From NCBI RefSeq assembly GCF_000384395.1, contig NZ_ARWE01000001.1, positions 1,824,894-1,888,893 of the forward strand: a stretch of DNA of 64,000 bases, written 5' to 3'. The position numbers were made by a program, and so were the translations under genes. The notes beneath the pieces were generated by a model. It ran no database searches and was not told the origin of the DNA. It saw only the letters and a list, made by a program, of their open reading frames with translations. The stretch is from Geopsychrobacter electrodiphilus DSM 16401. Lineage in GTDB: Bacteria > Desulfobacterota > Desulfuromonadia > Desulfuromonadales > Geopsychrobacteraceae. Positions 1 to 64,000 of the stretch are shown one piece after another (positions within the stretch are counted from its first letter, which is position 1; every line of letters begins with the position of its first letter).

Positions 1-613
1 GACATATGTCCACCTCAGGGGAGAACCTGTCCCCGAGCAGGGCCATGTGCGGTCAGCAAACTAGGGTTATAAATTTTATAAAGGAACCACTGTTATATGG
101 GGTTGGTGAAGGGTTCACCTTCGGTTTCAACCAGTGAACTATGGTTCTAAACCATCGTTACCGGTTTTGAAAATCTACACTTTAATCCCATATATGTCAA
201 AAATTATTTTATAGCCCAATCGGCACAAACAGATTTTTGTCCGGGAACCTGTTTAATTCTTGGGTTTGAAGTAAAAACTCGGCTGTCTTGTTCAGGATTT
301 GGCGCGTTTGCAGGTTCATAACCATGGCGAGAGGGAGAGGATTTGCTGCAAACTTGGGTAAGCAGTGAAATTTGCCATCAGCTCATGGAGAGTTTGCCAG
401 TTTTTGAGGGTAGCCCGAATGGGGAGGGTACAGTGTTTAAACGGCAGGAACTCGGTGTGTACATCGGCGATTAAATATCCTATATTGCGAGAATTGTTTA
501 ATATTTGGGGAGGACGGTATGGTTTGCAGAAGAGGGGATAGCGTTAAAAATTGATGGCCGTCTGTGTCGGTGTGTGCCGAGCTGACGGTTTTTTTATTTT
601 GAGGAGGATTGTT
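1..613. other. Non-coding leader with several short hairpins
   Basis: I see no convincing gene here. The stretch is AT-rich and holds several small inverted repeats: a perfect 10-bp palindrome GACATATGTC at 1-10, a stem CTC(a)GGGGA/TCCCCGAG at about 15-38, GGTGAA-ggg-TTCACC near 106-120, and ATGGTT-cta-AACCAT near 140-154. On the minus strand about 75 codons stay open between roughly 330 and 550, but with no usable start codon or ribosome site, so this is not called as a gene. It may be the decayed edge of the island. Confidence 0.4.
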
Positions 614-1369
614 TTGAACACGTTATTAATTGTAGCTGTTGTCTTAATCGTTCTTGGTTTTCTTGCTGTATTTTTACAGAAACAAACATCCGCTTCTCCA
701 TCAGCGCTGACATTTAAAAGTCGAGGTGAGCTTTTTACACCCGCCGAACGCTCTTTTCTCGGAGTTTTGCAGCAAGCCGTTGGAGATGAGTTTTCCATCT
801 TCGGCAAGGTTCGTCTCGGTGATTTGATCAAGCCGAGCAGTGGCTTAAACCCAAGCCAACGACTATCTACCTTGAACAAAATCAACCTCAAGCATATCGA
901 TTTTCTGATTTGCCGCGCCGACAATTTGGCTTTTGTGGCCGCAGTAGAACTTGATGATAAATCTCACCGGCGCAAGGATAGAAGTGAGCGGGACGTTTTT
1001 GTTGATCAGGCATTAAGCTCAGCCGAAATCCCGATTGTTCGGTTCGCGGCCCAAAAGAGCTACGAGTTGACCGACGTTAAACAGAGAATTGCTGCCGTAA
1101 CAAATAGTACATTGGCTGAGTCTTCGGTTACGCCGCCCACCGAGGAGTTCTCTCTTGGCAATCAAATACAACCAGGAGTCGAACAAAGTGTGAATGATTT
1201 TCACATGCAGCCTGATGAGGTGAGTCAATCTCCTGCCGTGCTAACCTGTCCTGCATGTCAGTCTGTAATGGTAAAGCGCCAGGCAAAAAAAGGTGCAAAC
1301 GCAGGGAATTGGTTCTGGGCCTGTTCGACATTCCCTAAATGTCGCAAAGTGATTGCGATTGAAAGTTGA
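614..1369 (+). CDS. Membrane-anchored DUF2726 protein with C-terminal C4 zinc finger
   Basis: The start is TTG at 614, because GAGGAGG at 601-607 lies six bases upstream and the protein then opens with a hydrophobic segment (about residues 2-20). Farther-upstream starts have no ribosome site. The central part (LLICRADNLAFVAAVELDD type) matches DUF2726, a family related to PD-(D/E)xK/Vsr-like nuclease folds; the ELDDKSH stretch could supply acidic and lysine residues. The last 45 residues carry a topoisomerase-type C4 zinc ribbon: CPACQSVM, then a WACSTFPKC pair. Role unknown; a DNA- or RNA-end-binding, membrane-tethered nuclease-like protein is plausible. It precedes the phosphorothioation operon in the same orientation, separated by a 306-bp regulatory gap, so a defence role is suggested only by position. 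Confidence 0.7.
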   Translation: MNTLLIVAVVLIVLGFLAVFLQKQTSASPSALTFKSRGELFTPAERSFLGVLQQAVGDEFSIFGKVRLGDLIKPSSGLNPSQRLSTLNKINLKHIDFLICRADNLAFVAAVELDDKSHRRKDRSERDVFVDQALSSAEIPIVRFAAQKSYELTDVKQRIAAVTNSTLAESSVTPPTEEFSLGNQIQPGVEQSVNDFHMQPDEVSQSPAVLTCPACQSVMVKRQAKKGANAGNWFWACSTFPKCRKVIAIES

Positions 1370-1515
1370 TTATTTAAATTTGGATTGAGGAGGGTAGGGT
1401 GATCGATGGCACTGAGAACCGGTTGGACACGACAACTGTCAGATATAAATCTGTTTTCTTTTCCCAATATATCCGGAAAAAATATCTAGAGAGATGGTTC
1501 GGCTACTCGGGTCAG

Positions 1516-1536
1516 TTGTGACTTTTTGTGTCACAA
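1516..1536. promoter_or_regulatory. Inverted repeat upstream of sspA
   Basis: TTGTGAC, a 7-base spacer, then GTCACAA form a perfect 7-bp inverted repeat. The half sites TGTGA/TCACA resemble a CRP-type operator, but the spacer between them is 9 bases instead of the usual 6, so a CRP site is doubtful. It lies about 140 bp ahead of the sspA start and upstream of the predicted promoters, which suits an operator for an unidentified regulator. Confidence 0.4.
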
Positions 1537-1564
1537 GTAGATGTTAGTAATTTAGGCATAAAAA

Positions 1565-1633
1565 ACACAAAATGTTGTGTGCTCCAAAGTTCGACCAGTA
1601 TAAGTTGTGTGCGCAATCGTATTTTGCTAGATT
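1565..1633 (+). promoter_or_regulatory. Two overlapping sigma-70-like promoters with operator
   Basis: Two candidates share TTGTGT as the -35 box: TTGTGT at 1575-1580 with TATAAG at 1599-1604 (18-bp spacer), and TTGTGT at 1605-1610 with TAGATT at 1628-1633 (17-bp spacer). The upstream -35 is one arm of a perfect inverted repeat ACACAA-aatg-TTGTGT at 1565-1580, so a bound repressor would block RNA polymerase. Either promoter would serve the whole ssp operon. Prediction is by eye only. Confidence 0.4.
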
Positions 1634-1675
1634 GAGCAGTCAAAAATATCTGTTCTCAAACAAGGGAATAATTAT

Positions 1676-2836
1676 TTGTCTATAAAGAAATTCCATGAAA
1701 TTTACCTTGATAATAATGCAACAACCCGCTCCCTGCCTGAGGTGCAAGATTCAGTTATGGGGGTTCTTGGACAATCCTTTGGCAACCCTTCTAGCGCTCA
1801 CTCCCTCGGAGGACGGGTCCGGAAAAAAATCTCTTTAGCCAGAGATTATGTCGCATTATTGATTGGGGCCCCCCCTTCCCAACTTATCTTTACTAGCGGT
1901 GGAACCGAAGCAAACAATTTGGTGCTTTCTTCTGTAACTAGAGGAGTGGCCAAACAAGCAAGGATAATAACAAGCCAGGTTGAGCACTCCTCTGTTTTGG
2001 ACATGTGTGACCATATTGAAACCCTAGGGGTCGAGGTGATACGCCTACCAGTTAATGGTGATGGCCTTGTCTCTGTAGAAGATTTTAAGGCTGCTCTAAA
2101 TAGTAAGGTGGTCCTAGTATCAATCCAATGGGTGAACAACGAAACGGGAGTAACACAACCCATTCGAACGATTGGTAAAATCTGCAGAACCGCTCAGGTC
2201 CCTTTCCATACCGATGCGGCCCAAGCCGTTGGTAAATTGTGCATAGATGTTTCGAATATGCCTATTGATTTCCTCACTTTTACTGGGCACAAATTCCATT
2301 CACCCCAAGGTGTGGGGGCTTTGTACAGTTCAAACCTAGGCTTTGTTCGGCCAACTTTATTTGGAGGCACGCAAGAGGAAGGACTTCGCCCTGGGACAGA
2401 AAATGTTCCGGGAATTATTGGGATGGGTGTTGCTGCTCAAATTCGACAGACAAACCTATTAGAGCATTTCGAACAGTTAACAAAGTTAAGAAAACAATTT
2501 GAAAAGAAAGTTTTAGAACTAGTTCCTCAAGTCAAAATCAATGGGGGAAAAGCCGATCGTGTGTGTAATACATCTAATCTATTTTTCGAAGGTGTAGATG
2601 GGCAAGCATTAGTGGCTCGTCTTGACCAAGAAGGAATTTATTGCTCCCAAAGTTCTGCATGTACAAATCAGAGGCCTGAACCTTCTTATGTTTTGCGAGC
2701 GATGGGTCTTTCTGAAGCGGATGCCTATTCAAGCATTCGTTTCAGCTTCTCTATCGAAAATACTTTTGAAGAAATCGGGATTGCGGTGGATAAGATATCA
2801 AAACTTTGTAAGCAACTTCGCATATTTAAGAATTAA
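1676..2836 (+). CDS. sspA: SspA-like cysteine desulfurase of the phosphorothioation system
   Basis: A PLP-dependent class V aminotransferase-fold enzyme that takes sulfur from L-cysteine and passes it to the DNA-sulfuration machinery. Start is TTG at 1676, with AAGGGA at 1662-1667; the N-terminus then aligns with the family opening (IYLDNNATT). Visible motifs: the PLP-binding lysine in TGHKFHSPQG (about residue 205), RPGTEN, and the catalytic cysteine in SSACTN (about 330). Length (386 aa) is normal for IscS/NifS/DndA proteins. It could in principle serve Fe-S assembly, but it is the first gene of an operon with a DUF4007 protein and a PAPS-reductase-like protein, which is the SspA/DndA context. 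Its codon use is AT-rich like the rest of the island. Confidence 0.85.
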   Translation: MSIKKFHEIYLDNNATTRSLPEVQDSVMGVLGQSFGNPSSAHSLGGRVRKKISLARDYVALLIGAPPSQLIFTSGGTEANNLVLSSVTRGVAKQARIITSQVEHSSVLDMCDHIETLGVEVIRLPVNGDGLVSVEDFKAALNSKVVLVSIQWVNNETGVTQPIRTIGKICRTAQVPFHTDAAQAVGKLCIDVSNMPIDFLTFTGHKFHSPQGVGALYSSNLGFVRPTLFGGTQEEGLRPGTENVPGIIGMGVAAQIRQTNLLEHFEQLTKLRKQFEKKVLELVPQVKINGGKADRVCNTSNLFFEGVDGQALVARLDQEGIYCSQSSACTNQRPEPSYVLRAMGLSEADAYSSIRFSFSIENTFEEIGIAVDKISKLCKQLRIFKN

Positions 2837-2873
2837 AATAATTTATTCGCTTCAAATATAAAGGTCATTTGTA

Positions 2874-3824
2874 ATGCGCTTTGGCGGCCACGAAACATTT
2901 GCGATCCGTGAAGGATGGCTCCATAAGGGGCTGAAACTCCTAATCTGTGATCCTGAGAAGTTAATTGATGAATATGCCGCCGATTGGCTTGGCGTTGGTA
3001 GAAATATGGCCAAGTCCATTAATCATTGGCTTGTGGCTACTGGATTAGCCAAATTACAGGTTGGTCGAAAGACTCGCAAAACTCCGTTAGAGGCTACACA
3101 GTTAGGTGAACTTGTCTATGAAAGAGATCCATTTTTTAGTGAGGTCGGAACCTGGTGGATATTGCATATTAATTTAGTTCGATCACCTGAGAACGCCCTG
3201 TCTTGGGAGTGGTTTTTTAATCGTTTCAACCAGGTCCGATTTGAAAAATCTTTTTGCGTTGATAGTTTGAAGCGATACTTACAATTGTCGGGCCAGCGGA
3301 TGCCAAGTTTAAATACCTTGGAACGTGATATCTCTTGCATGTTATCTACCTACGCTCGAAAAATCCCAGTTGATCAAGGGGATCCTGAAGAGTCAAACGT
3401 GAGCCCTTTTGCTGATTTACATTTGTTGAAGTTCTTTCGTGACACAGGAACCTACCAACTAAATCAGGAAGTTAAAAATATCCCGCCTGATATCTTAGGT
3501 TACTCCCTTGCTTGCGCATTTTCCGAAGGGCAGCTTGGGGCAAAGCAAGTTGATGTAACTATTAAGGAGGCAACGGCACAGGCAGGGGGACCAGGTCGAG
3601 TTTTCTCGCTGACCGCAGAAGCTCTGTTTGATGTAGCCTTGTCTGTGGAGAAATCTCTTGATGGGACAGGGATTGAAATTGTTGGGTTAGCTGGAGAAAG
3701 GGCGATCCGGTTTGAAAAGAAATCACCAGTCATTTGGCTAGCGCAATACTACGATTCTCAAGGTTCCGAAGAAGTGAGCACCGAATTTTTCACCATGCTT
3801 AAAGAGTTAAGGGTAATCTTATGA
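2874..3824 (+). CDS. sspB: SspB-like DUF4007 protein (proposed DNA nickase)
   Basis: The N-terminus (MRFGGHETFAIREGWL) is the signature of DUF4007. In the SspABCD system the DUF4007 protein SspB is described as the DNA nickase that opens a strand for single-strand phosphorothioation; that function is taken from the known family, as no catalytic residue is identified here. 316 aa. AAGG lies upstream of the ATG. Its stop overlaps the next start by four bases (ATGA at 3821-3824), which indicates translational coupling with sspC. Confidence 0.8.
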   Translation: MRFGGHETFAIREGWLHKGLKLLICDPEKLIDEYAADWLGVGRNMAKSINHWLVATGLAKLQVGRKTRKTPLEATQLGELVYERDPFFSEVGTWWILHINLVRSPENALSWEWFFNRFNQVRFEKSFCVDSLKRYLQLSGQRMPSLNTLERDISCMLSTYARKIPVDQGDPEESNVSPFADLHLLKFFRDTGTYQLNQEVKNIPPDILGYSLACAFSEGQLGAKQVDVTIKEATAQAGGPGRVFSLTAEALFDVALSVEKSLDGTGIEIVGLAGERAIRFEKKSPVIWLAQYYDSQGSEEVSTEFFTMLKELRVIL

Positions 3825-6800
3825 TGGTTTATGGCGAGCCATTCCTTCGCTCGGTAAATCTTCGGTTTGATGCAGAAGAGCCCAATCGAATTTCTCATTA
3901 CGTTCCTACCGCCAAGTGTGTTCCTCTTATCCAATCCTTGTTAGGTAAGGAAGAGGGGCGTGCTTTTTTTATCGTCGCGCCGTATGGATCAGGAAAATCC
4001 CTCACTGCTCTCTATCTTCTTCATTTGATAGAGAAACAATCCGGCTCGGAAGAAGCCCTGAAGGGGATTGAAAGCAAACTAAAAGCCGTCACCCCTGAGT
4101 TAGCTAAGTACGCCTCCAATAGAAGGCGTAACCAGAAAAAAGGGCTTACAGTCACCTTGCATGGGTATGTCTCTTCGATTCCTGAGGCCATTAAAGAAGG
4201 AATTATTGCTTCCTTAACAAGGATTAAGTTTGGAAGGCAAGCAACAGCAAAAGAGATTGCTGATGCCCCCTGCAGCACAATGGATGAGGCAAATCAATTT
4301 CTTTCCATGATCCGACAAAAATTTCGCGGAAAAGGGATTGATCGCATAGCTATCCTTTGGGATGAGTTCGGAAAACACTTAGAGATCCTTTTAGTCGAAG
4401 GTCGTCCTACCGAACTGTTAAACATTCAAACTCTTGCCGAGGTTGTTAGTCGCTCTCAGAATATTCCCGTGACTCTTGGTTTATTTCTTCACCAGGGCCT
4501 ACTCCATTATGCCGGGAACATGTCCCAATCGGTGCGATCCGAATGGACGAAGATAGAGGGACGATTTCAGACTATCCAATATGTGGACGATAGCAAGGAA
4601 CTCTACAGGCTGATCGGAGATGTAGTTTCTACCAGAAAGGGTGAAAGTGCTTCGACCACTGATAATGTCCAGCTCCATGAACTAGCTGCGCAAACAAAAA
4701 AATTAGGATTGTTCGCTGATTTTAGTACGGAAGAGCTCACCAACCTACTGGGGAAAACATATCCATTAAACCCTATTACTGTTTATTTGCTGCCAAGGGT
4801 ATCTGCCAGAGTTGCTCAAAATGAGCGAACCCTTTTCAACTTTATATATAGCTGTCCTTTTGATGCTGAAGTCTCCCCCTGGCACCTGTTCGACTATTTT
4901 GCCCCTCAAATGCGCGCAGATATAGCAGTTGGTGGAACATATCGACAGTGGATTGAAACTCAAAGTGCGCTCTCAAAGGTGGATGAAGTTCTTCCTGCTG
5001 GCCAAGCCTTAAAAACTGCCTGTTTGTTGGGACTTGGATTGGCTGGAGATCGGTCCCGAACCGGCAGGGGCTTACTTGAATTTGCATTAGCCGGGTATTC
5101 GCATGATACGAGCGCAAAAGCTAACGTTGACGCTCTCATCTCTCGTAACCTACTTCTGTATCGTAAGCACAATGACGAAATATCAATTTGGCATGGGACT
5201 GATTTGGACTTGCGCGGTCGCCTTGAAGAGGAAAAACAACGTCATCGAGGACAATTTGACCTTCTAGAATTTCTTTCGGCGGAAGCCCAGCCCAGTGTTT
5301 GGAGGCCTAACGAGTATAATAGCGCGTTTGGTGTCCGCCGATATTTTACCTCAGAATACCACACCATTGAATCAATCAATCAATACCTTCAATCCGAGTT
5401 AACAGATTCGGTCATACCGCAATCTTGCGACGGAAAAGTATTATACCTTACAGCTGACAACCTTGAAACCCTTAACGCTTGTCGTAGGTTGGCTGTAGAA
5501 AAGAGATGGGATTCACGGATTGTGATTGCTGTCCCTCGCGAACCGGTCCCTTTAGTTGAAATAGCACTTGAGGTATTTTGTTTGGGACGATTACAACTTG
5601 ATTCAAGTTTGGTTGGCACTGATCCGATGGCTTTACCTGAAATTGAGCAAATGACAGAGGATGCTCGAAATCATCTCGATAAGTTGCTAGGGAATATCCT
5701 GAACCCATCCTTGTCGGGCCCACGGTTTTTCAATTTAAATATTGAAAAAAGTTGCAATAGCTCTAGAGACCTCCGCCGTTATCTTTCAACTATTATGCTA
5801 CGAGTCTATAGCGATACCCCAATTATTCACAATGAATTAATTGTTCGCAAAAAAGCGACTGGAACAATTGTTAATTCCCGAAAAAAGCTATTGATAGGGA
5901 TTTTAGAGAGATCCGGTCAGGAGCAACTTGGGCTTCAGGGGAACTTTCCAGATTCCTCGATGTTTAGGACTGTTCTTTTAAATACCGGTATTTATCAGCA
6001 GCAAAAGAGCGGTGAATGGGGTTATGTTTACCCCAATCAGCTACCTGAGATCTCGATGGGAATGAAAAAGGTCTGGGCCCTGATTCAGATTTTTTTTACT
6101 GAAACCAGTGATAAACCCAAAAGTGCCGAATCCCTCTTTGACTCATTGCGCATGCCCCCCTTCGGAGTTCGTGACGGGTTATTTCCGATATTGTTCGCAG
6201 CAGGATATAAGGCCTTTCCACAGGCAATATCTATTCGCGCAAAGGGGGGGTATATCGAAGATCTTCAGCCTTCCGACATAGAAGCTCTTTGTAAGAGCCC
6301 CACTCTTTATGAAATAGAGGTTTTTGGGCTAGATGAGGGTAGGAAGGAGTTCCTTGAGTCAATATGGAATGTATTTCATGGTGATGGAGCAGAGGGTTTT
6401 TATCAAAAAGATCTAGTCCGTAAATGTTTTGAGGCGCTTGAAGGCTGGCTTGGAGGACTTCCGAGTGCCTGGGAGACAACCAAGAAGTTGACGCCGAACA
6501 GCTTAAAGATTCGCGATGCAATTGCTATGGAATCAGACCCAGTTCCCCTATTTTTTAAAAAAATACCGGCGGTGTTAGGAGAAAATTTCGTAAGTGGTGA
6601 GCCTCTTAATGGGACGCTTTTAGCATTTAAAAATGAACTTGAAGGAATTGTGGTTGAATACCAACATGCAGCTGAGTCGATAATGCGTAGTGCATTTGCT
6701 TTGGGCGATGAAGGGGAATTAGGCTCCCTCAGAGGGACCTGCGCTAGGTGGGCTCAATGCTTTTCTGATGATTTCACAAAAAGCCTATCTGATGGTATCG

Positions 6801-7132
6801 CTTCTGGATTAATTTCACGAATGAAATTGCGATATGAAACGGATGCAGCTTTTGTTGATTCAATCTCAACCTTGTTGATTGGTGAGGGCTTAAGTGATTG
6901 GGACGATGGGACTGAATTTGTTTTTGATCGCGAGATCCGAAGTGTGGTTAAGAGGGTAGAAGATTATGCGTTGACCACTAATCACGAGGCTGGCGCGGAA
7001 GGGACCGCTACTGCAGGGGTTACTCTATTAGCTGAGGGCCGACTGATTGAATTGGCGGAGCGTCTATTAGGGCTTGCTGGGCGTGAAAAAACTAAGGAGA
7101 TTCTTCACTCAATTCTTGGTCGAATAAATTAG
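3821..7132 (+). CDS. sspC: SspC-like large P-loop ATPase
   Basis: 1103-aa protein with one clear N-terminal P-loop: Walker A APYGSGKS at residues 53-60 and Walker B AILWDEFG at about 178-185. The remainder is helical and lacks motifs I recognise. SspC is the ATPase of the four-protein phosphorothioation complex and probably couples ATP hydrolysis to target handling. The large single-P-loop design also resembles BrxC/PglY of BREX systems, the main alternative; no PglZ or BrxL is present here, so SspC is preferred. Translation is coupled to sspB by an ATGA overlap, and sspD follows after 11 bases. Confidence 0.75.
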   Translation: MMVYGEPFLRSVNLRFDAEEPNRISHYVPTAKCVPLIQSLLGKEEGRAFFIVAPYGSGKSLTALYLLHLIEKQSGSEEALKGIESKLKAVTPELAKYASNRRRNQKKGLTVTLHGYVSSIPEAIKEGIIASLTRIKFGRQATAKEIADAPCSTMDEANQFLSMIRQKFRGKGIDRIAILWDEFGKHLEILLVEGRPTELLNIQTLAEVVSRSQNIPVTLGLFLHQGLLHYAGNMSQSVRSEWTKIEGRFQTIQYVDDSKELYRLIGDVVSTRKGESASTTDNVQLHELAAQTKKLGLFADFSTEELTNLLGKTYPLNPITVYLLPRVSARVAQNERTLFNFIYSCPFDAEVSPWHLFDYFAPQMRADIAVGGTYRQWIETQSALSKVDEVLPAGQALKTACLLGLGLAGDRSRTGRGLLEFALAGYSHDTSAKANVDALISRNLLLYRKHNDEISIWHGTDLDLRGRLEEEKQRHRGQFDLLEFLSAEAQPSVWRPNEYNSAFGVRRYFTSEYHTIESINQYLQSELTDSVIPQSCDGKVLYLTADNLETLNACRRLAVEKRWDSRIVIAVPREPVPLVEIALEVFCLGRLQLDSSLVGTDPMALPEIEQMTEDARNHLDKLLGNILNPSLSGPRFFNLNIEKSCNSSRDLRRYLSTIMLRVYSDTPIIHNELIVRKKATGTIVNSRKKLLIGILERSGQEQLGLQGNFPDSSMFRTVLLNTGIYQQQKSGEWGYVYPNQLPEISMGMKKVWALIQIFFTETSDKPKSAESLFDSLRMPPFGVRDGLFPILFAAGYKAFPQAISIRAKGGYIEDLQPSDIEALCKSPTLYEIEVFGLDEGRKEFLESIWNVFHGDGAEGFYQKDLVRKCFEALEGWLGGLPSAWETTKKLTPNSLKIRDAIAMESDPVPLFFKKIPAVLGENFVSGEPLNGTLLAFKNELEGIVVEYQHAAESIMRSAFALGDEGELGSLRGTCARWAQCFSDDFTKSLSDGIASGLISRMKLRYETDAAFVDSISTLLIGEGLSDWDDGTEFVFDREIRSVVKRVEDYALTTNHEAGAEGTATAGVTLLAEGRLIELAERLLGLAGREKTKEILHSILGRIN

Positions 7133-7143
7133 GAGTTATACAA

Positions 7144-7974
7144 ATGGCTACACTTAAAGAGGCATTAGCTAAAGCGTCAGACCCTAATGTAAGGCATATT
7201 GTAAGTGTCTCTGGAGGGAAGGACTCAGCTGCGCTTGCCATATACATGAAAAAGAATTATTCGGAAATTCCGGTGGAGTATGTTTTTTGTGACACGCTTT
7301 GTGAGCTTCCAGAGACAGACTCGTATTTGGCTAAATTGGGGTCCCTATTGGGCCAGGAAATAAAACGAGTTGATGCTCTCGACATGCTAGGGATTCGCAA
7401 AAGAAAAAATAGAAAAGGTGTGCAGAGGAATCCTTTTGAGATTTTTTTAAATGAAATGTATGGCGGTTTTTTGCCCAGCCCGAGGATGCGCTGGTGCACT
7501 GTTCAGCTTAAAATTAAGCCTTTTGAAAAGTACGTTGGGAACGATGAGGCAATTAGTTATATTGGGATTCGAGGAGATGAGGAGCGGGAAGGGTATCGTG
7601 CCGCCAAGAACCCAGTATTATCTAACCGACCTAATATCACACCGGTTTACCCTTTTAAAGACGATAAAATTGGCCTGCAAGAAGTGAAAAACATCCTTGA
7701 AAAATCAGGAATTGGAATGCCAGAATATTATAAGTGGCGCTCTCGCTCCGGATGTTATTTTTGCTTTTACCAACAAACTGGGGAGTGGCAAGGGCTAAAA
7801 GATCACCATCCAGATTTGTTTGAAAAAGCCAAGGCTTTTGAAGGAGAAAAAGCTAATGGGCAGGGATTTTATACTTGGTGTGAAGGGAAAACACTTGATG
7901 AAATTGTGAACCAAGCAAGGAAAAATATTTCACCAGTAGATGAAACGGCCGGTTGTGCTATTTGTCATCTTTGA
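7144..7974 (+). CDS. sspD: SspD-like PAPS-reductase family ATP pyrophosphatase
   Basis: Member of the adenine-nucleotide alpha-hydrolase/PAPS reductase family, related to DndC. The PP-loop SGGKDS is at about residues 22-28 and would bind ATP to activate the DNA phosphate before sulfur insertion. Cysteines at RMRWCT (about 118), SGCYFC (about 198) and the C-terminal AGCAICHL suggest an iron-sulfur cluster, as known for DndC. 276 aa, close to family length. AGGAG sits eight bases before the ATG. Position directly after sspC in one operon supports the role in DNA phosphorothioation rather than in sulfate assimilation. Confidence 0.85.
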   Translation: MATLKEALAKASDPNVRHIVSVSGGKDSAALAIYMKKNYSEIPVEYVFCDTLCELPETDSYLAKLGSLLGQEIKRVDALDMLGIRKRKNRKGVQRNPFEIFLNEMYGGFLPSPRMRWCTVQLKIKPFEKYVGNDEAISYIGIRGDEEREGYRAAKNPVLSNRPNITPVYPFKDDKIGLQEVKNILEKSGIGMPEYYKWRSRSGCYFCFYQQTGEWQGLKDHHPDLFEKAKAFEGEKANGQGFYTWCEGKTLDEIVNQARKNISPVDETAGCAICHL

Positions 7975-8016
7975 TGGTTTTAAAAAAGATTATTTTTTGT
8001 AAATTGGAGTGGAATA

Positions 8017-9627
8017 GTGTTTGATAATGTTTTGTCACGGGCTGACGAAGAAGTTCTTCAGGGCCTTTTGGGGAATAAAGTTCTTAAACTTGTTGGGAGA
8101 ATGGACCCTTCGTTATTAACACCAAGTCGGATCAGGGAAGTTGTCGTCTCCCAAAAAGGGAGGGACGGGCTCCTTTTGTCCGACTTCTGCAGAAACCAAA
8201 TATTCTTATTACTGCGCCCGAATGAAGCTGAACAGTTGTCAAATATGATCGGCAAGCCCAAAGGTGTAGACCCATATACATTCCTAGGTAACCAAAAATT
8301 TCGAAAAAAATCGCACTTAGATTCCTTGTTCAATTATTTTGGGGTAACCCCTCCCCTTGAAATCGCTTCATCAGAGCAGCCGTCAAATCAAATCGTAAAT
8401 GCAAATTATCCATTATTTGAACATCAAATAACTGCAGCCCATAAAGTTAATCAGGCTCTTAATCAAGAGCCTCATCGAGTTCTTCTTCATATGCCAACTG
8501 GGGCAGGTAAAACCAGAACCGCAATGAATGTGATTGCAGAGCATTTACGATTTCAAAAAGGGAAAATAGTTGTATGGCTTGCTCACAGCGAAGAACTTTG
8601 TGAGCAAGCTGCAAGAGAATTTAAACTTTCTTGGGAAAAGATTGGAAATCGAGATGTTTCGCTACATAGATACTGGGGAAACCACAATATTAATTTAGAA
8701 GAATTAAATGAGGGCCTAGTCGTTGCGGGGATGTCAAAAATTTATTCTAAGACAAAAAAAAGTCTCGGTTTTATAAGTAGGCTCGGAAGCTTTACAACAT
8801 TGGTTATTATCGATGAAGCCCACCAAGCGATCGCTCCTACATATAAGTTGGTGCTTGATGCCCTGGTTAGCCCTTTCCCAGGGACTTCTCTTCTTGGTTT
8901 AAGTGCGACGCCTGGTCGGTCTTGGTCGGATGTTTCCTCAGATGAACAATTGGCAAACTTTTTTGGGCAAAGAAAAGTTGAACTCAAAATAGAAGGGTAT
9001 AGCAACCCGATAGACTATCTAGTCGAGAACAAATATTTAGCAAAGGCAGCCTTTAGTTCATTATTTTATGGTGGTGCAAATATCTTAAATGATGACGATT
9101 TAAGACAAATAGAAGAAAATTTTAAAATACCAGATAGGATCTTACTTGCCCTCGGGGTAGACGAAGTTAGAAATCTAAGAATTGTTGGAGCAGTAGAAGG
9201 TTTATTGAAGAGGCATAACAAAATATTACTATTTGCCACTTCGGTTGAAAATTCAAATATCTTATCTTCTGCTCTTCAGGTCCGAGGTGTGAAATCTTAT
9301 TCTATTACTGGCACAACTCCGCCGCACTTACGTAATAAATTTATAGAAGATTTTAAAAATGAAGATGATGGCTGTCGGGTATTATGTAATTATGGTGTTC
9401 TTACTACTGGATTTGATGCGCCTAAAACTAGCGCAGCCATAATAGCAAGGCCAACTATATCTTTAGTCCTATATAGCCAGATGGTTGGAAGGGTAATACG
9501 GGGAACGAGGGTCGGTGGGAATGATAACGCAGAGATTTTAACTGTAGTAGATAGTGAACTCCCCGGGTTTGGGGATATTGCCGAAGCATTTCATAATTGG
9601 GAAGATGTCTGGAGGGAAGAATCATGA
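8017..9627 (+). CDS. sspF: SspF-like superfamily 2 DEAH helicase
   Basis: Superfamily 2 helicase/translocase of 536 aa. After an approx. 140-residue N-terminal domain without recognised motifs come Walker A PTGAGKTRT (about 160), motif II IIDEAHQ (about 264), motif III LSATPG and motif VI QMVGRVIRG (about 487). Start is GTG at 8017 with GGAG at 8006-8009. It belongs to the three-gene restriction arm behind sspD. From memory of the literature, SspFGH attacks DNA lacking the phosphorothioate mark and suppresses phage replication; the helicase would open or translocate along such DNA. The assignment of the letters F, G and H to these three genes follows gene order and is inferred. Confidence 0.75.
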   Translation: MFDNVLSRADEEVLQGLLGNKVLKLVGRMDPSLLTPSRIREVVVSQKGRDGLLLSDFCRNQIFLLLRPNEAEQLSNMIGKPKGVDPYTFLGNQKFRKKSHLDSLFNYFGVTPPLEIASSEQPSNQIVNANYPLFEHQITAAHKVNQALNQEPHRVLLHMPTGAGKTRTAMNVIAEHLRFQKGKIVVWLAHSEELCEQAAREFKLSWEKIGNRDVSLHRYWGNHNINLEELNEGLVVAGMSKIYSKTKKSLGFISRLGSFTTLVIIDEAHQAIAPTYKLVLDALVSPFPGTSLLGLSATPGRSWSDVSSDEQLANFFGQRKVELKIEGYSNPIDYLVENKYLAKAAFSSLFYGGANILNDDDLRQIEENFKIPDRILLALGVDEVRNLRIVGAVEGLLKRHNKILLFATSVENSNILSSALQVRGVKSYSITGTTPPHLRNKFIEDFKNEDDGCRVLCNYGVLTTGFDAPKTSAAIIARPTISLVLYSQMVGRVIRGTRVGGNDNAEILTVVDSELPGFGDIAEAFHNWEDVWREES

Positions 9628-11435
9628 GCTTTTCAATTGTACCAATTCACTTAGCTGTAAAAGCAATGCGGGATAATGGATATAAAAATGCAGCCTACGC
9701 CCTTGCAGAGTTGATGGATAATTCTATTCAAGCTGGTGCCTCGAACGTAGAGTTATTATGTGGGGAAAGGGATGTCCTCGTCTCGGAAAGGACTCGATCA
9801 AGGGTTCATCAAATTGGAGTTCTTGACGATGGCGATGGTATGGATAAGGAAACATTGAGATTTGCTTTACAGTTTGGTAACGGAGCACATCTTGAAGAAT
9901 CAGCTCAGAAAGGGATAGGTCGGTTTGGTATGGGTCTCCCTGCATCATCAATCTCTCAGTGTAGAAAAGTTGAAGTTTGGACTTGGCAAAATGGCGTAGA
10001 TAATGCCATTTATAGTTTTTTGGATCTGGATAAAATAATTAATAAGGAAATGTCTGAAGTCCCAGACCCCTGCAAAAAAGAAATACCCCTTGTATGGAAA
10101 GAGGCTTCCAAGTTCATGTCAAATAATGGAACCTTGGTTGTTTGGTCCTCTCTGGATAAATTGATGTGGAAAAATGCGTCCACTATCATCGACAATTCCG
10201 AATTTGTCATTGGCCGTATGTACCGGAGATTCTTAGAGAGTGGTCGCGTAAATATTCGAATGGCCGGTTTTGACTTAGATAATAGTTCCAATGTGCGTGT
10301 TGAGAAAGCTGCGCTCCCCAACGACCCTGGTTACTTAATGACTGGGACATCCACACCACAACCCTATAATAGCAAGCCTATGTTCGAAAAGTGGGGTGGT
10401 GAAGATTTCGAAGTTAAACACATTATTCTATTCCGAGGGAAAAAGTGCCCTGTTAGCATCAGATATACTTTTGCAAAAGAAGAGGCACGGCAAGGGGCTC
10501 AGCCTGGGCAGAGACCATATGGTAAGCATGCGGCAAGAAATGCTGGATTGTCGGTTGTACGTGCAGAACGTGAGCTCGAACTGGATACTACATGGACGAA
10601 CCCTTCAGATCCGAGGGACCGTTGGTGGGGAGTGGAAGTTGATTTCCCGCCTGCACTAGATGATCTATTTGGAGTCACAAACAACAAACAACATGCGCAC
10701 AATTTAAGTGAGTTAGCAAATTTTGATTTTGATGAGGCCTTAAAAGGAGGGGTTACGATCACCCAACTCAAGGAAGATCTTATCTCTGATGATGATCCGA
10801 GAGTACCCCTTTTAGAAATAGCACATCAGGTCAGTAATACGCTTGGAGTCTTAAGACGGCTACTGAAAGCGCAAACTAAAAGCGAAGAGAACTCTTCGGG
10901 AAAAAGACACGCGGGAGCAATCGATTCAGTAGAGTCAAAAGCTACAGTGTTAACTCAACAGCGCAAAGAATCTGGATTTGCAGGGCAGAGTGATGAGGAT
11001 GAAAAGCTCCCCGAGGCAGAACGAATTGGAATTCTTGAGCAGACCCTGATTGACGAGGGAGTACCTAAGGAACTTGCAAAAGAAATGGCAGCCATTACCG
11101 TTTCAAATGGATTGAAGTACGTTTTTGCAGAAGCTGATCTTGAAACCTCTGCGTTCTTTTCCGTCAAACAAAGGGGTGGTTCTATTGTTATTACGCTCAA
11201 CACAAGTCATCCGGCCTATTCGTCACTCGTAGACGTATTAGAGCGAAGCTCTGAAGGCTCTGGTGAAACTGAACTGGAAGGGCGATTGAAAAATGCATTA
11301 GATGGTCTCAAACTTCTATTGATGGCATGGGCTAGATACGAGGATGAGCAACCCGATGGCTCCAGACGCGCTCAAGCTCAAGATACTCGTGTAGATTGGG
11401 GAAGAATTGCCAGGCAATTTCTGTTTGGTGAATAG
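9624..11435 (+). CDS. sspG: SspG-like GHKL (HSP90-type) ATPase
   Basis: N-terminal GHKL ATP-binding domain: N box ELMDNSIQAGA (about residues 38-48), LDDGDGMD (about 73-80) and the glycine-rich lid GIGRFGMGLP (about 98-107). The C-terminal half has no recognised catalytic motif; an acidic/charged linker lies around residues 420-470. The fold is like that of HSP90, MutL and MORC proteins, which clamp on DNA or protein upon ATP binding. Start ATG at 9624 overlaps the sspF stop by four bases (ATGA), so the two are translationally coupled. Proposed to be the ATP-dependent clamp of the SspFGH arm. Confidence 0.75.
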   Translation: MSFSIVPIHLAVKAMRDNGYKNAAYALAELMDNSIQAGASNVELLCGERDVLVSERTRSRVHQIGVLDDGDGMDKETLRFALQFGNGAHLEESAQKGIGRFGMGLPASSISQCRKVEVWTWQNGVDNAIYSFLDLDKIINKEMSEVPDPCKKEIPLVWKEASKFMSNNGTLVVWSSLDKLMWKNASTIIDNSEFVIGRMYRRFLESGRVNIRMAGFDLDNSSNVRVEKAALPNDPGYLMTGTSTPQPYNSKPMFEKWGGEDFEVKHIILFRGKKCPVSIRYTFAKEEARQGAQPGQRPYGKHAARNAGLSVVRAERELELDTTWTNPSDPRDRWWGVEVDFPPALDDLFGVTNNKQHAHNLSELANFDFDEALKGGVTITQLKEDLISDDDPRVPLLEIAHQVSNTLGVLRRLLKAQTKSEENSSGKRHAGAIDSVESKATVLTQQRKESGFAGQSDEDEKLPEAERIGILEQTLIDEGVPKELAKEMAAITVSNGLKYVFAEADLETSAFFSVKQRGGSIVITLNTSHPAYSSLVDVLERSSEGSGETELEGRLKNALDGLKLLLMAWARYEDEQPDGSRRAQAQDTRVDWGRIARQFLFGE

Positions 11436-11461
11436 AGATAATATTTGGAAGGGGCAAGAGC

Positions 11462-12409
11462 GTGCAATTGCAAGGGACCGAAGCTTATCGTGATAATTTA
11501 GCAATTAAGATAGGAGGTGCTAGGGAAAGCTTAATCCTACTTTCTGCATACGTGACTGTGCCTGGCATACAGTGGGTTGTTGATAAGTTGAAAGGTAAAA
11601 TTATTAAGGGTGATCTCGTTGTGCGTTGGCACCCCGATGACCTTCTTTCTGGTGCGTCTAGTCTTGATGTTTATGAAATTGTTAAAAGTTTAGGTTGGAA
11701 TTTGTATATCGCTACAGAGCTCCATGCTAAGGTCGTTTTGGTTGATGAAAAAGAATTGTTTCTTGGAAGTGCAAATTTAACTGGCCGTGGGTTGGCCTTG
11801 GTCCCTGGTGGCAATAATGAACTCGGAGTTGAGCTCAATGCTACCTTGCGTGATGTCGCTGCACTCTATGCAGTCCGCGATGAGAGCGTACTTCTCACTG
11901 ATGACCTATTTAAAGCAATAAAGGCTCATATCGGTAACCTACCCAAAATAAATTCCTCTAGATCACCATGGCCACCAAATATACAAAGCTATTTCCAAAA
12001 GATACCAAGACGACTTTGGGTTGCGGATTGTTTTTGGACCAGTCCCACGGATACGGTAATTGCTTTTTCTGAAGACGAAGAACATAGCATAGAACATGAT
12101 TCCCGGTTGCTAGGATTTCCCAAAGGTGTCGAACGGGCACAAAAGGCGGAATTAAGTAGGGCTTTTTTGACGAGTAGGGCATGGTTGTGGGTAAATTGTT
12201 TAATTCGTGAAAGTGGTGAAGATGGTTTGTTTTTTGGTACTCTCACTCAAAAGCTACACAATGCACTGCTCGATGACCCAACACCCTACCGGAAAAACGT
12301 TAAGGGGTTAGTTGCTAACCTTTATGCCTGGATTCGATATTTAGATTTGCCAAATGTCATTATTGATCAACCTGGCAGAAGATCTGAGAGAATCAGGGTC
12401 ACGATTTAG
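11462..12409 (+). CDS. sspH: SspH-like phospholipase D-fold nuclease
   Basis: A single HxK...D motif, HAKVVLVDEKELFLGSANLTG (positions 11723-11785, about residues 88-108), is typical of PLD-family nucleases such as Nuc and BfiI, which act as dimers to form the two-HKD active site. Length is 315 aa; the C-terminal half is unassigned and may bind DNA. Start is GTG at 11462 with a GGAAGGGG ribosome site. Last gene of the operon; it is the most likely effector nuclease of the SspFGH arm. No terminator is visible after it, and REP-like repeats begin about 60 bp downstream. Confidence 0.75.
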   Translation: MQLQGTEAYRDNLAIKIGGARESLILLSAYVTVPGIQWVVDKLKGKIIKGDLVVRWHPDDLLSGASSLDVYEIVKSLGWNLYIATELHAKVVLVDEKELFLGSANLTGRGLALVPGGNNELGVELNATLRDVAALYAVRDESVLLTDDLFKAIKAHIGNLPKINSSRSPWPPNIQSYFQKIPRRLWVADCFWTSPTDTVIAFSEDEEHSIEHDSRLLGFPKGVERAQKAELSRAFLTSRAWLWVNCLIRESGEDGLFFGTLTQKLHNALLDDPTPYRKNVKGLVANLYAWIRYLDLPNVIIDQPGRRSERIRVTI

Positions 12410-12468
12410 TTGTAATGTTACTCTCACGGTTTTAGTTATTTAGTTGTAGTAGTCGTGACTTGATCTGG

Positions 12469-12820
12469 GAATTCCGGGGACGTCCATGATAAGTAAAGTC
12501 AACGGGAAAACGGAGGTTTCCCTGTAGCTCGCGGATAGTCTCCCGTGGCATTTCAAACAGAGAATTCCGGGGACACCACACTTAATTCACTCTCGGATTA
12601 AAAAGGGGTCGCGTTTACCCCTTACCAAAAACCACCTGCCGTGACTACCGGTAGTGCCTCCGACTGAAACAGCGCTGAATTCCGGTGACATCACACTTAA
12701 TTCACTCTCGGATTAAAAAGGGGTCGCGTTTACCCCTTACCAAAAACCACCTGCCGTGACTACCGGTAGTGCCTCCGACTGAAACAGCGCTGAATTCCGG
12801 TGACATCACACTTAATTCAC
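12469..12820 (+). repeat. REP-like repeat cluster with 115-bp tandem duplication
   Basis: Four copies of a GAATTCCGGKGACAYCACACTTAATTC-type motif begin at 12469 (variant), 12562, 12677 and 12792, all in the same orientation. The last three are spaced exactly 115 bp apart, and the DNA between them (for example CTCTCGGATTAAAAAGGGG, then a GACTACCGGTAGTG palindrome) is repeated word for word. The motif resembles those that accompany REP-associated tyrosine transposases (RAYT); no such transposase is in the window. Further copies lie at 16157 and 61722. The cluster marks the downstream border of the ssp island. Confidence 0.75.
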
Positions 12821-12935
12821 ACGGGAGGAACAAAAGGGTCGCCTCTACGGTTTTTACGAAAAACACATTCCCTGGCATTTAGTCTGCCCGCACTAAAGCC
12901 GGAAGGGTCAATCCTTAATCCATGCTCCTTCACTG
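12792..12935 (+). repeat. Copy 1 of a ~140-bp repeated element
   Basis: From the last REP motif to just inside the next gene, the DNA is nearly the same as 16157-16302. Shared blocks include AAAAACACATTCCCTGG, a GCCCGCACTAAAGCC-like block and CAATCCTTAATCCATGCT. The element ends with the ATG and the first few codons of the DUF6933 gene, so it carries a 5' untranslated region and start codon along with the REP motif. Confidence 0.7.
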
Positions 12936-13425
12936 CACCCAAAAACTCTCCGCCAAACTCCCCGAGGTCTCAGCGATCCCGCTCGAAAACCTGAGCCCGC
13001 TGGGGAGTTGGCATGCCAATCTTTACCGCTATGACCGGCGGCAGTGTGTGCTGTTTTGCCATGATGACAGCCGTTACTGTCTCTTTTTGCCAGGGTTGGT
13101 CAAGGCCGACTTTGCCGAATTGGGTCGGTTACATCGTGAATTTTTTCTGGCATCTCTGATGGCTTTGGCTGTTCCGGAGGCTCAGCTCAAACGTCTCGCC
13201 ATGCTCCTGGGACCGGCGCAGTTTGATCTGAACACCGATCGTTCAGTGCTCGGATCGTTGCGGACGGCGAATCTTGACCTGAGCTGGCTGATTCACGATG
13301 TTCATGCGTTGGACTGTAACCCGCTGGGCGTATCTCTGAAGCTGAATCAGCGCCCGACGACGGTAAAGGGGCGATGGATCGATCCTGAAAAAATGATGCT
13401 CGAGCGGATTATGCAACTGCAGTAG
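12922..13425 (+). CDS. DUF6933 family protein
   Basis: 167-aa cytoplasmic protein whose opening (MLLHCTQKL, then a SWHANL stretch, RRQCVLFCHD and RYCLFLPGL) matches DUF6933, a family of unknown function often found next to toxin-like, plasmid or repeat-rich DNA. The start codon lies within the repeated ~140-bp element; no good Shine-Dalgarno sequence precedes it. No catalytic motif recognised. Flanked upstream by REP-like repeats and downstream by a convergent CNNM gene. Confidence 0.65.
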   Translation: MLLHCTQKLSAKLPEVSAIPLENLSPLGSWHANLYRYDRRQCVLFCHDDSRYCLFLPGLVKADFAELGRLHREFFLASLMALAVPEAQLKRLAMLLGPAQFDLNTDRSVLGSLRTANLDLSWLIHDVHALDCNPLGVSLKLNQRPTTVKGRWIDPEKMMLERIMQLQ

Positions 13426-13522
13426 TTGAGACAGATGCCCGCTGCCTATGGTTTGTTGGGGAGCGGACGGGAGAAGGCGTTCCGGAGACCTGCCGAACTG
13501 CTAAGTACAAAATTCTTTCATA

Positions 13523-14575
13523 TCAAAGCTTGTCTATATCCAACCCCATTTGACGGGCTCTTTGTTCCCACAGTTTTCGTGCGAAGACCTGCATGTCCTC
13601 ATTGGCATCAAATTCATCGATAATTTCGAGACCGAGGAGCGTCTCTAAAACATCCTCCAGGGTGAGAATTCCAGAGACCCCGCCGTGTTCATCCTTGATC
13701 AGCATGATGTGAACACGTTCCTTTAAAAAGCGGTCAAAGGCGTTTGAAAGATCGGTCTGTTCCAGAGCTTGCGGGAGATCTCTGGAAAAATCTGATACCG
13801 GACGATCCAGTTGGTTTCGAGCCTTTGCCAGCAGCAAGTCACTTCGCAATACAAAACCACAGATATCTTCGCTGCTCTGGTCGTAGATAGGGATACGTGA
13901 GAAGGCATTCGCTTCGTAGCGGGAAAAATAGTCGTCAACTGTCAAGGTTTGTGAAATGGAAAATACCACGGTTCGCGGGGTCATGGCGGCTTTGGCTGGA
14001 GTTTCTCTCAGCCGTAACAGGTTCTGCATGATGAGGGACTCGTTGTCGGCCAGTGCGCCTTCCCGGCCACTAAGTTCAGCGAGTGCGATCAATTCCTTGC
14101 GGTTGATCCCGCGCAGTGTTGGTCCTTCAGTCAGGCTGCGGGTCAGGCGCTCGGTCAGCTTAACAAAGGGATAAAAAACCCAGATCAGAAATTTTAAACA
14201 GTAGGCGGTCATTGGCGCGAGGTGACGCCAGTAATGCGCGCCCAGAGTCTTGGGAATGATCTCGGAGAAGACCAGGATCAACAGGGTCAGGATTGCAGAT
14301 GAAATGCCGACATAATTGCTGCCGAACACTGCCGCGGCCTGGGCGCCGGCCCCGGCGGCACCGGCGGTGTGCGCAATAGTATTGAGCGTCAAAATCGCAG
14401 CCAGTGGTTTGTTGATGTCCTCCTTGAGCTGTTGCAGCAGGGGAGCACAGGACTTCCCCTGTGACTGCAGCATGGCGATATGGGGTACCGTTATACTCAA
14501 CAATACCGCTTCGACAATCGAGCAGAGAAAGGAGAACCCCAGGGCGATGAGGATATAGATGACCAGCAATAGCAT
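13523..14575 (-). CDS. CNNM/HlyC-CorC family membrane protein with CBS pair
   Basis: 350 aa. An N-terminal CNNM (DUF21) membrane domain, roughly residues 1-165 with about four hydrophobic segments and the conserved EIIPKTLG motif, is followed by a CBS-domain pair (about 195-320; MTPRTVVFSI and VRSDLL-type elements). No C-terminal CorC_HlyC domain remains after the CBS pair, so this is the short form. CNNM proteins export or sense Mg2+ or Co2+ with ATP binding at the CBS pair. AGGAG precedes the ATG by nine bases. Often mislabelled haemolysin; ion transport is more likely. Confidence 0.85.
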   Translation of the reverse strand: MLLLVIYILIALGFSFLCSIVEAVLLSITVPHIAMLQSQGKSCAPLLQQLKEDINKPLAAILTLNTIAHTAGAAGAGAQAAAVFGSNYVGISSAILTLLILVFSEIIPKTLGAHYWRHLAPMTAYCLKFLIWVFYPFVKLTERLTRSLTEGPTLRGINRKELIALAELSGREGALADNESLIMQNLLRLRETPAKAAMTPRTVVFSISQTLTVDDYFSRYEANAFSRIPIYDQSSEDICGFVLRSDLLLAKARNQLDRPVSDFSRDLPQALEQTDLSNAFDRFLKERVHIMLIKDEHGGVSGILTLEDVLETLLGLEIIDEFDANEDMQVFARKLWEQRARQMGLDIDKL

Positions 14576-14807
14576 TGGTGCGGGCTCCTGAACGGAAAAG
14601 CCTGTTTGCTAACCTGTCCAAGGTCAGAAAATTATACATAATTATTCATCAATTCAGATACCGCCAATGGCACTGACCTCACTTACTGTGCGTCAATTAT
14701 GCTGGACCAGGTCGGTGCCCATCTGTTGCAGTAAGTCAACTGCGGCTTCTTATCCTCAGCGTAAATTGAGGTTATTCAGGCCCTTGTCTTGCAAAACCTT
14801 CGTTTTT

Positions 14808-16079
14808 CTATTCCGTCGCGGAGATGGACTTTTTATCAACGGTAAAAAGACCTCTATGAATGAGTTCGCTTAGCTGGTGGGCGGGTGAAAAGTCCGGCTG
14901 GAGTTCTAATGCCTTTTTACAGTCCTCCAGAGCCCTGGAGAGCAGCTGTATCTCGCAGAAGGTCTGGGCCCTGCCGAAATAACCTTCGTGATTGGAAGGA
15001 TCAATGTCTAAAGCGCGATTGTAATCTTCGACAGAATAGTCGAATTTTCGCAGCATCCGGTTGACAAGCCCCCGATTGACAAAGCTTCGGAAGCTATCCC
15101 CGTCATGTTGAATAGACTTGGTAAAGTCCATACAGGCCTGGGGGAAATTTCCGAGGGAGAAATAAGCCATACCTCTGTGATTGTAGACCATAGCCCGAAC
15201 CCGCGCTCCTAAGTCCATCTCCAGAAGTTGATCATAGAGACCTATGGCGGTTTCCAGATCGTTGTGGCTGTGGGCATTCAGGGCCGAGATCATAATGTTT
15301 TCCAGATCACTCGCCAAGGAGTAAGGAATTGGTTCCACCTGCATTGTCGTCGGTGGGTACCATTCTGTCGTTTGGGGAAATGTGATCTTGTCCCGAACCT
15401 GGAGAGTTTCCACAATGCTCTCACGCCTTTTGCGCCCGTGATGTCTGAGTTTTTTCTGGTAATCGCGAATTTCCTGAAAGATGAGGTCCGAAAGGGTCAG
15501 GGTGGCATTAAGTGAAGCCAGCTTTCTCTTGATCGATTCGTTGGGCAGGTCAATATCCGATTTGTAGACCAGCTCGTGCTCAACCTCGGCCCAGGCATCC
15601 TGAAGAGTGGTGCGTAACTGGATTTCGCATACATTTTTAGTATAGGGGATCGGCTTTTCATGAGACAGGGCTTTCAGTTTGATCAGCATATGTACTGAGT
15701 CATAACCAAACTCCCGAAAAGAATGTTGTTCTCTCTTTTTTTCCATTTCAACGATTGGGAAGTGCTCTGCAAGCAGACCTTCGATGATGTTCAAATCCTC
15801 AAGGAATGGGCAGATGATTCTCAATCCGAGGACATCCGTGAGAAGACCAGCATCGTCATCCTTGGCCCCTTTACAGATTTTCTTCAGTTTCCCGAAATAA
15901 TTTTTAAACCGCTTGACCCGGTATTTAATTGTCGGCGTATATCCGTGCGCCTCAAGCAATGAGCGGATATCCCCGTAGAGATCTGACAACGCCTCTTCGT
16001 AGGCAGGTCGCCTGGCCTCGTAAGATTTTTCCAGTTCATCGCGATTCGAGATCACAGTCTTATGCTGTTCCTTTGACAT
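14808..16079 (-). CDS. RelA/SpoT-domain protein with C-terminal TPR repeats
   Basis: Start chosen at 16079 (MSKEQHK) because AGGAGG lies seven bases upstream; an in-frame extension to 16175 lacks one. 423 aa. Residues about 15-190 form a RelA/SpoT nucleotidyltransferase domain: YRVKRFKNYFGKL, DVLGLRIICPF, YDSVHMLIKL, EIQLRTTLQDAWAEVEHELVYK. These retain the basic, aspartate and glutamate positions expected for (p)ppGpp synthesis. Residues about 285-415 hold three to four tetratricopeptide repeats. There is no HD hydrolase, TGS or ACT domain, so it is a small alarmone synthetase with a protein-docking tail. In other families this architecture can make ppGpp, pppGpp or (p)ppApp, or act as a toxin; the product cannot be told here. 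Confidence 0.8.
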   Translation of the reverse strand: MSKEQHKTVISNRDELEKSYEARRPAYEEALSDLYGDIRSLLEAHGYTPTIKYRVKRFKNYFGKLKKICKGAKDDDAGLLTDVLGLRIICPFLEDLNIIEGLLAEHFPIVEMEKKREQHSFREFGYDSVHMLIKLKALSHEKPIPYTKNVCEIQLRTTLQDAWAEVEHELVYKSDIDLPNESIKRKLASLNATLTLSDLIFQEIRDYQKKLRHHGRKRRESIVETLQVRDKITFPQTTEWYPPTTMQVEPIPYSLASDLENIMISALNAHSHNDLETAIGLYDQLLEMDLGARVRAMVYNHRGMAYFSLGNFPQACMDFTKSIQHDGDSFRSFVNRGLVNRMLRKFDYSVEDYNRALDIDPSNHEGYFGRAQTFCEIQLLSRALEDCKKALELQPDFSPAHQLSELIHRGLFTVDKKSISATE

Positions 16080-16156
16080 TGCAACCTCCTGTCCCTTGCA
16101 AATTTTACCATTATTCTGCACCTGAGGCGCCGCAGGAAGAATATATTCGGCGATGG

Positions 16157-16302
16157 GAAATTCCGAGGACACCACACTTAATTCTCACGAGGGTAACAAA
16201 AGGGTCGCGTCTACAATTTTCAGGAAAAACACATTCCCTGGAATTTAGTCGTACCCGCACTAAAGCCAGAAGGATCAATCCTTAATCCATGCTTCTTTAC
16301 AG
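16157..16302 (+). repeat. Copy 2 of the ~140-bp REP-containing element
   Basis: Begins with a REP-like motif (ATTCCGAGGACACCACACTT) and continues with the same blocks as 12792-12935 up to the shared CAATCCTTAATCCATGCTTC. Here the carried ATG opens only a short reading frame (11 codons, then TAA), so the element is not joined to a DUF6933 gene. It sits between the divergent RelA/SpoT gene and the gene starting at about 16381. Confidence 0.7.
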
Positions 16303-16380
16303 ATGTATTTTCCGTTTAAATTAACCGAAAATAAATCTGTGCCTTTTTCCTCCTGCGATATTGCATTCCTCGTGAGTAAC

Positions 16381-17064
16381 ATGATTCCAGAACTCTTGAA
16401 AATGCTCAAAAACCTGCAGACTGACCAGTTTTTCTACATCGAAACCGGTCCGCTCAAGAGCAGACTGATCGACACATACCTGGCGGAAGCGGACGCTCAT
16501 GACGAGATCCTCGACTTCGAGCACAGCGTTACTCTAAGGATAAAACGGACTCAGGGCTTGGCGATTTCAGAATTTGTCTTGCGTCTGGAGGCGGGCGACT
16601 TTGAGTATCAGAGAGTTTTGGCGGTCCAGGATTTTACTGCCGATGAAATAGGTGAACTACTTGACCATCTGCGCCCCTTATGTCTGCCACTTGCCCCGCC
16701 CGCAACCGGTCTCAGCAGGACCATCGTCAGAAAGAAGCCGGGGCAGGCGTTGCTGAATATCTCAACCACGGCAAAAATCCTGGGCCTCACCCCGCGTCAG
16801 TTGAAATCTCTGATCCCGTGCAGCGAAACCAGGATCGTAGAAGAAGACGGTGTCAAAAGCATCAAGGAGTATTACTGGGACAGGGGACTGGTCAGCAGGT
16901 TTGAAGCCCTATGGATTAAACAACAAGCGGGGCGGGGCTATAATAACGAGGATCTGTGCTTTATCGCCGAAAACTGCTGTGATGGCGATCGTCGCTGGGC
17001 GCATGACTGCATCAGCGGTTTTCTGAACCAACGTAAACGTACTTTGACCTTGCCCTGTTCCTAG
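16381..17064 (+). CDS. Unknown protein with possible C-terminal helix-turn-helix
   Basis: 227 aa from ATG at 16381; an upstream in-frame ATG at 16303 inside the repeat edge is possible, and neither has a good ribosome site. The first ~110 residues are mixed alpha/beta with no recognised family. Residues about 130-165 (LNISTTAKILGLTPRQLKSL) read like a helix-turn-helix or excisionase-type DNA-binding segment. It is preceded by a REP-containing repeat. I do not recognise the family; coding is supported by the long uninterrupted frame and codon use like its neighbours. Confidence 0.5.
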   Translation: MIPELLKMLKNLQTDQFFYIETGPLKSRLIDTYLAEADAHDEILDFEHSVTLRIKRTQGLAISEFVLRLEAGDFEYQRVLAVQDFTADEIGELLDHLRPLCLPLAPPATGLSRTIVRKKPGQALLNISTTAKILGLTPRQLKSLIPCSETRIVEEDGVKSIKEYYWDRGLVSRFEALWIKQQAGRGYNNEDLCFIAENCCDGDRRWAHDCISGFLNQRKRTLTLPCS

Positions 17065-17135
17065 ATCTAACCCCGCCGCAAATTCCCCCGCCATCTGCTG
17101 ATTCTGCCGGTAGCCCCTGTGATTTCGGCGTCAGC

Positions 17136-17429
17136 TTATTTCCGCCCGACGCGATCGCTGCTCCGATAGCGTTGATCCAGATCTTCTTTGCGATTTAAGG
17201 GATCTTGCCAGAACCAGCGGCGGCCGGCAATGCGCTCCGCGTCGGCGCGACTGATGCCGATATCCTTCAGAATATGCTCTTCCATCTCACGCAGTTGACG
17301 TCGCTGGCGTGTCAGTTCATTCCAGCGCTGGAATGTCGCAGTCAGATGATTCCAGTATGACTTGAGTTGATGCCCGGTTTTTCTTGCTGGGCACTCGACC
17401 TGCTGCATCATGCAATGTTGAGTCTTCAT
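17136..17429 (-). CDS. DUF1127 family small basic protein
   Basis: 97 aa from ATG at 17429, set by GGAGGTGA eight bases upstream. The C-terminal half (RQRRQLREMEEHILKDIGI, then SRADAERIAGRRWFW) is a textbook DUF1127 motif: an arginine-rich helix pair ending in an aromatic W-F-W. Family members are small RNA- or regulator-binding proteins involved in phosphate, sRNA and stress responses in proteobacteria. It is transcribed divergently from the LysR gene at 17539 across a 109-bp gap, a common pairing in which the LysR protein controls the DUF1127 gene. Confidence 0.8.
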   Translation of the reverse strand: MKTQHCMMQQVECPARKTGHQLKSYWNHLTATFQRWNELTRQRRQLREMEEHILKDIGISRADAERIAGRRWFWQDPLNRKEDLDQRYRSSDRVGRK

Positions 17430-17538
17430 CGCGTCACCTCCATTGTGGTTGGTAGGTCTACTATGATGAAAAGCCATTGATCAATCAAACGAATTGATTT
17501 TATAATGGTTATCAATAATTTTGATAAAGGAGTCGCTT

Positions 17539-18429
17539 ATGCGGATCAACCTGCCAACCGAATTACTGCGCACCTTTCTGGCGATTGCCGACGGTGGCAA
17601 TTTCAGCCAGGCCGCCGAACAGGTCAATCGCACCCAATCGGCGGTCAGCATGCAGATCAAACGCCTGGAGGAGCTGGTCGGTAAGCCCTTGCTCAATCGC
17701 GACCGCCAGGCCGATGCGCGCCTGACCTCCGAAGGGTTGACCCTGGTCGGCTATGCGCGCCGCATCCTCAAGCTCAACGAAGAAGCGGTCTCGATCCTGA
17801 AACGCCCCGAGCTGTCGGGCTGGGTGCGGATCGGATTGCCGGACGATTACGCGACCCGCTTTTTACCCGAGATTCTGGCCGGGTTTTCACGTACCTATCC
17901 GCAGGTACAGGTCAAGGTCACCTGCGAGCCGAGCAACCAGCTGGTGCCGCTGATGAAAAAAGGGGAGCTCGACCTGGCGATGACAACCTCACCCGAGCTG
18001 GTCATCGAAAATGCCTTGCTGTTGAGACGCGAACCGACGCTCTGGGTCACCTCGAACCAGCACCTGCAGCACGAGGAGAGGCCGCTGCCGCTGGCGCTCT
18101 TTCCCACCGATTGTTATTGCCGGCTTTGGGCGCTCAAGGCTCTCGAAAGCGCCGATATCGATCACCGCATCGCTTACACCAGCCCGAGTGTCCTCGGGAT
18201 TCTGGCGGCGGTTTCGGCCGGTCTGGCCGTTTCGGCGTTGAGTCAGAGTGTTATTCCGGAGGGCTTACGGCCGCTGACCCCGAGCGAGGGTTTCCCTCTT
18301 TTGCCCGATGCTTCGTTTTTTCTGCATCGCAATGCGCTGGAGAATAATCTGGTGATTGATTCCCTGGCCGAGCATATTGCCAAGGCTTTCGGGATGAACT
18401 GTGAAGGGGAGAGCTGTGCTGTGGGCTGA
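17539..18429 (+). CDS. LysR family transcriptional regulator
   Basis: 296 aa. N-terminal winged helix-turn-helix (about residues 5-62: LLRTFLAIADGGNFSQAAE, then RTQSAVSMQIKRLEELVG) is followed by a LysR substrate-binding domain of periplasmic-binding-protein fold (about 88-290). Start at 17539 is supported by AAAGGAG eight bases upstream; the in-frame ATG at 17521 is not. The closest family type, by sequence feel, is the LysR proteins paired divergently with DUF1127 genes. It probably binds in the 17430-17538 gap; the effector is unknown. Confidence 0.88.
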   Translation: MRINLPTELLRTFLAIADGGNFSQAAEQVNRTQSAVSMQIKRLEELVGKPLLNRDRQADARLTSEGLTLVGYARRILKLNEEAVSILKRPELSGWVRIGLPDDYATRFLPEILAGFSRTYPQVQVKVTCEPSNQLVPLMKKGELDLAMTTSPELVIENALLLRREPTLWVTSNQHLQHEERPLPLALFPTDCYCRLWALKALESADIDHRIAYTSPSVLGILAAVSAGLAVSALSQSVIPEGLRPLTPSEGFPLLPDASFFLHRNALENNLVIDSLAEHIAKAFGMNCEGESCAVG

Positions 18430-18567
18430 GCTGTGTATGCAGGCAATTATTATTTAAAACTCTTACCGAAGCGGCTGGCGGGTAGGGGCTCTCTAATGCT
18501 TGTCTCACACCCTGGAGAGACCCTGTCGGCGATCAAGAACTAAAAACTGAGTTCCATCCTGGCCCCA

Positions 18568-18597
18568 TTGCCCCGACCACCATTGCCTCTCTATACT
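18568..18597 (+). promoter_or_regulatory. Candidate sigma-70 promoter for the SDR gene
   Basis: TTGCCC at 18568-18573 and TATACT at 18592-18597 are separated by 18 bp; the -10 box differs from consensus at one position. It lies 42 bp ahead of the SDR start. Confidence 0.4.
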
Positions 18598-18639
18598 GAA
18601 ATCATCCGCAACAGCCCACGGAGGGGAAAGGAGCGAATC

Positions 18640-19398
18640 ATGAATAAAAAAATAGCGCTTGTGACTGGCGGCAGCCGCGGCCTGGGAAAAAGTACCGCCC
18701 TGCATCTGGCGCAAAAAGGCGTGGACGTCATCTTGACCTACCACAGTCGGAAGGAAGAAGCCGAAGCAGTCGTAGCCGAAATCGAAGGTCGCGGCGCGCG
18801 CGGTGTGGCATTACAGCTCGACGCGGGGGACTGCAGTCGCTTCGCGGCCTTTGCTGCACAGATACAGACCTTGCTGCATGACCGCTGGCAGCGCAAAAAT
18901 TTCGACTATCTGGTCAACAACGCCGGGATCGGCCTGAACGCCCCCATCGGCGAGATAACCGAAGCGCAGTTCGACCAGCTGATGAACATTCATTTCAAGG
19001 GAGTGCTTTTTATGACGCAGGCGTTGCTGCCGCTGATGGCTGACGGCGGCCGCATCGTCAACGTTTCAAGCGGACTGACGCGCTTCTCCCTGCCGGGTAT
19101 GGCGGCTTACGCCGCGATGAAGGGCGCGATCGAGGTGCTGACCCGTTACCTCGCCAAGGAGCTCGGGCCGCGAGGTATTTTGGCGAATGTGGTAGCACCC
19201 GGGGCGATCGAGACCGATTTTGGCGGTGGCCGGGTGCGCGACAACGCCGAGGTCAATGCCCAGATCGCCGCACAAACGGCCCTGGGACGGGTTGGCCTGC
19301 CCGAGGATATCGGCGGGGTCATTTCCGCGCTGCTTGCGGAGGAGAACCGCTGGATCACCGGCCAACGCATTGAGGCATCCGGCGGGATGTTTTTGTAG
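18640..19398 (+). CDS. Short-chain dehydrogenase/reductase
   Basis: 252-aa classical SDR oxidoreductase. Rossmann motif TGGSRGLG at about residues 8-15, NNAG at about 91-94, catalytic Ser in VSSG (about 144) and YAAMK (about 157-161). The fold and motifs fit an NADP(H)-linked FabG-like reductase; the substrate is unknown. GGAAAGGAG precedes the ATG. It stands alone, between the LysR gene and a convergent MCE lipoprotein gene. Confidence 0.88.
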   Translation: MNKKIALVTGGSRGLGKSTALHLAQKGVDVILTYHSRKEEAEAVVAEIEGRGARGVALQLDAGDCSRFAAFAAQIQTLLHDRWQRKNFDYLVNNAGIGLNAPIGEITEAQFDQLMNIHFKGVLFMTQALLPLMADGGRIVNVSSGLTRFSLPGMAAYAAMKGAIEVLTRYLAKELGPRGILANVVAPGAIETDFGGGRVRDNAEVNAQIAAQTALGRVGLPEDIGGVISALLAEENRWITGQRIEASGGMFL

Positions 19399-19552
19399 CC
19401 GCTGCGTCTGGGAAGTTTATGGGGTCAGGTTTGACTTTCGGATGTTCGTAGCCAGTTTTTGTCTATGGCTCGCAAAGGTCTGCAGGTTCGGTAGGGCCAA
19501 CAGGGACTTCCTGTCACTATTGTTGCGTCTTACTGCTCCTGAAGGGAGGGGG

Positions 19553-20335
19553 CTACACCGCGGTCAGCTCATTCAATTTGACCTCAATCTCCTTGATTTT
19601 CTCTTCACGGCGATCTCTTTCAAGTCTTTTCTTCAGCGCTTCCAGCTCCTGGCGCAATTGCGGAATGACCTCGGTGCGCAGTTGGTCCTGCAACTGTTTG
19701 CCGGCGCGCTCGAATTCATCAATAAACGTATCCAGCGCATCTTTCAGCTGGCTGATTTCTTCATCGCTGGGCGTGAACCTGTTGCTCAGGTCGAGCTCCC
19801 TGAATTGCTGGTTGATGTCGGCCAGGGATTTTTCGAGTTGACGACTCAGTTCATTTGATTTCGCCGCAGCGGACAGTTTGAATTCTTCGACCTTATGCTG
19901 CAGGGTTGCGGAGGCTTCATCGGCATTCTGCTTCAGGGCAGAGATCAGACTGTCAATCAAACTGGGCGCCTTTACCCCCTGGACGATCGTACCATCTTCG
20001 AGCGGCGTGCCGCCCGCCACCTTCTGCACGCCGCGCAAGGCACTGCTATTGGCGTTCTGCGGATCCTGGCCGATGTAGAATTTGGCATTCTGCGTGAGCT
20101 TGCTGCGGTATTCCGGGGCGATACTGACCTTGACGAGGAAATTTCCGTCGTCGGTTGAGGTGATCTGGTCAACCTTACCAATGCGGGTCTCGTCGAGGTA
20201 GACAGGGACCTTGGCTTTCAGGTCGCCCAGGGTCTCAAACTGAACGGAGAATTGCAGTGGCGAGTCCTTGCAGCCAAAGAGCAGGAGCAGCAACATCGCG
20301 GAGAATATAACTCTGATCGCGGTTTTCAGGTACAT
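19553..20335 (-). CDS. MCE/MlaD-domain lipoprotein with coiled-coil tail
   Basis: 260 aa from ATG at 20335 (GGAGGG four bases upstream). The signal peptide ends in a lipobox LLFGC, so the mature protein is lipid-anchored in the periplasm. Residues about 28-110 form an MCE/MlaD-like domain (FETLGDLKAKVPVYLDETRIGKV) as in lipid-transport substrate-binding subunits. The rest is a long charged coiled coil. No MlaE/MlaF permease or ATPase genes adjoin it, so it is a solitary MCE protein; a role in envelope lipid handling is inferred. Confidence 0.75.
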   Translation of the reverse strand: MYLKTAIRVIFSAMLLLLLFGCKDSPLQFSVQFETLGDLKAKVPVYLDETRIGKVDQITSTDDGNFLVKVSIAPEYRSKLTQNAKFYIGQDPQNANSSALRGVQKVAGGTPLEDGTIVQGVKAPSLIDSLISALKQNADEASATLQHKVEEFKLSAAAKSNELSRQLEKSLADINQQFRELDLSNRFTPSDEEISQLKDALDTFIDEFERAGKQLQDQLRTEVIPQLRQELEALKKRLERDRREEKIKEIEVKLNELTAV

Positions 20336-20399
20336 CGCGCCCTCCATTGGCAGTCAATCGATTCAATCATTTTTGGATGGTCACGAAGGAAACCGAAAG

Positions 20400-21065
20400 C
20401 TAGTCGTTCCAGCCATCGTGATGCCCCCTACCGCGATAATGTCCCCAGCCGCCATGATGTCCGGAAAAGTGGCCGAAGGAGAAGGAGAGCGAAGTGATGT
20501 AGGGCCATAAGTAGATTGGACGATCATAGGGACCATAGGGATCATAGGGGGAGTAGACGTGCGTGACGACAGGTTGCCGGACTGGCGCCGCGGGTTGCGC
20601 ATTATTGATCTGCCAGCTGCCGTCCGCTTGACGACAGGCGGTGCCGTAGGCCTGCCGCTGTTTCCCGCCAACGGTGACAGTCTGCTGGTATTCGCGGCAG
20701 TAGCGCCCATCCTGATTTTGAAAGGTTTGCGTCGGCGTGACAGAACCACTGTTCCCGGTGTCAGGATTAACCCAGGTTTTGGTCTGATTGGTAGGAGCCA
20801 GCTCCAGAGACTGCTGCACAGTGCGCTGCATGGATTGCCGATCGACTTGATCCAGGGTCCGACCGACATCCTGACCGATCAGAGCCCCGGCCAGGGTGCC
20901 GATAGCTGCGCCGACAAGCCGTCCTTCGCCACTACCGAACTGGGAACCGATCAGGGCGCCGGTCCCCGCGCCGAGCAGAGCGCCGGTACCCTCGCGCTGG
21001 CCGACCGGATGGACGCATGCCGACAGCAGGGCCAGAATAGCGATAAGTGGAATAAATCGAAACAT
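20400..21065 (-). CDS. Glycine-zipper 2TM-domain lipoprotein
   Basis: 221 aa. Lipoprotein signal peptide with ALLSAC lipobox at about residues 12-17. Residues about 26-70 are a glycine zipper (GTGALLGAGTGALIGSQFGSGEG and a second GAAIGTLAGALIG run) of the Rick_17kDa/OmpA-like type. A second small domain (about 95-155) contains NQDGRYCREYQ and YGTACRQADGSWQI, the RT0821/Lpp0805-type surface-protein pattern with paired cysteines. The tail is rich in Gly, His, Tyr and Trp. An outer-membrane-associated role is likely; the exact function is unknown. Confidence 0.8.
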   Translation of the reverse strand: MFRFIPLIAILALLSACVHPVGQREGTGALLGAGTGALIGSQFGSGEGRLVGAAIGTLAGALIGQDVGRTLDQVDRQSMQRTVQQSLELAPTNQTKTWVNPDTGNSGSVTPTQTFQNQDGRYCREYQQTVTVGGKQRQAYGTACRQADGSWQINNAQPAAPVRQPVVTHVYSPYDPYGPYDRPIYLWPYITSLSFSFGHFSGHHGGWGHYRGRGHHDGWND

Positions 21066-21156
21066 AGGACACCTCCTGCTCGTAAGACCTTGGGAGTCCC
21101 CTGACGCTGTTGATTGGTACGCTGCGCAGGGAGAACTCGCCTCAGCTGATCATAGT

Positions 21157-21187
21157 ACCATTTTAGCAGTTGTCCCCCCAAAATGGT
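21157..21187. promoter_or_regulatory. 8-bp inverted repeat between envelope gene and reductase operon
   Basis: ACCATTTT and AAAATGGT form a perfect 8-bp inverted repeat around a 15-base loop. It lies 92 bp upstream of the minus-strand lipoprotein gene and 295 bp upstream of the double-cubane reductase. There is no T-run after either arm, so an operator is more likely than a terminator. Nothing else stands out in the AT-rich stretch 21188-21481. Confidence 0.3.
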
Positions 21188-21481
21188 ATGTCTCTGTCGA
21201 CAAAGAACCACTATGCGAAAGATCAATCAGGGCAGGACATCCCCCATCGCATTACCCCGCGATCAAGTGTTTCTGAATAATTCTCAGCTGGTTAACCCCC
21301 TTTAAATGCAAGGCTGTTCGGCTTTCGGCTGAGTAAAATTTCTCTCTTATTATAGATTTAGCCTATACAACGGCGAACGATGATAGATATTCGGTATTGG
21401 TATTCCACATAAAAAAATAGGACTATCTCTAGCCGCGTTAAATAATATGTCACTTCATTTATTGTTGTTACAGGAGAAGTT

Positions 21482-22777
21482 ATGAATCAGGAGACCTTTG
21501 CCATCAAGTCGGACCCGGTGTTGTGGGAAAAGTTAAATATGGACGTGGAACGTTTCAGCAACATTCCACCCATGTTGACCGGCGCCTACAAGAACATCTT
21601 TCTTTCCCAGAAAAATCGTCCCGCCCGGATGGCCTACTTTGACGAGATGATAGAAAATATTTTTAGCGGGCGCATTCAGGAGATTGTCACCGCCAAGGAG
21701 GAGGGGCGACCGGTCGTCGGGACCTTTTGCGTATTCGTGCCTGAAGAGATCATTCAGGCGGTTAACGGGGTCTGTGTCGGACTCTGCGGCGGGTCGCCGG
21801 GTTCGATCCCCGATGCCGAAAAAATCCTGCCGCGTAATATCTGCCCCATGGTCAAGTCGGCCTTCGGCTTCAAGGTTGGTCGGATATGCCCCTACTTTCA
21901 GGCCGTCGATCTGGTCTATGGCGAGACGACCTGCGACGCCAAGAAGAAAACCTGGGAACTGCTCAATGAATATGTACCGACCCATGTCATGGAGATCCCG
22001 CAGATGAAGCGTGAACGGGACAAAACCATGTGGGTAGAGGAGGTTCGTGACTTCAAGACCGAAATTGAGAAAGTCAGCGGCAAGGAAGTGACCTTCGAAA
22101 AACTGCAGTTATCCATCAAAATTCTGAACGCCAAACGCCAGGTTATGCAGCGGCTCAACAATTTGCGTCACCATAACCCCTCGCCGATCAGCGGCAAGGA
22201 TATGCTGCTGATTCAGCAGATCGCCTTTTACGACAGCCCCGAACGCTTCACCGCACAGGTCAACGCACTCTGTGCTGAACTTGAGGCACGCATCAGCAAA
22301 GGGGAGGCGGTAGCGCCTGCTGCTACTCCGCGGATTATGGTATCCGGCACGCCGATGGCCCTGCCTAACTGGAAAATCCACAACATTATCGAGACCTCCG
22401 GGGCCATAGTGGTGAACGAGGAGAGCTGCATCGGGACGCGTTACTACAAGGACTGCATCGATGAAAGCTCCGCAACCGTCGATGAGCAGCTTTTGCGTCT
22501 GACCGAGCGCTACATGCAGATTGACTGCTCCTGCTTTACCCCGAACGACGAACGGATCGCCCAGGTGCTCTGGGAATATAAGGCTTCCGGCGCCCAGGGG
22601 CTGATCGACTACTGCCTGCAGTTTTGTCATACCTATAACATCGAAGCGGTCAAGCTGCGCGCTGCCTGTGAGCGGGCAGGGATCCCGTTTCTGGCGATTG
22701 AATCTGACTATTCACCCGAAGATATCGGCCAGCTGCAAACCAGAATTGAAGCTTTTATCGAGCAGATTCAGGGCTGA
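21482..22777 (+). CDS. Double-cubane-cluster anaerobic reductase (HgdB/YjiM family)
   Basis: 431 aa, 2-hydroxyacyl-CoA dehydratase D-component fold. Cysteines sit at GTFCVF, GVCVGLCGG, RNICPMV, GRICPYF and TTCDAKKK in the N-terminal half and EESCIG, DCSCF, DYCLQFC in the C-terminal half. The pattern and the PMALPNWK motif match the YjiM/DCCP branch, whose studied member carries an [8Fe-9S] double-cubane cluster and reduces small molecules such as acetylene and azide at very low potential. The natural substrate is unknown. A true 2-hydroxyacyl-CoA dehydratase normally needs two paralogous subunits, and only one is encoded here. The activase follows after five bases. AGGAGAAG lies ahead of the ATG. 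Confidence 0.82.
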   Translation: MNQETFAIKSDPVLWEKLNMDVERFSNIPPMLTGAYKNIFLSQKNRPARMAYFDEMIENIFSGRIQEIVTAKEEGRPVVGTFCVFVPEEIIQAVNGVCVGLCGGSPGSIPDAEKILPRNICPMVKSAFGFKVGRICPYFQAVDLVYGETTCDAKKKTWELLNEYVPTHVMEIPQMKRERDKTMWVEEVRDFKTEIEKVSGKEVTFEKLQLSIKILNAKRQVMQRLNNLRHHNPSPISGKDMLLIQQIAFYDSPERFTAQVNALCAELEARISKGEAVAPAATPRIMVSGTPMALPNWKIHNIIETSGAIVVNEESCIGTRYYKDCIDESSATVDEQLLRLTERYMQIDCSCFTPNDERIAQVLWEYKASGAQGLIDYCLQFCHTYNIEAVKLRAACERAGIPFLAIESDYSPEDIGQLQTRIEAFIEQIQG

Positions 22778-22782
22778 AGCAG

Positions 22783-23553
22783 ATGTTTTTAGGGATTGAT
22801 CTCGGCTCGCGGACGATCAAGCTGGCGGCCGTAAAAGACGGGCAACTGTTGACGTCGAAGGTGGCTGAAAGCGGTTTTGAGCCGCACAATCAGGCACTCA
22901 CCATGCTTAAGGATCATCAGGCTTCGAGTCTTCTGGATACCGCCGGAATCGTGGCGACCGGTTACGGTCGCCACCTGGCGGAGAAGCACTTCGCTGATGC
23001 GGTCATCACCGAGATAAAAGCGCACGCCCTGGGTGCACGCCATCTGTTCCCCGACTGCCGCACCATCCTCGATGTCGGTGGTCAGGATTCAAAGGTGATC
23101 TCATTGACCCCCGACGGCCGGGTCGCCAGTTTTCAGATGAACGATAAATGCGCCGCCGGGACGGGGCGCTTTATGGAGATGATGGCCGGAACGCTCGGAT
23201 TTTCACTCAGCGAGTTTGGGCTGGCCGCAGCCGAATCGGACCAGGTGGTTCCGATCAACAGCATGTGCGCTGTTTTTGCCGAGTCGGAGGTTGTCTCACT
23301 CAAAAATCGCGGTCTGCCCGCGTCGGATATCGCCCGCTCGATCCACCTGGCCGTGGTCGAGCGGGTTGCGGGGATGCTCGAGCGTTTGGGGATTTGCGGA
23401 GAGCTGATCTTTTCCGGCGGAGTGGCCAATAACGCCTTCCTTGTCGCTCAACTCGAAAAAAGAATCGGGGTTCCGGTGCGGGTGCCTGAATGCCCGGATA
23501 TTATTGGAGCCCTTGGCGCAGCCTTGCATGCGGAAACCAGCCACGCGAAATAG
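22783..23553 (+). CDS. Acyl-CoA dehydratase activase (BadF/BcrA/HgdC family ATPase)
   Basis: 256 aa. ASKHA-fold ATPase: the phosphate-1 motif GIDLGSRTIKLA at the start, DVGGQDSKVI (about 91-100), and MNDKCAAGTGRFME (about 114-127), whose cysteine binds the [4Fe-4S] cluster shared by the dimer. These proteins use ATP hydrolysis to send low-potential electrons to a dehydratase or double-cubane partner. Five bases separate it from the upstream reductase, so the two form one operon and one enzyme pair. Length and motifs are complete. Confidence 0.88.
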   Translation: MFLGIDLGSRTIKLAAVKDGQLLTSKVAESGFEPHNQALTMLKDHQASSLLDTAGIVATGYGRHLAEKHFADAVITEIKAHALGARHLFPDCRTILDVGGQDSKVISLTPDGRVASFQMNDKCAAGTGRFMEMMAGTLGFSLSEFGLAAAESDQVVPINSMCAVFAESEVVSLKNRGLPASDIARSIHLAVVERVAGMLERLGICGELIFSGGVANNAFLVAQLEKRIGVPVRVPECPDIIGALGAALHAETSHAK

Positions 23554-23566
23554 GGTGCCCGCCAGC

Positions 23567-23645
23567 TACCGAGCTCGCTGAAGAATGCCAGCCCCGGCAT
23601 ACCCCCCAGAACCAGAACCCGCGCCGGATGCTTAAATCCCTCGGG
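23567..23645 (-). pseudogene. 3' remnant of an APC-family permease
   Basis: Read on the minus strand, codons about 23645-23567 give KHPARVLVLGGMPGLAFFSEL, very close to the C-terminal end of the intact permease at 28341-29645 (HHPARVMILGGMLGLAFFIEL). Nothing else of the gene is left: it sits between the activase stop and the AsmA stop. It is read as the decayed tail of a second permease copy. Confidence 0.6.
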
Positions 23646-23693
23646 TTTTAACTCGCCCTGATCCAGGCTCGTTCCGCTTTAAATCATCTCTGA

Positions 23694-25703
23694 TTATTTG
23701 AAGAGTTTCTTTAACCCCTCGATGGTCTTTTTCGGCTCCTCAAGCAGCGACTTGGGATCCTTCAACGCCTTTTGCGGGTCCTTAAGCGCCTCATCAAACA
23801 CCCCCTTGAGCTGGGCCCTGGCCTTCGATTCAAGCACGGTTTTCAGGTCGAGCTCCCACTCCGGCTTGCTTAAACTCCCTTTAACGCGGATCGGGAGGGG
23901 AACCCCGACCAGATCCTTGAGCTCTGCGCCACCCTGGCCAGCGAGGGTGTTGACGAGTTGGGCGGTCACCAGGTAATTCACCCGTTCCTGTGGCAGGTTG
24001 ACGCTCCCCTTGCCGCCGATGCGCAGCAGCGGTGATTTCATGAGCAGGTCGTCATTACTGGCGATGCCGTCGACAATCTTGACTGTCCCGGAGAGTTCGG
24101 TGAAATCGGTGCTCTGGTTGCTGGCCGGCGGGAGGGGCTGGCCGGCGAGGGCTGCCCTGGCACGGCGGATCAGATCGGGGATGTTGATCCCTTTGAGCGC
24201 CCCTTCGTTGATCTTGAAGGCTGCGGTGCCGTTGAGGCTGCGCTTGATGGCGTCGGTGTCGGCTGCGGTCAGCTGCAGGTCGGCGGTTACATCGGCGGTC
24301 CCCTCGATAATATCCTTCTGCAAGGCGGCCTTCAGGTAGTCACCGATCTTGAAGCCCTTGAGGTTGAGGTTGACCTTGAGCTTTGGCGCCGCCTCGCGAA
24401 GATCGGCGCTGAGGCTGCTGCTGGCCAGCCCCTGGTAGAGCCTGGCGGTCAGCGGACTGACGTCCAGCACACCGTCACGCATCTTGAGGTGCATGGCGAT
24501 GTCACTCACGAGCAGGGTCTGCCTGGTCAGCTTGCCGATCTTCAGGTCGCCGTTGACCACCAGTTTACGCAGCCCCGAATTCGCCGTGGCTGCGGCGGCG
24601 GGTTCGGCCGGTGCCGGGCTCGCGGTTGGTGCAGCGGAGGGGGCAGGGACGACCAGTCGGTCGAGATCGACTTGATCTGTGGCCAGGGTGAAATCGATCT
24701 GCTGCTTCGCGCCGATCTGGGCGAAGGCAAGATCACCCTGAAAATTCGCGCCCGGCAGGCTGATCTTCAGCGGTTTGAAGGACGCCGCCATGGTTTTGGC
24801 ATCGAAGCTCAGCGCGGTCTCGAGAGTCAGTTCCATAGCCTGGTTGGGGAGCTCCGGTCCTTTGACGGTGGCCCGCAAACTGAAGGGTTTAACCTCGAGC
24901 TGCTGGCGGTTCTGGTCAAACACCAGGTTGGTGGTGAAGCTAAGGGTCGCGCTCGTGAAGGGGAGCCCGCCGGCCTGGTGGCTGGAGTCGAACTTCAGGT
25001 CCCGAATCTTCACCAGCCCGGCCTCGGGGTCGAGGTTGGTGATCCCCTTGAGCTGGTAATCACCGCTCAGTTGCGGTTCGCTGAACTTGAGCTTGAAGCT
25101 GAGTTCGAACGGCACATCGCGGCGCAAGCCGACCTGACCGACCGTCAGGTTGAGATCATTGAGGGCGTAGCTGGTGCGGGCCTGCTGGTCTTCGAAGCGG
25201 ACATTGGCGTTGCGAATCTCGGCTCCCTCCAGAAACAGCGCCAGCGCCTTTGTTTCGGGGTGGCCCGCCTGCGGTGCCCTGGTGCCAGTCGCAGGCTGGC
25301 TGCGTGCGGTGAGGTCGGCCCAGTTATTGATCCCGTCTTTGCGTCGGGTCAGGTTGAGATTGAAGCCGTCGAAGATCAGCGTGCTCATCTCCACCTGGCG
25401 AGAGAAGAGCGGGATCAGCTTCAGGCGCACCTCGGCGCGCGAGAAGGCGGCGAAGTCTCCGCTGAAGCCGGCCGCGTTGCCGAGGTGGGTTTCACCGATC
25501 TTGACCCCGAGCCAGGGGAAGAAGCTCAGATCGAGGTCCCCCTTGATCTGCAGATCGCGCCCGGTCTCTTTCTTGACCTGCTGGCTGATCTTTTGTTTGA
25601 CCTGATCAAGATCGACGGTGGCGACCAGGTAAGTGATTCCCCCGGCGATAATCACCACCAGGGTCAGGATGATCAGGCCAAAAATTTTCAGAAAGCGTTT
25701 CAT
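23694..25703 (-). CDS. AsmA family protein
   Basis: 669 aa. One N-terminal membrane anchor (about residues 5-27) is followed by the AsmA N-terminal domain (VDLDQVKQKISQQVKKETGRDLQIKGDLDLSFFPWLGVKIG), a long beta-rich middle and the AsmA_2-type C-terminal domain (about 440-620, GTADVTADLQLTA). An Ala/Pro-rich linker lies at about residue 350-370. AsmA-like proteins are inner-membrane-anchored, bridge-shaped periplasmic proteins thought to help move phospholipids or control outer-membrane assembly. Length is typical. It stands alone, convergent with the activase gene. Confidence 0.88.
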   Translation of the reverse strand: MKRFLKIFGLIILTLVVIIAGGITYLVATVDLDQVKQKISQQVKKETGRDLQIKGDLDLSFFPWLGVKIGETHLGNAAGFSGDFAAFSRAEVRLKLIPLFSRQVEMSTLIFDGFNLNLTRRKDGINNWADLTARSQPATGTRAPQAGHPETKALALFLEGAEIRNANVRFEDQQARTSYALNDLNLTVGQVGLRRDVPFELSFKLKFSEPQLSGDYQLKGITNLDPEAGLVKIRDLKFDSSHQAGGLPFTSATLSFTTNLVFDQNRQQLEVKPFSLRATVKGPELPNQAMELTLETALSFDAKTMAASFKPLKISLPGANFQGDLAFAQIGAKQQIDFTLATDQVDLDRLVVPAPSAAPTASPAPAEPAAAATANSGLRKLVVNGDLKIGKLTRQTLLVSDIAMHLKMRDGVLDVSPLTARLYQGLASSSLSADLREAAPKLKVNLNLKGFKIGDYLKAALQKDIIEGTADVTADLQLTAADTDAIKRSLNGTAAFKINEGALKGINIPDLIRRARAALAGQPLPPASNQSTDFTELSGTVKIVDGIASNDDLLMKSPLLRIGGKGSVNLPQERVNYLVTAQLVNTLAGQGGAELKDLVGVPLPIRVKGSLSKPEWELDLKTVLESKARAQLKGVFDEALKDPQKALKDPKSLLEEPKKTIEGLKKLFK

Positions 25704-26064
25704 ATCAGGTCTCCCGGAGGGTGTGACAAGTTACTCTTACCATGAGCATACTCCATCGTCGGGGGGCCGCAACTCTGTCGCGCGCTGCATGGCGATCTTC
25801 TTCTGCCTAAAGCAAAACCGCCCGGTACGAACCCTCAGGGCCAAGGAGGAGCCGTTAGTCGGAAGAGGAATCAGGGCCAGGTTTGCAAGGCTTTTGGTGT
25901 CACTTAAAAGACCATCAATCTTAAAAGCGGCCTTCGGTTGCGCCCATTCTCGCTCAAAAATTCAGAACAAAAAAAATCTTTACCTGATCTTGATCCGGCC
26001 TTTATCCCGCCTTGATCTTCCTCTGCTAGGGTCTTTGTAACTGGAAAGCAAGGAGCGAACAGTC
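25704..26064. other. Intergenic stretch before the export cluster
   Basis: 361 bp between two divergent genes. No gene seen. It must hold both promoters. Near its end, a CTTGATC word occurs twice (about 25988 and 26010) ahead of TAGGGT at about 26028, a possible weak promoter for the gene at 26065. Confidence 0.35.
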
Positions 26065-26361
26065 ATGCTCAGATGGATCATTCTGTTTCTTTTAATCGCC
26101 AGCAGTCCACTTTCCGTGACGATCGCCTGCGAAACAGCGCAGATCACCTTCGCGGTCGGCTGCTACGATGTCGGTGCCGCCGCCCTTAAGGATCACCCCG
26201 GAGTCCTCGACGTGGAGAAGGGCTGGCAGGGTTTTCGTGAAGTCAACCGGGTGCAATATGACCCGCAACTGGTGAAAATCGAACAGCTGGAGCGGTGGCT
26301 GCAACAGGCCGAAACCTGGCGCGCAACCCTCCCAACCTCAAAGGAGCTATCTCATGATTAA
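26065..26361 (+). CDS. Exported MsrA-like mini-protein
   Basis: 98 aa. A signal peptide (about residues 1-21) precedes a short domain: ITFAVGCYDVGAAALKDHPGVLDVEKGW (26125-26208), then NRVQYDPQLVKIEQLERWL (26239-26295). The order and words resemble methionine sulfoxide reductase A (GCFWG active site, PGV..V..GY, then V.YDP..I.YE.L). The active-site-like Gly-Cys is kept, but the FWG and the middle ~40 residues of MsrA are absent, so full MsrA activity is doubtful. A heavy-metal-associated (HMA) ferredoxin fold is the alternative. The stop overlaps the start of a methionine-rich lipoprotein. GGAG precedes the ATG. Confidence 0.6.
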   Translation: MLRWIILFLLIASSPLSVTIACETAQITFAVGCYDVGAAALKDHPGVLDVEKGWQGFREVNRVQYDPQLVKIEQLERWLQQAETWRATLPTSKELSHD

Positions 26362-26524
26362 ACGTCTGTCAATTCTCGTGATCCTTTGCGGCCTGCTGGT
26401 GTCCTGTACGCACCACGCGGCCATGAAAACTGACAGTATGCATCAGGATTCCATGATGCAGAATAACGACATGACCCAGAACAAGGACATGATGAGCGAC
26501 AAGGACATGAAGAAGAAGGAATGA
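26354..26524 (+). CDS. Small methionine- and aspartate-rich lipoprotein
   Basis: 56 aa; start ATG at 26354, inside the end of the previous gene (8-bp overlap). The signal peptide ends in LLVSC, a lipobox, so the mature part of about 39 residues is lipid-anchored. That part holds eight methionines among Asp, Asn, Lys and Gln, in a loose five-residue rhythm (NNDM, QNKDM, SDKDM). No enzyme domain. Methionine clusters can bind Cu(I) or act as oxidant sinks; the neighbour with MsrA-like features makes the second idea attractive. Function unknown. Confidence 0.65.
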   Translation: MIKRLSILVILCGLLVSCTHHAAMKTDSMHQDSMMQNNDMTQNKDMMSDKDMKKKE

Positions 26525-26599
26525 TCTGTGAGGCTTCACAGCGGCCTCAGTCGGTCAAAAATCTTCGCACCTAACCTAAAGAAGAAAAGGAGGTCAATT

Positions 26600-27277
26600 A
26601 TGTCAAGGTATCGCATTATAAACACTTTTTGCCTGGCCTTGTGCCTGGGTCTACTCGCCCCCGGCCTGGCACTGGCAGGCACAGAGAGTGGACAGGGGTA
26701 TAAGGTCATTCTCACCAATCTGACCAAACATCAGGTGTTGACCCCGCCGCTGCTTGTCAGTCACAAGCACAGCTTCAAGCTTTTTACCCTGGCCCAGCCG
26801 GCGAGTGCAGAACTCGCAGCCCTGGCTGAAGGCGGAAACACCCAGCCCCTTATGGCTCTGCTCGGCACCCGGGATGATGTTATGGATCTGGTCGTCGCCA
26901 GCGAACCGATTCTGCCGGGGGGATCAATCACCCTGAAGATCACCAGTAAGGGGCGATTCAACAGCCTGAGTCTGGCCGGCATGTTGGCGACCAGCAACGA
27001 CGCCTTCTTCGCGATTAATGGCAGCGAGCTGCCCAACAACGGCAGCCAGCTCCTGACCGCTATTGCTTACGATGCCGGCAGCGAAGCCAACACCGAGGTC
27101 TGCAGCGACGTTCCGGGTCCACCCTGCACGCCGGAGAGCGGTAACCAGCGGGTGACGACGGGGGCCGAAGGGTTTGTTCACGTGCATAACGGCATTCATG
27201 GTATCGGGGATCTGAATCCCGCCGACCTGGACTGGCACAACCCGGTGGTCAAGGTCGAGATCACACGGATTAAGTAA
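26600..27277 (+). CDS. Exported spondin-domain protein
   Basis: 225 aa from ATG at 26600, with AAAGGAGG upstream. A clear signal peptide is cut near ALAG (about residue 26). The mature protein fits the bacterial spondin_N-type fold: KVILTNLTKHQVLTPPLL at the start, ATSNDAFFAING in the middle and a C-terminal NPVVKVEITRI strand. Two cysteines (CSDVPGPPC) probably pair. Such proteins are secreted and of unknown function, possibly adhesive. It follows the lipoprotein after 75 bp and may share its transcript. Confidence 0.75.
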   Translation: MSRYRIINTFCLALCLGLLAPGLALAGTESGQGYKVILTNLTKHQVLTPPLLVSHKHSFKLFTLAQPASAELAALAEGGNTQPLMALLGTRDDVMDLVVASEPILPGGSITLKITSKGRFNSLSLAGMLATSNDAFFAINGSELPNNGSQLLTAIAYDAGSEANTEVCSDVPGPPCTPESGNQRVTTGAEGFVHVHNGIHGIGDLNPADLDWHNPVVKVEITRIK

Positions 27278-27504
27278 CCATGGACAGAGACACATCTGCT
27301 GTCAGGCGTTGAGACCAGTCTCTGCCTGGCAGCAGATTCAGCATCCGCCATTCATGGTCAACTTACTGTTCAATCATCCATTTCTGGAAGAAAGTCCTCA
27401 CCTGAAACATCAACTGGACCTGACATTTGTGAGCTTCAAAATGGAGTGAGTGTCACACCTGACGGCTCAGGTTATCGCTCGGGAGTGTGTGCCTCCTGAT
27501 CCTA

Positions 27505-28020
27505 TTAAGGGATGCGAACAACAGCGTATCCCTGCATCTGGTATCCGACCACCGAGACGAAGCCGTTATCGACCTGATCAATTTCGGGGATGATTGTCTC
27601 ATTGTCTACGCCCATGATCTTCGCCGCGTATTTGCAGACCTCAAGGTGTACGCCATCTTTCTTCATTTCGCGCAGCGTTTGCTGGAATTTTTCAACCTGG
27701 GCCCACTCCGCACTGTTAAACGGATCCCGATTGGTGGACAAAAGCTTTACCACCGGACCGTGAAACACGACGGCGACCTTGGGCGGAACTGGCAGAGCCT
27801 TGACTTCAGGGGCTTGATAGGCGTTTCTTACCGCCCAAAAAACCAGATTTGCAACCTTCGGATTTCCCTGGCTCACCTCAAAAAGAACATCATATTTACC
27901 GACACCCTTTAAAGAGTTATCGTAGCCCGCCGCCCAGGCGGATGAAGAGAGCAGAAGCAGGCAGGCTGTTGCCAGCAGGAGACTGATCATTCGACTGTTC
28001 GTTCTGTTTGTTGCTGACAT
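27505..28020 (-). CDS. Periplasmic DsrE/DsrF-like protein
   Basis: 171 aa. A signal peptide (about residues 10-30, ending AWAAG) precedes a DsrE-like alpha/beta domain: YDVLFEVSQG, KVAVVFHGPVV and a conserved cysteine in VHLEVCKYAAKIMG (about 124). DsrE-family proteins are small sulfur-carrier or regulatory proteins; exported single-cysteine forms are of unknown role, possibly sulfur or thiol handling. AGGAGA lies just upstream of the ATG. It stands alone. Confidence 0.78.
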   Translation of the reverse strand: MSATNRTNSRMISLLLATACLLLLSSSAWAAGYDNSLKGVGKYDVLFEVSQGNPKVANLVFWAVRNAYQAPEVKALPVPPKVAVVFHGPVVKLLSTNRDPFNSAEWAQVEKFQQTLREMKKDGVHLEVCKYAAKIMGVDNETIIPEIDQVDNGFVSVVGYQMQGYAVVRIP

Positions 28021-28340
28021 TGTAGATCTCCTTTCTTTCGTCTAAGAAAATCGCTTTACGCGTAAATCCCGGTAAACTCGCAGGCCTCAGCAGAAAGGCC
28101 GGAAGGATTTCGTTCCAATTTTCAACAGGTTCGTCATTTGTTGAAATTCTTCATTGCGCAACAATAACACTATTGATAACCAATTTAGTAATCTTTGAAT
28201 TTCAGGGAAGCAGAATCAAGCTGGAAAAGCTGATAGGGCAGGTTTAACTCATGGATATTCGATGGTTAGTTTCACACATAGGGGCGTATATGGCTGCCTC
28301 CGTTGTGGTTGACTCCCTGGCAAGATTTCCCGGAGGCAAG
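28021..28340. other. Intergenic stretch with GGCC-rich hairpin
   Basis: No gene seen. Upstream of the DsrE-like gene (minus strand) is a small GGCCT...AGGCC hairpin near 28081-28100. It recalls part of a cyclic-di-GMP riboswitch (GEMM) but lacks the conserved core, so no riboswitch is called. The remaining AT-rich part should hold the promoter. Confidence 0.3.
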
Positions 28341-29645
28341 TTATCTTGTCTCCTGTCTGGAGGGATTAAGTTTCCGCCCCGTAACCAGGCGGAAGCCGAG
28401 CTCGATGAAGAAAGCCAGCCCCAGCATGCCGCCCAGAATCATGACCCGCGCCGGGTGATGGGCCAGGGTCTGCCAGAGGAGGGCGCCCAGGGCCCCCAGA
28501 CAGAGGGTCACTCCGGCCAGGGAGATCCAGCGCCGGCTCGAGGTGCGCTCGGCCAGGCGGACGTTGGCTCCATTGACCGCAGCGAAAATCAGCAGAAACC
28601 CGGCGCTCCCCATGGTCGACAGGTTCGAGATGTCGAAGAGGTTAGCAATCAGCAGGGTCCCGCCAGCCGTGATCAGCAATCCCTCCAGCGGTTCATTCCA
28701 GATCTTTCGACTGAGCTCTTTGGGAAGTTCTCCGTCCTTGGCGATGGTGTAACTGAGCCGCGCAGCGCCATAGATCGTGGCATTGATAGCCGAGGCGGTT
28801 GACAGCAGGGCCGCGACGGTAATAAGAAGAAACCCGGCCTGACCAAGAAACGGTTTTGCCGCCACCGCCAGCGCATAATCCTTGGCGGCAACGATGCCTT
28901 CGACGGGGAGGTTGCCGACGGCGACGGCGGCGATCAAAACATAGAGAACCAGGACAAAACCGACGGCGGTAAAGAAAGCCCGGGGGAGGACTCTGGCCGG
29001 TTCGCGGACATCTTCGGCGGCGTTGGCGATCAGTTCGAACCCCTCGTAGGCGAGGAAGATAATCATGCCGCCGGTGACCAGATCAAGGGCCGGGCTCCAG
29101 GCGGCAGGAGCCAGCCGGGAGGGATCGATCCCCGGAATACCGAGGGCGATAAAGAGCAGGAGGATGCTCAGCTTGATCCCGACGATCCAGTCTTCGGCCT
29201 CACCGATGAGGTCGGCGCTGAGGAGGTTCAGGCCGGTAACGACGAGGACGATGGCGGTGATGAGGAAATGCTTGCCGAACAGGTGCCAGGCTTCGGGAAA
29301 GAAGTTCGCTCCGTAACTGCCGAAGGCGAAGGCGTAAAGGGAGAGCATGACGATATAGCTGATCCAGAGGAGGATGTTGAGGGTTCCGGTGAAGAGGCTG
29401 GGGCCGAAGGCTCGGTCGAGAAAGGTCACCGTCCCGCCCTTGCTCGGATACTGCACCGCCAGTTTCGTATAGGAATAAGCGGTGACCAGGGCCACCACCC
29501 CTGCGATGGCAAAGGCCAGGGGCGCTCCGCCCCGTGCCTGCTGAACCGAAAGGCCGAGGACGGCAAAGATACCGCCTCCGACCATGCCGCCGATACCGAT
29601 GGCGGTCGCTTCGAAAAACCCGATTTTCCCGTCTTTTTTCGCCAT
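28341..29645 (-). CDS. APC family amino-acid permease
   Basis: 434 aa with about 12 hydrophobic segments. The N-terminus ATAIGIGGMVGGGIFAVLG is the helix-1 motif of the amino acid-polyamine-organocation superfamily; SKGGTVTFLDRAFG and FLAYEGFELIANAAEDVREP are further hallmarks. It would import an amino acid or amine with H+; the substrate cannot be told. A weak ribosome site only. A tail fragment of a related gene lies at 23567 and a fragment of a different permease at 39395. Confidence 0.85.
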   Translation of the reverse strand: MAKKDGKIGFFEATAIGIGGMVGGGIFAVLGLSVQQARGGAPLAFAIAGVVALVTAYSYTKLAVQYPSKGGTVTFLDRAFGPSLFTGTLNILLWISYIVMLSLYAFAFGSYGANFFPEAWHLFGKHFLITAIVLVVTGLNLLSADLIGEAEDWIVGIKLSILLLFIALGIPGIDPSRLAPAAWSPALDLVTGGMIIFLAYEGFELIANAAEDVREPARVLPRAFFTAVGFVLVLYVLIAAVAVGNLPVEGIVAAKDYALAVAAKPFLGQAGFLLITVAALLSTASAINATIYGAARLSYTIAKDGELPKELSRKIWNEPLEGLLITAGGTLLIANLFDISNLSTMGSAGFLLIFAAVNGANVRLAERTSSRRWISLAGVTLCLGALGALLWQTLAHHPARVMILGGMLGLAFFIELGFRLVTGRKLNPSRQETR

Positions 29646-30255
29646 GATCTGTTTATTGGTTCCGTTTCTTTTTTAAGGGATGAAACTCGGCTGGCCACCT
29701 GGGCGAAGGGATGAGTATCTGCATCTACAGGTTTCCACCAGTAATTATAAATTAAAAGATAAAGCTGCCCTTCATCCCTGACTATTGTTTGTCCCGAGTA
29801 TGAGGACGATTTTCGTGAGCCCTTGCGCCTGGTCAGGTTCGTATAAGATAGCAGAATATTCATCTTCATGATCAGGGGCGATCATGGTCAGAGATGGCGT
29901 GAACGTAGGGTGGAGAGGTCGCTCCCGCCAAATATGCCGCTTCCGTTAAATACGATGGGTTTAGCGATCGGATCTCGAACACAATAAAACCACCAGTTTA
30001 ACTTTCTTTTCAATCATTAAAGGTAATTACCGCATCAAGTCGAGGCTGACTCCTCTGGCATGCTGGTTGCAAAATTACATTAACAGAAGAATTTTTTTAT
30101 CAAAGTAGCGATGTCTGGAGCGCTATTGGTCGTCATTCTTTTTCTCCTCGGGTTCTGTCTGGCAGCGATTCCAGATGGCCTGCAATACGCCTGTATATGC
30201 AGGACGGTGAATGCGCCCTGGAAATTTACAAATAAACGATTAAGGGAACTCGTCC
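29646..30255. other. 610-bp intergenic region with sigma-54 promoter
   Basis: No convincing gene. A short 57-codon frame (30111-30284) lacks a ribosome site and overlaps the kinase start, so it is not called. There is a small ATGATC-aggggc-GATCAT hairpin near 29869. The right part carries the sigma-54-type promoter listed separately; the left part should hold the permease promoter. Confidence 0.4.
30056..30071 (+). promoter_or_regulatory. Sigma-54 (RpoN) type promoter
   Basis: TGGCATG-ctgg-TTGCA keeps the GG and GC doublets ten bases apart, as required for sigma-54, and matches the -24/-12 consensus TGGCACG-N4-TTGCA at all but one base. Transcription would begin near 30083, 170 bp ahead of the UbiB-like gene and possibly through the two cyclic-di-GMP genes. 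An enhancer-binding activator would be needed. Confidence 0.55.
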
Positions 30256-31890
30256 ATGTCCGTATCGATCAACCCGGTTAAAAGTAGCTTCTTTCGCGCA
30301 GCGCCGCGACTGTTACAAATTTTGCGGGTCCTCGCTCGCCATAAATTTTTGGGGGCTCTGCGCGGCAAAGGCCATTGGCCATCGCCAAAAGAGGTTCGTG
30401 AGACTTTTGAGGAATTGGGACTGACCTTCCTGAAGTTAGGACAGGTTCTCGCTATGCGGCGCGACTTGCTGCCAGGCGCCTACATCGATGAGTTGGAACT
30501 GTTGCACGACCAGTTGCCGGCGATGGACTTTGCGGCGGAGCGTTCTACGATCGAAAATGAACTGGGTGACCCGTTGATGCTGATATTCGCCTCCTTCAAC
30601 GAAACCCCCATCGCAGCCGCCACCATCGCTCAAGTACATGAGGCGACCTTGCACGATGGACGTCGCGTCGCTGTCAAAGTGCAGCGACCCGACCTTGAAG
30701 AGATGATCTCCACCGATATTACGGCAATGACCTACCTGGTCAAGCTGTTCGAAGGGCTGTTTCCCCGTTTGCGTGGTCTCGATCTGCCGGTTCTGGTGAG
30801 TGAATTCGCAAAAAGTCTGACCAAAGAAACCGATTTTTATCACGAAGCACGCTCCATCATCCTCTTTCGTACCGCACTGGCGGATCTCCCCGACCTTTGG
30901 ATTCCCGATGTTCTGGCCGAGTTTTCAAGCGAAAGCGTCCTGACAATGGAGTTTTCGACCGGTGAACGGATCGATCTTTACGCCAAACAGCACCCGGAAG
31001 CGATGCCGAAAGCGATCAAGACCCTGGTCAGACTGACACTGCAAACCATCTTTGAAGAAGGTTTGTTTCATGCCGATCCGCATCCCGGCAATGTTCTGGT
31101 CCTGCCCGACGGACGCCTCTCCCTGCTCGATTTCGGCATGACGGGTGAGCTTGACGAAGCGATGCGCGAATCACTGACGCACCTCCTCGGCGCGGTGGTC
31201 AAGGGGGACGCACGGGGTGCTACCGACGCCTATCTCGAAATGGCACCGCAAGGGAGTGAAAAGGTCAATCGTGCAGCGCTGCTGCTGGACATCAAAGCCG
31301 TACTTTATGACATTCATAGAAACGATCTGGCAAACGTTTCCATCGGAAAATCCTTCGATTCCCTGTTGCGTGCCGGCAGTCGACACGGAGTCCACAACCC
31401 TGGGGAATTTTTCCTCCTGACGCGGACCTTCGTCATCCTCGAGTCAATGATCCGACAACTCGACCCGGAACATGACTATCTTGGTGCCTTTCGTGAAGAG
31501 ATCACACGCCTGACCAAGCAGCACTTTTCTGTGGAGCGGATGAAGGAAAAGACCGGCAAACTGGGACACGAAATGGACCGCCTGGCCAGTGACGGTCCCG
31601 GCGATTTGCGTCAAATTCTGCGTCGTCTGGCCGAAGGCAATCTCGGCCGGGTTCAGGCCCCGGCGGTAGAGGCGCTGGGAGGGCGAATCACGCGTAATCT
31701 CGAGAGACTGACCACTGCCATCGCCGCGGCGGCCCTGGTAATCGGCGGTGCCTTGCTGGTAGAGGGCCGCTTGGGTGGCTGGTACCATGTTTTAGGCGAG
31801 GTCATGGTTGTCAGCGGAATTACAGCTATGGTTATCGTTTTTGTCGGTATTCTGCGCGGCGATCAAGGCCGTGGTCGGGGTCGGCGCTGA
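30256..31890 (+). CDS. ABC1/UbiB/AarF atypical kinase family protein
   Basis: 544 aa. Family motifs in order: KxGQ as FLKLGQVLAMRRDLLP (about residues 57-72), the Ala-rich loop AAATIAQVHEA (about 116-126), the VAIK-like lysine in VAVKVQRP (about 136-143), HADPHPGN (about 274-281) and LLDFGMTG (about 291-298). Two hydrophobic C-terminal segments (about 488-540) anchor it in the membrane. UbiB proteins are ATPases that support ubiquinone or menaquinone biosynthesis; in anaerobes the role is less clear. A sigma-54-type promoter lies about 185 bp upstream. Confidence 0.88.
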   Translation: MSVSINPVKSSFFRAAPRLLQILRVLARHKFLGALRGKGHWPSPKEVRETFEELGLTFLKLGQVLAMRRDLLPGAYIDELELLHDQLPAMDFAAERSTIENELGDPLMLIFASFNETPIAAATIAQVHEATLHDGRRVAVKVQRPDLEEMISTDITAMTYLVKLFEGLFPRLRGLDLPVLVSEFAKSLTKETDFYHEARSIILFRTALADLPDLWIPDVLAEFSSESVLTMEFSTGERIDLYAKQHPEAMPKAIKTLVRLTLQTIFEEGLFHADPHPGNVLVLPDGRLSLLDFGMTGELDEAMRESLTHLLGAVVKGDARGATDAYLEMAPQGSEKVNRAALLLDIKAVLYDIHRNDLANVSIGKSFDSLLRAGSRHGVHNPGEFFLLTRTFVILESMIRQLDPEHDYLGAFREEITRLTKQHFSVERMKEKTGKLGHEMDRLASDGPGDLRQILRRLAEGNLGRVQAPAVEALGGRITRNLERLTTAIAAAALVIGGALLVEGRLGGWYHVLGEVMVVSGITAMVIVFVGILRGDQGRGRGRR

Positions 31891-31948
31891 GTCCCGCCCT
31901 GAAGGTCATGGCTACCCGGACAAAAATCAGCTGGAAAGATGGTTGGAT

Positions 31949-34543
31949 ATGAAAAATGATCTCAACACCAGAAAAAGATTATTAGCCCAGCTCAAAAAAC
32001 TGCACCTCCCGGCGTCAAAGTCAGTGAATTCTGAAACGACAGGCTTATCCACAGAACGTTCCGAAGATGATTTGCAGAGTCTCGTTCATTCTCTGGAAGT
32101 TCACCAGATAGAATTGGAGATGCAGAATGAAGAGCTGCAACGAGTCCAGGCGGAGCTGGCGTTGTCGCGGGATAAGTATGCTGAACTTTATGACTTTGCC
32201 CCAAGCGGCTATTTTACTTTTAATGCGCAGGGGCTGATACTCGAGGTTAACCCTTCCGGCGCGAAACTATTGAGAAAAAGCCGTCGACAACTGATCGATA
32301 AACCATTTTCCCGTTTTATTGCTGACGAGGAGGGGAGGGCAATTTTCCCCAAGCATCTTAAAAGTGTATTGCAAAGACAGGGTATGCAGAGATGTGAAAT
32401 AAGCATCAAAGGGAAGGATGGCAACTTCATCCATGGCCAGCTCGAGAGCGTCAGGTTCAACAAGACCAAGAGTCAGGACGATTTCATCCTTTCTTCAATT
32501 GTTGACGACACGGTTGGAAAACATTTGGAAAGTGAAATTCAGAATGCCCTGGAATATGCCGAAAACATCGTTGAGACCGTACGCGAGCCGATGGTGGTGC
32601 TTAATTCGGAGCTGAAAATCCTCACCGCAAATCACAGCTTCTACGAAACGTTCAAGGTCACACCCGAAAAAACCATCAACCATTTCATTTATGACGTCGG
32701 CAACCGGCAATGGGACATCCCCCGGCTGAGAGTTCTTATTGAGGAAATTCTCCCTCAGGACACGGTGATCAATGGTTATGAGGTCGAGCATGATTTCCCT
32801 GATATCGGCCGCAAGACGATCCTGCTCAACGCCCGCCAGATCTTTCGCGAAGAGATCGGCTCACGCATCATCCTGCTGGCTATGGAGGATATCACCGCGC
32901 GCAAGCAGCTGGAGCTGGGAATTCAGGCGGCCCGGGAATATGCCGAAAATATCGTTGAGACCGTACGCGAGCCGATGGTGGTGCTTAATTCGGAGCTGAA
33001 AATCCTCACCGCCAACCACAGCTTCTACGAAACGTTCAAGGTCACACCCGAAAAAACCATCAACCATTTCATTTATGACGTCGGCAACCGGCAATGGGAC
33101 ATCCCCCGGCTGAGAGTTCTTATTGAGGAAATTCTCCCTCAGGACACGGTGATCAATGGTTATGAGGTCGAGCATGATTTCCCCGGCGTCGGGCGGAAAA
33201 CCATGCTCCTCAACGCCCGCCAGATTTTTCGTGAAGAGATCGGCTCACGCATCATCTTGCTGGCTATGGAGGATATCACCGCGCGCAAGCAGCTGGAGCT
33301 GGGAATTCAGGCGGCCCGGGAATATGCCGAGAACATCGTTGAGACCGTACGCGAGCCGATGGTGGTGCTTAATTCCGAGCTGAAAATCCTCACCGCCAAC
33401 CACAGCTTCTACGAAACCTTCGAGGTCACACCTGAAAAAACCATCAACCAGTTCATCTATGACGTCGGTAACCGGCAGTGGGACATCCCGCTGTTGCGGG
33501 TTCTCATTGAGGAAATTCTTCCTCAGGACACGGTAATCAATGGTTATGAGGTCGAGCATGATTTCCCTGATATCGGCCGCAAGACGATTCTGCTCAACGC
33601 CCGCCAGATTTTTCGCGAAGAGATCGGCTCACACATTATCCTGCTGGCCATGGAAGACATTACCGAGCGCAAACTGGCCGAGGAGCGGATCAGTGAAGTC
33701 AACCGACAGCAGCAGGCCATCCTCGATAATATCCCCAATATCGCCTGGCTTAAAGACAGAAAAGGGCGGTATGTCGCCGTCAATGAACCCTTCAGCAAAG
33801 CCTTCGAGGTGGCGCCGCAAGATCTTATCGGGAAGGACGACTTTGATATTTTTCCCAATGAACTGGCCATTAAATATGAAAATGAGTTCAAGCAGGTTAC
33901 AAAAAATGGCAAGCGGACGACCTTTGCAGAGACAATTTTAGATCTAAAAGGGATGGCGCAGCACGTAGAGAAGGTCAATACGCCCATTTTCAATGCAGTT
34001 GGCAGGGTGATCGGGATCATAGGCATTGTTTATGACGTGACAAATAGTAAACAAATCGAAGTATCGCTTCGTTACGACAGCACCCATGATGTATTGACAG
34101 GTCTCTATAATCGCGCCTTTTTTGATGAAGAGCTACAGCGGCTCTCCATAGGCCGGAAGTTTCCTGTTTGCATCGTCATGACGGATGTCAATGGCCTGAA
34201 AACCATCAACGATACACTGGGACATAGCGCGGGGGATAAACTGATCCGCACGGCAGCCAGGATCATCCTGGAAGGTTTTCGAACCGATGATATCGTTGCT
34301 CGTATCGGCGGTGATGAATTTGCTGTCCTTCTCCCGGGAACAGAGAGCAAGGTTGCTGAAGAAGCCGTTAAAAGGATCCGGCTAAGCCCTGAAATGAGCA
34401 GGGGCCAGGTGGGGATTGCTTTCGGGATCGCTTGTGCGGAGAACACAGATCAGCTCGCGGCTGCTTTAAAACAGAGTGACGAGAGGATGTATCTGGATAA
34501 ATCCAGTCAAAAAAAATTACAGGACAGAGGTACAGGAAAATGA
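31949..34543 (+). CDS. Multi-PAS diguanylate cyclase (GGDEF)
   Basis: 864 aa from ATG at 31949; the frame is open further upstream but that part overlaps the kinase gene. Order: N-terminal coiled coil, PAS (about residues 75-190), three almost identical PAS copies of 128 residues (about 203-585), another PAS (about 590-705) and a GGDEF domain (about 715-860). The cyclase site is intact: DVLTGLYNRAFFDEE, DVNGLKTINDTLGH and RIGGDEFAVLLP. No membrane segment, so a cytoplasmic sensor that makes cyclic-di-GMP. There is no RxxD inhibition site just before GGDEF. The stop overlaps the next start by four bases (ATGA). Confidence 0.88.
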   Translation: MKNDLNTRKRLLAQLKKLHLPASKSVNSETTGLSTERSEDDLQSLVHSLEVHQIELEMQNEELQRVQAELALSRDKYAELYDFAPSGYFTFNAQGLILEVNPSGAKLLRKSRRQLIDKPFSRFIADEEGRAIFPKHLKSVLQRQGMQRCEISIKGKDGNFIHGQLESVRFNKTKSQDDFILSSIVDDTVGKHLESEIQNALEYAENIVETVREPMVVLNSELKILTANHSFYETFKVTPEKTINHFIYDVGNRQWDIPRLRVLIEEILPQDTVINGYEVEHDFPDIGRKTILLNARQIFREEIGSRIILLAMEDITARKQLELGIQAAREYAENIVETVREPMVVLNSELKILTANHSFYETFKVTPEKTINHFIYDVGNRQWDIPRLRVLIEEILPQDTVINGYEVEHDFPGVGRKTMLLNARQIFREEIGSRIILLAMEDITARKQLELGIQAAREYAENIVETVREPMVVLNSELKILTANHSFYETFEVTPEKTINQFIYDVGNRQWDIPLLRVLIEEILPQDTVINGYEVEHDFPDIGRKTILLNARQIFREEIGSHIILLAMEDITERKLAEERISEVNRQQQAILDNIPNIAWLKDRKGRYVAVNEPFSKAFEVAPQDLIGKDDFDIFPNELAIKYENEFKQVTKNGKRTTFAETILDLKGMAQHVEKVNTPIFNAVGRVIGIIGIVYDVTNSKQIEVSLRYDSTHDVLTGLYNRAFFDEELQRLSIGRKFPVCIVMTDVNGLKTINDTLGHSAGDKLIRTAARIILEGFRTDDIVARIGGDEFAVLLPGTESKVAEEAVKRIRLSPEMSRGQVGIAFGIACAENTDQLAAALKQSDERMYLDKSSQKKLQDRGTGK
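32557..33675 (+). repeat. Triple 384-bp in-frame PAS repeat
   Basis: The block starting TGCCGAAAAYATCGTTGAGA recurs at 32557, 32941 and 33325, exactly 384 bp (128 codons) apart. Copies 1 and 2 are nearly the same at the DNA level, including silent positions, and copy 3 differs at scattered sites. This points to recent duplication within the gene. Confidence 0.9.
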
Positions 34544-36513
34544 TCACCATTCCTATTCATGAAACCAGCAAGTCCGCAACCGGGAATTCTCATGCAGCGC
34601 TGGAGAAAGCCCTGAGAAACTCGGAGCTTCGCTATCGCAAACTCTTCGAAACTTCTCAGGACGGTATTTTAATTTTAAATGCCGGGACCGGCTTAATAAC
34701 TGATGTCAGTTCTTCTCTACTCGACATGCTGGGGTATGCGCGTGAAGAATTGGTGAAGATGAAAATCGATGAGGTCGGTGCCTTCGATGATTTCGAGACC
34801 AGGAGAGATCCCCTCCCTGAATTGGAAAAAAATGGGCCTGTTCAATATAAGAATTTGAAACTCAGAACCAAAACCAGGCATCTGGTGCAGGTCGATTTTG
34901 TGTGTAATGCATTTCAGGTCAACGATGAAATGATCCTCCAGTGCAACATCCGTGATATCAGTGAGCGGATGGCAAAGGAGGCCGCCGTTCAGGCCAGAGA
35001 GAATACCCGTTTGTCGTTGGTGGAAAATCAGGAGGCGCATGGGCTGTTGATTGAAAAACTGCCCGTTGGTGTCATTGTCCATGCTGCCGATACCCGGGTG
35101 GTAAGCTGCAACCCTGAAGCTTCGCAACTGCTGGGCGTCCCTGCAGTTCAGGTGCTCGGAAAAAAAGATAACGACCCCGATTGGAATTTTATTCGCCCAG
35201 ACGGGACCAGATTGCCGGTTGACGAGTCTCCTTGTAATCAGGTAATCGCCACCCGTCAGGTGTTGAAAAATTATATTATGGGGATTGACGGCGGAAACAG
35301 CGGGGGAAGTAAGTGTTTATTGGTGAATGCCTACCCCGAAGTTGATAACAATAATATTCTGCGACAAGTCGTAGTTATCTTAACCGATATCAGTGATTTC
35401 AAGAATGCTGAAGAAAAAATTCGCCGGCATGTCGAGCATCTGACGGCCCTGGTAGAAATTGACCGCGCCATCAATTACAGTTTCGACCTGAATCTCAGCC
35501 TGACCACACTCCTCACCCATGTCCTTGTTCAGCTGAAGGTTGACGCCGCCGACGTCCTGTTGTTCAACCCTCAGTCCCAGATGTTCGAATATGTGGCCGG
35601 GCGCGGTTTTCACACTAAAGCTATTGAACAGGCGAAACAGGCTCTGGGTCAGGGTTATGCCGGTCGCGCAGCAAAAGAGCGATGCGTCGTGCACATCCCC
35701 GACCTCGCAATGGAGAATGACACCTTTTTGCGCAAGGATGTGTTGGCGACGGAGAATTTTGTCGGCTACCACGGTGTGCCGTTGATCGCTAAGGGAAAGG
35801 TTCTGGGCGTGCTGGAGATATTCCATCGCACCCGCCTGGAGCGTGATGATGAATGGCTCTATTTCCTCAAGGCCATGGCCGCCCAAGCCGCGATAGCCAT
35901 TGATAATGTTTCCCTGTTCGACAATCTGCAACGCTCCAACACCGAACTTTTCAAGGCCTATGACGCCACCATCGAAGGCTGGTCGCGGGCCCTGGAACTG
36001 CGTGATGATGAGACAGAAGGGCATTCGCAACGGGTTGCGTTGTTGACGGTGAAGCTGGCGCGTCTGTTCGGGCTGAACGATGAAGAACTGGTGCAGGTCC
36101 GTTGGGGATCATTGCTGCATGACATTGGGAAAATGGGTATTTCGGATGAAATTCTGCAAAAACACGAGTCCCTGACTACAGCAGAATGGGTAGAAATGAA
36201 AAAACACACCATTTTTGCCTACGAGATGCTTTCACCTATTCTTTATCTGCGCGCGGCACTTGATATCCCCTACGCTCATCATGAAAAGTGGGATGGTTCC
36301 GGCTATCCTCTCGGGTTGAAAGGGGAGCAGATCCCGCTTGTGGCCCGAATCTTTGCTGTCGTTGACGTCTGGGCGGCACTGAGATCAGACCGTCGCTATC
36401 GTTCATCCTGGTCTGTAGAAAAGGTGCGCAAACATATTCAATCGCTGGCAGGAACACACTTTGATCCGCAGGTTGTAAAACTGTGCCTGGATTCGAACAT
36501 TCTTGTGGACTGA
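34540..36513 (+). CDS. PAS-PAS-GAF-HD-GYP cyclic-di-GMP phosphodiesterase
   Basis: 657 aa. Two PAS domains (about residues 25-140 and 165-290), a GAF domain (about 310-455) and a C-terminal HD-GYP domain (about 480-650). The HD-GYP metal and signature residues are present: GHSQRVA, LHDIGKMGI, HHEKWDGSGYPLGLKGEQIP, and RIFAVVDVWAAL. It would break down cyclic-di-GMP to pGpG or GMP. The start overlaps the stop of the upstream cyclase gene (ATGA), so a maker and a breaker of the same messenger are translated together, each with its own sensors. Confidence 0.88.
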   Translation: MITIPIHETSKSATGNSHAALEKALRNSELRYRKLFETSQDGILILNAGTGLITDVSSSLLDMLGYAREELVKMKIDEVGAFDDFETRRDPLPELEKNGPVQYKNLKLRTKTRHLVQVDFVCNAFQVNDEMILQCNIRDISERMAKEAAVQARENTRLSLVENQEAHGLLIEKLPVGVIVHAADTRVVSCNPEASQLLGVPAVQVLGKKDNDPDWNFIRPDGTRLPVDESPCNQVIATRQVLKNYIMGIDGGNSGGSKCLLVNAYPEVDNNNILRQVVVILTDISDFKNAEEKIRRHVEHLTALVEIDRAINYSFDLNLSLTTLLTHVLVQLKVDAADVLLFNPQSQMFEYVAGRGFHTKAIEQAKQALGQGYAGRAAKERCVVHIPDLAMENDTFLRKDVLATENFVGYHGVPLIAKGKVLGVLEIFHRTRLERDDEWLYFLKAMAAQAAIAIDNVSLFDNLQRSNTELFKAYDATIEGWSRALELRDDETEGHSQRVALLTVKLARLFGLNDEELVQVRWGSLLHDIGKMGISDEILQKHESLTTAEWVEMKKHTIFAYEMLSPILYLRAALDIPYAHHEKWDGSGYPLGLKGEQIPLVARIFAVVDVWAALRSDRRYRSSWSVEKVRKHIQSLAGTHFDPQVVKLCLDSNILVD

Positions 36514-36700
36514 AACAGGGAAGGGAAATCTCGGCGGCTATTGAAGGTCTGGAAACCATGGGACTGGCGCTGATCTCATCCGAGTCGATTCGCGCGGAGT
36601 TAATCACCGCAGGGTTCATCCGATTTATATGGCAGGGTAGCGGAAAGAGATTCAAAAGATTCCAGCCCGTTGCTTTGTCCCTCGTGCGAAGATTTGTTTT

Positions 36701-37939
36701 TCAATTTCGTCTCTTTTTGTTTCGACCATTCGCACGGGCATAGCCGCTGATACCCATCATCAAGCGCAGCCAGCCGTAACAGAGCCAGGCCAGAAACCGT
36801 AGCCGGGCAGATTGCTGTTTCCAGTTATCCGCCAATATCCGTTGGCCATCCGTTTCCATGGTCTTTTTCAGGCTTTGCGCCAGGGTCGCGGCGAAGGTTT
36901 CGTCGTTGACGATCACATTCGCCTCACGCGAAAGCAGCAGGCTGAACGGATCGATATTCGAAGATCCCACCGTCGCCCAATATCCGTCGATTACTGCCAC
37001 TTTGGCGTGCAGGAAACTGGTGTGGTATTCGTAAATTTCAATCCCCGCAGTGAGGAAATTGCCATAGAGCGCCTGAGAGGCATAATGCTGGAGTTGATGA
37101 TCAGACTTCCCCTGCAGCAACAGAACCACCCGCACGCCACGCTCGGCCGCTTTGATCAGCGCATGTCGAAAATCGGCCCCCGGCAAAAAATAGGCGTTGG
37201 CCAGAATGATTTCAGATTCTGCCTGCCTGATTGCCTCAAGATAAGCCGCTTCAATGTCACGGCGGTGATGAAAATTATCCCTCACCAGAAAGGCCGCGCT
37301 CATTGTCCCCCCGCTGAAGGTTGAAGCCGGCAGTGCCCCGGTCCGGACCCTTCCTTTGCGGAAACGCTTCCACGCCATCATTGACCAGAGGCGCTGCGCA
37401 GAAAGGCGGATAACGTCCACCAGTGGCCCTTGCACGGCGACGGCAAAGTCATAGCGAGGGGGCAAGTCGTTCGTCGTTCCCTGATCAGAAATAACGTTGA
37501 TCCCCCCGACAAAGGCGATCTCCCGGTCCACCACCACGATTTTCCGGTGCATACGGCGCAGGCGCTCGCGTCGAAAGGTCCAGGGGGAGATTTTGGGGCG
37601 GTAGATGAGGATCTGTACCCCGTCGGCCTGCAGCTGGTCCCGCATGCTCTGTGGCAGGTCTTTGGAGCCGTAGCCGTCGATCAGCACATGGACTTTAACC
37701 CCACGCCGGACCGCCCGCTTCAGCGCATCCGAGATGCGTCGCCCGGTGATATCATCCTGGTAAATATAGGCTTCAAGATAAATTTCATGACGGGCCTGAT
37801 CGATCGCCGCTTCGATGGCGGGGAAATAGGCTGCGCCGTTTTGCAGCAGTGTAACTTGATTATCCGGGACAAAACCTGACCAACTCTCAGCCAGAACCGC
37901 CTGATAAAAACTTCGCCGCCGGTATTTCGCTTGCGCCAT
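36701..37939 (-). CDS. Cardiolipin synthase-like (phospholipase D family) protein
   Basis: 412 aa from ATG at 37939; the in-frame extension upstream would overlap the STAS gene. Two PLD motifs: HRKIVVVDREIAFVGG (about 115-130) and HAKVAVIDGYWATVGSSNID (about 320-340), the pattern of ClsB/YbhO-type cardiolipin synthases that transfer phosphatidyl groups between phospholipids. There is no N-terminal membrane segment, as in ClsB; the C-terminus carries a hydrophobic stretch (about 385-405). It lies in the minus-strand island and starts 25 bp after the STAS gene. Confidence 0.85.
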   Translation of the reverse strand: MAQAKYRRRSFYQAVLAESWSGFVPDNQVTLLQNGAAYFPAIEAAIDQARHEIYLEAYIYQDDITGRRISDALKRAVRRGVKVHVLIDGYGSKDLPQSMRDQLQADGVQILIYRPKISPWTFRRERLRRMHRKIVVVDREIAFVGGINVISDQGTTNDLPPRYDFAVAVQGPLVDVIRLSAQRLWSMMAWKRFRKGRVRTGALPASTFSGGTMSAAFLVRDNFHHRRDIEAAYLEAIRQAESEIILANAYFLPGADFRHALIKAAERGVRVVLLLQGKSDHQLQHYASQALYGNFLTAGIEIYEYHTSFLHAKVAVIDGYWATVGSSNIDPFSLLLSREANVIVNDETFAATLAQSLKKTMETDGQRILADNWKQQSARLRFLAWLCYGWLRLMMGISGYARANGRNKKRRN

Positions 37940-37964
37940 AATCTCTAACCTGTCGGTGTTCGGA

Positions 37965-38342
37965 TTATCCCCGACCCAACCAGATCCGCGCTTCAGCAGC
38001 GGTGGTTTGATCAAAATAGCGTATCTCGGCTTTGATGAACGGCTTGCAGAAGATCGCCATGCCGTGCTGCCAGCGTTTTTCGCCGACCATCGCGATCCGC
38101 TCGATGTCGGACATATGGTGCATGCCGAACTTGAAATCCTCCCAGGCGGCGCTCGCCTCCCAGCCGTGGAAACCGGTCATGTCGAACAGCACGCGTAATT
38201 TGCCGTGTTGCCCGGCGAGACGCTCGAACTCCGGTACAAAGTGTTCATAATCCGCTTTTTCCAGCTTGCCGCTGACATGCACATTGATCAGCTTGCCGCC
38301 GTTTTCTTCATCGAGTTGAATAGGCACTGTGGACTCCTTCAC
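37965..38342 (-). CDS. STAS/SEC14 (SpoIIAA-like) domain protein
   Basis: 125 aa forming one SpoIIAA-like STAS domain: PIQLDEENGGKLINVHVSGKL at the N-terminus, LRVLFDMTGFHGW in the middle and RYFDQTTAAEARIWL at the end. Family members are small soluble proteins of unclear, perhaps lipid- or protein-binding, function. The first 25 residues closely match a remnant at 44790-45098, so the island once held two copies. Likely co-transcribed with the cardiolipin synthase gene. Confidence 0.8.
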   Translation of the reverse strand: MKESTVPIQLDEENGGKLINVHVSGKLEKADYEHFVPEFERLAGQHGKLRVLFDMTGFHGWEASAAWEDFKFGMHHMSDIERIAMVGEKRWQHGMAIFCKPFIKAEIRYFDQTTAAEARIWLGRG

Positions 38343-38504
38343 CTGGTTTTATCTCCCAAGCATCAGTTGATTGAATCTTTTTTAGCACCGGATCAGGGAG
38401 TCGGTTGAATAGTGTGCAAGAAGCCGGAGCCCGGCGTAACTTGCTCAGTTAAACAACCTGGGCATTTTGAACCTGAGTTTCAAAGACTGGTCATGAATTC
38501 AAAA

Positions 38505-38609
38505 TTATTTTTTGACCAGTTTGATAACCACGACGACAATCAGCACCACCACCAGGGTGGCGAGCACCGGCCAAACCCACATCCCGCCATCCATCATGTT
38601 ACTGAACAT
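38505..38609 (-). CDS. Small single-span membrane protein
   Basis: 34 aa: short polar start with several methionines, one hydrophobic helix (VWPVLATLVVVLIVVVVI) and a basic end (KLVKK). AAAGGAG precedes the ATG by seven bases, which supports translation. Too short for a family call; the positive-inside rule puts the C-terminus in the cytoplasm. Confidence 0.5.
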   Translation of the reverse strand: MFSNMMDGGMWVWPVLATLVVVLIVVVVIKLVKK

Positions 38610-38851
38610 CACACAGCTCCTTTCGCTACGCCGGGCATACCCGTGTCTGGCCAGACCCTCCAGCGGTGGCATCCGTGGCGGCCGAAGTTGCCGCCACGGG
38701 GTCGCGCCAACCGCTCGTTGTCTGGTTTTGCCTGTTTCACGGTCGCCCCCCCCAGTATGAAGAGCGGGGCGTCGAGCAGATTTTTTTGATCTGCGGTTCG
38801 GCTAACGCGAGGTGAACGCGCGCAACATTTAATCGACTTCAGGCACTGGGT

Positions 38852-39043
38852 TTATTTGTGATTGTGCCGATTTAAAAGCTCTTCGATTGTCGACTTGGTG
38901 GCCTTTGGGGTAATGACCTTTATCTCTAGCTTGTCCTTATCGACGAAAAAATTTTCTTCGGGAATTTGAGCTGCTATAAGCTCATTCTCTGCGTTTTTCA
39001 TGGCATCTACCGAGACATAGGTAACGCTTACTGTTTCATTCAT
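38852..39043 (-). CDS. Small protein of unknown function
   Basis: 63 aa, soluble, beta-alpha-beta-alpha layout (VSVTYVSVDAMKNAENELIAA, then KLEIKVITPKATKSTIEELL). AAAGGAG lies ten bases ahead of the ATG. It looks like a small ferredoxin-like fold, comparable to many short stress-associated proteins, but I do not recognise the family. Confidence 0.5.
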   Translation of the reverse strand: MNETVSVTYVSVDAMKNAENELIAAQIPEENFFVDKDKLEIKVITPKATKSTIEELLNRHNHK

Positions 39044-39394
39044 GGTGTGTTCTCCTTTTATTGGGTTGCAGGAGTCGCCAAAAACTGCGGTAAATCTTCA
39101 CCAGTGCTGAAGTTTACTATTGGCGGCATTCACATTAACATATTAGCAACGACCATGCCTAAGTCAAGAATGAGGAGTTCAAGTGTAAGGTTTTGATTTT
39201 ACGGGAGAAAGGGCAAGAGGTGGGCGGAATGAAAGTAACACCTTCAACAGCACCCATCATATTTAGCAGATTCGTCAATTGTGACAAAGGTATGAGATGT
39301 GCCTGGCTTGTGCCCATCCAGGGGCGCACCTACCCCTTGCTTGCCCAGTGTTCCAGCCGTCTAATTTCCGTGTTGATGTTGACGCTCCGGCTGA
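39044..39394. other. Intergenic, no feature seen
   Basis: 351 bp without an open frame that looks coding, hairpin or repeat of note. It should contain the promoter of the small protein at 38852. To its right the decayed permease begins. Confidence 0.3.
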
Positions 39395-39600
39395 TCTTCG
39401 GCCGGTTGTAGAAATTCCCAGATACATACCGATGCCGCCGGCGGAGGGGTAGGCATTCGACAATTTGACGCAGGAGTAAGCGCTGAACGAGACAACCAAC
39501 GCGGCGGAAAGAAAAGCCAGGGGGAAAGGCTTCCCGTCATCTCCGCACTGATCATCACCCCGGTGCCCATGGCGACAACGCCGATAAGCGTCAAACTATT
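39395..39600 (-). pseudogene. Amino-acid permease N-terminal fragment, frameshifted
   Basis: On the minus strand one frame reads SLTLIGVVAMGTGVMISAEM, and another, shifted and slightly downstream, reads KPFPLAFLSAALVVSFSAYS (39528-39469) followed by CVKLSNAYPSAGGIGMYLG. Together these are the first three helices of an APC-type permease with a short internal deletion and a frameshift near 39535. The rest of the gene is missing. It abuts the HAD gene stop. Confidence 0.65.
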
Positions 39601-40460
39601 TATACTTTTCCGATCGACGCGTCCTGCAGCCAAGCCAGCGTATGTGGCAGATAATGAACAAGCCCTTCCAGTACACCGGCGCTGTAGTTGCCGTTCATGC
39701 CGAGCAGGCCGCCCTGCGCCAGATATAAACAATCGCCATGTCCGGCTGCCTGGACCTGACGCAATGCCGTATCGCGGACGTCGTCGCGGGCATTTTTGAC
39801 CAGCACCGCCTGCAGTCCGCTGGTCAGCGCGGGCAGGTCGTTGCCGCTGTCACCGGCGAACACTGTCTGCTCATGGGTAAATCCATGGTGTTTCATCAGA
39901 AACTCAATTGCGTGCAGCTTGGTGGCGCGCTCCGGCAGTATGTCCAGCAAGCCGGTGTCGGCCACTTCGTCGATGCTCCAGATCAGGCTGGCACGTACCT
40001 CCTGCGCATCCAGGCGCTGGCGCAATTGCTTGAGCAGATTGTCCGGCTCGACATCCGTCGGGGCGTAGTAGCTGAGCTTGAAATCATTCTGTTTCTCCGG
40101 CTCCTGCAGCCGCAGCAATTCGATGTCGGCAAACAGTCCCTGCAGGTCTTTTCCGGTTTTGCCGCGCCAGTCGGAAGCGATCTCCTCGTACCAGTTGTCC
40201 CAGGGTCGCCAGTTGCCATCTTCGATGTCAAAGATCGTCGTACCGACATCGCCGATGGCATAGTCGGGCCGCGGCAGGGCATACTCCTCTATGGCCTGTT
40301 GCAGCAGCGCCTGGTGGCGCCCGCTCACGTAGACAAGGGTCAGCTCGGGCCGATCGGCCAGGCGCTGCAATAAGCGTCTCGCTTCGGGCGACTCGGGCTG
40401 CGCGCCGTTGGGCAGCAGGGTGCGGTCCAGATCCGAGCAAAGCAGAATGTTATGTTTCAT
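39600..40460 (-). CDS. HAD-IIB family phosphatase, sucrose-phosphatase-like
   Basis: 286 aa from ATG at 40460, overlapping the upstream glycosidase gene by 11 bp. HAD motif I SDLDRTLLP at residues 8-16, motif II YVSGR (about 46-50), and motif III/IV with a lysine (ATKLHAIEFL) and FAGDSGNDLPAL (about 205-216). This is the Cof/sucrose-6-phosphate phosphatase-type HAD with a C2 cap. Together with the overlapping glycosidase it suggests sugar-phosphate or compatible-solute (sucrose-type) metabolism; trehalose- or mannosyl-phosphate substrates are possible too. Confidence 0.78.
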   Translation of the reverse strand: MKHNILLCSDLDRTLLPNGAQPESPEARRLLQRLADRPELTLVYVSGRHQALLQQAIEEYALPRPDYAIGDVGTTIFDIEDGNWRPWDNWYEEIASDWRGKTGKDLQGLFADIELLRLQEPEKQNDFKLSYYAPTDVEPDNLLKQLRQRLDAQEVRASLIWSIDEVADTGLLDILPERATKLHAIEFLMKHHGFTHEQTVFAGDSGNDLPALTSGLQAVLVKNARDDVRDTALRQVQAAGHGDCLYLAQGGLLGMNGNYSAGVLEGLVHYLPHTLAWLQDASIGKV

Positions 40461-41712
40461 CGTCGTTAATCCTGAAAACATGTTGTCCCTCCAGCGCATG
40501 ATGGCCGATGATGGCCGCTGCGGCGCTCCAGCCCTGATGGCGGGTGCCGCCGGGCGTGAATTTGCGGCCATGAACAAATTCGGGAAAGCCCCAGGCTTCT
40601 CCATCCATCACCAGAGCATTGGCGCGATGTATCGCCTGCAAGTACTTCCGGGCTTCTTCTGTTTGCTGCCGCCGTGCCAGGTCGGCCACATAGAAGCCGG
40701 TGACCATGGGCCACAGGCCGCCGTTGTGGAACTCATAGGGCTTGTTCTTGAAGGTATAGGAGAACATCACCTGCAGGTCCTCCCAGTCCTCGTCCACGGG
40801 TTTGATGACCGGGTGGAAGGCGGGCAGCAGCGGCAGCTCGTCATGGATGACCTCCCCGACGATGAATGCGTCCATCTTGCTGCGTTGTGCGTCATCGGCG
40901 ACGTCCAGCAGTGATGCCAGGACATTGGCAAATGCATCGAAACGATAACCGTAACCGGCGGGCGAGAAGAAGGACATCCAGTGGTTTCCGGCGCAGTGTG
41001 ATGATGCGGCGGCTCGCCCCTTTTCGTAGAGCACCTCATGATACACATCGGCGGGCGGTTTTTGGGCATCGTCGAACCAATAATTGGCGCGGAGGAGATG
41101 GCGCAGGTGGCTGGTTTTTTCGTTGAGGGCGTGGTCGCTTGAACCATGCACTGCAGCGTCCATGCGGGCCAGCGTGCGTTGCGCCTGCAGATACAACAGC
41201 TGGTCGTAAAACACGTAGCCATTGTGCAGATACTCGTCGGCCCAGTCGCCGGTCAGCGGTACGTAAATGAGCCCGCGGTTGTTGAATTCCCATGCGCCCA
41301 ACAGGAAACGCACCTTTTCGATCGCGGGCAGCAGGCGTTCCAGAAATTCATCATCGCCTGTCGCCAGCCAATATTCACCGCAACCGATGATGAACCAGAG
41401 GTCGGCATCGACCCGCCCTGTGGTGCCCCCGTAGCTGATGCGTTTAGTGACAGTATCTACGTTGCTGGGTATCTCTCCATGCGGGCCCTGATACGCCGCC
41501 AGCGTCTCGAAAGTACGCTGGGCCGTCCCGATGAGATTGACGTCCCCGGTGAGTATTGCTGCCAGCGAGATAATAGTGCCATCACGGCCCCAGATGCGCC
41601 GGTAGTTATCCTTTTTGCTGGTGCTCGCGACAAAACCGTCAGGTGTGACGCAGTCGTAGAGCAATGCCAGCGCCTTGTTGTAACCATCTTCCGTTTGGTT
41701 CCCCATTGTCAT
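40450..41712 (-). CDS. (alpha/alpha)6-barrel glycosidase, GH100/amylo-1,6-glucosidase-like
   Basis: 420 aa. The motif RRIWGRDGTIISLAA (about 38-52), the aromatic-rich VDADLWFIIGCGEYW, and the C-terminal HNGGLWPMVTGFYVADL and EAWGFPEF fit the barrel glycosidases that include neutral invertases (GH100) and glycogen-debranching glucosidases. It would hydrolyse sucrose or an alpha-glucan end; the substrate is not fixed by sequence reading. Its ATG overlaps the stop of the remaining zwf tail (ATGA at 41709-41712), showing it was once coupled to zwf. The HAD phosphatase overlaps its end. Confidence 0.72.
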   Translation of the reverse strand: MTMGNQTEDGYNKALALLYDCVTPDGFVASTSKKDNYRRIWGRDGTIISLAAILTGDVNLIGTAQRTFETLAAYQGPHGEIPSNVDTVTKRISYGGTTGRVDADLWFIIGCGEYWLATGDDEFLERLLPAIEKVRFLLGAWEFNNRGLIYVPLTGDWADEYLHNGYVFYDQLLYLQAQRTLARMDAAVHGSSDHALNEKTSHLRHLLRANYWFDDAQKPPADVYHEVLYEKGRAAASSHCAGNHWMSFFSPAGYGYRFDAFANVLASLLDVADDAQRSKMDAFIVGEVIHDELPLLPAFHPVIKPVDEDWEDLQVMFSYTFKNKPYEFHNGGLWPMVTGFYVADLARRQQTEEARKYLQAIHRANALVMDGEAWGFPEFVHGRKFTPGGTRHQGWSAAAAIIGHHALEGQHVFRINDDET

Positions 41713-41883
41713 TTTCCTCTCTTCGCAAGCATCGGGTTGTACAAGCGTCCATATTCTGCAATAAGCGCGTCAGCCTGTTTCGGCCCCCAACTGCCGGCAT
41801 AAGGGGTCTACCATAGAATCCTGTAGATGGCGGGGCACCATATCAGCGCCCATGCGCCCCAGTCCAATCATACCAATCTGCAT
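41709..41883 (-). pseudogene. gnd'-'zwf deletion fusion (remnant)
   Basis: From ATG 41883, with a good GAGGAGG site upstream, the frame reads MQIGMIGLGRMGADMVPRHL, the NAD(P)-binding start of 6-phosphogluconate dehydrogenase (Gnd), then goes out of register and stops at 41770. In another frame the DNA from about 41813 to 41709 reads YAGSWGPKQADALIAEYGRL and then YNPMLAKRGK-stop, the C-terminal end of glucose-6-phosphate dehydrogenase (Zwf). The two ends are joined near 41818. Everything between (most of gnd and of zwf, over 2 kb by family lengths) is gone. Upstream is tal, downstream the glycosidase. Confidence 0.85.
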
Positions 41884-41905
41884 CAAGGACCTCCTCTTTC
41901 TCTCA

Positions 41906-43039
41906 TCACGCCTGGGCCGAACTCCGCTTTTGCTCAAGTGCCTGCAGAAGTTTGTCAAAGGGCTTGACAAACTTCTCTATTCCTTCGTTCTCCAGTTGGC
42001 TGGTAACCGTATCGAGGTCGATGCCTGTTTCTGGCAGATGCTGCAAGATCCGTTCGGTTCCTTCCAGATCACCTTCCAACCGAAGCGCAGGGTTGCCATG
42101 ATCACGGTAGGCGTTGAGGGTTTCGAGGGGAATGGTGTTTATCGTCTCCGGGCCGATCAGTGCTTCCACATATTTCACGTCGCTCTCAGCCGGGCTTTTA
42201 GTGCTGGTGCTGGCCCACAGAACCCGCTGTGGCCGGGCACCTCCGGTAACAAGTTTGCGAAATCTCGCGCTTGTATGAATCTCTTTGTAGAGCTGATAGG
42301 CTGCCCTGGCGCTGGCAATTGCTATCTTTCCACGGAGCTGGGAAGCCCTCTCCGCAGGTCGTCCTCCCTCCGGTAATTTCTTTTCCAGCAATGGGTCGAC
42401 CAGCACGTCGATGCGACTCAGAAAGAAACTGGCTACCGAGCTGATGCGATCCAGTGGAAGTCCGGCGGCTACCCGCATCTCCAGCCCTGAAATATAGGCT
42501 TCGGCTTCGGCTACGGCCTGATAGCGGGGGAGGCCGAAGAGGAGTGTCACGTTGACATTGATTCCTTCGCTGATGAGCTGGCGTATCACCGTAAGCCCTT
42601 CCTGGGTACCTGGGACTTTGATCAGCAGGTTTGGACGATCTACTTCCTTCCAGAGGTGGCGGGCCTCCCTGAGAGTACCTGCACCATCACGGGCCAGGTG
42701 GGGTGAAACCTCAAGGCTCACAAAACCGTCTCTTCCTGCCATCCGGTCGTAAAGCGGATGCAACAGATCGGCTGTACGTTGAATGTCCTCAATAACCAAT
42801 TTCTCATAGATCGCAGCGGTGGTTTTCCTTTCACGAGCCAGTGACCGGATGGCATCATCATAGTCATTACTCTCAGCGATGGCCTTTTCGAAAATAGATG
42901 GGTTGGAAGTCACACCACTTACACCATCTTCATTGATCAAGCGCAGAAGATCTCCCGAATCGAGTATCCTGCGGCTGATGAAATCCAGCCAGATGCTTTG
43001 GCCGAAACTCTCAAGCTTCAAAAGCGGATTATTTTTCAT
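41906..43039 (-). CDS. tal: Transaldolase
   Basis: 377 aa, the long transaldolase type. Motifs: GVTSNPSIFEKAI (about 39-51), the Schiff-base lysine in NLLIKVPGTQEG (about 141), INVNVTLLF and VASFFLSRIDVLVD. It moves a dihydroxyacetone unit between sugar phosphates in the non-oxidative pentose phosphate pathway. AAAGGTG precedes the ATG. In the island it stood before gnd and zwf, which are now deleted, so the oxidative branch partners at this site are lost while transaldolase stays complete. Confidence 0.9.
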   Translation of the reverse strand: MKNNPLLKLESFGQSIWLDFISRRILDSGDLLRLINEDGVSGVTSNPSIFEKAIAESNDYDDAIRSLARERKTTAAIYEKLVIEDIQRTADLLHPLYDRMAGRDGFVSLEVSPHLARDGAGTLREARHLWKEVDRPNLLIKVPGTQEGLTVIRQLISEGINVNVTLLFGLPRYQAVAEAEAYISGLEMRVAAGLPLDRISSVASFFLSRIDVLVDPLLEKKLPEGGRPAERASQLRGKIAIASARAAYQLYKEIHTSARFRKLVTGGARPQRVLWASTSTKSPAESDVKYVEALIGPETINTIPLETLNAYRDHGNPALRLEGDLEGTERILQHLPETGIDLDTVTSQLENEGIEKFVKPFDKLLQALEQKRSSAQA

Positions 43040-43058
43040 GATGTTTTCACCTTTCTTT

Positions 43059-43205
43059 CAAGGACTGAAATTTTGCCGAAACGGCGATCCGGCGGTCACC
43101 AGCAGGATGACCAAAGGCAGGAATGACAGCAGCAGGTAATAGGCAAAGGCGGCGGCACCCTCGTTGCCATCCGCATCCACCCAGCATGCGTAAGCGCGGC
43201 GGAGA
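43059..43205 (-). pseudogene. YihY/BrkB family N-terminal fragment
   Basis: Codons from about 43205 down to the stop at 43059 read RRAYACWVDADGNEGAAAFA (about 43205-43146) then YYLLLSFLPLVILLVTAGSP, which is the first helix region of YihY/UPF0761 (BrkB-like) membrane proteins. The remaining ~250 residues are missing and there is no clear start. Read as a decayed fragment. Confidence 0.6.
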
Positions 43206-43292
43206 ACCAGCCACCCGGGTTTACTGCTTAACTTTGCGCAATAACTTTCGCATCGGTTCGACCTTATTCAATCTCTGGGTTCGAGCCGACCT

Positions 43293-43775
43293 CTATTCCC
43301 GGTCGAAGCGTACGACTTTGCCGCTTTTGAAACGCAGAACCAACTGGTCGCTTTCAAAGGAAAACGTCGCCTTTTTTCCATCCCGTATCGCCTTCGATTT
43401 AATCTTATCGCCATCTACTGAATATGGCCCTTGGAGATTTCGGACCTGCCCGACAAACGGAATATCGGACCACGCCAGGACACTTACTTTTTTTTCTCGG
43501 CGGAAGGTGAGCCGAATTTTGACCTCGCCCATTTTTGCGTCCACGTCTTTTGCTGTCCAAGTGCCGTAGAGTTGCTCGGGCGGAAGAGAGGGCGTCTCGT
43601 CTTTCCCGACTTCAGCCGCAAGAACGCTCGGCTTCATCTTTTCAACCGGAGCTCCATGAGCAAGAGATCCGCCCAATACGGTGGCGACGATGAAGAGGGC
43701 ACCGAGCGCTCCGCCAGTGGCATTTCGCGCTTTCCTAGTTGACGTCAGAATCAAAAAGTTTTTCATGTGTTTCAC
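43293..43775 (-). CDS. Exported protein of unknown function
   Basis: 160 aa from GTG at 43775 (AAGGA seven bases upstream). A signal peptide (about residues 20-42, ending LAHGA) precedes a basic beta-rich domain: LYGTWTAKDVDAKMGEVKIRL, FVGQVRNLQGPYSVDGDKI and LVLRFKSGKVVRFDRE. The layout resembles a small lipocalin- or TIGR03067-like beta-barrel that begins with an LxGTW motif, but I do not assign a family. Intact frame. Confidence 0.55.
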   Translation of the reverse strand: MKHMKNFLILTSTRKARNATGGALGALFIVATVLGGSLAHGAPVEKMKPSVLAAEVGKDETPSLPPEQLYGTWTAKDVDAKMGEVKIRLTFRREKKVSVLAWSDIPFVGQVRNLQGPYSVDGDKIKSKAIRDGKKATFSFESDQLVLRFKSGKVVRFDRE

Positions 43776-43826
43776 TTTTCCATCCTTTTCGACCGCACGT
43801 CAACGAGGTTAAACTTCCAATTACTG

Positions 43827-44035
43827 TCAGGCATCATCGATGCGCGTTTGAAACCGTTTTCGTTGTTCGTCCTTCGACTGGAGGAGAAAAAATTTGATGA
43901 TCCGGGTGCCGTTGCGGTGGAGATGCGCTTCGAAGTCCACGATGGAACGATACCGCTCCTCCCAAATGGGCTGCTTGGCGATTAACCCTTCCGGCAACCC
44001 TGACGGCGAAGTTTTTTCCGGATGCACACGAACAC
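43827..44035 (-). pseudogene. Polyphosphate kinase 2 internal fragment
   Basis: About 65 codons read HPEKTSPSGLPEGL, IWEERYRSIVDFEAHLHRNG (positions about 43965-43906), TRIIKFFLLQSK and DEQRKRFQTRIDD then stop. These are consecutive central motifs of PPK2-type polyphosphate:nucleotide kinases. The N-terminal Walker A part and the C-terminal lid/arginine part are both missing. It ends directly against the DUF4396 gene stop. Confidence 0.75.
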
Positions 44036-44052
44036 CGAACTGCTCATGAACC

Positions 44053-44787
44053 TCACATCATCTCTTTGACGCCAGAGCGGAGCAGCCACCAGTTGACCGG
44101 ATAGCTGGTGATAAAGCCGCACAGCATCGCAATCTGCATCATGAGCCAGAACTCAACGCTATCAACTTCAAGTCTGACGCCGAATACTTGCGGGAAATAA
44201 TAAAGGCTCGCGAAGGCCATGAAGCCATACATTCCGATCTGCCAAGCCGTCAGCGATAGCGTATCAGCCTTTAACGCCGCCTTGACTCCCGCCGTCATCT
44301 TCAAATGGCGCATCGGCACGATCGTGAAATATTGAAACGCAACGCCAATCACGAAGGCGACGATAAAGTCGAGCACCCAGACGGCGAAGATCTTCTCGCT
44401 GAAAAGCCAGTGCCAACCAAACCACACGGCGATTGCGGGGAAGGTAAAGGCCAGCCACTCGGCGCAAATATCGCCGAGTGTGCAGCCGCTGCCGCAATGG
44501 AGCGTGGCCTTGCCGACCATCACGGGAAATGGCGTCGCGCTCTTGTCCGACGGTTCGTGCGCTTCGCTTTTCGCGTTCATGGCCGCCTCCATGGTTGCGC
44601 GCCGTCCATAACGGAAATAGGCCCAGGCCGTCAGCACCGTTCAGAACAATGCCACGACCGGCCAGACGATGTTCATAATCCACATGTGTTGCGGATGTCG
44701 CATCTCGTCAATCATGATCACCCCGGCGGCGGCGAAGCCGAGCATCAGCGCGAAAATGGAGACGAGGTGGAGCCAGTGCGGAATCAT
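44053..44787 (-). pseudogene. DUF4396 membrane protein gene with in-frame TGA
   Basis: The full frame from ATG 44787 has 48 codons (MIPHWLHLVSIFALMLGF, HPQHMWIMNIVWPVVALF), then TGA at 44643-44641, and goes on in the same frame as TVLTAWAYFRYGRRATMEAA to 44053. Both parts are typical of DUF4396, four-helix membrane proteins with a HCGSGCTLGD motif (kept, about 44495). The stop replaces what is normally a glycine codon (GGA to TGA is one change). A GTG right after the stop could restart translation of a 194-aa product lacking helix 1. Selenocysteine is unlikely, as there is no hairpin that I can support. Confidence 0.75.
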
Positions 44788-44789
44788 GA

Positions 44790-45098
44790 TTACGCTTCCT
44801 CCTCAAGTTTAGCCTTGTCTTCAGGTTTGGTATCGGTTTTTGCCGCATCTGACCGCTTGTCGCGGTCTGCCTTTTTCATGTCTTCAACTGCTTTAACGTT
44901 TTTGCGCCCAAGTTCCCCGTAGAGCGCGTGAACTCGGATGACAAGCCCTGGAGTCAAATCCGTTGGTGCCTTGGCGCTGGCTTCTGGCTCTGCGTTTGTT
45001 TCCGCCTTGACCAGTTTTCCGCTGACGTGAAGGGCGAGAATCTTCCCGCCGTTTTCTTCATTGTGTTGAATTAGAAAGGCTGGATTCCTTGCCGTCAC
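44790..45098 (-). pseudogene. STAS-domain start fused to an unrelated gene tail
   Basis: 102-codon frame. The first third ([20 protein letters not shown], then VSGKLVKAE) is the start of a SpoIIAA-like STAS protein like that at 37965-38342. It then switches, in frame, to a lysine- and glutamate-rich tail ([20 protein letters not shown], then [15 protein letters not shown]) that reads like the C-terminus of a separate small protein. A deletion fusion is the simplest explanation. It ends two bases before the DUF4396 start. Confidence 0.6.
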
Positions 45099-45099
45099 A

Positions 45100-45572
45100 T
45101 CAGGACTTTGTGAAGTCGAGAACCACGCGTGACGCCACATTGACCTGTTCAAGTCGTTCCAAGACCTGGTTGATCGCCGAAAACGGTTGCAGCTCGATAT
45201 CGGCTTTGACTTTCCCTTCGGCCGCGAAGGCGCGCGATTCGGCCATGTCCTGACGCGGGCCGACAAGCAATACTCGCAATGACCACAGGCTGAGTAGAGC
45301 CAAGGCCCCCCGACACGATCGCCGATCTTCACGATCGTCACGCCCGCTCCCATGGCGACGACCGATCCGATACCCTCATGGCCAGAGATGAACGGAGGGG
45401 TCGGTTTCACCGGCCAGTCGCCATGCCAGGCATGGAGATCCGTGTGACATACGCCGAATGCCTCAGTCTTGACCAGGATTTGGCCCGGTCCGGGAGTCGG
45501 AACGTCCCATTCCTGAATTTCCAAAGGTTTTCCGAACGGTACAACCACTGCTGCTTTCATCTTGTCTTTCAT
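45100..45572 (-). pseudogene. Zinc alcohol dehydrogenase with internal deletion
   Basis: The first ~105 codons ([57 protein letters not shown]) are an AdhP-type zinc-dependent alcohol dehydrogenase with the catalytic Cys-His and two of the structural zinc cysteines. At about 45262 it jumps, in a different frame, to [20 protein letters not shown] and VASRVVLDF-stop, the enzyme's last ~50 residues. The whole NAD-binding Rossmann domain (about 180 residues by family length) is absent, so no active enzyme can result. Confidence 0.8.
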
Positions 45573-45600
45573 GGTTATTCCATTCCTTACCGCATGAGTT

Positions 45601-48004
45601 TCATGCCGTTTTTTCTGCGTCGGCATCGCCCCACCTCCAGTTTCGAATCTCCGGCAGGTCCTCGCCGTTTTTGCCAATGTAAAGCTTGTGTTCGACCAGC
45701 TTGTCCTTGAGTTGCTGCTTCAGGGCGAGCCCCTGATCGCCGGTCTGCGGCAGGCGGTCGATGCTGTCCATCACCAGGTGAAAACGATCCAGGTCGTTTA
45801 ATACTGTCATGTCGAACGGCGTGGTGATGGTGCCTTCTTCCTTGTAGCCGCGGACGTGGATGTTGTGATGGTTGGTGCGGCGATAGGTCAGTCGATGGAT
45901 CAACCAGGGGTAGGCGTGGAAGGCGAAGATCACCGGTTTGTCCTTGGTAAAGAGTGCATCGAACTCTACGTCGCTCAAGCCGTGTGGGTGTTCGCTTTGC
46001 GGTTGCAGTTTCATCAGGTCAACGACGTTGACCACCCGGATTTTCAGGTCAGGCAGATGCTCGCGCATGATAGAGACGGCGGCAAGGGCTTCCAGCGTCG
46101 GCACATCGCCGCAACAGGCCATGACCAGGTCTGGCGCGCCCCCCTGATCGTTGCTGGCCCACTGCCAGATCCCGATGCCCGCGGTGCAGTGCTTGACGGC
46201 GGCGTCCATCGTCAGCCACTGCGGCGCTTGATACTTGCCGGCGATCACGACGTTGACGTAGTGACGGCTGCGCTGGCAATGGTCCCAGACCGAGAGCAGG
46301 CAATTGGCATCCGGCGGCAGGTAAACCCTTACGACGGAAGCCTTCTTGTTCATAACATGGTCGATGAAGCCGGGATCTTGATGGGTGAAGCCGTTGTGCA
46401 TCTGTTGCCAGACGTGGGAGGCCAGCAGATAATTCAGCGAGGCGATTTTCCGCCGCCATGGCAGCTCCGCCGTGACCTTCAGCCACTTGGCGTGCTGGTT
46501 GAACATCGAATCGACGATGTGGATAAAGGCCTCGTAGCAGTTGAAGAGTCCGTGCCGGCCGGTGAGCAGGTAACCTTCGAGCCAGCCTTGGCACTGATGC
46601 TCGCTGAGCATCTCCATGACCCGACCATCCAGGGCGAGGAATTCGTCGTTGTCTTGCGTGCGTGCCTCCCACTGCCGGTTGGTGACCTCGAAAACGGCGT
46701 TCAAGCGATTAGAAAGCGTTTCGTCGGGGCCGAAGATTCTAAAATTACGTTGCTCCCGATTGAGCTTGGCCAGATCACGGAGGAACACGCCGAGTTCGTG
46801 GGTGTCGGCCGCCGTCACGGCCCCGGGTGACGGGACATTCACTGCATAGTCGCGAAAATCCGGCATGACCAGATCCCGCAGCAGCAGACCGCCATTCGCC
46901 TGGGGATTCGCGCCCATGCGCCGTTCGCCCTTGGGCGCGAGTTCGGCCAGCTCTAACTTTAACCGACCACGCGCGTCGAAGAGCTCCTCCGGCCGGTAAC
47001 TCTTGAGCCACTCTTCCAGGAGTGTAAGATGTTCGGGATGGCTGGCCGGGGCGGAGAGCGGCACCTGGTGGGCACGGAAGGTGCCTTCGATCTGCAGGCC
47101 ATCGACCACCTTTGGCGGTCCAGCCCTTGGGCGATTTGAGCACGATCAGCGGCCAGCGAGGACGCATGGTATTGCCGCTGACGCGGGCGGCGTGCTGGAT
47201 GCGCTGGATCTCTTCCACCGCCTTGTCGAGTGTCGCCGCCATGGCCTCGTGCATGAGCTCCGGGTCGTCCCCTTCGACGTAATACGGCGTCCAACCACAG
47301 CCGCGGAAGAACTGATCCAACTCTTGCGGCTCGATGCGCGCGAAAATTGTCGGATTGGCAATTTTGTAGCCGTTGAGATGCAGGATCGGTAATACCGCGC
47401 CGTCGCTGACCGGGTTCAGGAACTTGTTGGAATGCCAGGCGGTAGCTAGCGGCCCGGTTTCAGCTTCACCATCGCCGATAACGCAGGCGACGACCAGCTC
47501 GGGATTATCGAACACCGCGCCGAAGGAGTGGCTGAGCGAATAGCCGAGCTCGCCCCCTTCGTGGATCGAGCCCGGACATTCCGGCGAAGCGTGGCTGGGA
47601 ATGCCGCCGGGGAACGAGAACTGCTTGAAGAGCCTCTGAAGACCCGCCTCGTCCTGGCTGATCTCGGGATAGATCTCGCTGTAGGTCCCTTCGAGATAGG
47701 TATTGGCGATCACGGCCGGACCGCCGTGCCCGGGCCCGGAGACGTAAATCATGTCGAGATCGTATTTGTTGATGACCCGGTTCAGGTGCGCGTAGATGAA
47801 GTTCTGACCGGGAGTGGTGCCCCAGTGTCCCAGCAGCATGTGTTTCACATCCGCCAGCAACAGCGGTCGCTTGAGCAGCGGGTTGGCGAGTAGATAAATC
47901 TGGCCGACCGACAGATAATTGGCGGCGCGCCAGTAGGCGTCAATCTTGTGCAACAGTTCCGGTGTCAACGTCTTGGTCGTTTTAGTAGTCGTGTCTGCTT
48001 TCAC
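45601..48004 (-). pseudogene. xfp: Phosphoketolase gene with one frameshift
   Basis: Two frames together give a full-length (~800 aa) xylulose-5-phosphate/fructose-6-phosphate phosphoketolase. The N-terminal part starts at GTG 48004 (AAGGAA upstream) and shows the thiamine-diphosphate motifs [23 protein letters not shown] and [13 protein letters not shown]; it breaks at LKSPKGWT near 47116. The rest follows as [20 protein letters not shown] to the stop at 45601. About two bases (one glycine codon reduced to a single G) are missing at the junction. The enzyme would split sugar phosphates with phosphate to acetyl phosphate. Apart from the frameshift all motifs look preserved, so either a very recent mutation or a sequence error. 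Confidence 0.85.
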
Positions 48005-48119
48005 GCGTATGTTCCTTTTCAGTTGTGAGAAGCAAAACGTGGCAGGCTGTTTCCACGATCATTCACTCCTCGTCTGTCCGAAGCTGGTTTGGTTATTCTT
48101 ATGCCTGCAGTCGTTTGTT

Positions 48120-49388
48120 TCACGGTTTGACCTCGTTAGCATGGCCCGGATCCTCCGGATATATTTTTTCAACCAGTCGCCCAAGGGTCATCCCCTGGAT
48201 ACCGATGGAGAAGACCACGACCATATAGGTCATGATCACTATCGTGGGTCTCTCCGGCACCGCAGGCAGTGACAGGGCCAGTGCCACCGAAATCCCCCCG
48301 CGCAATCCGCCCCAGGTGAGAATTCTGATTGTCCCCTTGCTGAACGATCCGAATCTCCTCATGAGTAAGACAGCGCCGCCAACGCTCGCCCAACGGGAAA
48401 ACAGGGAAATCAGGATCGCCAGCAGACCGGCTACGAACAAAGCTGCGGTAAAGGGCATGATCAACATTTCCAGTCCGATCAGCATGAAGAGCAGGGCGTT
48501 GAGAATTTCATCTACCAGCTCCCAGAAGTCGTCGAGGTGTTCCCTGGTCGTGTCTGACATGGCGAATGTGCGCCCGTGGTTGCCAATCAATAGACCGGCC
48601 ACCACAATGGCGATGGGGCCGGAGGTGTGAATCCGGTCCGCCAGGGCATAGCCGCCCATAACCAGCGCCAGGGTGATGATCACCTCCACCTGGTAGTTGT
48701 TGACCCTTTTGAGCATCTGGTAGGCCAGCAGGCCGATCACCAACCCCAGCGCGGCTCCGCCCACCGCTTCCTTCAAAAATAGCAGTGCCACCGTGTCCAG
48801 GGTGATTTCGTGCCCCCCTAGCGCCAGCTCCAGGATGATCAAAAAAACCACCACGCCGATGCCGTCATTGAAGAGGGCCTCCCCGGCGATCTTGGTCTCA
48901 AGGTTTTTGGGAACGCCGGCGGTCTTGAGAATGCCGATGACCGCCACCGGATCGGTGGGTGAAATCAAGGCCCCGAAGAGCAGGCAGTAAATGAACGAAG
49001 CGGGGATTGAGAGCCAACCCAGCACCAGCCAGGTCAACCCACCGACAATGAACGTTGAGGCAAGGACCCCAGCGGTAGACAGGATGGTGATAGTCCACTT
49101 CTGGCGGGTCAGGTCCTTAAACCTGATCTGCAGCGCTCCGGCGAAAAGCAGGAACGACAACATGCCATGCAGCAGCGCCTGATTGAAGTCGATCGCGTGC
49201 AAAATTCGGGCAATTTCGGACTGTCCGATATCGATGCCGATCCAGCCCAGGCAAATAATCCCCAGCGAAACCACCAGGGCGATAAACATCACGCCAATCG
49301 TGGTCGGCATACGCAGCACGCGATAGTTTATAAAGCTGAACAGCGCCGTCAGCACCATCAACATGGCGGTAATTTCGAATATCTTCAT
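48120..49388 (-). CDS. Na+/H+ (cation:proton) antiporter, CPA1/NhaP type
   Basis: 422 aa with 11-12 hydrophobic segments. Family motifs: [16 protein letters not shown] (about 135-150), the ND motif [16 protein letters not shown] (about 165-180), where the aspartate binds the ion, and [14 protein letters not shown]. It swaps Na+ or K+ for protons. There is no long cytoplasmic C-terminal tail. It leads the minus-strand island and ends 115 bp before the phosphoketolase; pH or salt stress fits the other island genes. Confidence 0.88.
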
Positions 49389-49494
49389 GCTTTACTCAAC
49401 AGGGTCAGGGCGCCCCGGAGCAACCAGTGGCTGTAACGGATTCGTCGAGTGCCACGATTGCCCCAGATTATTGATATCTAGAAGGCTGAACGGT

Positions 49495-49785
49495 TCAGCC
49501 GGTTTTTCCGGTAAGCGTTTTCACGAATCCCTTGACCTCGCTCCAGATCTGTTCCGCTCCGACCTTCATATCTTCCCAGTCATCCTCACTGGCCATCGCT
49601 ATTCCCCGCAGCTTTTCCGCCGCCTGATCCCGCTTCAGCTGCAAGGTTGCTGCGGCTTTGGAATATTCATTCTTAGCCTCGGCAGTAGCTTTTGACGCCT
49701 GATCCTTGAGCCGTTCGATATGAACATCCCATTCGACCATCTGTGCCGAGAGCTTTTCAACGTACTGTGTGCGTTGATCCTTCAT
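49495..49785 (-). CDS. Small coiled-coil stress-type protein
   Basis: 96 aa from ATG at 49785 with GGAG six bases upstream. Almost wholly helical and charged (YVEKLSAQMVEWDVHIERLK, then AEAKNEYSKAAATLQLKRDQ), ending with DDWEDMKVGAEQIW and a TGKTG tail. This matches short coiled-coil proteins found in stress islands (sll1863-like). No signal peptide or enzyme motif; function unknown. Confidence 0.7.
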   Translation of the reverse strand: MKDQRTQYVEKLSAQMVEWDVHIERLKDQASKATAEAKNEYSKAAATLQLKRDQAAEKLRGIAMASEDDWEDMKVGAEQIWSEVKGFVKTLTGKTG

Positions 49786-49942
49786 GGCAAACTCCGATCT
49801 AGTGACTCCAGAGTGAAAGAAGTTTCTCTCTTGTCTGTCAAGGGTACCACAGTATCCCGGGTCGTCAGGTTGGTCGGACAGTACACAGGGGCAAGCTTGG
49901 TTAATATACTGGTAAATTCCCCAATGGAATGGGGGAGGGCAG

Positions 49943-49979
49943 ACGGGAGGCGATTCATTGTGGAAAGAATGCCTCCCGT
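49943..49979. terminator. Strong hairpin between two minus-strand genes
   Basis: ACGGGAGGC and GCCTCCCGT pair perfectly; inside, ATTC/GAAT extends the stem. It lies 74 bp beyond the stop of the aldehyde dehydrogenase gene. Neither strand has a long T-run (only TTTAT on the plus side), so it may be a weak terminator or an mRNA-end stabiliser. Confidence 0.4.
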
Positions 49980-50053
49980 TTATAGAAGAGATGATCAGGT
50001 TGACAGCTAAGCGCAAGGCCCAGGTGTAATACGGCAAAATTTCAGGGTTGAGG

Positions 50054-51472
50054 TCAGATCTGCAGCGCCTTGAACGTGAGAAACTCCTCCAGACCGAAAC
50101 GCCCGAACTCGCGCCCGTAGCCCGACTGTTTGAAACCGCCAAAGGGGGCGAGCAGGTTAAAACGGCCACCGTTGATATCGACCTGGCCGGTGCGGATGCG
50201 CCGCGCGACGCGCAGGGCGCGCGGTTGATCGGCGGACCAGACCGCGCCGGCCAGCCCGTAGTCTGAGTCGTTGGCGATACGGATCGCCTCTTCCTCGTCG
50301 CGATAGGTGATGATCGACAACACCGGGCCGAAGATCTCCTCGCGGGCGATGGTCGCCTGCGGATCGACCCGGCCGAACAGGGTCGGCTGCACGTAATAGC
50401 CGTGATCGAGACCAGCGGGAGGTTCCGCGCCGCCGAGCAGCAGTTCGGCGCCTTCAGCGATCCCCTTGCGGATATATCCGCGAACCCGCTCGCGCTGCGT
50501 CGCAGAGATGAGAGGGCCGAGTTTGGCTTCGCCGGCAAAGGGGTCACCGACGCTGAAACTGCGTGCGACCTCCACCGCCAGCTGCGCAGCTTCTTCGTAA
50601 CGCTCTACCGGCACCAGCATGCGGGTCAGGGCGCTGCAGGTCTGGCCCGAGTTGAGGAAGCAGCCGTTGATCGTGGCCTTGACTGCGGTCGGCAGGTCGG
50701 CGTCGTCAAGGACCAGCGCGGCCGACTTTCCGCCCAGTTCAAGGGCGACACGCTTGACCGTCTGCGCCGCCAGTTCAGCCACCCGTTTACCGGCGCGGGT
50801 CGAGCCGGTGAAGGAGAGCATGTCGACCTGCGGGTGGGATGCCAGAGCTTCACCGACCGGCACCCCGTAGCCGCTGACCAGGTTGAAGACCCCGGCCGGC
50901 AGCCCGACCGCGTCGATGACCTCGGCCAGCATAAAGGCGTTGAGCGGCGCGATTTCGCTCGGCTTGAGCACCAGCGTGCACCCGGCCGCCAGCGCCGGAG
51001 CCAGCTTGGCGACGATCTGGTGCAGCGGGTAGTTCCAGGGTGTGATACAGCCGACCACCCCGACCGGCTCGCGGATCACCAGCGAATTGCCGACCTCTTC
51101 TTCAAAGGGGTAGTCACCGAGCAAATCAGCGGTGCTCTGCAGGACCGCCGTCGGCAGTCCGACCTGGATACGCCGACAGAGCTTCAACGGCATGCCGACC
51201 TCCGCACAAATGGTCAGGGCGATCTCCTCGGACCGTTCCGCCAGCGCCTGGGAAAGCTTTTTCAGCCAGAGGACGCGGTCAGCAACCGGGGTCGCCGCCC
51301 AGTCGGCGAAGGCACCGCGCGCTGCCGCGACGGCGACGGCCATATCGGTGCTGGTCCCAGCGGGGATACTCCCGATCACCTGCTCGGTCGAGGCGCTGAT
51401 AACCTCGATTGTCTCCCTCGAGGCTGGAGCGACCCAGCGACCGTCGATATACAGCTTGTCGTAGCTTTGCAT
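50054..51472 (-). CDS. NAD(P)-dependent aldehyde dehydrogenase
   Basis: 472 aa, standard length. Motifs: [21 protein letters not shown] (from about 145), the cofactor-site [11 protein letters not shown] (about 222-232), catalytic glutamate in [10 protein letters not shown] (about 246) and catalytic cysteine in [12 protein letters not shown] (about 280), plus [10 protein letters not shown] (about 378). It oxidises an aldehyde to the acid; the closest general type is the broad-range betaine/aliphatic aldehyde dehydrogenase group. AAGGAG precedes the ATG. Stands alone downstream of a desaturase gene. Confidence 0.9.
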
Positions 51473-51535
51473 GACAACTCCTTATCGCTTGAAAAAATTA
51501 GCCTGGTATTCAGCTGCTTCTGGCTGCCGCGGATT

Positions 51536-52558
51536 CTACCGATTTTTCAATGCCCGGAAACTGACCAGTTTCCGCTGATCTTCATCATACAGGTTCAGTT
51601 GCAGGGATTTGAGGCTCTGCCGCAGGCTGAGCGGTTTGACGGTTTGCAGCTCCGGAATCCCTTCGTGGCACTCCTGCAGGCGGTAGTTCGGAATACCGGG
51701 TCGCATGTGATGGACATGATGAAAACCGATGTTGCCCGTGATCCACTGCAGTAACTTCGGCAGTTGATAATACGAAGCTCCCGACATGACGACCTGCCAG
51801 GGATCCCATTGGTCATGCCGTGCCCAGTAGACCCCTTCGAACTGATGCTGGACATAAAACAGCCAGACGCCGAGCATCGCCGCTATCATCAGCACCGGTA
51901 ACTGGACCAGCAGATAGGTGCGGAACCCGATGGTCAGGCTGGCGATCAGGATGATGGTTGCGAGCGCGAGGTTGGTGACAATCACACTGATAACATCCAT
52001 TTTTTTCGCCTCCGGCGACGGATAACGGTTGCGCAGCAGGAAGTAATAGAGTGGGCCGACCCCAAGCAAAATAAGCGGATGCCGGTACAGTCGGTAGCCT
52101 AGTCTCTGTCGCGGGGACGCCGCCAGGTACTCCTCCATGGTCATGGTATCAATGTCTCCGATGCCGCGCCGGTCCAGATCTCCGGCGGTGATGTGGTGTC
52201 CGGCGTGACTGCGCCGCCAGTCGTGAAACGCCGTGAAGGTCAGGATGCCGCAAAGGTAACCCAGGTTCCGGTTCCAGCGGGGCGAAGGGAGCAGAGAGCC
52301 ATGGGTACAATCATGGAATAAGATAAAAATTCGGATCAACAAGCCCGCCGCGACGACGCCCAGGCCAAAAGTGATGGCGTAGGAGTAACCCTGGCGGATG
52401 CTCAGGACCATCAGCGCCAGCAGAAGCAGGTAGGGGATGAGGGTGGTGAAAAGTTGCCGCAAGGCCAAACGGATATCGCGCTGGAGATACGGCGCGGTGG
52501 CTTTGTACCACTCCGGTTTGTCCCCTTTGGCCAGGATAATAACGGGATTGAAAGGCAT
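51536..52558 (-). CDS. Membrane fatty-acid desaturase
   Basis: 340 aa with four to five hydrophobic segments and the three histidine boxes of di-iron desaturases: HDCTHGS (about 88-94), HAGHH (about 118-122) and HHVHH (about 277-281). It would insert a double bond into an acyl chain using O2, which implies that the organism meets oxygen or carries the gene for occasional aerobic life. The acyl position cannot be told. The stop lies 63 bp before the aldehyde dehydrogenase start; the pair could share a transcript. Confidence 0.88.
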   Translation of the reverse strand: MPFNPVIILAKGDKPEWYKATAPYLQRDIRLALRQLFTTLIPYLLLLALMVLSIRQGYSYAITFGLGVVAAGLLIRIFILFHDCTHGSLLPSPRWNRNLGYLCGILTFTAFHDWRRSHAGHHITAGDLDRRGIGDIDTMTMEEYLAASPRQRLGYRLYRHPLILLGVGPLYYFLLRNRYPSPEAKKMDVISVIVTNLALATIILIASLTIGFRTYLLVQLPVLMIAAMLGVWLFYVQHQFEGVYWARHDQWDPWQVVMSGASYYQLPKLLQWITGNIGFHHVHHMRPGIPNYRLQECHEGIPELQTVKPLSLRQSLKSLQLNLYDEDQRKLVSFRALKNR

Positions 52559-52772
52559 AAGGAGCCCCTTCGGTCACACGACAATGGTTAGTTTATGATC
52601 CATCATCCAGGGAATATTACCCGGGAAATGATATATAAATTTATCCCGGGTCGAGCTGCAAGTCAAAGACGCCGGGGAACATTGAGGGCATGACAGGCTG
52701 AGTATTGGGTCTGATGGATAAGTATCTGGTGCGGATAATCAAAATAATCGGAGAGGGTGATAAACGATCGGA

Positions 52773-52810
52773 ACGACACAAGGCGGCCCGGTGGGGTCGC
52801 CCTGTGTCGT
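52773..52810 (-). terminator. Rho-independent terminator of the DUF4382 gene
   Basis: ACGACACA-A-GGCG pairs with CGCC-C-TGTGTCGT around a GC-rich loop. It starts 19 bp after the stop of the minus-strand DUF4382 gene; on that strand the stem is followed by TTCCGATCGTTT, a modest T-rich tail. Confidence 0.6.
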
Positions 52811-52828
52811 TCTGTTGCCGTATTGCTG

Positions 52829-53986
52829 CTAAATTGAGATGTTGAGTACCATGGCTCCAGCTGAGGTAATGGTCACATCGGCCGTCTGGGTAACACCGTT
52901 GAGGGTTGAGGTTACAACCTGGTAATCTCCTGCCGGCAGGTCCAGCGTATACGCACCGCCATTGCCGATATTGACAGATTTTACGCTGATTGTCGTCGCC
53001 GTTAACTCATCGACGCAGGTGATCGTCTGGCGGAAATCGATAGTGGCGTATTGATCTGCGCTGGCATTGGCAATAGTCAGGGTTCCGGAAATGTTCCCCG
53101 ACGGCGTAGTCGGCGCAGTGAGAGTGAAGTCGACCATGATTGGGTTGCCTGCCTGCAAGGTGACGGCGGTGCAGGCCGGGAGATAACCGGTTTGGGATGT
53201 CACCAGGTTGTAGTCCCCAGCTTCAAGACGCAGGGCGTATTCACCGTTATCGTCGGTCAGTGTTCCCGCATCGATCACCACCTGATCTTTAGCATCGAGG
53301 GCCGCAGGGGCCGTGACCTGAGCGGTCACCAGGGCACCGCTTTGCAGGGCGTTGCCTGCGTCGGTTATCGTTCCAAACGCTGATGCATAGTAGGCCGAAT
53401 TAAGAACCTTAATCGTCGGTTTGAGCAGGTATTGTCCGCTCGACCCAGCCTTGACCACGGAGCGCATGGCGTCGAAATCGAGGAGCAGTTCGGTGGTCTG
53501 ATTTTCGTTGATGTCAAAACCATTGACGATTTTCAGTCCGCTGTTCGAACCGCTGGGGACCTTCATGTCATGAACCGCGCCGGTCTGGTCGATGGCGTAG
53601 TTGGCATACGGATGCTGCATGCCGAACATGTTTATGCCGATTTCCGGTGTGTTCCCGATAATCAGGCGCATCTGCGTATAGTGCCCGGTCGCCAGTGAGG
53701 AGACACCGAGGGGCGTGCTGACGCCATTTACGAGGTCCAGCAAATTATAGGTCTTGTCGGGAGTGGCTACCGTCTCCCAGGTGTCGTCTCCGTCGTGGTG
53801 GACCTCGACGCTGGTGATGGTGACGTAGACCGCCTGAAATTCATCGGTGGTGCTGTCGGTGAGGGCGGTTGACAGGGTCCCATGGCTGGTCCCTGAACTG
53901 TTGCCGCCGCCGCAGGCCGTCAATAAAAACGCCGCAGAAAGGCAAAGCAGAGCAATCTTGAGGTTACGCATAACTTTCAGTTTCAT
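52829..53986 (-). CDS. DUF4382 lipoprotein with carboxypeptidase-regulatory-like domain
   Basis: 385 aa from ATG at 53986 (AAGGAG upstream). The signal peptide ends in LLTAC, a lipobox. Residues about 35-185 form DUF4382 (LSTALTDSTTDEFQAVYVTI, then a LVNGVSTPLGVSSLATGHYTQMRLI-like core). Residues about 200-290 look like a carboxypeptidase-regulatory-type beta sandwich (DDNGEYALRLEAGDYNL), and a related sandwich follows at the C-terminus (GGAYTLDLPAGDYQV). An outer surface or periplasmic lipoprotein; function unknown. Such genes are frequent in Geobacter-like bacteria. Confidence 0.82.
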   Translation of the reverse strand: MKLKVMRNLKIALLCLSAAFLLTACGGGNSSGTSHGTLSTALTDSTTDEFQAVYVTITSVEVHHDGDDTWETVATPDKTYNLLDLVNGVSTPLGVSSLATGHYTQMRLIIGNTPEIGINMFGMQHPYANYAIDQTGAVHDMKVPSGSNSGLKIVNGFDINENQTTELLLDFDAMRSVVKAGSSGQYLLKPTIKVLNSAYYASAFGTITDAGNALQSGALVTAQVTAPAALDAKDQVVIDAGTLTDDNGEYALRLEAGDYNLVTSQTGYLPACTAVTLQAGNPIMVDFTLTAPTTPSGNISGTLTIANASADQYATIDFRQTITCVDELTATTISVKSVNIGNGGAYTLDLPAGDYQVVTSTLNGVTQTADVTITSAGAMVLNISI

Positions 53987-54031
53987 GGACAGTCTCCTTT
54001 GAAGAGGTACTCCGTATCGCCCAACGGGCAT

Positions 54032-54449
54032 GAAAATAGTCTATCTCAAACATTCGGCAGTTTCATCCCGGCACTCATTCCTCCGGTTACATAGGTCATC
54101 ATCTGATTCATAGCGAGCTCTTTTTGGCGTGAATTGGATCAACGTTGGTAATTTGGTTCACAGGACTTTTATATTTACCCTTTTTACAAGGTCCGTGCCA
54201 GATGAGGTGCCAGGGGTTGGACAGAACCTAAGTGGCTTATTTTTATGGATGAAATTAAAGATAAAAAGGCAGTGTGGGAATCAAATAGGGTCGGGTTGGC
54301 TCATCATATGTGACGGAACCATTTAATGTGACGGGCCGGAATGGTATTTTTGCTGGTGACTTGTATGCCCTGAGTGGAGCTGAGCTCGGGTTGCTGCCGG
54401 AAAAACACCGCCAACCTGGGTGGAGTGATCCTTGGGCTGAATCGCTCGC
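54032..54449. other. Intergenic, no gene seen
   Basis: About 420 bp, AT-rich in the middle. No frame looks coding and no strong hairpin is seen. It separates the divergent ends: the DUF4382 promoter lies at its left side, and the CocE gene ends at its right. Confidence 0.3.
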
Positions 54450-56471
54450 TCAAAGATTCCTGCGCGGGATGGTTCTGTCCCAGCTCTGGCAGTAGACGCG
54501 GAAACCAGCCTCATAGGCGTCGAGGTCGGCCCGCAGGTAAAAATTTTCGGCATCGGATTGCAGGACGGTGCGGGTCACTGTCTTGACGTACCAGTCGCCA
54601 CGGCGCACGCCGCGCTCGCTGAGTACTTCGCCGCGTACCGAGTCGAAATCATCACCCTGAAAGCTGTACCATTCGCGTACGCACTTTTCCATTTCCAGAT
54701 CGATCTCCTTGATGCACACCACCCCTTCGTCCTTGAACACCTCGAGGGTCGAAACATCATTCTCCAGGTCGCGGATCACGCGCCAGTTTCGTTCGGTCAG
54801 GCCTAGTTGTTCTGTCCGTGGTTGCTGAGCCGCCTGCGGCTCGTCGAAGGTGCACAGCTTCTCAGCGGTGGGGTTGGCAACACGCACCGGCAGGATTACT
54901 CGACTGGCACCGGTCAAAACCGCAAGACAAACCGGGCGGGGGGGTGACCAGGCCAACGGCCAGTATGAGGTCGACACCGAGATGCGGAAACGGTGCCCGG
55001 CCGGGAAAGTCTGGGCGATATTGTTGAGCTTGATCTGAACCCGGTACTGACGTCCCACCTCGAGCGGCGCCGGCTGCTCGTGACTGTCACGATGGGTCAG
55101 GTTAAGCATGCCGTAGGTGACCCGGGTCGCTTTGTCGTCGGCTGCGATATCCGACAGTCGAACCGCCACCATGGCTACCGGCTGATCGGCGGAAAGGACC
55201 AGCTCGACCAGCGGCTGGCCGAGGATCTCCATGGTCTCCAACAGGACTTCGCTATCGAAGGTCAAGGCGCCTCCGTCCTCCTGACGTTGGTCGTGGGGAA
55301 GATCCGGCGCGGCACTGTAGGAACACCACTTGCCGGCAAAAAGCCCGACGCTTAAGGGTGAGCGGATAGTTTCGATCACTTCAGGGGCGTGTCCGAAGCC
55401 GGGGACGATACCGCGCCAGCCGAGGGTAAAGGATTTCGATTGAATGTTTGGCGAGGGCCAACTGGACTCTGTCACCCAGCGACCCGGACGGGTCTTGTAG
55501 CTGGTGGTCGGCGGCACGCTGTCGAGCATGTAGGCCCGCAGCATCGGTTCATCCATGATCCCGTTCGGTTGGTCTTTCAGCCAGTAATCCCACCAGCGCA
55601 CCACCTCCTGCAGGAAGCCGATCGCGGGGCCGGGGATGCCGTCGTGCGGATAACGGTGACTCCAGGGGCCGACCAAGCCAAGACGCGGACAGTCGAGGTG
55701 CTCAAGCATGCGGAAGACCGCATTGGTATAGCCGTCGGCCCAGCCGCTGACCGTCATCACCGGGGTCTTAAGCGCACTGAAATCCTCACAAATCGAGCCG
55801 TGCTGCCAGTAAGCGTCGCGCTGCTGATGGCGCATCCAGGTGTCGAGCCAGAGGTCAGTCTGCTTGAGCCGCTCGAACCACATATCGCGCCAGGCGTCGC
55901 CGACGATCTGCGGGTCAGGCGGCATCGAATTGTAGGCAAACATGACACCGGCCCAGGAGAGGTTGTCGCCGAGCAGGCAGCCCCCCATGTAGTGCACGTC
56001 ATCGGCATAACGGTCGTCGGTCGAGGCGACACTGACAACCGCCTTCAGCTCCGGCGGTTGCCTGGCCGCGAGCTGCAGGCCATTGAACCCTCCCCAGGAG
56101 ATGCCGATGATGCCGACCTTGCCGTTGCACCAGGGTTGCTCAGCCAGCCAGCGCAGGATCTGCTCACCGTCGGCCAGTTCCTGCTCCAGGTATTCGCCCT
56201 GCAACAGCCCCTCGGAATCGCCGCTGCCGCGTAGATCAACCCGCAGCGCCGCGTAGCCGTGCCCCGCCTGGTAGTGATGCAGTCCGGTGTCGCGCAGGCG
56301 GGTGAAGTCGCGCTTGCGGTAAGGGATGTATTCGAGGATAGCCGGAACCGGATTCTGCTCGGCCCCCTGCGGCAGCCAGAGTCGACCCGCCAAGCGGACG
56401 CCGTCGGCCATCGGGATCCATAGGTTCTCGATCGTCTTGACCTGGCAGGGGAAGGAGTCAATGTATTGCAT
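54450..56471 (-). CDS. CocE/NonD family hydrolase
   Basis: 673 aa. N-terminal alpha/beta-hydrolase domain (about residues 1-330) with nucleophile Ser in GISWGGFNG (about 122-130) and DLRGSGDSEG (about 78-87); the C-terminal X-Pro dipeptidyl-peptidase-type jelly roll (about 345-560) includes FPAGHRFRISVSTSYWPL. Members hydrolyse esters, acyl groups or peptide N-termini; the substrate is not predictable. No signal peptide, so cytoplasmic. The ATG follows the stop of the ATP-grasp gene with no gap, so the two are co-translated and probably act on the same compound. Confidence 0.85.
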   Translation of the reverse strand: MQYIDSFPCQVKTIENLWIPMADGVRLAGRLWLPQGAEQNPVPAILEYIPYRKRDFTRLRDTGLHHYQAGHGYAALRVDLRGSGDSEGLLQGEYLEQELADGEQILRWLAEQPWCNGKVGIIGISWGGFNGLQLAARQPPELKAVVSVASTDDRYADDVHYMGGCLLGDNLSWAGVMFAYNSMPPDPQIVGDAWRDMWFERLKQTDLWLDTWMRHQQRDAYWQHGSICEDFSALKTPVMTVSGWADGYTNAVFRMLEHLDCPRLGLVGPWSHRYPHDGIPGPAIGFLQEVVRWWDYWLKDQPNGIMDEPMLRAYMLDSVPPTTSYKTRPGRWVTESSWPSPNIQSKSFTLGWRGIVPGFGHAPEVIETIRSPLSVGLFAGKWCSYSAAPDLPHDQRQEDGGALTFDSEVLLETMEILGQPLVELVLSADQPVAMVAVRLSDIAADDKATRVTYGMLNLTHRDSHEQPAPLEVGRQYRVQIKLNNIAQTFPAGHRFRISVSTSYWPLAWSPPRPVCLAVLTGASRVILPVRVANPTAEKLCTFDEPQAAQQPRTEQLGLTERNWRVIRDLENDVSTLEVFKDEGVVCIKEIDLEMEKCVREWYSFQGDDFDSVRGEVLSERGVRRGDWYVKTVTRTVLQSDAENFYLRADLDAYEAGFRVYCQSWDRTIPRRNL

Positions 56472-57773
56472 TTATATCGCCTGCGCGGTAAGTGGCTCGA
56501 ATTCGAAGGGCAGCATCTCCAGGCAGCGCTGCTGCTTGGAAAGAAGTTCCTCTTCGCTTTTTCCACCGATGAAGATATTGGCGTACTCGAAGCTGTAGCT
56601 GTCTGAATCGGTGAACTCCGAGAGCCGGTCACCCTCTTTGACCCAGACCATGACCAGGACTCCATCGATTTCCTGCTGCATAGCTGCGATCTCAACGGCC
56701 CGCGGCACGCGTCTTACCCAGGCATCACCTGCATAACGTCGCACCATGAACTTGGTCGCCATCGGGTAAGCGCCTGCTCCGCGTGGATAGTTGGGCTGAA
56801 TTCCGAGTGCTACTTCCAGCATAACCTCCTGCTGTGAGGCTCCTTCAACCAGATGAAAAAGCGGGCAATGCGATTTGGAGATGCGTGGATTGATTTCGAG
56901 CAGGGAGATGCGCCCAGTTTGCGGATCGTGGAAGAATTCGATGTTGAACGGTTCGTTGTTGAGACCGGTGCGACGCATGACCTGCAATGTGACTTCGATC
57001 ATGCGCTGCTGGACCTCTTGCGGCAGTCGCGAGGGGTAATGGTAACGGCTGAAACTCGAGCGATTTGTTTCGCGTAGCGAGTCGATCACGCCGAAAACCC
57101 GCGGTTCACCGTGAAAGACATAGCCTTCCAGGGTGCATTGATGTTGCGCGGTTATGATCTCCTCGGCCAGGCAATGGTTGCCGTCAACTGCAGCGATTTC
57201 CCCAGGAACCTCGGCGCGCTGGAAGAGGTAATTAAACGGATCGGAAAAGCGTCCGATGCGCTGCCTGATCAGGGGGGTCGCCGCATGGAAATCAGCGGGA
57301 CACTCGATGCGGAAACCGAGGATCGATGAATGGGCTTTAACCGGTTTGATCCAGAAGGGGAAATCGAGATCAATCCGGGAGAGTGGATCAGCGGCGAAGG
57401 GGTCGAAGGCGGAAACCCGGGGAATCATCTCAGGCACTACTTCGCGCTGGATAGCGCGGCTCCAGAGCTTGTGTTCGCAGCGTAAGATGCTTTCAAGGGA
57501 GGTCGTTGGCAGTCCGGCTGCCCGCCGCAGGGTCGGCAACATCAGGGTGGTCGGAAAATCCCAGTATGAGACGATGGCGTCGACCCGACCTTCGAAACGC
57601 TCCAGCTGACGAGATGCTGTGGCCAGCAGTTCTGGCATCGAATAGTTTGCGGCCGCGATGATTTTTCGTGGGGGGAGCAGAGAGTGGTAGCGGTAACTGT
57701 CGGCCTGGCGAATTGTGCCGAAGAGAGCATTGGTAAAATCATCAAGGGCAAGGACAAAGATATTCTTCTTCAT
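56472..57773 (-). CDS. ATP-grasp family ligase
   Basis: 433 aa from ATG at 57773 (GGAG six bases upstream). The central ATP-grasp fold runs from about residue 105 to 325; the lysine in FPFWIKPVKAHSS (about 146), a cover strand EIAAVDGNHCLAEEIITA and the metal-binding FNIEFFHDPQTGRISLLEINPRIS (about 285-308) are visible. ATP-grasp enzymes join a carboxylate to an amine or thiol through an acyl phosphate. Nearest in feel are the PurK/CarB-type ligases of peptide-like metabolites. With the adjoining CocE hydrolase it may make, and the partner unmake, an amide or ester; this is inference. Confidence 0.78.
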   Translation of the reverse strand: MKKNIFVLALDDFTNALFGTIRQADSYRYHSLLPPRKIIAAANYSMPELLATASRQLERFEGRVDAIVSYWDFPTTLMLPTLRRAAGLPTTSLESILRCEHKLWSRAIQREVVPEMIPRVSAFDPFAADPLSRIDLDFPFWIKPVKAHSSILGFRIECPADFHAATPLIRQRIGRFSDPFNYLFQRAEVPGEIAAVDGNHCLAEEIITAQHQCTLEGYVFHGEPRVFGVIDSLRETNRSSFSRYHYPSRLPQEVQQRMIEVTLQVMRRTGLNNEPFNIEFFHDPQTGRISLLEINPRISKSHCPLFHLVEGASQQEVMLEVALGIQPNYPRGAGAYPMATKFMVRRYAGDAWVRRVPRAVEIAAMQQEIDGVLVMVWVKEGDRLSEFTDSDSYSFEYANIFIGGKSEEELLSKQQRCLEMLPFEFEPLTAQAI

Positions 57774-57883
57774 CAACGACTCCTAGCGACTTTAATTTCG
57801 CACTTGTTACACTCTACCCCGAAATATCGTGGTTCACAATAGCCCTTGCCTCAGGTTTGCGTTTCAGGTGGTAGCTAGACGCA

Positions 57884-57964
57884 GCGAGCCGGGTTTGATT
57901 CAGATCTGGGGAATCTGCGCGGTCTACCAACTACTAAATTCGATGGTAGACCCCAGTGGCTCGC
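57884..57964. other. Nested inverted repeats (structured element)
   Basis: An outer pair GCGAGCC (57884-57890) and GGCTCGC (57958-57964) encloses a perfect 9-bp inner stem GGTCTACCA (57921-57929) and TGGTAGACC (57944-57952) with a 14-base loop. The closing 7-bp helix recalls a tRNA acceptor stem, but the T-arm and CCA end are absent. It lies in the gap between two divergent transcription units, and could be a regulatory RNA, a processed leader or a tRNA-derived scar. A separate palindrome GAAGCATGCTTC follows at 58013-58024. Confidence 0.4.
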
Positions 57965-58183
57965 GCGACCTTTTCATCGATCAGGTAAAAAGGGAGAGCC
58001 ACTCTTTACACTGAAGCATGCTTCGCTCCACAATTAAAACGGTAAGGCGCGAAAAGCAGGGAGATCATCGCCAATCCCGGCCATTGTCTTGCTGAAATGC
58101 TATGCTTGGAGTCTATTCGGTGGAGAAGGAGTAATGGCCGGTGCCTCAGCGTTAGCCGGGTACTTGACAGTCGAGGAGATCAG

Positions 58184-59092
58184 ATGAAAAGAGCTGTTCT
58201 TGCGTTGATAGTGAGTTTGTTTTTGCTGCCGCTCACGGCTTTCGGGGTCGAGATCACCTCGATCTATCCCGCGGTTGCCTTTGTCGGGACTCCGGTCACG
58301 ATCATTGGCGGCCCGTTCACTTCAAAGGTGATGGTCGAGCTGGGAAATCAACAGATTCACCCCGACCTCATTAACCCTCGTCAGTTGATTTTTATTACCC
58401 CCCAGCTTCCTGTCGGTGAATATTCCTTATTTCTGCGCGACGCAGGGCAGGCATCGCAGCAGACCTACAGCTTGCGTATCGAGTTTCCGCCCCCCAGCAT
58501 CACCTCTTTAACTCCAGCCAGCCTGGACGAATGTGCGACACCGGAACAGCAGCGCGTCAGCCTGCACGGAGAAAATATCCAAAAAGGAGCGCAATTGCTT
58601 CTGAACGGAGCAGTGATCCCTGCTGCCCGGGAGGAAGATCTGTCTTATAGTTTTACCCCCCCGACTCTGCCAGCCGGGAGCTATGGCGTGCAGTTGGTGA
58701 ATCCCGATGGGAAACGATCGCTGCCGTACACCCTTGAGTTCAACGGGCGGCCTGAAATCGAAAGCATCAGTGAAGGGGAAAATTTCGTGAATTATTATCA
58801 GGTCATCATTCGCGGCAAAAATTTCTCCCATAATTCAGTGCTGCTGGTCAAAGAGTATCCTGGCGGTTTTTCAGATTACCCCCCGCGGCAGCGCTTTATC
58901 CCGGTGCAGGGCAGAAGAACCTCACCCAACGGGGGCACATCCAGAGAACAGGCGGAAAACGTTATTTATCAGGATTGTCATAGCCTGATCTATAATAGAT
59001 ATCCCGCCTTCAACCAGGCTATGCGGATCGTTTTTCAGGTCGGCAACCCTGACGGCCGACAAACCGCACCCTACGAGACCTCACTGCCCTAG
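58184..59092 (+). CDS. Exported IPT/TIG-domain protein
   Basis: 302 aa from ATG at 58184 (GAGGAG upstream). The signal peptide is cut near AFGVE (about residue 20). Three Ig-like IPT/TIG repeats follow (about 21-100, 105-190 and 195-300); each opens with a SIYPAVAFVG, ITSLTPASL or IESISEGEN-type motif and ends with VGEYSLFL, AGSYGVQLVNPDG or a related strand. Such repeats bind proteins or sugars at the cell surface. Function unknown; no gene close by on the same strand. Confidence 0.75.
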   Translation: MKRAVLALIVSLFLLPLTAFGVEITSIYPAVAFVGTPVTIIGGPFTSKVMVELGNQQIHPDLINPRQLIFITPQLPVGEYSLFLRDAGQASQQTYSLRIEFPPPSITSLTPASLDECATPEQQRVSLHGENIQKGAQLLLNGAVIPAAREEDLSYSFTPPTLPAGSYGVQLVNPDGKRSLPYTLEFNGRPEIESISEGENFVNYYQVIIRGKNFSHNSVLLVKEYPGGFSDYPPRQRFIPVQGRRTSPNGGTSREQAENVIYQDCHSLIYNRYPAFNQAMRIVFQVGNPDGRQTAPYETSLP

Positions 59093-59266
59093 AAGGCTGC
59101 AAACGAGCCAAAAACGGAGCTCTCTGAGGTTGGCAAAGGGGTTATGGTAACCCCTGAAGAAAGGATGCTGGGGGGACCAATCATGACCCTCTGAGTTTAA
59201 TGACTGGGCGTGGTGACACGATTTGACTTGCGGAGATTCGCAGGAAACCCCCGGGAAATACTGGCA

Positions 59267-59656
59267 TTACAAGACACCTTCGGCTTTGACCGTTGAACTC
59301 AGGGGTTCAATGCCGGGGGTCGTGGCTACACATTGCCAGACATCACCCCGTCTGAATTCCTGTCCTTTACGGGCTTCTACATTAACCTGAACCAGGCGCT
59401 GCGGACTCCGAGAATTTACCGACACCTCTCTTTTGGATGTTCCAAGCAGACGAATTGAACTTTCAGACAACTTCCGGCTCACATAACAATCAACAGTGAT
59501 GCGGGAAGGGAATGAACTTGTTTCAAACCCTGTGATGCTGACCGGCACTTTAAATATAATCTGGGTGGAATTGGCCAACGCTGGCATTTGACTGGCGAAC
59601 AGCAACAGCCCGGTAAAAACAAAAATTTCCCCTGTTATTTTCAGTATTGTTTTCAT
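59267..59656 (-). CDS. Exported protein of unknown function
   Basis: 129 aa. The signal peptide (about 1-29, ending PALAN) is clear. The mature part looks beta-rich (IIFKVPVSITGFETSSFPS, then RITVDCYVSRK) and has two cysteines (DCYV and WQCV) that may pair. It sits 57 bp behind the repeat-containing exported protein gene, in the same direction, so the two are probably one operon. Confidence 0.6.
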   Translation of the reverse strand: MKTILKITGEIFVFTGLLLFASQMPALANSTQIIFKVPVSITGFETSSFPSRITVDCYVSRKLSESSIRLLGTSKREVSVNSRSPQRLVQVNVEARKGQEFRRGDVWQCVATTPGIEPLSSTVKAEGVL

Positions 59657-59713
59657 CGTTTACCCCTTTTTTACTGCAGTTTGATCCGGTGACTACTTCT
59701 GCACATTAACAGG

Positions 59714-60223
59714 TCATCGCCGGCCGTTTAAGAGTAATGGCCCTGTTTTAATGATATGCGGTGTGGATTGAGCACCAACCAGGCGCAATGCCATTGTTTT
59801 AATAATGTGTGGTGCGGATTGAGCACCAACCAACGTTAGCGGGTTTGTCGTTATGGTACCCGACACACCTACAGACTGTGATGGGTCGATTTGCATCTGG
59901 AGCCCGGAGTGTAAGGTGGATGGCGGGACTAGCGGCCCAACCAGGCGCAATGCCCTGGTTTTAATGATGTGCGGTGCGGATTGAGCCCCCACCAGTGTTA
60001 ACGGGGCTGTCGTAATGATCCGCACGCCCGGGATTGGCGGACTGGAAGTCGGTGCCTGTAGCCCGATGTTTAATGGGGCTGACGGAAGCTTCAATTGTTG
60101 TGGGGCCTCTGGCAGCTTTGGCGAAGAGATATTGGATGGATTCCACTTGGCTAACGCCTGCGTACATATCAACACACCCAGAACACAAAAGATGATGATC
60201 AGTCTGCGTTGGGGTTTTATCAT
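59714..60223 (-). CDS. Exported protein with internal repeats
   Basis: 169 aa. A signal peptide (about 8-25, ending ALAK) precedes a Pro/Leu-rich segment and then repeats of PLTLVGAQSAPHIIKT-xALRLVG: the block AQSAPHIIKT or AQSTPHIIKT appears three times and LTLVG/LRLVG five times. At DNA level the repeats are nearly exact (see the repeated CAATGCC and GGAT(T)GAGC words at 59770, 59815, 59950 and 59975 on the plus strand), so they are young or under gene conversion. No family recognised; a surface or secreted structural protein is possible. Upstream gene of a two-gene unit. Confidence 0.6.
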   Translation of the reverse strand: MIKPQRRLIIIFCVLGVLICTQALAKWNPSNISSPKLPEAPQQLKLPSAPLNIGLQAPTSSPPIPGVRIITTAPLTLVGAQSAPHIIKTRALRLVGPLVPPSTLHSGLQMQIDPSQSVGVSGTITTNPLTLVGAQSAPHIIKTMALRLVGAQSTPHIIKTGPLLLNGRR

Positions 60224-60411
60224 TCGATCGCCATTTCAATGGTGGGGAAGATGTTACCTTTTCACTGCGAATATACCCGAACGCTCTGCTGATCGTTCAG
60301 ACTACTGAAGTATAGCGGTCAAGCCTGCCATGTTGCAAACTTGAACGCGATATATGAAGAGAAGCGTTGAAGAAGCTTGAACCCCCTGCAACAGTAAGGC
60401 ATCATAAGCCC

Positions 60412-61698
60412 ATGCCGAAAACAGCCTTTAATGCCATCGAAAACAGTGTCAGCGCCTTCCTCGGCGGGGCTGGAGTCTCTCTGGTCGAACTCGAGAAGCC
60501 GGACGAGTTGCCTGAAGCGCGAGACCGCCGTGAGATCCTGGTCCGTTTAGTGTTCGACAAGGTCGCCTATCTGTTTAAGGCTAACCGCGACGAACTGGCC
60601 TTCACCACCACCGAGATCAGTTTCATTCAGGAGCTGCTGGCGGCCTTCGAAGGGCTGTACGGTGGCTTTTCGGCACAGGGCTATGCGGCGCATTTTCGCA
60701 CCGCCTTATTGACTTCACTCACCGATATTGCCGTAGCACGCTACCTGCGCGGGGATCGCAAAGGGGTGTTCTGGCCGGTGGAGAGTCTGATTCAGCTGCT
60801 GAAAAACCTCTCATATCAGCGCTATGAGGGGACCCCGGCGTCGACCGGTTTCCTGGTCTATCGCTCGCAGCTCGACGATTTTGTCGATTCGCTCAAGACC
60901 TCTCACTACAACTGGTTCGACCTGGGTAAGGCGCGGCAGCGCATCAGCGCCGATTTTTTTCGTAACCCGCTGACCTACCGTTTCGTCGACGGGCTACGGG
61001 CCCTGTTTGTGTGTGATATCCGCATGAACGTCAAAGGGACTATTCAGACCGGTTCGCCGCGCCCACGCAAGTCGATCGAACAGCTGGCCTGGCGCGATAC
61101 CCAGACCCTGCTCGGCAAGGCAGGGGAGGCGGCCTTTGCGATTTTTGTCAACGAGGTCTCGGAGGTCGAGGTCGTCCTCGATGGTGGCCGACTGCTGGTC
61201 TGGCGCAAGGGGGTTTGGGGGGTCTACGATCCTGATATCTTCCGCGAATTTTTCGCCGGCCATTTAGACAAGCGCTCGGTCCATTCCCTGATCGGCTCGA
61301 TCTACTCCCTGTCGAAGTCGCGCCACGGTACGGTGGTGCTGATCGCTGCTGAGGGGACCGATCTGGAGGCCTTGCGCAAGGGCTCGGTCGGCGGTCGTGG
61401 TTCTTTGAGCCGCGCGCTGATCGAACACGTGCGCGGCCGCAAGCTGGGCACCCTGAAACGCACCGGCGAGTTGAGCCGTATCCTCTCCTCGGACGGGATG
61501 ACAGTGATTAATCGCAAGGGGGAGCTGCTCGACACCGGGGTGATCGTCGATACCTCGCAGGTTAAGGGGCTAATCACCGGCGGAGGCCGCACCACCGCCG
61601 CCAGCGCGGCTTCACACTTCGGCCATGTGGTCAAGGTCTCTGAAGACGGACCGGTGGAGCTCTATCGCGCCGGCAAGCGGGTCTATCGTTTCGGCTGA
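60412..61698 (+). CDS. Divergent DisA_N (diadenylate cyclase-like) domain protein
   Basis: 428 aa from ATG 60412; a TTG at 60367 is an alternative. Neither has a strong ribosome site. The N-terminal ~200 residues look like a sensor region. The C-terminal part shows the DAC layout: HGTVVLIAAEG, then SSDGMTVINRKG (about 359), GVIVDTSQVKG, TGGGRTTAASAASHFG (about 385-400), KVSEDGPVELYRAGKRV. In true cyclases this is DGA, then GTRHRTA. Here DGA is DGM and the RHR triad is GRT, so activity is uncertain. I know of sensor-DAC fusions (DACN families) but cannot place this one. Confidence 0.6.
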   Translation: MPKTAFNAIENSVSAFLGGAGVSLVELEKPDELPEARDRREILVRLVFDKVAYLFKANRDELAFTTTEISFIQELLAAFEGLYGGFSAQGYAAHFRTALLTSLTDIAVARYLRGDRKGVFWPVESLIQLLKNLSYQRYEGTPASTGFLVYRSQLDDFVDSLKTSHYNWFDLGKARQRISADFFRNPLTYRFVDGLRALFVCDIRMNVKGTIQTGSPRPRKSIEQLAWRDTQTLLGKAGEAAFAIFVNEVSEVEVVLDGGRLLVWRKGVWGVYDPDIFREFFAGHLDKRSVHSLIGSIYSLSKSRHGTVVLIAAEGTDLEALRKGSVGGRGSLSRALIEHVRGRKLGTLKRTGELSRILSSDGMTVINRKGELLDTGVIVDTSQVKGLITGGGRTTAASAASHFGHVVKVSEDGPVELYRAGKRVYRFG

Positions 61699-61721
61699 CC
61701 GGCAGGCGGGATTGTAAGCGC

Positions 61722-61751
61722 GAAGTTCCGGGGACATCATACTTAATTCAC
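61722..61751 (+). repeat. REP-like motif copy
   Basis: AGTTCCGGGGACATCATACT followed by TAATTCACA is a further copy of the repeat seen at 12469-12820 and 16157. It lies 24 bp after the stop of the DAC-like gene. The following 325 bp (61752-62075) hold no gene I can support; a 68-codon frame from TTG 61777 and a hydrophobic stretch near 61990-62060 could be remnants of an older gene. Confidence 0.65.
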
Positions 61752-62075
61752 AAGGAGCATCACAGTTACGCAGCAATTGCGAGATACTGACGCCGCCACG
61801 GTCGGCGCGTTTTTTCAACAAGCTCATCTCGTTATCATTGACCCGTCAGGAAATGCCGTCCCCGCGCTGCGACACGGGGATTTTGTCTTGCGGGAGTCGT
61901 TGATCATCAATGGGTATGTCAACGAATGCTGCGCAGAACTCGCACTGCTGCCTGCCACCGCGCAGTTGCGCGGCCAGGCTTGACTTCGGGGCGTTTGTGG
62001 TGCTCATCTTTTCGGCAGCCATTATCCTGGGGCTTATGGCCAGACCTTGTTGACACCACCGGAGACTTCAATGAG

Positions 62076-62690
62076 ATGAGTACGTCAAGATTTGATCCGC
62101 TGAAAGTCTATCGTTATGACGCTGACAGCGGCCGCTATAATATCGACATAGATCTGGATTACTATCGCGAGCTCTACAGTGAGTGGGATTTTTCTCCCCA
62201 GCATAATCGGGATCTGGACGGGAATCTGTTCAAATATCTGGTGGATTGCAGCGATGAAATCCCGGTGCGCTATCCGGTGGCGATCGCCATAAACCTGCCC
62301 GCTAATGTCTATGATGCGACCAGAGAAGAACGCGCCACCCAAGGATTTCATAATTTCTTCACCTATCAGATCCGGCGCGAAAAGAATCGCTATCGATATT
62401 ATTATTCCAAGATTATCAAGTACCTGTGTATCGGCGCTCTCCTGCTGATTGCGGCCTCGATGCTGGAGAATTTTTTCTCTGGACTCGACCACACCGATTT
62501 GCTTGTGCAGGGGCTGGTCATTGGCGCCTGGGTATCTATCTGGGAAGTCTTTTCGGTGATATTTTTCAACCTGTCTGATCACCGCAAGAAAATCAGATCA
62601 TTCAGGCGCCTGCTTGACGCAGAGATCGTTTATCGGTATCGACCCGATTCGGAATCGGCGAGTCCCAACCCTGATGAAGCAGATCTGTAG
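62076..62690 (+). CDS. Two-helix membrane protein of unknown function
   Basis: 204 aa. A soluble, acidic N-terminal half (DIDLDYYRELYSEWDFSPQH) is followed by two hydrophobic helices (about residues 112-135 and 142-165; IIKYLCIGALLLIAASML and LVQGLVIGAWVSIWEVFSVI) and a basic C-terminal part (DHRKKIRSFRRLLDAEIVYRY). An inner-membrane protein with both ends in the cytoplasm is likely. GGAG lies 11 bases before the ATG. I do not recognise the family, though similar proteins accompany many stress or phage-response loci. Confidence 0.6.
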   Translation: MSTSRFDPLKVYRYDADSGRYNIDIDLDYYRELYSEWDFSPQHNRDLDGNLFKYLVDCSDEIPVRYPVAIAINLPANVYDATREERATQGFHNFFTYQIRREKNRYRYYYSKIIKYLCIGALLLIAASMLENFFSGLDHTDLLVQGLVIGAWVSIWEVFSVIFFNLSDHRKKIRSFRRLLDAEIVYRYRPDSESASPNPDEADL

Positions 62691-62802
62691 ATTTCAGAAA
62701 AAACACTGAGTGCTATTTGCTGATGGTCGTTATCTGAAGGGCCAAATTTGAACCGCGATACCTGCGAAATTCTGACATCAACCGATACATATTTTCGGCT
62801 AA

Positions 62803-63516
62803 TCAAACCCTGCCTCCCAGCTCAATCGACAAAAATTCTTCTTTCGCCATCATCGCCCACTGCAACCTCTCATCCAGGGGCTCAGACGAGATAAAACAGG
62901 AGTCTTCAGCATAGGCTTTGTAGAGCGAGTAGTAGTCCGGTTCTTTGGTGAAATCACGATAGGCGAATAATTTTACGCCATCACTGAAGAGGCAATTCAG
63001 GGCCGAAAATTTATGCCTTTGCTGGATAACCGTCGCCGTATCAAGAAAATCCTGACCCAGCTCCCGCGCCTTGCCACTCATGACGTGATAAAAGAACACT
63101 TCCGTATCGCGGGCGTCTGCACCGAGTCCCGGCAGACTTATGTCGGGAATCAGCCCCTGATAGTCGTAGACCACGCCGTTGTGAAAAAATACGCTGTTGC
63201 CGAGATAAAAAGGGTGGGCGTGTCGGATGTTGGAGGTGTCGGTCCAGGCTGATTTTCGCAGGTGCAGGATCATCAGGGGTGAGGTCCGGGCGGTACTGAG
63301 GATGCCGATGACCTTGTCGGTCTCTTTGAGCAGGTTGACCCCGCTTTTATGGACGACCAGTTTCCCGTTCTGGTAGAAGGCTAATCCCCAGCCATCCTCA
63401 TGTCCGGGCGGGTCTTCGGCCATGACCTGGCCGCTGCGCGCGAGCTCGCAGAAACGGGCGACGATCTGCTCATGTTTTACATAATCAAAATGGGTGATCC
63501 CCAGAACCCTGCACAT
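62803..63516 (-). CDS. Class II glutamine amidotransferase (YafJ-type)
   Basis: 237 aa from ATG at 63516, chosen because the catalytic cysteine must be residue 2 (MCRVLG) and GAGAGGCAG lies four bases upstream. Further Ntn-hydrolase motifs: HEDGWGLAFYQNGK (about 48-61), HLRKSA (about 95-100), and HAHPFYLGNSVFFHNGVV (about 107-124), where the NG and following glycines form the oxyanion hole. It would release ammonia from glutamine, the acceptor being unknown, as no synthase domain is attached. Confidence 0.85.
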   Translation of the reverse strand: MCRVLGITHFDYVKHEQIVARFCELARSGQVMAEDPPGHEDGWGLAFYQNGKLVVHKSGVNLLKETDKVIGILSTARTSPLMILHLRKSAWTDTSNIRHAHPFYLGNSVFFHNGVVYDYQGLIPDISLPGLGADARDTEVFFYHVMSGKARELGQDFLDTATVIQQRHKFSALNCLFSDGVKLFAYRDFTKEPDYYSLYKAYAEDSCFISSEPLDERLQWAMMAKEEFLSIELGGRV

Positions 63517-63561
63517 AACTCTGCCTCTCAAATACCCTGATTTTTGCATGATTCTGCAATG

Positions 63562-64000
63562 TCAGAAAAACCACCTGGTCACCATAACTGCCACAAGGAT
63601 GCCGATAAAATCGGATATAAGACAGACCGGCACCAGATAACGGGTTTTCTTGATGCTGACGGCGCCCAGGTAAACGGCCAGCACGTAAAAGGTGGTCTCG
63701 GCGCTGCCCATGATGATGGCGGACATATGGGTGGCCATGGAGTCGGGCCCGGTGGTTTTGACGATGTCCACGAACAGTGCGGTCGAAGCGCTACCGGAGA
63801 GTGGCTTGATGATCGCCATGGAGACGGCTTCGATGGGGATATGCAGGAAGGAAAATACGCCGTAAAAGGCATCCCTGAGATAATCAAAAGCACCTGAGGC
63901 CTGGAAACCCTTAATCGCCACGAAGATGGTTAACAGATAGGGGAAAATTTTGAGAATAATCGCCGGCCCCTCTTTGGCTCCGGCGACAAAGGAGTCGTAG
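63562..64000 (-). CDS. spmB: SpmB-like nucleoside-recognition membrane protein (partial, 3' end)
   Basis: The frame runs open to the window edge at 64000, so the start is outside. Visible C-terminal ~145 residues: YDSFVAGAKEG (at the edge), IIKPLSGSASTALFVDIVKTTG, and SAIIMGSAETTFYVLAVYLG, with four hydrophobic segments. These are the gate motifs of the SpmA/SpmB family (spore maturation protein B). In non-spore-formers SpmB-like proteins are membrane proteins of unknown transport role. Confidence 0.85.
   Translation of the reverse strand, partial: YDSFVAGAKEGPAIILKIFPYLLTIFVAIKGFQASGAFDYLRDAFYGVFSFLHIPIEAVSMAIIKPLSGSASTALFVDIVKTTGPDSMATHMSAIIMGSAETTFYVLAVYLGAVSIKKTRYLVPVCLISDFIGILVAVMVTRWFF

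Follow-up and report, generated by a model that had tools for sequence, protein, structure and literature searches.

The stretch of Geopsychrobacter electrodiphilus DNA that we analysed (64,000 nucleotides, hereafter the window) exhibits an ORF (P0001, 428 amino acids; positions 60412 to 61698, forward strand) whose C-terminal domain is predicted to adopt the diadenylate cyclase (DAC) fold, with a nucleotide pocket altered in the same way throughout its clade. Judged from sequence, P0001 is probably a non-cyclase, nucleotide-binding receptor or regulator built on this fold and not a synthase of c-di-AMP. Its descent as a divergent DAC-fold protein is supported; a working mode as a ligand-gated sensor is what we infer. 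As far as could be found in the libraries and papers searched, a conserved clade with a consistently rewired DAC fold is undescribed: literature on DACN names, inactive DACs and links between DACs and restriction gave nothing on the P0001 clade, most subscription papers being outside this search.

Translation of the ORF starts at an ATG (position 60412), and the stop codon ends at 61698. An alternative in-frame TTG at 60367 would give a protein of 443 aa, but the "MP.." equivalent of position 60412 is the start in nearly all aligned orthologues. The gene stands alone, and its copy number is usually one. Comparison with eight orthologues gives an overall dN/dS of 0.09-0.135, and constraint on the middle region of the protein is no weaker here than on the DAC-like domain. 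The motifs DG[ML], GGGRT[TA]AA and KVS[EQ]DG are common to the P0001 orthologues seen. Given the dN/dS values and this conservation, P0001 is under strong purifying selection and is a working protein. A neighbouring ORF on the reverse strand (window 59714-60223, 169 aa) exhibits internal repeats (..TLVGAQSAPHIIKT.ALRLVG..) and has no Pfam match.

Taken singly, the P0001 sequence provides weak evidence for a DAC domain. Its score against the Pfam DAC profile (PF02457) is 15.7 bits for a cut-off of 27, with an alignment covering residues 297-422 and nearly the whole profile. A sequence search of the PDB returned no meaningful match, an NCBIfam search an unrelated weak match only, and BLASTP no match to the CdaA of the same genome, a relation that needs profiles or structure to be seen. 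DACN-type models, whose presence in our copy of Pfam is uncertain, gave no match at E ≤ 10. The assignment is firm because of the relatives, the profiles and the structure model. Each of the 31 aligned orthologues has a Pfam DAC match at E ≤ 1, the best with an E-value of 8.7e-6, and one orthologue (G073) scores 26.7 bits in a whole-genome search and 27.4 bits, above the cut-off, with its neighbours in frame. An hhalign comparison of the orthologue alignment with canonical DACs (E-value = 5e-5) pairs SDGM with HDGA, RTTAA with RHRAA, and KVSED with VVSEE.

A first structure model, built from 31 close orthologues, had a pLDDT of 65 and was poor in the middle; even there, residues 275-428 matched solved DACs. 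Adding distant relatives (61 relatives in all) gave a final AlphaFold model with a pLDDT of 87.2 and a pTM of 0.87. The solved structures matching this model are CdaS (2FB5, Z = 15.9), DacM (14.4), CdaA-AMP (14.3) and DisA (about 14); overall, the DAC matches have Z-scores of 12-16 and rmsd of 2.4-3.4 over 122-181 residues, against 7.8 or less for the next fold. Foldseek likewise matches the model to DACs (probability 1.00, best E-value = 4.6e-5). With orthologues, profile comparison and predicted structure in agreement, we assign the C-terminal domain to the DAC fold. A fold other than DAC had been set beforehand as the result that would refute the DAC layout proposed in the first-pass annotation; such a fold was looked for, and the one predicted is that of a DAC. 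The layout thus stands, and the extent then given (about 220 C-terminal residues) shrinks to nearer 150, namely residues 275-428 (61234..61695, forward strand, like all P0001 features below).

The remainder of the protein falls into three parts. Residues 1-88 (60412..60675; pLDDT mostly 80-94) are predicted to form an alpha/beta domain resembling several GAF structures (Z = 6.9-7.8), a range that common arrangements or chance can give; no family, GAF included, is matched by sequence in Pfam, and the GAF-like start is to be taken as a lead. Residues 89-239 (60676..61128) form a middle region with Y138-E139-G140. It holds the most conserved 20-residue stretch of the family (residues 121-140), in which E139 is invariant among the 61 relatives. 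Residues 240-274 (61129..61233) comprise predicted beta strands with the invariant G267 and W269, and lead into the DAC-like domain. It had been noted that the N-terminal part is unlike DisA, CdaA or CdaS; this agrees with the missing family match, except that the first 88 residues or so now appear GAF-like.

P0001 carries about 275 N-terminal residues, with their GAF-like start, in addition to what Pfam DAC proteins (CdaA, DisA, CdaS, CdaM) share. Unlike CdaA, it lacks the N-terminal transmembrane domain (Pfam CdaA_N), which the CdaA of the same genome possesses. Unlike DisA, in which an N-terminal DAC domain is followed by a linker and a helix-hairpin-helix, P0001 has its DAC-like domain at the C-terminus. 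The best structural match, B. cereus CdaS (2FB5), extends over 181 residues spanning model positions 64-428 and possibly takes in some helices outside the DAC core, as judged from the model. Its chain is much shorter (204 residues) and has no GAF-like domain; we take it to represent the active CdaS class, with DGA and RHR intact.

The pocket was compared by aligning 40 relatives of the clade, which we name after its KVSxDG motif, with canonical DACs (13 rows for the DG motif, 41 DACs for the Lys position). The features shared with Pfam DAC proteins are the Asp and Gly of the DG motif, the first Arg of RHR, the motif Ser and a GALI-like Gly306, besides the fold itself. In contrast, DGA is replaced by DG[ML], RHR by RTT with a Gly in place of the preceding Thr, and (V/I)SEE by KVSxD, so that P0001 is without the DGA and GTRHR motifs of active diadenylate cyclases. 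The change of DGA to DGM reported earlier is present at D361-G362-M363 (61492..61500). Asp and Gly are kept here in 40/40 clade rows and 13/13 canonical rows, and the third residue is M or L in P0001 orthologues. The GGGRTTA reported earlier is found within GGGRTTAA at residues 390-397, but it does not amount to a loss of the whole GTRHRTA motif: R393 aligns with the first Arg of RHR, so that in G390-T395 (GGGRTT, 61579..61596) the profile alignment indicates one kept Arg and the changes Thr to Gly, His to Thr and Arg to Thr. This first Arg is found in 38 of the 40 clade rows, the others being one Lys and one truncated row. The canonical Thr is replaced in the clade by Gly, rarely by Ala or Lys, and the His occurs in none of the readable rows. 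Several DACs that are canonical in other respects have Ala, Lys or Leu in place of the last Arg of RHR (e.g. GTRHAA); the absence of that Arg is thus not diagnostic, and only the loss of His (and Thr) is specific to the clade. In K408-V-S-E-D-G413 (61633..61650), the counterpart of (V/I)SEE, all 39 readable clade rows keep the motif Ser, have Asp at the position of the metal-binding Glu, and exhibit a Lys two residues before the Ser, a position taken by Val, Thr or Ala in the 41 canonical DACs. With most pocket features near-invariant over 40 relatives, the alignment indicates a pocket that is rewired, not decayed.

The roles of these positions are known from the ATP complex of Listeria monocytogenes CdaA (reviewed in PMC7288161). 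Adenine is contacted by the Leu of GALI and by a main-chain Leu, the Asp of DGA lies on the ribose and Glu on the metal, and the phosphates are bound by Thr, Arg and His of GTRHR, by Ser, a Gly and a main-chain Glu. With RHR replaced by AAA, Mycobacterium tuberculosis DacA no longer bound ATP or made c-di-AMP (PMC3328451), and Bacillus thuringiensis CdaS no longer made c-di-AMP (PMC4568413). The parallel with P0001 is imperfect: all three residues were changed in those mutants, while P0001 keeps the first Arg.

A receptor or regulator is favoured because the phosphate-binding His and Thr are lost, while residues of the ribose, phosphate and metal sites are kept and a new invariant Lys is present. 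P0001 would then be a soluble sensor or regulator, most likely binding a nucleotide or dinucleotide and not making c-di-AMP, in which the DAC-like domain is preceded by a GAF-like module and a conserved middle region. Since strand residues i and i-2 point the same way, Lys408 is expected next to Ser410 in the phosphate site, and may take over a phosphate contact from its place on the same strand, two residues ahead. The pocket may hold a phosphorylated nucleotide, either c-di-AMP from CdaA or another, whose binding would be passed on to the GAF-like and middle parts or to a partner. Against this receptor reading, P0001 has no conserved neighbour pointing to an output: none of its neighbours is conserved across genera, conservation being confined to one genus.

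Of the three options offered in the first-pass annotation, receptor and inactive regulator are those we favour, whereas a cyclase making a different dinucleotide loses ground with the clade-wide absence of the phosphate-binding His and Thr. An active cyclase or transferase of altered chemistry or substrate, in which Lys408 would stand in for the His/Arg of RHR and Asp412 for the metal-binding Glu, appears unlikely in general. D361, R393 and S410 are kept and conservation is very strong; the acidic residue retained at the metal position and the new invariant Lys of the pocket strand could support altered catalysis. However, no readable clade member has either the Thr or the His that bind phosphate in CdaA, and known DACs are killed by replacement of RHR.

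The genome possesses the usual c-di-AMP pathway separately from P0001, with a canonical CdaA (CdaA_N, DGA, GTRHRAA) and a 7TM-HD protein of PgpH type. c-di-AMP is therefore probably made and degraded without P0001. A DAC scoring above the cut-off is found in 112 of 118 relatives, typically one per genome. Several Desulfuromonadales genomes encode additional CdaA-like DACs (L069-L074; about 390-410 aa), most of these proteins with GTRHAA, in which the last Arg of RHR is missing. The weak DAC matches at L075 and L076 correspond to no recognisable DAC-like gene.

P0001 is patchily distributed. It was matched in 27 of the 70 genomes of the order that are at least 95% complete, and its C-terminal profile in 110 of 277 genomes of the class, a count that includes a few sister-family members. 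Other members of the genus are without it, including one with a 90% identical CdaA, whereas copies in other lineages share 87-88% identity with P0001 although the CdaA of these lineages is only 72-78% identical. CdaA is normally conserved at least as well as P0001, and the higher identity of P0001 there thus points to horizontal exchange, which appears to have occurred within the order. Collections of phages and plasmids gave no match to P0001. The genes on either side of P0001 vary within its genus as well.

The P0001 orthologues are homologous over their full length (profile positions 6-423, E-value = 3.3e-18) to a clade of proteins of about 400-470 aa. P0001 thus belongs to a full-length family with a GAF-like N-terminus, a YEG-containing middle and a DAC-like end, covered as such by no Pfam, NCBIfam or PADLOC model. 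A phylogenetic analysis groups P0001 with relatives belonging to a different class of the phylum (SH-aLRT 99) and groups the sister clade of about 400-470 aa (SH-aLRT 99); it places all KVSxDG proteins apart from canonical DACs (SH-aLRT 88), a separation to be read with caution given the long branches.

Several of these relatives are found in or near defence genes. In L146 (6856-8136, reverse strand) the DAC-like gene lies between HsdM and HsdS, followed by HsdR; in L153 (6234-7466, forward) it belongs to an hsdM-hsdS-DAC-SLFN_AlbA-hsdR cluster; in L212 (6367-7632, reverse) it adjoins HsdM. L215 has a sister-clade gene near HsdR, and L216 one near Vsr, a C5 methylase (Dcm) and AIPR. The sister-clade gene of L187 (7971-9251, forward), on a plasmid, is near a patatin/DncV-like/ThiF/Mov34 CBASS, and a more distant one outside the sister clade (L154, 6930-8378, forward) directly follows patatin and CD-NTase genes. 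Like P0001, these proteins exhibit KVSxDG and GxR without His; unlike P0001, they mostly keep DGA, and most of the restriction-modification (RM) clade have motifs of the S[GST]GGRxAA type. Probes for defence genes score at 6 of 13 sister-clade loci, whereas among the 32 loci of P0001 type a single one scores, through a weak ThiF-type match; this contrast is indicative and not a controlled enrichment, the probes being taken from the same defence loci. Six further sister-clade loci of one genus, adjoining rpoB, have no defence-probe match. In that genus (L148:6158-7567, L149, L144, L210, L211, L222) the DAC-like gene keeps a constant place, with a SpoIIE-phosphatase/HATPase gene on one side and rpoB on the other, which gives the sister clade a stable setting outside defence.

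Further observations concern related genes. Plasmid copies are annotated as hypothetical proteins. One sister-clade gene is on an IMG/VR contig (L224:5001-5867) and is possibly prophage-borne. L150:5928-7682 encodes a 584-aa protein with a phosphoribosyltransferase domain and a C-terminal DAC domain, above the Pfam cut-off, in which GGSRKETA replaces GTRHRAA. L151:7312-8883 (reverse) and L152:5925-7565 (forward) encode proteins of about 520-550 aa whose C-terminal DAC-like end has GTRHQA and SMDGP; both adjoin apparent Lon-type protease and small heat-shock genes.

Could P0001 itself be an anti-phage or restriction-linked component acting alone, as the sister clade may in RM and CBASS clusters? 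We consider this improbable, although such a role would be compatible with the receptor reading and the two are not competing alternatives. The contexts of L146, L153, L212, L215, L216, L187 and the distant L154 speak for it, as do the absence from the sister species with a 90% identical CdaA and the high identity across more distant lineages. But the 32 P0001-type loci have no RM or CBASS gene nearby bar the one weak ThiF-type match, PADLOC has no match to P0001, and patchiness by itself does not mean defence. With a patchy, horizontally exchanged distribution and a defence-associated sister clade, an accessory, possibly defence-related role is plausible.

That the DAC-like domain is a structural or dimerisation module binding no nucleotide is decidedly unlikely. 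Pseudoenzymes often turn into scaffolds, part of the substrate site is lost and no complete set of catalytic motifs is present; yet the top-conserved positions of the domain are those of the pocket (D361, G362, G391, R393, K408, S410, D412, G413), which is unexpected if it is unused. That the DAC resemblance arises by chance or from a very generic fold, a view to which the sub-threshold Pfam score and the blank BLASTP comparison with CdaA might lend colour, is hardly credible against an orthologue reaching the cut-off with its neighbours in frame, an hhalign match motif on motif, and Z-scores to solved DACs far above those of the next fold.

The receptor reading may be extended, tentatively and with considerable doubt, to the KVSxDG clade as a whole, as DAC-derived nucleotide receptors gating defence (type I restriction, CBASS) as well as stand-alone responses. 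CARF and SAVED domains are sensors of nucleotide-based immunity, with folds unlike that of DACs; the DAC-like domain would work in a comparable way if its binding of a signal nucleotide gates a response. Synthesis of c-di-AMP by the DAC fold is already well known. If the proposal for the clade is true, a fold that makes c-di-AMP has been turned into a nucleotide reader, tying restriction or abortive defence to a phosphorylated nucleotide, be it c-di-AMP or another. If P0001 binds c-di-AMP or another nucleotide, it would add a class of receptor in bacteria with little-studied c-di-AMP signalling, and its sister clade inside restriction operons would offer a testable link between a nucleotide signal and restriction.
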